NCBI GenBank assembly: GCA_030650195.1
Contig: JAUSEP010000037.1
Coordinates: 1-34,004, forward strand
Direction of reading: 5' to 3'
Origin: Candidatus Berkelbacteria bacterium
GTDB lineage: Bacteria; Patescibacteriota; UBA1384; 2-12-FULL-50-11
Length of the DNA: 34,004 nt
The notes below the pieces were generated by a model, which made no database searches, was not told the origin of the DNA, and saw only the letters and a list, made by a program, of their open reading frames with translations. Shown here piece by piece: positions 1 through 34,004 of this stretch. A program made the position numbers and the translations under genes. Each line of letters opens with the position of its first letter. Position 1 is the stretch's first letter.

Positions 1-186
1 GCGAAAATTTTAGTTGGTATCGGAGGAACCTTTGATATGTTGGCTGGTATAACCCCACGAGCTCCGAGAATTTTTCGATCCATGCATTTAGAATGGCTCT
101 GGAGATTGATCCTGCAGCCAAGTCGTCTTCGTCGCATCTGGAAAGCGCTGGTTATTTTCCCAGTAAAAGCCTTATTTAGTAATTAG
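1..186 (+). CDS. WecG/TagA/CpsF-family glycosyltransferase, C-terminal fragment (5' end outside window)
   Basis: Frame 1 reads AKILVGIGGTFDMLAGITPRAPRIFRSMHLEWLWRLILQPSRLRRIWKALVIFPVKALFSN*, typical WecG/TagA C-terminal motif (GVGGxFDxxAGxxxRAPxxxxxxxLEWxxRLxxxPxR). Confidence 0.85.
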   Translation, partial: AKILVGIGGTFDMLAGITPRAPRIFRSMHLEWLWRLILQPSRLRRIWKALVIFPVKALFSN

Positions 187-190
187 ACAC

Positions 191-219
191 TTGCCAAACA
201 GGCCACTCATTGCTACAAT
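191..219 (+). promoter_or_regulatory. nusA promoter: TTGCCA-N17-TACAAT with TG extension
   Basis: TTGCCA at 191-196, TACAAT at 214-219, 17-nt spacer. Confidence 0.6.
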
Positions 220-275
220 AACAGCATCCAGGTTAGATCCTGGCTATTTTTAAAAAGTAAGGAGAGTATAGAAAT

Positions 276-1493
276 ATGGCAATCTCACCATTTGCGGCCG
301 CAATAAATCAGCTTGCTGACGAACGCGGACTACCAAAAGACATTATTATTGACACCATCGAAGCAGCTGTCGCTGCCGCTTACCGTAAAGATTACGGTCA
401 GCAGGATGAAGATATTAAAGCCAAACTCGATGAAGAATCTGGTGTTTTTCATGTTAAACAATGCTTTGAAGTTGTAGAGGAGCCAGAAAACATTCACGCT
501 CAACTAACAGTTGATCAAGCTCAAGAGATGAAAAAAGGTTCTAAGATCGGAGATATTATAGAAATAGAGCTTGAACCTCATGAAGATTTTGGTCGTATTG
601 CTGCTATGACCGCAAAACAAGTTATCTCTCAGAGACTACGGGAAGCAGAAAAAGAAATTCTTTATGCAGAATACAAAGAAAAACAAGGTCAGCTAATTAA
701 CGGTTATGTCCAGCAAGTTGAGGGACCAAACGTTATCCTTAATATTGGGAAACTTAACGGTTTGATGATTGCATCGGACCAGATTCCAAACCAGAATTAC
801 TACCCAGGTCAACGTCTGAAAGTTTTGGTTTACACTGTTGAGGAAACACCACGTGGACCACGCGTTTTAGTAACTCGTTCTAGTGCCGACTTTATTACCA
901 AGCTCTTTGAGCTAGAAGTTCCGGAGATTGCTAGCGCTGCTGTCGAAGTTAAGGCTATTGCTCGAGAAGCTGGCGTTAGAACCAAAATGGCTGTGGTTTC
1001 TAACCAACCCGGTCTTGATCCAGTAGGTTCTTGTGTTGGTCAGAGAGGAACCCGTGTTCAAGCAGTTCTATCAGAAATCGGTGAAGAAAAGATAGATATT
1101 ATTCTCTGGAACGATTCAATTGAACAGCTAATTACCAATGCTCTTTCACCGGCTAAAATTGACAAAATTACATTACGAAAGAAAGCTCAGAGCGCTTCCG
1201 TTAATGTACCAATTGATCAGCTTTCGTTAGCTATTGGTAAGAATGGCCAGAACGTCCGCTTGGCTAGCAAACTCACTAATTGGGAGATAGATATCGTTAA
1301 AGAAGGTGAAGAAGCCAGACACCGCCCTGAAGTTGAGGCCAAGGAAACTACAGAACCAACCGAAGAAGCGGCATCTCCTGCTGAAGAAACACCAACTGCT
1401 CCCAAACCAGACACTACGACCAAGAAACCTGCTAAAGCTAAACCTACTAAGAAAACGGCAGTTAAAAAAACCGCTAAGAAGACCGGCAAGTAG
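276..1493 (+). CDS. nusA: Transcription termination/antitermination factor NusA with Lys/Ala/Pro-rich tail
   Basis: NusA N-terminal domain, S1 and KH motifs (DPVGSCVGQRGTRVQAVLSEIGEEKIDIILW; SLAIGKNGQNVRLASKLT); SD aaggagag upstream. Confidence 0.95.
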   Translation: MAISPFAAAINQLADERGLPKDIIIDTIEAAVAAAYRKDYGQQDEDIKAKLDEESGVFHVKQCFEVVEEPENIHAQLTVDQAQEMKKGSKIGDIIEIELEPHEDFGRIAAMTAKQVISQRLREAEKEILYAEYKEKQGQLINGYVQQVEGPNVILNIGKLNGLMIASDQIPNQNYYPGQRLKVLVYTVEETPRGPRVLVTRSSADFITKLFELEVPEIASAAVEVKAIAREAGVRTKMAVVSNQPGLDPVGSCVGQRGTRVQAVLSEIGEEKIDIILWNDSIEQLITNALSPAKIDKITLRKKAQSASVNVPIDQLSLAIGKNGQNVRLASKLTNWEIDIVKEGEEARHRPEVEAKETTEPTEEAASPAEETPTAPKPDTTTKKPAKAKPTKKTAVKKTAKKTGK

Positions 1494-1559
1494 ACCTCTA
1501 CTTGAGGTATTTGGTAGTTCTACTCTTTCGATAACAAGAGTCTCTGGTACAATACTCCA

Positions 1560-4058
1560 ATGCAAGAAGATTACGATAATCTAAAAAACCGTCTGAGCGA
1601 GACAGCTCAAAAAATTGTTTTAGATTGCGAGCAGATTGCTCGAGCGATGGATACTGGGATAGACACCCAGCATTTATTGGTTTCTCTTGCTTCTAACCAA
1701 GGTACTATTTCCTATGAGATTTTGCGTGAATTAATGGTTACGCCTCAGAGGGTTGTTTACTTACTACAGAATCCAGATTTCAAACTTAAGATTTCTGAAA
1801 CAATTTCCGCAGACTTCAAACGAGTTCTAAAAACTGCCACTCAGAGAGCTGTTGCCTACCAAACCCCTACGGTAGATTCCGAACATTTGCTTTTAGCATT
1901 GGCTACCAATAAAGAAACTAATGCCTACAAAATTCTTACGGGTCTGGCTGTTGAACCAAAGATGCTTAAAGATCAGCTAGAAGGACATTTTGGTCAAGTG
2001 AATGAATCAATAAATAATCTACCAGAAGCTCACGAAGAGATGGCCGAAGAGGGAGAGGGGCAGTTTGCTCAATTTACCCAAGCACCACCTCGAGCTCCAA
2101 ACCGAGCAAAATCTGCCATAGATTATTTTACTAACGATTTAACAAAAGAGGCTAAGGCCGGAAAACTTGACCCAGTTATAGGACGAGAGAAAGAGATTCA
2201 ACGTATGAGTCAGATATTGGTACGGAGAGGCAAGAACAATCCTGTTTTGACCGGTGAGCCAGGAGTAGGGAAGACAGCGATCGTTGAAGGTTTGGCTTCC
2301 CGGATTGTTGCTGGCGACGTACCACGTCAGCTCTCGGACAAACGAGTTGTGAGTTTAGATTTAGCACTTTTAATTTCAGGTACGACTTACAGGGGTCAGT
2401 TTGAAGAAAGAGCTAAAAAGTTAATTGATGAAATCCTTAAAGCGGGAAATATTATTTTGTTTATTGATGAGTTACACACCATTGTTGGCGCAGGAGCCGC
2501 CGAAGGATCAGTTGACCTAAGCCATATCCTTAAGCCCGTTCTTTCTAAGGGACAACTACGGTTAATTGGAGCTACCACTAACGACGAATACCGCAAACAT
2601 ATCGAAAGAGACCCTGCTTTAGAGCGCCGATTACAAAGAGTTAATGTTGAAGAACCTTCGTCAGAGGAAGCCGTTAAAATTTTGCATGGATTAAAGAAGA
2701 CTTACGAAAAACATCATAACGTCACAATCGATGAGGATGCGGTTATTGCCGCAGTAGATCTTTCAAAGCGCTACATAAGCGATCGGTTCCTACCAGACAA
2801 AGCTATTGATTTAATCGATGAAGCTGCAGCCGCAACTCAACTGGAAGAACAACAGATAAAGATATCTACTAAGTTAACTGAACTTGAGAAGAAACGCCAA
2901 GAAGCTCATCAGGAGCATACTAAAGCCGCCGATGTTTATGATTACGAAAAGGCTGCCAGCTGGAGGGTGCTTGAGTACCGTTACCTAGATGAGATCGAAA
3001 AACTAAAACTTAAACTTCCTAAGCGTACTGTTAATCGTGTTATTACAAGGGAAGATATAGCGAAGATCGTTTCAATGTGGACTGGTGTACCCGTAACGGC
3101 CTTAGCTAAGACCGAGCAGGTACGACTGGTAAACCTGGAAAAAGTTCTAAAGAAACATATCGTCGGGCAGGACGAGGCCGTTGGTGCTATCTCCGGAGCC
3201 ATACGTCGCTCAACAGTTGGTGTGGCTGACCCAAACAGACCGCTCGGATCTTTTATTTTCCTTGGGCCAACAGGAGTAGGAAAGACTGAGTTAGCTCGAG
3301 TGTTAGCCCGGGAAGTTTTCGGTCGAGACGAAGCTTTAATAAAAGTAGATATGAGTGAATTTATGGAGCGCCACAACGTTTCTCGTTTAGTGGGAGCGCC
3401 TCCTGGATACGTTGGTTACGAGGAAGCAGGTAAACTCACAGAGACTGTTCGTCGTCAGCCTTACTCCGTTGTTTTGCTTGATGAAATAGAGAAAGCTCAT
3501 CCCGATGTCTTTAATATGTTGTTGCAGATTATGGAAGACGGTCAGCTAACTGACGCCAAGGGGAGAGTAATAAACTTTCGAAATACAATTTTAATCATGA
3601 CTTCTAATATTGGGTTGGCGGAGATGAACCGACAGCAAGCGATTGGTTTCAAGGTTAAAGATGCAACACTTGCTGAGAACCGCTACGAGGAAATTAAAAC
3701 TCAAGTTCTCGCCCAACTTAAAGATAACTTCCGACCTGAGTTTATAAACCGTTTGGATAAAGCGATTGTTTTTAAACCACTTGGTAAAGAAGAGGTTAAA
3801 CAGATTGCTGGGCTACAGATCGAAAGGTTAATAAAACGCTTAGTACCAGAAGGAATTGAGATCCAGATTGATGAATCTGCTCAAGATTTCTTAGCAGAAA
3901 AAGGCTTTGACCCAGAATTTGGTGCCAGACCAGTTCGAAGAGTGATTACGGAATACATCGAAGATCCGCTCTCAGAACTGCTATTGACGGGTAAGCTGAG
4001 CAAGAAAGCCCCGATACGAGTTCTGCGCAAAGGCGAAAAACTGGCATTGGTTAAATAA
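1560..4058 (+). CDS. clpC: ATP-dependent Clp protease ATP-binding subunit ClpC-like (AAA+)
   Basis: Clp N-domain repeats, two Walker A motifs ([30 protein letters not shown]), [23 protein letters not shown]. Confidence 0.93.
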
Positions 4059-4076
4059 TTTTTAGACCGTTTAGGG

Positions 4077-4105
4077 TTGACTCTCAACCCGCTTTGTGGT
4101 ATGGT
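4077..4105 (+). promoter_or_regulatory. Promoter TTGACT-N17-TATGGT for 4135 gene
   Basis: TTGACT at 4077, TATGGT 17 nt downstream, SD ggagg before ATG 4135. Confidence 0.6.
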
Positions 4106-4134
4106 TTGGGCACTAAATAGGAGGTTTAGAGTAC

Positions 4135-4515
4135 ATGGACAAGGATACGTTAATTATCTTCAAGTGGTTCTTCGGACTGCTTGGGCTTGCCTTGGTTGCT
4201 TTTGGAGCATACGTTCGTTGGTTTACCTACAATCCGCTCTTCCCCGAGCGATTGACGGAACAACGTTCATGGGCCGAAAGTAGCTCGTTTGTTTCTTTCG
4301 GGCTCGCATTATTTGCCTTCGTCTCGATGTATCTTGCTCGCGGTTGGGCTAAAGAAATCGAGACCCGAAAGGCTCTGAATGCCTATCTGAGAATTGGGTC
4401 AAAAGTGGAGACCCTCTCGACTCCTAACCAGGTTAAGGTTGCGAAGTTTCTCACTCGCTACCACGAAGGGCTCGAAGAGGCCGCAGAAAGCGGCCGCCGA
4501 GCTAGCCGTACCTGA
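4135..4515 (+). CDS. Small membrane protein of unknown function
   Basis: ORF with SD (aggaggttt), two predicted hydrophobic segments, own promoter and terminator. Confidence 0.7.
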   Translation: MDKDTLIIFKWFFGLLGLALVAFGAYVRWFTYNPLFPERLTEQRSWAESSSFVSFGLALFAFVSMYLARGWAKEIETRKALNAYLRIGSKVETLSTPNQVKVAKFLTRYHEGLEEAAESGRRASRT

Positions 4516-4523
4516 CGACGTTC

Positions 4524-4560
4524 AAACCCCCACACTTGCATGCAGGTGTGGGGGTTTCTG
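4524..4560 (+). terminator. Rho-independent terminator
   Basis: AAACCCCCACAC ... GTGTGGGGGTTT perfect 12-bp stem. Confidence 0.85.
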
Positions 4561-4575
4561 TAAGGGCTAAGGCGG

Positions 4576-4893
4576 TTAAGCCTTGATTTGCAAGGTGAGA
4601 ACGGCGTAGCCGACGATGCCAGCGAAGCAGTCCGTACCCTTGCAGAAACGGTTTTCCGTATCGCGCCGGATCCGCAACGCAAGATCCTCGACGAGCCGAG
4701 TGGCCTCATCTTGGCTGATCTTCAACTTCTTAGCAAGGCATTCAAGGAGCTGTTGTCGCAACACGTAATCGATGTGGCTTAGATCCTTCGCATCAAATCG
4801 GTCCGCCAGAGTCTGCATGATCAGCACATCGTTGTCGATCACTCCGAGCGACCTCACGGTAGCCGTTGACGATTGTGGTAAAGGTGCGATCAT
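4576..4893 (-). CDS. Hypothetical protein (105 aa from the preferred start MIAPLPQSS...)
   Basis: Minus-strand ORF; GGAGGAAAG SD upstream of the ATG at 4893-4891; longer ORF-track start at 5001 lacks an SD. Confidence 0.6.
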   Translation of the reverse strand: MIAPLPQSSTATVRSLGVIDNDVLIMQTLADRFDAKDLSHIDYVLRQQLLECLAKKLKISQDEATRLVEDLALRIRRDTENRFCKGTDCFAGIVGYAVLTLQIKA

Positions 4894-5145
4894 AGATCTT
4901 TCCTCCGATGCGACAATCTTACGCCAATTCAACTCTTGTACAATACTTATTACTTTTATTTTCGGTGCTCCTACCCGGCCGGTGACTGTTCGGTTATCCA
5001 CCCGCCTACGTTTAAATTACGGCAGGGTATACACCTACGCTACTATTGAAGCACAAGGCTTTTGATTTTACAGTTCCGTAGCTTCAGCGTAGGACTGTCC
5101 TCTTTTCCCCAATAACATCCCCAACAAAAACCAAACAGAGAAACA

Positions 5146-5167
5146 GCCACCTCGCAGTCGAGGTGGC
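5146..5167 (-). terminator. Hairpin terminator of the 5188-5541 gene
   Basis: GCCACCTCG-CAGT-CGAGGTGGC followed on minus strand by a T-rich tract. Confidence 0.7.
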
Positions 5168-5187
5168 CATTCGTGATGTTGCGTCCG

Positions 5188-5541
5188 CTACCCGCAAAGA
5201 ACAAGTCCCTGGGCAGGCACTGTCTCGCGCCGTGTGGCGAAGGGTGTCTCGTAGGGTATCAGCCCCAACCGCATTGCCGCTCTGTAGGCTTGCACCCGAT
5301 TGTTGACCTGGAGTTTGTCGAAGATGTTCGCTAGATGAAAATCGATCGTTCGCTTCGACACGAACAACACGTCAGCGGCTTCCTTGCTGCAGTGGCCCTC
5401 GGCGATGAGGCTCAAAACCTCAATTTCCCTCTTTGAAAGTCGGACGCCACGCCCTGTGATATCGCTTCTCCTCTCTCTAGAGGTTGAGAGTGGAATCTCC
5501 AAGGGCGGATACGTACTTGCGGTACTTTTCGTAGAACTCAT
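5188..5541 (-). CDS. LuxR-family HTH protein (single HTH, no recognisable receiver domain)
   Basis: LSKREIEVLSLIAEGHCSKEAADVLFVSKRTIDFHLANIFDKLQVNNRVQAYRAAMRLGLI matches GerE/LuxR HTH; upstream TTGACG-N17-TAAGAT and GGAGG. Confidence 0.85.
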   Translation of the reverse strand: MSSTKSTASTYPPLEIPLSTSRERRSDITGRGVRLSKREIEVLSLIAEGHCSKEAADVLFVSKRTIDFHLANIFDKLQVNNRVQAYRAAMRLGLIPYETPFATRRETVPAQGLVLCG

Positions 5542-5647
5542 TTAACCATTATCCTCCGTGTGTCTGCGCCCATAGGCTTAAAAGTCCATGGGGAATATCC
5601 ATCTTAGCCAAGAGTAAGCGATTCGTCAATCAGCAAACATAAAAAGA

Positions 5648-5674
5648 ACCCGGGTCGCCTGTTGACGTCCGGGT
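5648..5674 (-). terminator. Terminator of the tandem-HTH gene
   Basis: ACCCGG...CCGGGT stem followed on minus strand by TCTTTTT. Confidence 0.75.
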
Positions 5675-5693
5675 AATTTGATTGCCGAGAGTG

Positions 5694-6188
5694 CTACTCG
5701 GCATGAACTTTTTGTGTGAGCGAGTCACCCGGGATAAGACCGAGTCGGATTGCAGTACGGACAGCTTGGATACGGTTCATCGTCTGAAGCTTGTCGTTAA
5801 TGCTGCCCAGGTGGAAGCTCACGGTGCCGTCTTTGACCCCAAATACCTCTGCCACCTGCTTGTTCCCAAGCCCACGAGCTACAAGTTTAAGGACTTCTTT
5901 CTCGCGTTTCGTTAAGCGCGGTTCGCGAGAACCGGCAAGGTAGTCAGTCCTCTCCGGCAACACGATTATTCCAAGGCTAATAGCCTTGTTACACGCGTCG
6001 AGCCTACCATGAGCGCCCAACTTGACATAGGTGGCATTGGCGTAGCTGTCCACTGTCCGCTTACTTATGAACAGTATGTCTGCCACCTCCGTTGACGAAC
6101 GACCCTGCCAAAACAGTGTGATAACTGCGATCTCTCGTTCTGTCAGCCGTTTCCCGAAAACTGGGAGATGCTTTTTATGCTTCCTCAC
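5694..6188 (-). CDS. Tandem LuxR-HTH protein (two GerE-type HTH domains), GTG start
   Basis: LTEREIAVITLFWQGRSSTEVADILFISKRTVDSY... and LTKREKEVLKLVARGLGNKQVAEVFGVKDGTVSFHLGSINDKLQ; upstream TTGACG-N17-TACTAT and GGAGG. Confidence 0.85.
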   Translation of the reverse strand: MRKHKKHLPVFGKRLTEREIAVITLFWQGRSSTEVADILFISKRTVDSYANATYVKLGAHGRLDACNKAISLGIIVLPERTDYLAGSREPRLTKREKEVLKLVARGLGNKQVAEVFGVKDGTVSFHLGSINDKLQTMNRIQAVRTAIRLGLIPGDSLTQKVHAE

Positions 6189-6292
6189 CTTGTTGTCCTC
6201 CGTTTGTGCGAATTCGATCCTGCCTGAAGATCGTTAAGCGCATAGTAATCCTTTTGGCCATTCTCGTCAACCATATCGTATGGTGACTTCTA

Positions 6293-6322
6293 TTGACTTG
6301 TTCGGTTTTTGTTCGCTATTGT
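6293..6322 (+). promoter_or_regulatory. Candidate SOS promoter/LexA operator: TTGACT-GTTCGGTTTTTGTTC-TATTGT
   Basis: GTTC-N7-GTTC (6300-6314) between -35 (6293-6298) and -10 (6317-6322); same geometry upstream of lexA. Confidence 0.75.
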
Positions 6323-6329
6323 AAAAGCA

Positions 6330-6593
6330 ATGGGGGAAGTACGAGAGCTCAAGGAAGAAGTGGGGGAACGGGTTAAGGTTTTAGCTAGCTTTGCTGGTTT
6401 TAAAATTACAATTCATTTCTTTAGTTGGCGAGGCCGAACCTACAAGGTAGATTCCATGAATCTGTTCCACATCGAAAAAGACGCCGAGCATCAAATCTAT
6501 AATTTTGCCGTTAGTGCTCTTGGTAATACTTACCAGCTAACCTTTGACCCCGTTACGCTCGAGTGGCAATTAAAAGACGTCTTAGCCTTATGA
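6330..6593 (+). CDS. Small protein resembling DUF6504 (Y-family polymerase-associated)
   Basis: ATG at 6330 is 7 nt after the -10; FFSWRGRTYKVDSMNLFHIEKD...YQLTFDPVTLEWQLKDVL pattern; stop overlaps dinB start (ATGA). Confidence 0.6.
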   Translation: MGEVRELKEEVGERVKVLASFAGFKITIHFFSWRGRTYKVDSMNLFHIEKDAEHQIYNFAVSALGNTYQLTFDPVTLEWQLKDVLAL

Positions 6594-7849
6594 GAAAGAT
6601 TCTTCATATAGATATGAATTCTTACTTTGCTACTCTTGAGCAGCAAGCCCATCCTAATTTACGTGGCAAACCGATCGGTGTGGCTGGTAAGGGAAAAGGA
6701 GAGCGAACGGTTGTTTGTGGTGCTTCGATAGAAGCAAAAAAGTTTGGTTTAAAATCTGGGATGTCTACTTGGGAGGCTCTACGCCTTTGTCCGCAACTTA
6801 TTATTATCCCTGCGACTTATGACCGTTACAGCTTTACTTCTAAGCGTATTTTTGATCTACTAGAGCGTTTTGGGCCTAAGGTAGATGTTTTTTCGATAGA
6901 TGAAGCTTTTTTAGATTTAGGAACGGATATCTCCTGGGAAGAGGCGGGAAACTTAGGTATTAAGATTAAACAATTAATCCGGACTGAGATAGGGGAGTGG
7001 GTAAGCTCTTCCGTTGGTATCTCCTACGGTCGGGTATTAGCAAAGCTAGCCTCAGAGATGCAAAAACCAGATGGTTTAACAGTTATTAGACCGGAAGACT
7101 TTGCTCGTATTGCCGCAATTATGCCGATAGAAGAATTGTGTGGAATCGGTTTCCGTTTACGACCGCGTTTAAACAGAATGGGCATTAATACTATCGCTGA
7201 GATGGGACGGATGCCAAGAGATATGCTAATAACTGTTTTTGGCTTACATACTGGTTCCTGGTTGCATGATATCGGTAACGGTATAGACAACAATATTTTG
7301 CATTCTTGGCGAGATCTACCTCAGGAAAAATCTATAGGGCATTCTTACACCCTACCGCATAATATAAGTAACCTAAGTGACGTTAAGAAAGTTTTGCTTC
7401 TACTCTCTGAACGAGTTGGTGTTCGGCTACGAGCCAAGCGTTTGGTTGGTAAAACAATTTCAACATATCTTCGTTTTGAAGATGGATCCGGTTGGGGAGA
7501 GCGCCACACCCAAAAAGAGTATCTACTGGACGGTTACCAAATCTACCGAGCCGGAGAACGGCTCTTAAACGGCGCGAGCGTGTTAAAACCAGTTCGACTG
7601 GTAGCAATTACCATTAGTGATCTTGTAAGTCAGTACGAGGCAACTTCACCGTTGTTTGAGGCGACCCAGGCTAACGAAGAACTTGCCTTGGCTGTAGATA
7701 AGATAAACAACCGTTACGGTGAGTGGGCGGTTCACCGGGGCTTAATACATAAAATACGCCAGAGGATATTCAACCTGCCGGACGGCAGGGACAAGCGGAA
7801 ATACGTCCCTGAAATCACCCATATAAATCCATTCACTAAACGAATCTAA
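6590..7849 (+). CDS. dinB: Y-family DNA polymerase (Pol IV/DinB-like)
   Basis: MRKILHIDMNSYFATLEQQAHPNLRGKPIGV, VFSIDEAFLDLG, SSSVGISYGRVLAKLASEMQKPDGLTVI. Confidence 0.92.
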   Translation: MRKILHIDMNSYFATLEQQAHPNLRGKPIGVAGKGKGERTVVCGASIEAKKFGLKSGMSTWEALRLCPQLIIIPATYDRYSFTSKRIFDLLERFGPKVDVFSIDEAFLDLGTDISWEEAGNLGIKIKQLIRTEIGEWVSSSVGISYGRVLAKLASEMQKPDGLTVIRPEDFARIAAIMPIEELCGIGFRLRPRLNRMGINTIAEMGRMPRDMLITVFGLHTGSWLHDIGNGIDNNILHSWRDLPQEKSIGHSYTLPHNISNLSDVKKVLLLLSERVGVRLRAKRLVGKTISTYLRFEDGSGWGERHTQKEYLLDGYQIYRAGERLLNGASVLKPVRLVAITISDLVSQYEATSPLFEATQANEELALAVDKINNRYGEWAVHRGLIHKIRQRIFNLPDGRDKRKYVPEITHINPFTKRI

Positions 7850-7923
7850 CCACCCCCACCTGCGGGGTGGGATATGATTAGGGGTTGTAAAATCTAAACC
7901 CTCGTCCGCACCCCAGGGGTGCG
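7850..7923 (+). terminator. Cluster of hairpins downstream of dinB
   Basis: CCACCCC...GGGGTGG (7850-7870), GGGTT...AACCC, and CGCACCCC-A-GGGGTGCG (7907-7923). Confidence 0.5.
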
Positions 7924-7981
7924 ATTATCGTTTAAGTTTGTAATTTTGTCGCCAAAGAGGCAAAAAATGGGGTCGGAATCC

Positions 7982-8010
7982 TTGACTTTCTCGATTATAT
8001 CTGATAAGAT
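7982..8010 (+). promoter_or_regulatory. Promoter TTGACT-N17-TAAGAT for 8054 gene
   Basis: TTGACT 7982-7987, TAAGAT 8005-8010. Confidence 0.65.
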
Positions 8011-8053
8011 TTGTCCATCATCTGGGTGTAATTCCCAGCGCAAGGAGTTAGAA

Positions 8054-8491
8054 ATGACAGGTATCATCTACGGTTGTCTCCTTATTGTCTCCGGTACGAT
8101 TGCACTAGCAATAGTCGCCTACCGTGAGGGCAAAAAGGGAGATCAGGAGGTAGGCTGGCCCATGCCCATAAGTATAGCACTTATCGTTGTCGGATCTGTG
8201 ATTTTATGGGCAGCCACTGACAGTATATATTCCAATCCCGACATCCCAATCGGGATGAAACTCACGGTTGCCGCTAGGTACGTGAGCGTCAATGGCGAAG
8301 AAAAGGTGGTCTTGCAGTGGCAGGAGGGCAAAGAAAAGCCCGACAACGAGTCGGTAGTCAGCACAAAGAAGCTGAAAACGGAAAACGACAGCGAGGTGCT
8401 GACAGTTGGCGAGACGATCGTTAAGCTCGACAATGGCAAGACCATTGTCCTGACAGCAGAGCAAACAAAGGCCGACCGGGCATTCCACTAA
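8054..8491 (+). CDS. Small membrane protein of unknown function
   Basis: ATG 8054 preceded by caaggag; two N-terminal hydrophobic segments; ORF-track start at 7919 lies upstream of the promoter. Confidence 0.7.
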   Translation: MTGIIYGCLLIVSGTIALAIVAYREGKKGDQEVGWPMPISIALIVVGSVILWAATDSIYSNPDIPIGMKLTVAARYVSVNGEEKVVLQWQEGKEKPDNESVVSTKKLKTENDSEVLTVGETIVKLDNGKTIVLTAEQTKADRAFH

Positions 8492-8515
8492 TGTCTTACA
8501 GTCGTTCCACAACAA

Positions 8516-8546
8516 CCCCGTGGCAATTCGCCGCGGGGAGTTTTTT
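8516..8546 (+). terminator. Rho-independent terminator
   Basis: CCCCGTGGC-AATTC-GCCGCGGGG then TTTTTT. Confidence 0.9.
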
Positions 8547-8594
8547 ATCCGCTATCCACCAGTATCCACAAAATTCTCGTCCCACCCCAAGAGA

Positions 8595-8632
8595 ATTACT
8601 AATCTATTTTCGTTCGGAAATAGATTAGTAAT
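8595..8632. repeat. Perfect 15-bp inverted repeat, 8-nt loop
   Basis: ATTACTAATCTATTT-TCGTTCGG-AAATAGATTAGTAAT. Confidence 0.9.
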
Positions 8633-8734
8633 ATAAGTATTAAGTTTTGCCAGTTCGGCGTCGCCGATTCGGCACTTGACCCTCCTTCGCTAAAGCTCCG
8701 GCGGGGTCTGTGGCCTGCGTTGTAAACACAGGCC

Positions 8735-8764
8735 TTGACACGTTCGGTATTTGTTCGCTATCTT
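8735..8764 (+). promoter_or_regulatory. Candidate SOS promoter/LexA operator of lexA
   Basis: TTGACA 8735-8740, GTTC-N7-GTTC 8742-8756, TATCTT 8759-8764. Confidence 0.75.
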
Positions 8765-8770
8765 TATATA

Positions 8771-9006
8771 GTACTGTCCTGGGGCAAAGATTTGGGCTTT
8801 CGGACGTGTCGGAGCCAACCGTCAACTTGGTTCCCCGCACATTCTAAATGTCGCTCATTGGTTAAGAATTGTGCTCATGTGGGCGTCTCACAGGCCGTTT
8901 TGCTTGGTTCGCCTACTGGCGAAAAACGGCTGAGAGTCGAATAGCGATTGCCGCTGGAGCAACCGACTATGTACCGCGAGAGAATAATTCTTAGACAAGG
9001 AGGATC
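8771..9006 (+). ncRNA. Structured lexA 5' leader or SOS-controlled RNA (candidate)
   Basis: No convincing ORF; nested inverted repeats, e.g. GCACATTCT...AGAATTGTGC and GGCCGTTTT...AAAACGGC. Confidence 0.4.
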
Positions 9007-9606
9007 ATGCTCACCCCAAAACAAAAACAAATTTTAGAGTTTATAGATAAGTACCTAGAGGTAAACGGGTACGCTCCAAGCTATAGGGAGATAGCCGACC
9101 ACTTCGGTTTTTCGTCGGTAGCAACTGTTGCCGAACATGTAGATAATTTAAAAATTAAAGGATATCTCGCTAGCGGAGAAACTGGATATCGTTCGCTTAA
9201 GCCAATCGAAGTTGATGAGTCTAGCGCTTTCATGGGTTTCAATATCCCACTCTTCGGTGCTATCCAAGCCGGTAAACCAATCGAAGCTATCAAAACCAGC
9301 GAGTCTCTTGAGATACCACGAGACATGATGTCAAAGAATGTCTTTGCCTTAAAAGTAAAAGGGGATTCGATGATAGATGACGGTATCTTAGACGGTGACT
9401 ACGTTGTTATAGAACCGTGCAACTATCCAAAGAATGGAGATATCGTCGTAGCCTTAATAGATAAAGATAACGTTACTTTAAAGCGTTTTTATCGCGAGAA
9501 AGACCATATCCGTCTCCAACCTGCTAACAAAAAATACCAACCGATAAGAGTTAAGAAAGTTACAATTCAAGGCAAGGTTAAGGGAGTTATTAGAAAGTTT
9601 AGCTAA
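9007..9606 (+). CDS. lexA: LexA repressor (S24 autoprotease)
   Basis: N-terminal wHTH (GYAPSYREIADHFGFSSVATVAEHVDNLKIKGYL), cleavage-site-like AG (IQAGKP), GDSM Ser and VTLKRF Lys; SD aaggagg. Confidence 0.95.
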   Translation: MLTPKQKQILEFIDKYLEVNGYAPSYREIADHFGFSSVATVAEHVDNLKIKGYLASGETGYRSLKPIEVDESSAFMGFNIPLFGAIQAGKPIEAIKTSESLEIPRDMMSKNVFALKVKGDSMIDDGILDGDYVVIEPCNYPKNGDIVVALIDKDNVTLKRFYREKDHIRLQPANKKYQPIRVKKVTIQGKVKGVIRKFS

Positions 9607-9789
9607 AGGAAGGGGAGGGCTTGCAAGGCCCTCCGGTCGGCGAATGAGCCAGAGAGTACTGGGATTGGGTTTTCACACCCGCATTGTCGTTGGCTGGATT
9701 ACGCCCAGTTGGATAATCTTAGCACAGTTTGAGCACTCATCTACACTAAAAACTTGTAACTCTTAACTTGTTGGTGGTATATGTCATTT

Positions 9790-10041
9790 ATGCGTGTCCA
9801 CAGTTCCCGAAAATTATTTTTGTTTGGACGGTACTCGTTAGCACTGCTCTTACCTAAGAAGTGGCTATCAGAGCTCGGAGTCAAAAGAGGGGAGTTAGTT
9901 TCGATGGAGTATGATCGTCGACGGAAACGAATTGTGTTGCGTTTCACTACGGCGCCCGAAGTACTTAGGTCGGATAGCGACAGACCACCCATATCTTCCA
10001 ATCAAGACGGCTTAGAACCAATCCCACAAATCCAAAACTAG
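9790..10041 (+). CDS. SpoVT/AbrB-like domain small protein
   Basis: RKLFLFGRYSLALLLPKKWLSELGVKRGELVSMEYDRRRKRIVLRF resembles AbrB/SpoVT fold; ATG 9790 is 6 nt after TATATG (-10); alternative ATG 9781. Confidence 0.6.
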   Translation: MRVHSSRKLFLFGRYSLALLLPKKWLSELGVKRGELVSMEYDRRRKRIVLRFTTAPEVLRSDSDRPPISSNQDGLEPIPQIQN

Positions 10042-10057
10042 GTGCTACTATAAGACT

Positions 10058-10615
10058 ATGGCACGAGATCTTGATTTTAGAGTCAGGCGCTCTGTGGTGA
10101 AGCCACTTGTTCAATCTGCTCCTATTAAGGTAGCTCCACCTAATCCTAAAAAGACTGGTTCCAACACCTTACTTTGGACAGTCCTTGTTTTATTGCTCGT
10201 TGCCGCAGGAGTTGGCATATGGCAGTTTAGCGTATCCACTGCTCCGTCAGTTTCATCTGTAAAAACTCCCGTTACTACTAAAGAGTCCTTACCCCCTGCA
10301 ACCACTACCCCCACTAAAGTAGATAGCAGTATTCTGTCGCCCCAAAGCTCTTCACCTTTAGTTCAAATTTACGACTCTGGAGCTGGATCTACGGCCGTTG
10401 ATAGCTTGGTAGATAAACTCAAAGCTCTTGGTTATAAGGTAGATAATTTAGATAAATCTCAATTCAACTACGATCGAACATATATCCGTTATAGAGCTGG
10501 AATGCAATCTGAAGCAGAAAAAATCCAGTCTACTATGCCAGAGCGGTTAGTTAGCTTGAAGGAGGTGGTATCTGCTGGCTTGTTTGACATCCTAATACTC
10601 TACGGCGTCAAGTAG
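10058..10615 (+). CDS. Membrane-anchored protein with LytR_C-like domain
   Basis: One TM helix (LLWTVLVLLLVAAGVGIWQF), then VQIYDSGAGSTAVDSLVDKLKALGYKV. Confidence 0.6.
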   Translation: MARDLDFRVRRSVVKPLVQSAPIKVAPPNPKKTGSNTLLWTVLVLLLVAAGVGIWQFSVSTAPSVSSVKTPVTTKESLPPATTTPTKVDSSILSPQSSSPLVQIYDSGAGSTAVDSLVDKLKALGYKVDNLDKSQFNYDRTYIRYRAGMQSEAEKIQSTMPERLVSLKEVVSAGLFDILILYGVK

Positions 10616-10660
10616 TTTCAAAACCTGATATGCTAATTTATAGAAAGGAACTTTTTTAAA

Positions 10661-11161
10661 ATGATTAATTATGATAACCAACGGGTTGGTGTTTTCGTTG
10701 ATGTACAGAATTTGTATTACTCGGCTCGGGCAATGTATGAAAGTTACGTAAATTTCGGAAAAATTGTTGAAACTGCAATAGCCAAACGCCAGCCGATCCG
10801 CATTATTGCTTATGTTATTAAATCTGACGCCCCGAAAGAACAGGGATTCTTTGATGCTTTAGCTAATTTCGGAATTGAACTTAATTCAAAAGATATTCAG
10901 ATTTTCGCCGGTGGGGCCAAGAAAGGGGACTGGGATGTTGGAATTGCGGTTGATGCTATAAAAATTGCGGACAGACTAGATGTGGTTGTCTTAGTTACTG
11001 GGGATGGCGACTTTACTCCTTTGGTTTCTTATCTTAAAGAAAACAAAGGTTGTCGTGTTGAAGGCATGTCGTTTGGTCGCAGTACTTCCGCAAAACTTAT
11101 TGAGTGTTTAGATAAATTTACAGACTTGGACGCTGAACCAAAACAGTACTTAATCCGTTAA
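10661..11161 (+). CDS. NYN-domain (LabA/DUF88-type) putative RNase
   Basis: VGVFVDVQNLYYSAR, GDWDVGIAVDAIKIADRLDVVVLVTGDGDFTPLVSYLKE. Confidence 0.9.
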   Translation: MINYDNQRVGVFVDVQNLYYSARAMYESYVNFGKIVETAIAKRQPIRIIAYVIKSDAPKEQGFFDALANFGIELNSKDIQIFAGGAKKGDWDVGIAVDAIKIADRLDVVVLVTGDGDFTPLVSYLKENKGCRVEGMSFGRSTSAKLIECLDKFTDLDAEPKQYLIR

Positions 11162-11165
11162 AATA

Positions 11166-11882
11166 ATGCTTAAGGTTCAAGACCTTGTTGCTAAATCTAC
11201 CAGAGAGCGTCTTGAAGGCCTTAGCTTCAAGGTTGAGCCAGGTGAGGTTTTGGCGATTCTTGGATCTGGTGATTGTGGGAAACATTTGCTTGGACAAGTA
11301 ATAGCCGGGACTCACAAACCGCTTCATGGAGAGATTTCTATCAACCGCTACCGTCTTGGTACTGGTAGCGACAAAGCTCGAATCCAGCTCGGTTATCTAC
11401 CCAATCCTGCGCCAAATGAAGATTTTCTTACGGGCTACGAACTACTAGACCTTATTGGCTCAATTTACCATCTAGCACCAACTGCCCGAGCCGAAAGAAT
11501 CCAATTTTTGATTGACTTACTTGAGATCGGGCCATCGGTGTATTCAGTATTAGAGACAGCCTCAGCAGACGTTCGTCAAAAAGTTGCTCTTGCCTGTGCA
11601 GTTATCCACAGCCCTAAGCTCGTTATCTTAGACGAACCAACTCAAATGCTTGACTTCAATGGACCGAGAATAGTAGGGGAGCTAGTCCGATCACTTACCG
11701 AATCCAGCAGCTCTGTAGTACTAATCACCGATAATCTCGAATTTGCCCAAGATCTAGCTGATCATTTCTTAGTGCTGGCCAACGGACAAAAGCTCATCGA
11801 AGGGACAATGGCCCAGCTACTAAACCAGTCGCATCCGCATACACGAACCTTACGTGGCGTCTTGGAAGCCGTTGGGCGCTAA
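11166..11882 (+). CDS. ABC transporter ATP-binding protein, degenerate Walker A and signature
   Basis: LAILGSGDCGKHLLGQVIAG; LVILDEPTQMLDF Walker B; ASADVRQKVALACAV in the LSGGQ position. Confidence 0.8.
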   Translation: MLKVQDLVAKSTRERLEGLSFKVEPGEVLAILGSGDCGKHLLGQVIAGTHKPLHGEISINRYRLGTGSDKARIQLGYLPNPAPNEDFLTGYELLDLIGSIYHLAPTARAERIQFLIDLLEIGPSVYSVLETASADVRQKVALACAVIHSPKLVILDEPTQMLDFNGPRIVGELVRSLTESSSSVVLITDNLEFAQDLADHFLVLANGQKLIEGTMAQLLNQSHPHTRTLRGVLEAVGR

Positions 11883-11884
11883 AG

Positions 11885-13174
11885 ATGCAAACTAGCAGCC
11901 ACCACTGGCAAGCTTGGCTTAAACCTGCTTTCTCTCGCTTGAATACAGCAGATTGGCTAACATTGTTTCTTTTAGTTATTTTTGGATGGTTAGCCTCCCA
12001 GGTAGTGAGTGTGATTAACCCCGAATCTACTGTTGTGGCTAAATTTTTCCCACTTTTTCTTTCTGGGGCTGTGGTAGCTGGATATTGTTACCGCCTATCT
12101 CCAAAACAAGACCAAGTCTCTTTGGTCGCCCCCTCGACAGCTTGGTTAACAATTACCAAAGCAACTGGGTTAACGGTTCTGTTGATCGGTCTACCGCTTG
12201 TAGTGCTAATGTCTGCTCAAAGTACTTCTAACGGTTTGGCTTGGTTGAGGGTCTTAAGTACCTTACTTATGGTACTAAGCTTAACTACTATCGGGACACT
12301 TGGTAGTCAGCTACTTAAACGGTGGGGAATACCGCTCTTGCTTGTTGCCCTTTGGTGGTTGCTGTTTGGTAGTAATCATATTGTCGAAAATTTAGTTCAG
12401 GCGATGTTGTTAAATAATCTTGGGACCCAGTTAATTGTCTTAATGGTTGCGGTTGGTTTGGTTGGAGTAACGGCTTCGTTAGTAGAGCTCACCAAGCCGT
12501 GGCAACGCCAAATTGAACAATTTAATTTCACAAAAACTTGGTCTTTTGTTAGACCGATGCCTAGTTTTACTGGAATGGGAAGTTTGTTAATTGTTAGTTT
12601 ACTGCGAGTTATTAGGGACAAGGTTTTTCTAATCTACCTAGGAAGTTTTACGGCCCTACTACTGTCACGTATCTTAATGAGCGACTGGCCCGTTAATTGG
12701 TTAGTAATTATAGGAGTTGGCTTAGCTGGTTTATCAGTACTAGTTGTCTCTCGTTTAGTTAAATTCTCTAATTCGTTTTCACTACAATACGCCCATCTCC
12801 CGATAGGCCCCGGGCAGATAGAATTCGTTGGTTTTTTTGCCGGACTAATTCTAATTGCTGCTATAAGCTGGATAATACTTTGGGGGTTGTTTGGTGTCAC
12901 GGCCGAGATAATGGTTCGACTACTCTTAGCAATATTGAGCAGCTATGGAGCTGGATTTTTAGTAAGTCTATCTGCAAAAAAAGTTGAACACAGTGGGTTT
13001 TTTGATAGTACTTGGCACCTAGTAGGTCAGATGCTTTTATTTACTCTTGTTTTTATCTGCTCTCTTCAGTTACCTCTATCTGGAGCATCATTTTCGTTAC
13101 TGGCGACAATGCTTTTAGTTATAGTTACTACCTGCTACCAGGTGACACGCACTTGGGTTACAATCAAATCATGA
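11885..13174 (+). CDS. Multi-TM protein, probable ABC permease partner
   Basis: Many hydrophobic helices; immediately follows the ABC ATPase. Confidence 0.6.
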   Translation: MQTSSHHWQAWLKPAFSRLNTADWLTLFLLVIFGWLASQVVSVINPESTVVAKFFPLFLSGAVVAGYCYRLSPKQDQVSLVAPSTAWLTITKATGLTVLLIGLPLVVLMSAQSTSNGLAWLRVLSTLLMVLSLTTIGTLGSQLLKRWGIPLLLVALWWLLFGSNHIVENLVQAMLLNNLGTQLIVLMVAVGLVGVTASLVELTKPWQRQIEQFNFTKTWSFVRPMPSFTGMGSLLIVSLLRVIRDKVFLIYLGSFTALLLSRILMSDWPVNWLVIIGVGLAGLSVLVVSRLVKFSNSFSLQYAHLPIGPGQIEFVGFFAGLILIAAISWIILWGLFGVTAEIMVRLLLAILSSYGAGFLVSLSAKKVEHSGFFDSTWHLVGQMLLFTLVFICSLQLPLSGASFSLLATMLLVIVTTCYQVTRTWVTIKS

Positions 13175-13251
13175 TAAAGGTAGTTATTTGGATAATGATC
13201 GTTTTCTTGATTTTGGGCTCGGTCGTTTTTGGCATCGGGTTAACTCGTTAA
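13171..13251 (+). CDS. 26-aa single-TM micropeptide
   Basis: ATGA overlap with the upstream permease; MIKVVIWIMIVFLILGSVVFGIGLTR*. Confidence 0.5.
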   Translation: MIKVVIWIMIVFLILGSVVFGIGLTR

Positions 13252-13258
13252 AGCGACT

Positions 13259-14614
13259 ATGCCAATAAGTGTACCGGCTTGGTTAGAATCACTCTCTAAA
13301 GATTTTTCTGGTTCCGGACATCAGCTTCATTTAGTTGGAGGAGCAGTTCGTGATGAATTATTAGGAAAAGTTGTGGGGGAGTGGGACCTGGCTAGCGACG
13401 CTAAGCCGTCGGAAGTAGAACAAATCTTACGCAAGAGAACTAAGAAAATCGGGCTGATCGGAAAACATTTCGGCACTGTTACCGCCGACCTGGAGGGCCG
13501 TCAGGTCGAGATCACGACTTTCCGTGGCGAAAGCTATGAAGAGTCTAGCCGAAAGCCAACGGTCAAATTTGGTAAATCGATCGACGAAGATCTTTCTAGG
13601 CGAGATTTCACGATAAATGCCATCGCATATGACCTAACTCATCCTCGGTTGCTCGATCCTCACCACGGTCAAATTGACTTAGAAAAAAGAGTTATTAGAG
13701 CCGTTGGTGATCCCGAGAGTCGTTTTAGAGAAGACCCGCTCCGGATGCTACGTGCGATACGCTTTGCTGTAACGCTTGATTTTGAGATTGAGCGAAAAAC
13801 CTTTGAGGCAATATCTCTCGAGAGGGAACATTTTGCAATTCTTTCCGCTGAACGGATATCCCAAGAAATGGATAAGATTTTACTTACCAGTAAACCAAGC
13901 AGGGGAATAGATCTATTAGTTGAGAGTGGTTTGATTAACTACATCTTGCCGGAGTTGATACCTTGTATTGATCTGGAGTTCGACCCAAGTGAACATAAAG
14001 ATATTTATGGCCATATTCTACAAGTGCTCGATCAAACACCGGCCAAACTAGAGTTGCGCTGGTGTGCTCTTCTGCACGACATTGCTAAACCCTTAACTCG
14101 CCAAAAAATTGGTGGTGAATACCACTTTTTGGGCCACGAAGTTGTAGGATCACGGCTTACTAAGGATATTTTACGACGCCTAAAGTACACAGGCGAATTC
14201 GTGGATTACCTCTCTAAGCTTGTCTATTTACACCAACGTATTCCTAATAACGACGGGCTTTGGACTGACGGAGCGGTTCGACGCTTTGTGCGCGATGCCG
14301 GAGATACGCTTGATGACTTATTTGTATTTGCTACATCCGACTCCACGGGAGCAAATGAACGAAAACTCGAAAAGTATAAAAAGATGCGATCTGAGCTAAG
14401 AGAGCGGATTGTTGAATTAGAAAAACAAGCTGAAATTGCTAAGATTCATAGCCCCCTTGACGGAGAAGAGTTGATGGCAATGTTCCACCGTCCAGCTGGA
14501 CCGTGGATAAAAACCATTAAAGAGCATCTATTACAACTCGTACTTGACGGTAAACTCGACCAAGAAGATAAAAAAAACGCCGAGCAGATTGCCAAACAGC
14601 TAGCTAAGTCTTAG
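13259..14614 (+). CDS. cca: CCA tRNA nucleotidyltransferase with HD domain
   Basis: LVGGAVRDELLGKVVGEWDLASDAKPSEV, RRDFTINAIAYDL, RFREDPLRMLRAIRFAVTLDF, WCALLHDIAKP. Confidence 0.92.
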   Translation: MPISVPAWLESLSKDFSGSGHQLHLVGGAVRDELLGKVVGEWDLASDAKPSEVEQILRKRTKKIGLIGKHFGTVTADLEGRQVEITTFRGESYEESSRKPTVKFGKSIDEDLSRRDFTINAIAYDLTHPRLLDPHHGQIDLEKRVIRAVGDPESRFREDPLRMLRAIRFAVTLDFEIERKTFEAISLEREHFAILSAERISQEMDKILLTSKPSRGIDLLVESGLINYILPELIPCIDLEFDPSEHKDIYGHILQVLDQTPAKLELRWCALLHDIAKPLTRQKIGGEYHFLGHEVVGSRLTKDILRRLKYTGEFVDYLSKLVYLHQRIPNNDGLWTDGAVRRFVRDAGDTLDDLFVFATSDSTGANERKLEKYKKMRSELRERIVELEKQAEIAKIHSPLDGEELMAMFHRPAGPWIKTIKEHLLQLVLDGKLDQEDKKNAEQIAKQLAKS

Positions 14615-14656
14615 TAGGTGCTTGGCGCGAATTGTATTGTCTGATAGCGTGGAGCT

Positions 14657-15745
14657 ATGGAGGGGGAAACGAGCCGTTTTAAACTGTTTTTCATAAATCA
14701 CAGGAAACTTTTTTTGATAGTGTTGCCAGTAGTTATTGTCGTGGCCGTTGCTGCCATTTTCTGGTTTGTGACTAAGCAGGCCCCCGCTGAAGATACAGCA
14801 ACCGTTACTACAAAAAAGAAAGCCTCCACGACCCAAACCGCCAGCCTCACTAACGGGGCTTTAGTTTCGGCAGATTTAGCTAACCGCCATCCGGTAGCGG
14901 TTATGATAGAGAACTCACCTGACGCCCGACCACAAGCCGGACTAACCAGTGCTGACATTGTTTATGAGGCAGTTACAGAAGGTGGAATCACACGTTTCAT
15001 GGGAATCTTTTCTCAGAACTATCCGACTAAGGCTGGGCCAGTAAGGTCGGCTCGATCGTATTTTATTGATTGGTTAAGTGAATACGATGCTTTCTACGCC
15101 CATGCAGGAGGGTCTCCAACTGCATTGTCGCGTATTAGTTCATACAGTATTAAGGATTATCCCCACTCAAACGATGCGTACGTCCGGATCCCACAAGCTG
15201 GCGTGGCGAGTGAGCATACTTTGTTTGTAGATGTTTCTAAAATTTATAGTTTAGGAGTTAGCAATAAAAAATGGCCCGAAACTTACTCCACTCCAAGCTG
15301 GAAGTTTAAAGAAGATGCTAAGACTTTTGGCACGACTCCTAAGATAACTCTTAACTTTTCTACCTCCCAGTTCCAAGTGATCTGGACACACGACCCAGTC
15401 ACTAATACGTACAATCGGGTTATGAACGGTGCCTCACATAAAGATCGGGTCTCTGGAGAACAAATTACCGCAAAGACTGTTATAACGATGACTGTTAATC
15501 ACTCCGCCAATGCGCCGTATGCAGGAACTGGCAAGGAATCTGAATGGACAATGACTACCGTAGGCTCTGGAGCAACTAGTGTCTTTGAAGACGGTACCCG
15601 TACTGACGGGACATGGAAAAAACCGTCTCGTTTAGAGAGAACTAGATTCTATGACGGTCAGGGAGCCGAAATTCCACTTAATCGCGGGAAGATCTGGATA
15701 GAGGTTCTGCCGCAAGATGGTTCGATAGTGGCGCCGAGTGCGTAA
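14657..15745 (+). CDS. DUF3048-family (YerB-like) protein
   Basis: TM anchor then HPVAVMIENSPDARPQAGLTSADIVYEAVTEGGITRFMGIFSQ...GPVRSARSYFIDWLSEYDAFYAHAGGSP. Confidence 0.85.
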   Translation: MEGETSRFKLFFINHRKLFLIVLPVVIVVAVAAIFWFVTKQAPAEDTATVTTKKKASTTQTASLTNGALVSADLANRHPVAVMIENSPDARPQAGLTSADIVYEAVTEGGITRFMGIFSQNYPTKAGPVRSARSYFIDWLSEYDAFYAHAGGSPTALSRISSYSIKDYPHSNDAYVRIPQAGVASEHTLFVDVSKIYSLGVSNKKWPETYSTPSWKFKEDAKTFGTTPKITLNFSTSQFQVIWTHDPVTNTYNRVMNGASHKDRVSGEQITAKTVITMTVNHSANAPYAGTGKESEWTMTTVGSGATSVFEDGTRTDGTWKKPSRLERTRFYDGQGAEIPLNRGKIWIEVLPQDGSIVAPSA

Positions 15746-15774
15746 TCGACCGCTGTTTTAGTTTAAATAGTATG

Positions 15775-15919
15775 AAGAAGCCCGCCGTACCATTGCTGGC
15801 CGTGCGGGCGAACTGCCTGGAGATTCTCAAATGCGTCGTCCATCCGTTTGGTTTGGTGCAAGCACCAGCCGCATAGGGTAAGAGTTACGCGTGTATGTGG
15901 TCGATGACCACTTCCAGAC
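15775..15919 (-). ncRNA. Orphan small RNA candidate
   Basis: Minus-strand TTGACA (15954-15949)-N17-TAGTAT (15931-15926); GTGGTC/GACCAC hairpin, ATGCG(TGGTG/CACCA)CGCAT, terminal GCCCGC...GCGGGC then TTCTTC; no ORF of useful size. Confidence 0.55.
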
Positions 15920-15978
15920 TCGACAATACTACCTTAATTAGAGTCCGATGTCAATGGTTTTGGGTCCATTTTTTATAC

Positions 15979-16012
15979 AAAAAGCCCCCACATTTCTGCA
16001 GGGACTTTTTGT
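15979..16012. terminator. Terminator, likely of the minus-strand SLT gene
   Basis: AAAAAGCCCC...GGGACTTTTT hairpin with flanking A/T tracts. Confidence 0.6.
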
Positions 16013-16030
16013 TTGTTCGTTTCGCGAGTG

Positions 16031-16714
16031 TTAGCCACCAATGGAGGCGGCAATCCGTTTGACATGCGCTACGTAGCTCAGGGAATGATTGTAGCGAAGC
16101 AAAGCTCCGTCAATATTTCCTGAAGCAGCACCGTTAACCGCTAAAAGTTTAGCAGCGCCAAACAGACTATCCCGGGCGTCGTTAATATTCTTAACGCCGT
16201 CACCGTTACCGTCTTGAGCATAAGCTCGCCATGTACCTGGCATGAACTGTAGCGGTCCTTGAGCACCGGCATAAGATCGAACAGCGGTACTCATCTGAGT
16301 ACCAGATTCAACCTTCCATACAGCCCAAAGCAACTTCCAGTCAATTCCCCAGGTCTGAGCGGCTTTTTGAGCCCAAGCTCGTTTTTCTTCGTCGGTGCTA
16401 CTTATCGGTGTTTGGACGATAGCGGTAGCCAATCGGATTTCCTCTTGCTTCTTAGCAATTTGGCGAGGGGATTGGCGAATTTCGACGGAGAATTTAGATT
16501 GCTCAATCTGAAGATCTTGACCAACTGTTACGTTAGTAACAATCGGTTCAACTGGGACGACATTACTGTCGGCCGCGTTAACAGAAAGAGCCGGGATAAT
16601 AGTCCAGACGGCGATCATCGTTAAGATGAAACGTCGACTGTCTCGCGATTTTTTAACGAACTTAGAGATCCTCCCTTGAAGTTTGGTCAAACGACCAAAC
16701 AAGGTTTTTTTCAT
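16031..16714 (-). CDS. Lytic transglycosylase (SLT-like)
   Basis: GIDWKLLWAVWKVESGTQMSTAVRSYAGAQGPLQFMPGTWRAYAQDGNGDG...YNHSLSYVAHVKRIAASI. Confidence 0.85.
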   Translation of the reverse strand: MKKTLFGRLTKLQGRISKFVKKSRDSRRFILTMIAVWTIIPALSVNAADSNVVPVEPIVTNVTVGQDLQIEQSKFSVEIRQSPRQIAKKQEEIRLATAIVQTPISSTDEEKRAWAQKAAQTWGIDWKLLWAVWKVESGTQMSTAVRSYAGAQGPLQFMPGTWRAYAQDGNGDGVKNINDARDSLFGAAKLLAVNGAASGNIDGALLRYNHSLSYVAHVKRIAASIGG

Positions 16715-16800
16715 ATCTAACTCATTGCATCCTCTGGTTATACTTCCTGCATCGGTTACCCAATGACTAACGGAAAAGCTTCCCAGCGGAAGTAATGAGA

Positions 16801-16829
16801 ATTTTAATGGAAAGAAAAGCATATGTCAA
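16801..16829 (-). promoter_or_regulatory. Promoter of the SLT gene
   Basis: Minus strand TTGACA-N17-TAAAAT. Confidence 0.7.
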
Positions 16830-16883
16830 GAGATTCGCGAGTGATAAATTATTAAGCAAAAGAAGGGATCCTGATCAAAAAAT

Positions 16884-16902
16884 GGCCGTCCTATGGACGG
16901 CC
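16884..16902 (-). terminator. Rho-independent terminator of 16914-17630 gene
   Basis: GGCCGTCC-ATA-GGACGGCC then ATTTTTT on minus strand. Confidence 0.9.
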
Positions 16903-16913
16903 TAACAATAATC

Positions 16914-17630
16914 TCAGACGGGAAAAGCAAGGCCGGTTACTCGTCGATCTCGAGCCATTAGCCAATAGACACGGCACAATGCTGTCTCCCCACAGTCGGG
17001 TGAAATTGGGAATGATTTCTCACGCTTCAGATCGAGAGTGGGAAAGAACCGATTCAACTCACGGCCATATGTCGCCGGGAAAATCCTGATGTATGTACCC
17101 GATCCGTTGAGCCGATAAGTGTAATATGAACCTCTGCCTGGCTTTTTTCCCGCCTCCCATTTGATACTCATCTGTATTGCTTGTGGCAGATAGAGTTCAA
17201 GCCTACCGTTCGGTAAAGGGTAAGCCTTTGAATAGCCTGCGATGGTCTCGTTGTACATCTGCCAGAACTCTTCCGAGAGCTCCTCTCGGCTAGTCTCACC
17301 CGCCACTATTCGTAACTGATTGAGTTGATGGCGATATTTGCGAGTTAGTAAGACCCTTTCGACACTCTCTGGGTATGGCAACAGCTCCCGATTTGGCACT
17401 TCAACCCTGCTGATGATTCTTCTCTTTGCACCAGCATCTCTAGTGATAGACGGAAGGATAATTTCAATCCCATCTTCAGCCCCTTCAACGAATGGAAGGT
17501 AGGAGAATACTGTCGCCCCGAGTCTCGTAATCTGCCCACGATACCTTTCCCGCCACTCTTCAGAAAGGAGGCAGATTGGATACCAGTAAATGAGGGCTGT
17601 TCCCCACGACTGTTCACTACGATTTAGCAT
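16914..17630 (-). CDS. Hypothetical protein (238 aa)
   Basis: Long ORF with consensus promoter TTGACT-N17-TATTAT, SD aaggac and terminator; no recognised family. Confidence 0.75.
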   Translation of the reverse strand: MLNRSEQSWGTALIYWYPICLLSEEWRERYRGQITRLGATVFSYLPFVEGAEDGIEIILPSITRDAGAKRRIISRVEVPNRELLPYPESVERVLLTRKYRHQLNQLRIVAGETSREELSEEFWQMYNETIAGYSKAYPLPNGRLELYLPQAIQMSIKWEAGKKPGRGSYYTYRLNGSGTYIRIFPATYGRELNRFFPTLDLKREKSFPISPDCGETALCRVYWLMARDRRVTGLAFPV

Positions 17631-17726
17631 ATTAATGTCCTTGTAGACGAGTCTACGGACGGAATAATATCAAGGCTTTTTTCAATAGTCAAGCGAGGCG
17701 AATGTATTTTTGATATGCTACTTCAG

Positions 17727-18059
17727 ATGGACAAGTGTTTGTTCTGTCAAATTATTGCCGGCAAATTGCCTTGTGAAAAGGTAATCGAAACCAGCCACTA
17801 CATGGCCTTCAAAGATATCCATCCCAAAGCACCTGTCCACGTTCTAATTGTTCCTAAGCGTCACGTTGAACGACCAGAAGAGTTGCGAGCAGAAGAACTG
17901 CACGATATGTTTCTTGGTAGCGAAGAGGTCGCTCAAATCCTTGGAGTTAAAGAAACTGGCTACCGATTATTATTTAATGTTGGGTCACACGCGGGACAAG
18001 AGATAGTTCACGTACATCTTCATTTGCTTGGTGGCGCTCCTGCAAAGAATATGTACTAG
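17727..18059 (+). CDS. HIT-family protein
   Basis: MDKCLFCQIIAGKLPCEKV...HAGQEIVHVHLHLLGG. Confidence 0.93.
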   Translation: MDKCLFCQIIAGKLPCEKVIETSHYMAFKDIHPKAPVHVLIVPKRHVERPEELRAEELHDMFLGSEEVAQILGVKETGYRLLFNVGSHAGQEIVHVHLHLLGGAPAKNMY

Positions 18060-18098
18060 CTTGTTCTAAGATTATGAGCCTTAAGATAGAGACTTAAG

Positions 18099-18194
18099 AT
18101 GAAATATGATGCAGTATTGGTTCTCGGTCGAGGTGTGTATAAAGACGGCTCATTCCCCGAAAGTGCAAAGTCCACCATAGAGAAGAGGAGATAA
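18099..18194 (+). pseudogene. Remnant of a DUF218/YdcF (SanA/ElyC-like) protein N-terminus
   Basis: ATG ORF MKYDAVLVLGRGVYKDGSFPESAKSTIEKRR* resembles DAVLVLGGG... start of DUF218 domains, then stops. Confidence 0.55.
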
Positions 18195-18259
18195 TCCCGC
18201 TCTAGCAGGTTAGGTCTTGACGGCAAGTGCCCCGAATGTTACTCTTGAGTAACTAAAAC

Positions 18260-18294
18260 GCCCTGTGAGGCCTCTGGCATTTGCAGGGCTTTTT
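18260..18294 (+). terminator. Rho-independent terminator
   Basis: GCCCTG...CAGGGC then TTTTT. Confidence 0.8.
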
Positions 18295-18311
18295 GAATAC
18301 TCTAAATACAG

Positions 18312-18842
18312 ATGAGTCAACGGGTTAAAATCGTCATTGACGGTAGTAATTTCTACTTCAAACTGAAGGACTTAAAGCTAAACAAACTGCTTAGTTTTGA
18401 CTTTCGAGCATTTACTGAGTTTCTCGCAGGTAAAGATAAGATCATCGATGCTTGCTACTACGTCGGTAGAATCCGTCAAGACGGCACAAAGAAAACTGAA
18501 AAGCTGTTTGCTAGTCAGCAAAAACTGATTGCGGTTTTGAAAAAATCTGAGATTCGCTACAGTTTTGGTTACTTAATGAAAACTAATGGGAGATATCATG
18601 AGAAGGGTGTTGACGTTCAGATGGCCACAGATTTACTGGCGTCAGCCTACGAGAAGACTTGCGATAGAGTAATCTTAGTTTCTTCAGACACAGACTTGTC
18701 TCCTGCGATTAATAAAGCTCGAAGCAGGAGGATGAAGATTGAATATATTGGCTTCGCTCACCAACCTAGTAACGGAATGATTAGCTTCTGCGATTCTTAC
18801 CGGCTATTAAGCAGCGATGAGGTCAGTAAATTCACGCTCTAG
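18312..18842 (+). CDS. Second NYN-domain protein
   Basis: VKIVIDGSNFYFKLK...KGVDVQMATDLLASAYEKTCDRVILVSSDTDLSPAINKAR. Confidence 0.88.
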   Translation: MSQRVKIVIDGSNFYFKLKDLKLNKLLSFDFRAFTEFLAGKDKIIDACYYVGRIRQDGTKKTEKLFASQQKLIAVLKKSEIRYSFGYLMKTNGRYHEKGVDVQMATDLLASAYEKTCDRVILVSSDTDLSPAINKARSRRMKIEYIGFAHQPSNGMISFCDSYRLLSSDEVSKFTL

Positions 18843-18874
18843 CTCACTATTAGATTTGAGAGTATTGTCGAGAC

Positions 18875-19300
18875 ATGATCACACAAGAACAGAAAGAAAC
18901 TCTTGTTATTGAAGCAAAGAAAGCTCTAAACAACCGGTACCCAAAGAGCGACAATTCTGTTATTTATTCAGCTGCAGTGCTTACAAAAACTGGCCAGATA
19001 TATTCGGCCAGTAATTACTCGTCCGAAACTGGAAGTTTAACGTTGCACGCTGAACAGTCCGCCCTAGCTCACGCCGCAGCTCACGGAGAAGGGGAGATTG
19101 TCGCAATTGCTGTTACTGGTACCGAAGACTTAAAAACAGGTGAGTTCATTCCTCCTTGCCATATGTGCAAACAGTTACTTTGGGAAAGTCGTCTCAACTC
19201 TAATGTGCCTATGCTAATCATTCTGGCTAATAACCATGACGAGGTAAAAGAAGTTGATCTGGATGAAATGATGCCCTTCCCTTGGCCAGCTAAACCATGA
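18875..19300 (+). CDS. Cytidine deaminase-like protein
   Basis: LTLHAEQSALAHAAAHG ... PPCHMCKQLLWE zinc-binding HAE/PCxxC. Confidence 0.85.
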   Translation: MITQEQKETLVIEAKKALNNRYPKSDNSVIYSAAVLTKTGQIYSASNYSSETGSLTLHAEQSALAHAAAHGEGEIVAIAVTGTEDLKTGEFIPPCHMCKQLLWESRLNSNVPMLIILANNHDEVKEVDLDEMMPFPWPAKP

Positions 19301-19320
19301 GGTAGTGATATACTCAGCTC

Positions 19321-19974
19321 ATGGGTAGCGGACTCGACCATCTTCAACTCCAGGCCGAAAAAATCAAAGAATATAAGTCGTTGACAGAGCCCTACGAAAA
19401 CAACGTAGCTGGGCTACGGATAGTGGTTTACCCAAAAGTTTACACAGGCGGCACCGACAGCAAGATACTAAGCGAGACGATGAAAATAAACTCAGGAGAT
19501 CATGTTCTCGACCTATGTACAGGCACCGGAATCGTTGCGCTGAAGGCAAAACAGCTTGGAGCGGATCTTGTTATTGGTACCGATCTGAATCCAGAAGCAG
19601 TTAAAAATGCGACTGAAAATGCTCGTCTGCTGAAAATGAAAAACATTAAATTCGTCGAAGGTGATCTCTTCGCCGATATTCAAGAAAAGTTTAACGTAAT
19701 TACGATGAATCCACCCTATACAGACCACAAGACACAGGACAAGACCGAGATTTGTTTCTGGGACGAAAACAATTCTGCTACAAGAGGTTTGTTCGAAAAC
19801 TTTAGAAAATACTTGAAGCCTGAGGGCCGAGTTTACTTGGCCTGGAGCGACTTTGCTACCCAAAACTTGTTAGAGAAGCTAGCAAATGAAAACCAGGTAA
19901 GACTAGAGTTGCTCGTAGAGGAGGTGGGGAAGTCTGGACTAACATTCCTAGTTTACCAACTAGTCCCTCTATAA
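19321..19974 (+). CDS. Class I SAM-dependent methyltransferase (HemK/PrmC-like)
   Basis: VLDLCTGTGIVALKAKQLGADLVIGTDLNPEAV ... VITMNPPYTDH. Confidence 0.85.
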   Translation: MGSGLDHLQLQAEKIKEYKSLTEPYENNVAGLRIVVYPKVYTGGTDSKILSETMKINSGDHVLDLCTGTGIVALKAKQLGADLVIGTDLNPEAVKNATENARLLKMKNIKFVEGDLFADIQEKFNVITMNPPYTDHKTQDKTEICFWDENNSATRGLFENFRKYLKPEGRVYLAWSDFATQNLLEKLANENQVRLELLVEEVGKSGLTFLVYQLVPL

Positions 19975-20047
19975 GTCGACATTGGCCATCGCAAGCAGCA
20001 AAAAACTCTTAACTTCTTGCTCACTAAGTGCTACAATTTAAAAACTA

Positions 20048-20245
20048 ATGGCTGAATACAGCGAAGAAAAAAGAGCCCTACCCGTAGAAGTCGTATTACG
20101 ACGTTTTTTCCGTGACGTCCAACAGTCTGAGATCATGACTGAGATAAAACGACGTCGTTTCTTCGAGAAAAAGCCAACTCGTTTTAAACGCCGCCAATCT
20201 GCTCAAGCACGAGCAGTCCGCCGAAGAGCTTTCCGAACTTTCTAA
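20048..20245 (+). CDS. rpsU: Ribosomal protein bS21
   Basis: Short basic protein, LPVEVVLRRFFRDVQQSEIMTEIKRRRFFEKKPTRFKRR. Confidence 0.85.
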   Translation: MAEYSEEKRALPVEVVLRRFFRDVQQSEIMTEIKRRRFFEKKPTRFKRRQSAQARAVRRRAFRTF

Positions 20246-20691
20246 TGTCCCTCCAGACGACCCTGGAAGCTGACTTGTTAGCCGCCCTCAAATCTGGTGA
20301 TAATTTTTCACGAGATACTCTACGTTTGCTTAAATCTAGTATTAAAAATGCAGAAATTGAAGCTGGCCAAGCGCTTTCTGACGAACAGATCATTTCCATA
20401 GTCCAGAAAGAAGTTAAGAAGCGTGTTGAAGCCGAAACGCTTTTTAAGCAAGCAAACAAAGCAGACCTGGCCGCAAACGAAGCTGCCGAAGCCGAACTTC
20501 TTAAAAAATATTTACCCGAGCAGATGGATGAAGAGGGGATTAAGGCTGTAGTAACTGAATATCTCTCATCAAATCCAACTGAAATTAGTCAAATGGGTAC
20601 TGCTATGGGGGCCTTGAGCTTCAAACTCAAGGGTCAGGCAGATATGGGGTTAGTCTCAAAAATTTTACGTGAGCAGATCCAGAACGGCTAA
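20245..20691 (+). CDS. yqeY: GatB/YqeY domain protein
   Basis: LLAALKSGDNFSRDTLRLLKSSIKNAEIEAG...LLKKYLPEQMDEEGI; TAATG overlap with rpsU. Confidence 0.93.
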   Translation: MSLQTTLEADLLAALKSGDNFSRDTLRLLKSSIKNAEIEAGQALSDEQIISIVQKEVKKRVEAETLFKQANKADLAANEAAEAELLKKYLPEQMDEEGIKAVVTEYLSSNPTEISQMGTAMGALSFKLKGQADMGLVSKILREQIQNG

Positions 20692-20692
20692 T

Positions 20693-21058
20693 ATGGCCGA
20701 GCTACACATACTCTGGCAAAACTCTACTAATATTTCTCTAGATCAAAAAGAAATCGAGCAACATCTGCTCGAAGTATTGCTACGCCTGAAAGCGGTTGAT
20801 AGAGTAGAGATAGAGATATCATTAGTAACCGACAAGGAGATTAAAGCACTGAAACAACGTTTTTTTGGAATTAATGAGCCAACCGACGTGCTTAGCTTTG
20901 CTTATGAGGGCAAAATAGAAAGTTTAACTGGTTCGATTGCTATTAGTCTAGATACCGCGTCTAAACAAGCCAAGACGGCTGGCATTAAGTTAATCGAAGA
21001 AGTTAAGATGCTTGCCAGCCACGGATTACTTCACTTACTAGACTTTAACCACAGATGA
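20693..21058 (+). CDS. ybeY: Endoribonuclease YbeY
   Basis: TDVLSFAY..., HGLLHLLDFNH metal-binding motif; ATG at 20693 just after yqeY stop. Confidence 0.9.
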   Translation: MAELHILWQNSTNISLDQKEIEQHLLEVLLRLKAVDRVEIEISLVTDKEIKALKQRFFGINEPTDVLSFAYEGKIESLTGSIAISLDTASKQAKTAGIKLIEEVKMLASHGLLHLLDFNHR

Positions 21059-21074
21059 GTATTTTGGGAGGGAA

Positions 21075-22313
21075 ATGGCAAAAGATCCGTTAGTTGTTGG
21101 CCTCGACATCGGAGCTTCTAAAATTGCCGTTTGCGTTGGTAGTGTTACCGAGGGAGTAGTTTCTCTAATGGGTGTTACTTCCGTAACTCATGGTGGAATG
21201 AAGAAGGGGATGATAGTAGATATCGAAGAAACTGTTAGCGCTCTTTCTCAGGCACTTGAAGAAGCAGAAAAAATGTCTGGTTTTCCACTAGCCCACGCTT
21301 ACATTTCTATTAACGGATCTCATGTCTCCGCCCAACCAGCCAAAGGAGTAGTGGCAGTAGCTCGACCTAACGGCGAGATACAGGCCGAAGATGTAGGTCG
21401 TGTAATCGATGCCGCTAAAACCATTGCCTTACCTCAAAACCGTGAACTAATACATACTTTTCCTCATCACTTCACTGTTGACGGCCAAGATGAAATTCGT
21501 GACCCAATAGGGATGAATGGAATCCGCCTAGAAGTGGATTCTTTGATAATTAGCGCCTCTTCTGCCGCGTTACGTAATTTAATAAAAACCGTTGAGCAGG
21601 CTGGAATCCAAATTGATGGCCTTGTTTACGCGCCCCTTGCTACCGCTCGGGCTTTGACAACAAAAAAACAACGTGACTCTGGTGTGGTGGTGATTGATCT
21701 TGGTGCCGGCACAACTGATTTTGCCGTTTACGAAGAAGGGGAGCTTATCCACTGCGCAACGTTGCCGGTTGGATCAATGCACATTACAAATGACATCGCC
21801 ATTGGTTTACGAACTAACCTTGATGTTGCCGAGGCTATCAAGACTAAGTACGGCACAGTTCTTCCAGAAAAAATCCGTGAATCAGAAACCATTAATCTTT
21901 CATCACTTGATCCAGCTGAGGACGAAAAAGTCTCACGTCGACAAATTTGTGAAATTATAGAAGCTCGTGTTGCCGAGATTTTTCATTTAATTAGAGAGCA
22001 ATTACAAGCCATCGGTAAAGATGCACTTCTTCCCGCTGGTGCCGTTTTTACAGGAGGCGGATCAGATATAGAAGGCTTAACTGAACTGGCCCGCAAAGAG
22101 CTTCGACTACCTGCTACAGTTGGTTTTCCCACTGCCCAATTTTCGGGCATGCTTGACAAGCTTGATAATCCGATTTACGCTTGCGCCGTTGGGCTGGTTC
22201 TCTGGGGAGTGGAGGAGAATCAATCCGGACACGGGAACATTAGATACGATTTCGGAAAAATGGGGGGGATATTTGACCGATTTCGTGGGATTCTACGAAA
22301 TTTTAGTAATTAA
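21075..22313 (+). CDS. ftsA: Cell division protein FtsA
   Basis: VVGLDIGASKIAVCVG, SHVSAQPAKGVVAVARPNGEIQAEDVGRVIDAAK, DLGAGTTDFAVYEEGELIHCATLPVGSMHITNDIAIGL. Confidence 0.96.
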   Translation: MAKDPLVVGLDIGASKIAVCVGSVTEGVVSLMGVTSVTHGGMKKGMIVDIEETVSALSQALEEAEKMSGFPLAHAYISINGSHVSAQPAKGVVAVARPNGEIQAEDVGRVIDAAKTIALPQNRELIHTFPHHFTVDGQDEIRDPIGMNGIRLEVDSLIISASSAALRNLIKTVEQAGIQIDGLVYAPLATARALTTKKQRDSGVVVIDLGAGTTDFAVYEEGELIHCATLPVGSMHITNDIAIGLRTNLDVAEAIKTKYGTVLPEKIRESETINLSSLDPAEDEKVSRRQICEIIEARVAEIFHLIREQLQAIGKDALLPAGAVFTGGGSDIEGLTELARKELRLPATVGFPTAQFSGMLDKLDNPIYACAVGLVLWGVEENQSGHGNIRYDFGKMGGIFDRFRGILRNFSN

Positions 22314-22349
22314 TCTAGGTTACGCTAAAAAAACAAAACAACCCCATAA

Positions 22350-23579
22350 ATGAATAAAGACACGCTCGACACCTTCGCCAGTATTAAGGTTTGTGGTATT
22401 GGAGGCTCCGGCGGTAACGCCGTTTCTCGTATGATAGCCGCTCGAGTTAGAGGGGTTGAATTTATTGCTATAAACACAGATGCCCAGGCGCTTTCTAGTA
22501 ACCCTGCACCAATTAAAGTTCAGATCGGTAAAGAAACTACTCAGGGCTTAGGAGCCGGAAGTGATACTGAAGTTGGTCGCAAATCTGCCGAAGAAAACAA
22601 AGACGAAATCTATGAAGTCCTTAAGGGAGCTAATATGGTTTTTGTTACTTGTGGTGCTGGTGGCGGAACTGGTACAGGTGCCGCTCCTCTCGTAGCACAG
22701 ATTGCTAAAGAGCTTGGTGCCTTAACTGTCGGTGTTGTTACGAAACCGTTTAGCTTTGAAGGTTTACGACGCAAGAAAGTTGCAGAACTAGGTATCGAAG
22801 AACTTCGAGAAAAAGTTGACACCTTAATTATCATTCCAAACGATCGTTTATTACAGGTAATAGACAAAAAAACCTCTATGACTGATGCCTTTGGTATTGT
22901 TGATGATATCTTACGCCAAGGTGTTCAGGGAATTTCTGAGATTATCGTTGTTCCGGCTATTATCAACGTCGACTTTGCTGATGTTCGAACAATTATGAAA
23001 GATGCTGGTTCGGCCTTAATGGGTATTGGACGAGCTTCTGGTGAGAGCCGAGCGATAGAAGCTGCTCGTCAAGCAATAGACTCGCCATTACTTGAGCTTT
23101 CTATCGATGGAGCACGAGGTATCCTTTACAACATTACCGGTGGACCAGATATGACCATGTACGAAGTAGAGGAAGTATCTAAGGCTATTACTGAAGCGGC
23201 TGACCCAGAAGCAAACGTTATCTTTGGTGCTACCGTTGACGAATCTATGTCCGGTGAAATAAAAGTAACCGTTATTGCAACTGGTTTTGAAAACGAAATT
23301 GTTAAACCAGCTCCTAAGCAGAGAGGCCGTTTTGGTAGCGAAGAGCCAGGAAGTTTTGGGGCTACTCTTTCCGTACCGCAAGCGCCAACAGTTTCTAGTA
23401 TTCCTTTCTTTGGTCGCCAGGCCCCCTCTCAAGTACAGCCGTCATTCCCGGCCGAGATCGAGCCAAACGATAACACCTTCGTTACTAAGAACCACAATCG
23501 ACCAGAGATGAAGGAAGAGCCAGCCGACGAAGACGAGCTGGATGTTCCTAGCTTTATACGAAGAAAACTCCGTCAGTAA
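22350..23579 (+). CDS. ftsZ: Cell division protein FtsZ
   Basis: [57 protein letters not shown]. Confidence 0.98.
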
Positions 23580-23650
23580 CCTTCAAATAGTCTGGGGCCC
23601 TTGTACCGAGACCGGGTTTAGACCAGTGGTTAATTTTTCGTATTAGAGTC

Positions 23651-23679
23651 TTGACTTTTTGGAGCTAAAAGCTGATAAT
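23651..23679 (+). promoter_or_regulatory. Promoter TTGACT-N17-GATAAT
   Basis: Consensus elements upstream of 23724 gene, SD gaggaggg. Confidence 0.6.
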
Positions 23680-23723
23680 ACGTCCAGCTCTTGTGAGCAA
23701 TTTCGCCCTGAGGAGGGAAAGCG

Positions 23724-24275
23724 ATGAAGAACCTTAACTCGTCAACCGTATTCATTAGTGCATTCGCCGGATTTCTTTTGGCGCTTGCGCTCATGTACTG
23801 GACCGCGAAGCCCGACAAAACCGGATACCTGGCTGACGCCAGCGACAGAGTTGGCAAACCCGCACCAAAACGAACGATCACCGGCAACAAAGGCGAGAAG
23901 ATCGTGATTTCGGAGGAAATGGCCGCCGAGGGGAACGTGGACTTCGATGTCAACAAGCAGGTCTCTTACGGCAAGCATTACTTCGAGAAGGATGACCTCA
24001 TCGGAACGAGCACTTACGACTACCAACCCAACGGGCTGGTTAGGGATCTACTCAACGTCCCCGGCGTCGTCAAGCTCGACATCGATGTCTATACGATCTC
24101 GGTCAACATCGGCACAGCCTTTGATTCCCGCAAGGTTTCGGAAAAGCTCGTGGCGATATTGAAGGAATGGCTGAAAAAGCCAGCCGTCGTCTATGAAGAT
24201 GAGGTTCCGAAGCCGAAAGAGCGACCGACTCCAACAAGTAGAGGTCCGGGCGGATACCCGTTTTACGGCTCCTAA
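23724..24275 (+). CDS. Membrane-anchored hypothetical protein (183 aa)
   Basis: N-terminal TM helix, SD, promoter and terminator; no recognised family. Confidence 0.7.
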   Translation: MKNLNSSTVFISAFAGFLLALALMYWTAKPDKTGYLADASDRVGKPAPKRTITGNKGEKIVISEEMAAEGNVDFDVNKQVSYGKHYFEKDDLIGTSTYDYQPNGLVRDLLNVPGVVKLDIDVYTISVNIGTAFDSRKVSEKLVAILKEWLKKPAVVYEDEVPKPKERPTPTSRGPGGYPFYGS

Positions 24276-24297
24276 CCTGATCGAACCCAGATCAATT

Positions 24298-24330
24298 GCG
24301 GCTACCCTCACGGGCGGCCGCATTTCTTTT
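24298..24330 (+). terminator. Probable terminator
   Basis: GCGGC...GCCGC then ATTTCTTTT. Confidence 0.6.
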
Positions 24331-24363
24331 ACCCGTAACTTTCCCGTACAATTCCCGTAAAAT
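24331..24363 (+). repeat. Three 11-bp direct repeats (CCCGTA iterons) upstream of RNR promoter
   Basis: ACCCGTAACTT / TCCCGTACAAT / TCCCGTAAAAT at 24331, 24342, 24353. Confidence 0.85.
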
Positions 24364-24436
24364 ATGCTCTTGACAAGACAAGGTGAGGGCATGGTACGGT
24401 AGTTTCCTACGTCTAAAAATTAAAGGAGGGTAAGTG

Positions 24437-27400
24437 ATGGCAAAAAAAGAAAAAAACGAAAGATTAAGTGAAATTGCTCTGAAGCCTGTTGAAATTTCTG
24501 CCGAACTACCCGAAAAAGATAATGTGGGGAAAAAACTTGGTCTTAAAGTTTCTCGTCGTTTCACTAAACCTGGAGAAAATGTTTTTGATACCGTCCAATG
24601 GGACAAACGAACTACGACTATAAGCGACGAAAAAGGAAATGTTATTTCTCAGATTACTGACGTAGAAGTACCAACAACATGGACTCAACTTGCAACGGAT
24701 ATTTTAGCTTACAAATATTTGCGTAAGGCCGGTGTTCCAACTAAAGAGGGGAGAGAAGTTTCGTTGAAACAAGCGGTCTATCGTATTGCTCACACCATTG
24801 CTGATTTTGGTGAAAAATTTAATTATTTTGCTACCGATGAAGACAGAGTTAACTTCGAAGAAGATTTAACCCATATCTTAGTAAACCAAAAAGCTGCTTT
24901 CAACTCTCCTGTTTGGTTTAACTGTGGTTTGTACCATCAGTATAAGATCGCTGGTTCCGGCGGTAGTTTCTACTGGGACTTCCAACAAGAAAAAGTCATA
25001 GAGACTAAGGACTCCTACCGTAACCCACAGTGTTCAGCGTGTTTTATTCTTTCGGTAGAAGATTCGCTTGACGGAATCTTCAATTTGTTAAAAACCGAGT
25101 CTCGTGTCTTTAAGTTTGGCTCTGGTACAGGCGCTAACTACTCTCGACTACGTAGCAAGTACGAACGCTTAAGTGGTGGCGGTACTTCCAGTGGCATGAT
25201 GAGCTTTTTGAAAGTGTTTGACCGTGCTGCCGATGCCGTCAAATCTGGTGGGACAACTCGTCGGGCCGCTAAAATGGTGGTCGTAGATATGTCGCACCCA
25301 GAAATAGAGGACTTCATCAACTGGAAAGTTAGAGAAGAAAAGAAAGTCTTGGCGTTGATTGAAGCTGGCTACTCGACTGATTTTAACGGTGAGGCCTACC
25401 ATACAGTTTCAGGCCAGAACTCCAATAACTCTGTTCGTATTACTGACGAGTTCATGGAAGCAGTTGCCAATGACGGTGAGTGGACAACTCGTTACGTTGG
25501 TAACGGCGAACCACACAAAACATACAAAGCTCGAGATTTAATGGATCAGGTAGCTAAGGCCGCCTGGCAGTGCGCTGACCCGGGCGTGCAGTTCGACACA
25601 ACGGTTAACAAATGGCACACCTGTCCCAATACCGACAGAATCAACGCCTCTAACCCCTGTTGTATTACTGGCGATACTTTAATTGCCGTTGCTGATGGTC
25701 GTAACGCTGTTCCAATTAAAGACTTAGTCGATACGGAAGTACCGGTCTACAGTCATAACCATCGAACCGGTAAAACCACCGTGGCGAGAATGTGGAATAT
25801 CGGGATAAAGCGACAAAACGCCCCTATTTACGAAGTCTTGCTCGATGACGGCACAACTTTCAGGGCTACTGATGACCATTTGATTATGCTTCGTGACGGT
25901 TCATATCGTATGGTTCGCGACCTCGTCGCCAAAGACTCACTGATGCCATTCCACTCCAAGGTACTCGCCCCAGCTAAAAATCGAACTAAGCGCCGCTATT
26001 TCTGGTCCGGCCAATCGTGGCTACCGCAGTATCGAGCCGTTTGGCAATACTTTAACGGTAAGCAACCAGCGGGCACACATATTCATCATCAGGACTTCAG
26101 TGCTTTAAATGACCTAATCGATAATCTACTCCTCTTATCGATGGAGGATCATCAGGCGATTCATCGAGACAGTATGCTCGGCGATAACAATCCCGCTCGA
26201 CGGCTAATGAATGACCAATGGCGAGCCAACATTGCCGAAGCGGTTCGGGGAGAGAAAAATGGTAACTTTGGACACATCCATAGCCAAGAAACACGAGAAA
26301 AAATGCATCAGCAAGCAATGCTACGTTGGTCGCAACCGGAAGAACGTCAGAAATCAAGCGAAAATGCATCAAGATGGATGGCGGCGGCCAAGGCCGAAGG
26401 ACGACGAGTGGGCCGAGTCCCAGGACAACGGTTTGAACGTTGCTGTCCGATCTGCCGACAAAATTATCTAACTGCCCGACCGGAACAAATTTTCTGCTCT
26501 GTTACATGCAAGCTAAGCCCGGAAGGAATTCAGATGTATGGCCCGAAGATTTGGGAATTTAATCGCGGCCGTCACCTCACCGAGACCCAGAAAGCTAAAT
26601 TAAGTGTTGCCCTTAAGCTCGTCAGCGACCCTATTGCTAAGGGCCGCGCCGCTAAAGTCGCTCACCGCAACCATATCCTGCGAGCAGCCAAGTTACTGAT
26701 CGACAATAACATCACGCCAGACTTAGAGGACTGGGATAATTTCGCCGAGCAAGCTCGTCGACTTGGTGCCAGTCGTGTCCCTCGTGCTAGTATTGCTAAA
26801 CAATACTTTATTAATAACAAGCAGTTCGTAGAGGCGGCAACGCTTAATAACCACAAGGTGGTATCGGTTAACTTCGCCGGTTACGAGCACGTCTACGACG
26901 GAACGGTCGACCAGCATCACAACTTCGCCATCCTGACTTCCACCACCAGCTCGTGCGTTGAAGGTACTAGTAATTACTCGGGCATTTTCATCCATAATTC
27001 AGAATATATGTTCCTAGACTCGACTTCATGTAACCTGGCTTCGATAAACTTAGTTAAATTTACCGATGACAAAGGTAACTTTGATGTTGAGGGCTACCGA
27101 CACGCTTGCAAGATTATGTTTATCGCTCAAGAAATTGAGGTTGATCTTTCTAGCTACCCAACTGAAGCTATTACTAAAAATAGTCATGAATACCGTCCGC
27201 TAGGATTAGGTTACGCCAATCTCGGTACAATGCTGATGCTTAAGGGGGTTCCTTACGACTCACCAGAAGCGCTAGCTACTGCTGGAGCGCTTAGTGCCAT
27301 TATGACTGGGCACGCCTACAAAACCTCAGCTGAGATGGCAGCTGTTAAAGGTGCTTTCGAAGGATTCGCCAAAAATAGAGCTCCAATGCTTAATGTTATG

Positions 27401-29002
27401 AAAATGCATCGTCAAGCGGCTTACGCCATTAATGAGGCAAACTGCCCGGATAACCTACTCGTTGCGGCTAGACAGGATTGGGACGAAGCAGTTGCATTAG
27501 GGGAGCAGTTCGGGTACCGCAATAGCCAGGCCACGGTAATTGCCCCGACTGGCACCATAGGGCTTCTACTTGACTGTGACACAACGGGAATTGAACCAGA
27601 TTTCGCCTTAGTTAAGTTTAAAAAGTTAGCTGGTGGTGGATCGATGAAAATTGTCAACAATGCCGTTAAACAAGCCTTAAGCAATCTTGGCTATAACCAA
27701 GACCAACAACAAGAAATTATAGATTACGCCCTTGGGGTTGGAAGATTTATCGAAACAACGCCGATCAACCGTTCTAGCCTATCCTCTAAAGGCTTAACTC
27801 CTGATGAGATAGATAGGGTTGAGAAAACCTTGGCTGCCGCTTTTGATATTAGCTTCTCCTTTAACAGAATGGTGTTAGGAGATGACGTCTTCGACCGTCT
27901 CGGTATCACTCAAGAAGAAGAGAAGCGACCAAGCTTCTCGTTACTCGGTAAATTAGGCTTTACTGAAGACGAAATCTTTAAAAGTAACTTGGTCGTCTGT
28001 GGCTCTCAAACCCTAGAAGGAGCACCGCATCTGAAAGCTGAACATCTGCCAGTCTTTGACTGTGCCAATCGTTGTGGACCAACTGGAACCCGTTTCATTG
28101 AACCGCTTGCTCATGTGCGGATGATGGCCGCCGTTCAACCGTTTATCTCTGGCGCCATCTCTAAGACCATTAACTTACCCAACGAAGCAACGCTACAGGA
28201 TGTTGAACAAGTTTATGCCGAATCTTGGAAGCTTGGTTTAAAAGCCTTAGCTCTTTACCGAGATGGCTCGAAACTGTCTCAGCCCCTAAATACTAAGAAG
28301 GATAGTGTCGAGGGCCAGACTGAAGTTGTTGAGAAAATTGTTGAGAAAGTTATTTACGCGCCTAAGCGCCGCCGTTTGCCTGACGAGCGTCGATCGATTA
28401 CCCACAAGTTTCAGATCGCTGGACACAAAGGATTCATTACCGTTGGTTTATATGAAGACGGTAAGGCGGGGGAGATCTTCGTAACGATGGCCAAACAGGG
28501 TAGCACGATCTCCGGTTTAATGGACGCTTTTGCTAAATCCGTCTCAATCGGTCTCCAGTACGGCGTTCCTTTAACAATGGTGGTTCGACAGTTTGCTAAT
28601 AGTAGATTTGAGCCGTACGGTTTTACCACAAACCCTCAAATCAGAATTGCTAAGTCCATTATTGATTATATAGCTCGTTACATTGGTATTAAGTTCCTTA
28701 GTCCAACCGAACAGGAAGAACTAGGAATCCGGGCTGACGCCGATGCTTCTAGTCTCCAAACTCAAATTGACTTTAATGAACCTGTAGTGGAACAGCCTAT
28801 TGTCAATAACGGAAGTCAAGTCGACGACCAAGCATCACCGCAATTAACACCAACCGAGGCGGAAGAGAAATCTATCACTTCGCCTAACGTCCAGGCTCAA
28901 ACAGACTCACCTGCGTGTCCTAACTGTGGCTCTATAACTTTCAAGACTGGCACGTGCTATACCTGTTTAAGCTGTGGTTCAACAACCGGCGGTTGTAGCT
29001 AG
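24437..29002 (+). CDS. nrdJ: Adenosylcobalamin-dependent (class II) ribonucleotide reductase with intein
   Basis: FNSPVWFNCGLY, FKFGSGTGANYSRLRS, NASNPC//SEYMFLDSTSCNLASINL, C-terminal CPNCGSITFKTGTCYTCLSCGSTTGGCS; SD aaaggaggg. Confidence 0.95.
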   Translation: MAKKEKNERLSEIALKPVEISAELPEKDNVGKKLGLKVSRRFTKPGENVFDTVQWDKRTTTISDEKGNVISQITDVEVPTTWTQLATDILAYKYLRKAGVPTKEGREVSLKQAVYRIAHTIADFGEKFNYFATDEDRVNFEEDLTHILVNQKAAFNSPVWFNCGLYHQYKIAGSGGSFYWDFQQEKVIETKDSYRNPQCSACFILSVEDSLDGIFNLLKTESRVFKFGSGTGANYSRLRSKYERLSGGGTSSGMMSFLKVFDRAADAVKSGGTTRRAAKMVVVDMSHPEIEDFINWKVREEKKVLALIEAGYSTDFNGEAYHTVSGQNSNNSVRITDEFMEAVANDGEWTTRYVGNGEPHKTYKARDLMDQVAKAAWQCADPGVQFDTTVNKWHTCPNTDRINASNPCCITGDTLIAVADGRNAVPIKDLVDTEVPVYSHNHRTGKTTVARMWNIGIKRQNAPIYEVLLDDGTTFRATDDHLIMLRDGSYRMVRDLVAKDSLMPFHSKVLAPAKNRTKRRYFWSGQSWLPQYRAVWQYFNGKQPAGTHIHHQDFSALNDLIDNLLLLSMEDHQAIHRDSMLGDNNPARRLMNDQWRANIAEAVRGEKNGNFGHIHSQETREKMHQQAMLRWSQPEERQKSSENASRWMAAAKAEGRRVGRVPGQRFERCCPICRQNYLTARPEQIFCSVTCKLSPEGIQMYGPKIWEFNRGRHLTETQKAKLSVALKLVSDPIAKGRAAKVAHRNHILRAAKLLIDNNITPDLEDWDNFAEQARRLGASRVPRASIAKQYFINNKQFVEAATLNNHKVVSVNFAGYEHVYDGTVDQHHNFAILTSTTSSCVEGTSNYSGIFIHNSEYMFLDSTSCNLASINLVKFTDDKGNFDVEGYRHACKIMFIAQEIEVDLSSYPTEAITKNSHEYRPLGLGYANLGTMLMLKGVPYDSPEALATAGALSAIMTGHAYKTSAEMAAVKGAFEGFAKNRAPMLNVMKMHRQAAYAINEANCPDNLLVAARQDWDEAVALGEQFGYRNSQATVIAPTGTIGLLLDCDTTGIEPDFALVKFKKLAGGGSMKIVNNAVKQALSNLGYNQDQQQEIIDYALGVGRFIETTPINRSSLSSKGLTPDEIDRVEKTLAAAFDISFSFNRMVLGDDVFDRLGITQEEEKRPSFSLLGKLGFTEDEIFKSNLVVCGSQTLEGAPHLKAEHLPVFDCANRCGPTGTRFIEPLAHVRMMAAVQPFISGAISKTINLPNEATLQDVEQVYAESWKLGLKALALYRDGSKLSQPLNTKKDSVEGQTEVVEKIVEKVIYAPKRRRLPDERRSITHKFQIAGHKGFITVGLYEDGKAGEIFVTMAKQGSTISGLMDAFAKSVSIGLQYGVPLTMVVRQFANSRFEPYGFTTNPQIRIAKSIIDYIARYIGIKFLSPTEQEELGIRADADASSLQTQIDFNEPVVEQPIVNNGSQVDDQASPQLTPTEAEEKSITSPNVQAQTDSPACPNCGSITFKTGTCYTCLSCGSTTGGCS
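25661..26998 (+). other. Intein (446 aa) with HNH-type homing endonuclease, inserted in RNR
   Basis: Starts CITGDTLIAVADGRNAVPIKDLV, block B ATDDHLI, HNH-like HIHHQDFSALNDLIDNLLLLSMEDHQ, NUMOD3-like NGNFGHIHSQETREKM, block F HVYDGTVDQHHNFAIL, ends GIFIHN/S. Confidence 0.93.
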
Positions 29003-29006
29003 AACA

Positions 29007-29429
29007 ATGGAAACAGAAGTTAAAGACTTCCTAAACAACCAACGAGTTGGCTGTTTAGCGGTGGCTCTTGAAGATGGAACACCACATACGTCTGCTGTCC
29101 ATTTCTCGTGTGATGCAGAATGTCAAAGATTATTTTTCCAAGTAGGCAAAGAGTCTAGGAAGTTCAATGCTGTAAACGAACGAGGGAAGGCGAGAGCCTC
29201 CTTTACCATTGGTTTTAGCGAAAAAGAGTGGAAAACTTTGCAGATGGATGGTGACCTTCGGCTACTACGAGTCGACGAGGACGGGCAATTCCAGAAGATC
29301 CACTACTTAAAAAATCCTGAAGCTAAACAATACCGCGGAGAAGACACGGCATACCTAGTTTTTGAGCCAATTTGGTGGCGGTTTAGCGACTTTAGTGTTG
29401 GTGATCCTCCTCGAATAATCGGATCATGA
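29007..29429 (+). CDS. Pyridoxamine 5'-phosphate oxidase-like (flavin split-barrel) protein
   Basis: VKDFLNNQRVGCLAVALEDGTPHTSAVHFSCD...LFFQVGKESRKFNAVNERGKASFTIG-like pattern. Confidence 0.75.
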   Translation: METEVKDFLNNQRVGCLAVALEDGTPHTSAVHFSCDAECQRLFFQVGKESRKFNAVNERGKARASFTIGFSEKEWKTLQMDGDLRLLRVDEDGQFQKIHYLKNPEAKQYRGEDTAYLVFEPIWWRFSDFSVGDPPRIIGS

Positions 29430-29993
29430 GTGATGCCTATCTACACTAAAAAGGGGGACAGAGGAGAGACTGGCCTACCAGGGAAGAGAAGGTTGCCCAA
29501 AACAGACGAAATCTTTGAGTGTTTAGGCGCTCTCGATCAAACCAACGCATCTATCGGAGTAGCGCTTAGCTTTATAGATCAGAAAGAGGAGAAGGAGCTA
29601 GTTAAATTTTTGGAGCGACTTCAATGTGACCTACTGTCAGTCGGCTCTACCATCGCTGCTGAATCCCCAGGATCTAGCCAACTCCTACCGATTTTCAGTC
29701 AAAGGACTCTTGAGCTAGAGCACCAGATAGACCAATGGGACGCCCAACTACCAGAGCTAAAAAACTTTATTTTACCCGGTGGTTGCCAAGCCGCGGCTGT
29801 TATACACCTCACTAGAGTTACCGTTAGGCAAGCGGAGAGAGCCTTCCATCGTCTAGATTCCATCACAGGACTGGAGCCAATTGCCGTTTTTCTCAATCGT
29901 TTATCTGACTACTTTTTTCAATGCGCTCGCTACTTAAATATGCGCGCGAATAAACCTGACATTATCTGGAAAAGTAGCGACAATATCTATTGA
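29430..29993 (+). CDS. PduO-type cob(I)alamin adenosyltransferase
   Basis: IYTKKGDRGETGLPGKRRLPKTDEIFECLGALDQTNASIGVAL ... ILPGGCQAAAVIHLTRVTVRQAERAFH ... LNRLSDYFFQCARYLN. Confidence 0.92.
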   Translation: MMPIYTKKGDRGETGLPGKRRLPKTDEIFECLGALDQTNASIGVALSFIDQKEEKELVKFLERLQCDLLSVGSTIAAESPGSSQLLPIFSQRTLELEHQIDQWDAQLPELKNFILPGGCQAAAVIHLTRVTVRQAERAFHRLDSITGLEPIAVFLNRLSDYFFQCARYLNMRANKPDIIWKSSDNIY

Positions 29994-30018
29994 CTTGGTT
30001 AATAGCATTTGCTATATT
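29990..30018 (+). promoter_or_regulatory. Promoter TTGACT-N17-TATATT
   Basis: TTGACT 29990-29995, TATATT 30013-30018; overlaps the ATR stop codon. Confidence 0.75.
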
Positions 30019-30024
30019 GATGCC

Positions 30025-30205
30025 AACAATTTGGAGGTAGTAAAGTAGCCAAGTCTTTGGTGCGGCGGTGTCGAAAGGGTGTGCCCCCTCCCATCTCTTT
30101 CGATACCACTGTGCTAACGACTTTCCGACCAATCCTTCCCCATGCCCAGGTTGATGGAGCCTGTGACAAGCCCTAAGAAGCCGGAGAGGAGCCCTATCTT
30201 TTTGT
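30025..30205 (+). ncRNA. Structured ~180-nt RNA candidate (ncRNA or leader of 30234 gene)
   Basis: Consensus promoter, no ORF above 60 aa, 10-bp stem GTGTCGAAAG/CTTTCGATAC, end-pairing GGAGGTAG/CTATCTTT, T-tract. Confidence 0.5.
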
Positions 30206-30233
30206 GTCGACTTAGTATATTTTAGATTGACCG

Positions 30234-30785
30234 ATGCAAGATTTGCTTAAGAAACCAACAGCCCTAGCCATCAGCATCGGCTCTATAGCAGTACGCTTAT
30301 TACCACACCCTGGTAATATGACTCCATTGGGAGCAACGGCTTTGTTTGGTGGAGCAAAATTGGCTCGGCCGTGGAACTACCTCGCACCTTTGTTGGTGCT
30401 GTTTTTGACAGATATCTTCCTCGGTTTTCATGCTCTGATGCCGTACGTCTACGGCTGTTTTGTCTTAAGTGTTTTTCTGTCTGAAAAATTTCTTAAACAA
30501 TCTATCACTGTAAAAAAACTAATTATTCTTGCCAGCGCTAACGCTCTAGTCTTCTTTATCGTAACTAACTTCGCTGTTTGGCTAGAAGGGCGTCTCTACC
30601 CACCAACACTAACCGGATTAATAGAGTCCTACACTTTGGGTTTACCGTTCTTACGAAATATGTTGCTGGGTGATCTAGGTTACACGCTCGGTGTGTTTGG
30701 ACTCTACGCCTGGGCTGAAAAAACCTTACCGCTCCAACAATTTGACAAGACACTTGCAAGCTGGTTACTTAAGTCCGGTAGTTAA
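30234..30785 (+). CDS. DUF6580-like membrane protein (ECF S-component-like)
   Basis: RLLPHPGNMTPLGATALFGGAKLARPWNYLAPLLVLFLTDIFLGFH; multiple TM helices. Confidence 0.65.
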   Translation: MQDLLKKPTALAISIGSIAVRLLPHPGNMTPLGATALFGGAKLARPWNYLAPLLVLFLTDIFLGFHALMPYVYGCFVLSVFLSEKFLKQSITVKKLIILASANALVFFIVTNFAVWLEGRLYPPTLTGLIESYTLGLPFLRNMLLGDLGYTLGVFGLYAWAEKTLPLQQFDKTLASWLLKSGS

Positions 30786-30804
30786 ACTAGGAGGGCAATT
30801 AATA

Positions 30805-31086
30805 ATGCGTGAATCGGTAACTCTTTTTGATTTTTGGGCCGCTTGGTGCGGACCGTGTAAGGTAATGCATCCGATCGTTGAAGAACTTGAAAAAAATTTT
30901 GCTGGTAAGGTTAAGGTTGTTAAGGTTAACGTAGACGAACCGAACAACCAGGCGATGGTTGAACGGTACCAAGTTGGTGCAATGCCGACTTATATTATCG
31001 AGAAAAAAGGCCAGGTAGTTAACTCTTTTGTTGGTGCCCAAAGCAAAATCACCCTAGTAAACGCCCTTACTCGGGCTCTCGGCTAG
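30805..31086 (+). CDS. trxA: Thioredoxin
   Basis: FDFWAAWCGPCKVMHPIVEEL...VDEPNNQAMVERYQVGAMPTYII; SD aggaggg. Confidence 0.95.
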   Translation: MRESVTLFDFWAAWCGPCKVMHPIVEELEKNFAGKVKVVKVNVDEPNNQAMVERYQVGAMPTYIIEKKGQVVNSFVGAQSKITLVNALTRALG

Positions 31087-34004
31087 AATAAGGCGCAGAG
31101 TTCACAGCCGTGGTCGTATGAATCTCCGAGGTGGGGAAAGTCTTTTCGGGCTTGGATCTCGTGAAATGTTGCAACAATACTTTTTTCCAGCGCTGAGATT
31201 TCCTCGGCAGTTATCGTAAAAACTTCATCAGTAAATTTACCCGTATCGTCTACAGAGCTAACCGCTAGTTCCCTAACGTTAAAAGGGAAGATCCGGTCGT
31301 GTTTGGCAAGTAAGGCGTAGAAGGTGAGCTGCTGCTTAATCTCGCCGTCCGAGTCTTTTGTTGTTCCTTCGATCTGACCGCGAGTTTTCGGCTTGGACCC
31401 GGTCTTGTAATCTATAACTCTGACCGTTCGAGCAATCGGATCAATCGGGTCAATACGATCAAATTTCCCTGTCAGCCAAATATTATCCAACTCAACGTGA
31501 TGTGTGTAGAAGCTGTACTCAACGCCAACAGGCATTAACCAACTAACTGATTTTTGTTCGAAGTAGCTACTCAAAAGATCGCTACCCTTCTTAAGAGTTT
31601 GGTCTAGTTCTGTTCCAGTTAGCTCTCGCCTGATGGCTTCAATGAAGCCCTGGATTAGACGGTCTTTCCCCGGTTTGATTTTAGTTTGAGTGTATTGCTT
31701 GAAATAGAGTTCAAAAGCCTTATGAACAGCCGAGCCGTATTGAAGAGCAAAACTAGGTGGTTCTGGTAGTTTTAAAACGTTTCTTAGTAAATATCTTCGC
31801 GGACAGGCTAGGTAAGTTCGGTAATGAGTGTAGGAAAAAGGGGATTGGCTAATTTTTTCTTTTATATATCTGTCCTGCCTTTGGGTAAGAACGGTAGTAG
31901 ATACGGGTGTTAGTAAATCTATCAATAGTTTTTCGGCAGCCTTAGGGGCTAGATCAACTTCTTCTTTTTTTAGTAAGTCATCAACTTCTGTCACGAATTG
32001 GCTTGGTAGAGCTTCCAAACCATCATCCTTCGTTTTACTTAGGGTTAGAACCAATTCCTTTTTAGCCCGGGTCATACCGACGTAGAAGAGGCGTCGCTCA
32101 TCTTCTAGCTGATCTTCCTGCCAGTTTTTAACTTTGGCTATTTGACCTGGAAGCTTAATAACCGATCTGTTAGGGCGAACTTTCCAGGATTCTGCGCCAA
32201 CGTTAGCCATTATAACCGTGTCGAACTCGAGTCCTTTGGCACCATGAACCGTGGAAACCTGAACACCCTGGTTTTCGGGCGTGGCTCGACGAACGGAAAT
32301 TGTAATTTGGTATTCCTGAAGTAAATCGAAATACTCAACCAACCCCTTAACATTTAAATTAGGCCGTCGAGCAATGAGCTGCTTGGCTTTATCTAAAAAG
32401 GCGTGGATGATCTCTAGTCGATCAATTGTTCGATCGTCCTTCTTACCCGAAGTTAACGAGCAACGACTTATAATTAACAACAATAGTTCTAGTAGATACG
32501 TGGATCTCTGACTAACAACCAAAGATCGTAAGCTACTTGCGGCACGACTAACTCCTGGGAGGCGTCGCTGGGAAGTGAGCTCGTCGACCAAAGATCGATT
32601 GGACTTCCTTCCTCTCAATGCTTCAGAGATTTCGATTGCCGTTACCTCATCTTCAAGATAGGGGAGAGCCGCAAGGACGCGATAGCTATTAGTTGGCTCA
32701 TTAATCGCTCGTAGAATATTTAGAAGGCCTCGAATGATGGGCTCGCTTAATAAATCTGCTGATTGCGCTCCCGCTACAGACAACCCCAAAGACTGAGCGA
32801 CGTCACGGAATTCTTGCACTTCTTTGTTACTACGGAACAAGACCGCAATTTGGTCGGCATCTTGCCCGGTACGGATCTGCTTGTGGCAGTACTCGACGAT
32901 ACCAGAGTACTGGGCTTCACGAGTAGCAAAAGAGATTAGCCTGGGTGGACTAACCAGTTTCGAAGCAGCTTGTAGATTAGTTTTTACTTCTAAATACGAA
33001 GAGAGTTGTTGATGGTTATGGGCGATAAGCTTACTGGCACATTCAATAATTAATTTAGGGTTTCGGTAATTTGTCTTTAGGGAAATCACCTTAATGTCAG
33101 GATACCTCTTTGCAAAGTGAAGCATATTAGCCACTGACGCACCCTGGAACCGGTAGATAGCCTGTTTATCATCACCGACGACGAAGAGATTAGGTTTATC
33201 AAAAAAATCCGCTAGCGCTTCGATAAGAGCATTCTGGGCGTTGTTAGTGTCCTGGTACTCATCAACTAAAATATACTGATAGCGCTCCTGAAGATATTGC
33301 TTAATTTCGGGGGAGGTTGAAAGTGTTTGAAAGACAAAAAGGATCATGTCTTCGTAGTCGTAGAGCTGATTATCTAGCAGATGATTCTGATATTCTTGAT
33401 AAATAACTACTAACTCCTGAAGAATATCTGATTGTCTTTTAGCTGCTTCGACAGAGGCCTTGGTTGTTTTTTTTGATTCTGTTTTACTTATTGATAAAGC
33501 TAGTTTTTTAAGATTCTCGGGCGTAACTGCTTCTTGTTTTAAAGTTTTTATCGCTCCTATTATCGCTCTAACGTGATGATTGGGTACGCGGGCGGGACGC
33601 AATAAATCTAGTCCGGGGTGCTTTCGAACAATGTTGTCTATTATTTGGTAGGTTTCTAACTCATCAAGATTATTAGTAGTTGCAGGTAGCTCAAAAGCGT
33701 AAGGAAAGGTACTGATTACTTCATTTGCAAAACCATGAAAGGTACTAACTGTTACTTGGTAGGCATCGGGTCCAACAATGTCTATTAAACGCTGACGCAG
33801 AGCAGTGACTCCGGCTTCCGTAAAAGTAAGAGCGAGAATATTACGAGCACTAGCATGGCTCTTAGAGAGAATCTGACCAATTCGCAAGGCTACCACTTGG
33901 GTTTTTCCGGTACCTGGTCCAGCTAAAACCATTACTGGCCCTTCGATCGTTTCAACTGCCGTCTTTTGTTCCGGGTTTAGTTTGGCAAATTCTCGAGCAA
34001 ATTT
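31083..34004 (-). CDS. UvrD/PcrA-family ATP-dependent helicase with C-terminal PD-(D/E)XK nuclease domain (5' end outside window)
   Basis: VLAGPGTGKTQVVALRI, ILVDEYQDTNNAQ, VSTVHGAKGLEFDTVI, FYVGMTRAKKELVL; RecB-like VRVIDYKTGSKPK; reading frame stays open to the window edge. Confidence 0.92.
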   Translation of the reverse strand, partial: KFAREFAKLNPEQKTAVETIEGPVMVLAGPGTGKTQVVALRIGQILSKSHASARNILALTFTEAGVTALRQRLIDIVGPDAYQVTVSTFHGFANEVISTFPYAFELPATTNNLDELETYQIIDNIVRKHPGLDLLRPARVPNHHVRAIIGAIKTLKQEAVTPENLKKLALSISKTESKKTTKASVEAAKRQSDILQELVVIYQEYQNHLLDNQLYDYEDMILFVFQTLSTSPEIKQYLQERYQYILVDEYQDTNNAQNALIEALADFFDKPNLFVVGDDKQAIYRFQGASVANMLHFAKRYPDIKVISLKTNYRNPKLIIECASKLIAHNHQQLSSYLEVKTNLQAASKLVSPPRLISFATREAQYSGIVEYCHKQIRTGQDADQIAVLFRSNKEVQEFRDVAQSLGLSVAGAQSADLLSEPIIRGLLNILRAINEPTNSYRVLAALPYLEDEVTAIEISEALRGRKSNRSLVDELTSQRRLPGVSRAASSLRSLVVSQRSTYLLELLLLIISRCSLTSGKKDDRTIDRLEIIHAFLDKAKQLIARRPNLNVKGLVEYFDLLQEYQITISVRRATPENQGVQVSTVHGAKGLEFDTVIMANVGAESWKVRPNRSVIKLPGQIAKVKNWQEDQLEDERRLFYVGMTRAKKELVLTLSKTKDDGLEALPSQFVTEVDDLLKKEEVDLAPKAAEKLLIDLLTPVSTTVLTQRQDRYIKEKISQSPFSYTHYRTYLACPRRYLLRNVLKLPEPPSFALQYGSAVHKAFELYFKQYTQTKIKPGKDRLIQGFIEAIRRELTGTELDQTLKKGSDLLSSYFEQKSVSWLMPVGVEYSFYTHHVELDNIWLTGKFDRIDPIDPIARTVRVIDYKTGSKPKTRGQIEGTTKDSDGEIKQQLTFYALLAKHDRIFPFNVRELAVSSVDDTGKFTDEVFTITAEEISALEKSIVATFHEIQARKDFPHLGDSYDHGCELCALF

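Follow-up and report, generated by a model that had tools for sequence, protein, structure and literature searches.

The window, by which we mean the whole analysed stretch of 34,004 nucleotides of Candidatus Berkelbacteria DNA, carries nrdJ together with two genes that probably share its operon, and, about 15 kb from the repeat array that precedes nrdJ, the gene lexA (Table 1). The adenosyltransferase gene of this operon is recognisable 3' of nrdJ in most relatives, and the named relatives of nrdJ, with that of a same-genus genome among them (98% identical), come from Candidatus Berkelbacteria. The NrdJ of the window is 1522 aa long, of which roughly 440 residues belong to an intein that bears HNH and NUMOD3 motifs; the seven relatives have no intein, since their NrdJ measures only 1066-1084 aa.

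Table 1. Genes and proposed regulatory features of the window, with coordinates counted from its first letter.
Feature	Position	Strand	Remarks
LexA box GTTCGGTTTTTGTTCG in promoter of small ORF-dinB operon	6300..6315	+	motif match
dinB-like translesion DNA polymerase, start codon uncertain	6563..7849	+	downstream of box at 6300
LexA box GTTCGGTATTTGTTCG in lexA promoter, between TTGACA and -10	8742..8757	+	motif match
lexA, SOS repressor, proposed regulator	9007..9606	+	Ala-Gly cleavage site, Ser/Lys dyad
Proposed LexA operator of nrdJ	24332..24359	-	three TACGGG half-sites (CCCGTA on + strand), 11-bp steps
Presumed -35 of nrdJ, TTGACA	24370..24375	+	TTGAC kept 5' of nrdJ in 8/8 genomes
nrdJ, class II adenosylcobalamin-dependent ribonucleotide reductase with in-frame intein	24434..29002	+	
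PNPOx-like gene	28974..29429	+	probably in nrdJ operon
PduO-type cobalamin adenosyltransferase	29430..29993	+	probably in nrdJ operon

Upstream of nrdJ, the array is made up of the units ACCCGTAACTT (24331-24341), TCCCGTACAAT (24342-24352) and TCCCGTAAAAT (24353-24363). A sequence-only reading of this DNA had described three CCCGTA units with exact 11-bp phasing at this place, and the window sequence bears this out. The same reading had the repeats running directly into TTGACA, which is inaccurate, as six bases (ATGCTC) separate the third 11-mer from the -35 and 10 bp lie between the end of the CCCGTA array and TTGACA; its term "iterons" is likewise the wrong word, there being no sign of a replication origin. 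Of the ribonucleotide reductase promoter that it placed after the repeats, the TTGACA is present, but the promoter as a whole is less certain than the repeats: a sigma-70 consensus scan with a 16-18 bp spacer gave no match, and the likeliest -10 is presumed to be the weak TACGGT at 24395-24400, at a 19-bp spacer. An Rfam scan of the window returned no RNA family. Allowing up to three mismatches, the triple CCCGTA pattern occurs once in the window, where shuffled sequences lead to an expectation of 0, and the genome scan for the tandem pattern that had been proposed as a check found a single exact copy in the 787-kb genome.

To follow the array across the family, we used a sample of eight genomes from six genera, about 89-95% complete, in each of which the NrdJ N-terminal query hit once. 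The check that had been proposed, footprinting upstream of nrdJ in relatives, recovered the repeats within this Candidatus Berkelbacteria family, where both the half-site and the 11-bp step recur: TWCGG half-sites, which read CCGWA on the opposite strand, stand as direct repeats in 11-bp steps 5' of nrdJ in seven of the eight genomes, and the eighth, G003, has only a pair with one mismatch (TTCGG, TGCGG) and no perfect pair. Nine TWCGG pairs at 11 bp were counted in seven genomes, a count that leaves out the close sister G001, versus 0.016 in shuffles. Three half-sites are found at nrdJ in six of the genomes: all three are perfect in four, and in the other two a single half-site deviates by one base. 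The half-sites lie mostly upstream of the -35, the spacing between them and TTGAC varies among the genomes, and the orientation of the motif is reversed in G003, G004 and G007; this turnover of position and orientation speaks for a protein-binding site. A comparison of G000 with G002 shows the array and the -35 retained and the flanks diverged. That the array is a functionless chance repeat might be argued from its consisting of just three short units, but with none expected in the window and with retention across six genera beside diverged flanks, this explanation is highly improbable. In G002 only, a DnaA-box-like sequence, TTGTGGATAA, occurs just 3' of the nrdJ -35 (L006).

A LexA protein scoring above the TIGR00498 cut-off is encoded in all eight family genomes, as is RecA. 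Pfam recognises wHTH and S24 domains in LexA; the AG, GDSM and TLKR motifs are conserved, with the cleavage site and the catalytic dyad intact, and the HTH is nearly identical among the eight. In all eight genomes GTTCGG-N5-GTTCG or a close variant sits between the -35 and the -10 in two promoters, that of lexA and that of a small ORF located ahead of dinB. The lexA promoter has the layout TTGAC-N2-GTTCGGTTTTTGTTCG, or a variant of it, with the -10 next (8/8), and the small-ORF promoter is built alike. Only two matches without mismatch exist in the window, at 8742 and 6300, and across the family every genome has more copies of the box pattern than of a reversed-pattern control. Read as its reverse complement, CGAAC-N5-CCGAAC, the box is the nrdJ motif. 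Between the box and dinB, the small ORF (6309-6593 in the window) is conserved in the family at about 84-97 aa with the pattern ASF...IHFF...NLFHI and matched no Pfam family; that dinB comes next was observed in the window itself and in several of the relatives. Divergent from the dinB operon, positions 5694-6188 on the reverse strand encode a protein with two LuxR-type (GerE) HTH domains, and a GerE protein adjoins the dinB-operon locus in G003 as well.

Direct-repeat LexA boxes are already known. The LexA box of Alphaproteobacteria, GTTC-N7-GTTC (PMC8565304, PMC3323433), is, like the box described here, a direct repeat with an 11-bp period and a GTTC core, located at lexA as well as at an operon for a dinB-type polymerase. 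It differs in that the half-site here is the longer GTWCGG with a spacer rich in T, that nrdJ has three half-sites upstream of the -35, and that recA has no box. A 2017 study of the LexA network of Patescibacteria (Sanchez-Osuna, Barbe, Erill, Environ Microbiol 19:3465) is cited in PMC7739468 among the cases in which LexA came to bind a direct-repeat motif, a feature shared with the boxes described here.

The relation between the nrdJ sites and the LexA boxes was evaluated with a matrix trained exclusively on sixteen lexA and dinB sites, with the nrdJ sites excluded. This matrix identified a site upstream of nrdJ in each of the eight genomes, with p values of 0.001-0.026 each and a combined p of 1.5e-12 when the relatedness of the genomes is ignored. 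In genome-wide ranking of the main contig, the nrdJ upstream region came 4th of 660 in G005 and 5th of 710 in G003. The nrdJ sites of the window itself are weak by this measure (7.3 bits versus 25-29); the array is outscored by several chance matches elsewhere in the window. The array is nevertheless joined to the LexA consensus by intermediate nrdJ sites in relatives, GTTCGGATATTGTACGG in G005 and GTTCGGATTATGTTCGG in G006. These intermediates also bear on another reading, in which the array is bound by a different regulator, for instance a response regulator of the OmpR/PhoB type, that uses 7-bp sites in tandem separated by 4 bp, and the likeness to the LexA box is coincidental. A direct-repeat period of 11 bp beside the -35 is usual for OmpR/PhoB-type regulators; the array shares this period and position along with the 7-bp direct repeats, and its half-sites in the window genome are TACGGG, not GTTCGG. 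Such a regulator is nonetheless improbable, given that bridging sites connect the array with the LexA consensus, that the half-site, unlike those of OmpR/PhoB-type arrays, agrees with the LexA boxes present in the genomes that carry the array, and that the triple pattern has almost no further copy per genome. Judged from these sequence comparisons, the nrdJ array is most likely an operator for LexA of the direct-repeat type.

NrdR is a widespread regulator whose ATP-cone senses nucleotides and adjusts the transcription of reductase genes. The sequence-only reading took the helical phasing as a hint of cooperative binding by a regulator on one DNA face and left that regulator unnamed; its suggestion that nrdJ is under a regulator other than NrdR agrees with our searches of the family: an NrdR model found no gene in any of the eight genomes, and the best NrdR-box matches 5' of nrdJ carry 4-7 mismatches. 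The same model matches 29 of 55 genomes of the class and 9 of 14 control genomes, and a mere assembly gap in all eight genomes is an unlikely explanation for the absence. The array could still be imagined as an unusual NrdR operator, as its target, a ribonucleotide reductase gene, is the one usual for NrdR; the lack of both the protein and any close box match makes this scarcely credible. A close NrdJ occurs in nine members of the class beyond the family; every one of them has NrdR, and in eight nrdR is directly upstream of nrdJ. Since the contrast between 0/8 and 9/9 reflects one or a few evolutionary events, we assign no p-value to it. The NrdR regulon, with paired NrdR boxes 5' of ribonucleotide reductase genes (PMC4409342), shares its target gene with the system described here and is seen in sister families as nrdR-nrdJ loci, several of which have NrdR boxes paired at a distance of about 29-33 bp, whereas the Candidatus Berkelbacteria family has neither detectable NrdR nor NrdR boxes. 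Near nrdJ in class members outside the family we found no LexA box; an 11-bit site at L191 was discarded as an nrdJ LexA box because it lies past the start codon.

Within 300 bp 5' of nrdR, a LexA-type box is absent from six of the seven regions examined. The exception is G009 (family f2), where a LexA-type box, TTCGGATTATGTTCGG, stands beside NrdR boxes 5' of nrdR-nrdJ; a pair of this kind has a chance of about 0.002 of arising in 300 bp, a value not adjusted for the seven regions. In another member of family f2, G008, the LexA is 59% identical to that of the window and is encoded about 10 kb from nrdJ, and the lexA promoter has a GTTCGG half-site with a poor partner. The one genome G009 suggests that dual control by NrdR and LexA may have come first, with NrdR lost later, and the dual-control stage may still be visible in family f2. 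From the sequences compared, LexA appears to have replaced NrdR in the control of nrdJ. We give roughly even odds to the full scenario, in which LexA replaced NrdR on the only NrdJ found, by way of a dual-control stage and an operator of three direct half-sites, so tying dNTP supply to DNA damage and not to nucleotide sensing.

On the reading of the array as a LexA operator, the LexA of the family would recognise GTWCGG half-sites as direct repeats 11 bp, or one helical turn, apart. In undamaged cells, LexA beside the nrdJ -35 would lower transcription of the nrdJ-adenosyltransferase operon. Upon DNA damage, RecA filaments would trigger self-cleavage of LexA, nrdJ would be derepressed along with lexA and dinB, and more dNTP would become available for repair and translesion synthesis. 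We infer occupancy of the array by LexA from its sequence, and repression is the presumed effect at this position. LexA could instead activate nrdJ from the position of the array upstream of the presumed -35; the array precedes TTGACA in the window genome and likewise in G002 and G001, and an alphaproteobacterial LexA is reportedly able to activate transcription. We consider activation unlikely, as the boxes at lexA and dinB overlap the core promoter, and the differences in site position and orientation between genera are better suited to repression. For repression by LexA, the weak match and the location of the array upstream of the -35 fit modulation of an essential gene and not its shut-off; the weaker sites outside the core promoter would accordingly tune nrdJ. 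The number of half-sites also differs, with two at lexA and dinB versus three at nrdJ. Both the three-half-site operator and the change of regulator look new. If true, they would represent a clean case of a core gene changing its regulator, in which NrdR was dropped and a B12-dependent reductase and its adenosyltransferase came under LexA, and this in bacteria with tiny genomes, about whose gene regulation hardly anything is known.

The analysis also provides a first list of candidate SOS targets for the Candidatus Berkelbacteria family. The recA promoters of the family have no convincing LexA box; one site in G004 was rejected, as it lies 233 bp upstream and inside an ORF. Matches within a YkuD gene in several genomes were likewise set aside, being in coding sequence and probably due to chance. 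In G003, uvrA ranks just above nrdJ, and yebC has a box. LexA-like boxes occur near Bro-N domain genes, possibly DinD-like, at L148 (G002) and L175 (G001). In addition, G003 encodes a second LexA-like protein (L111, G003:C1:1627), fused in one 527-aa frame to a partner that reads like an adenine DNA methyltransferase with a DPPY motif, and the promoter of this gene contains a GTTC half-site.
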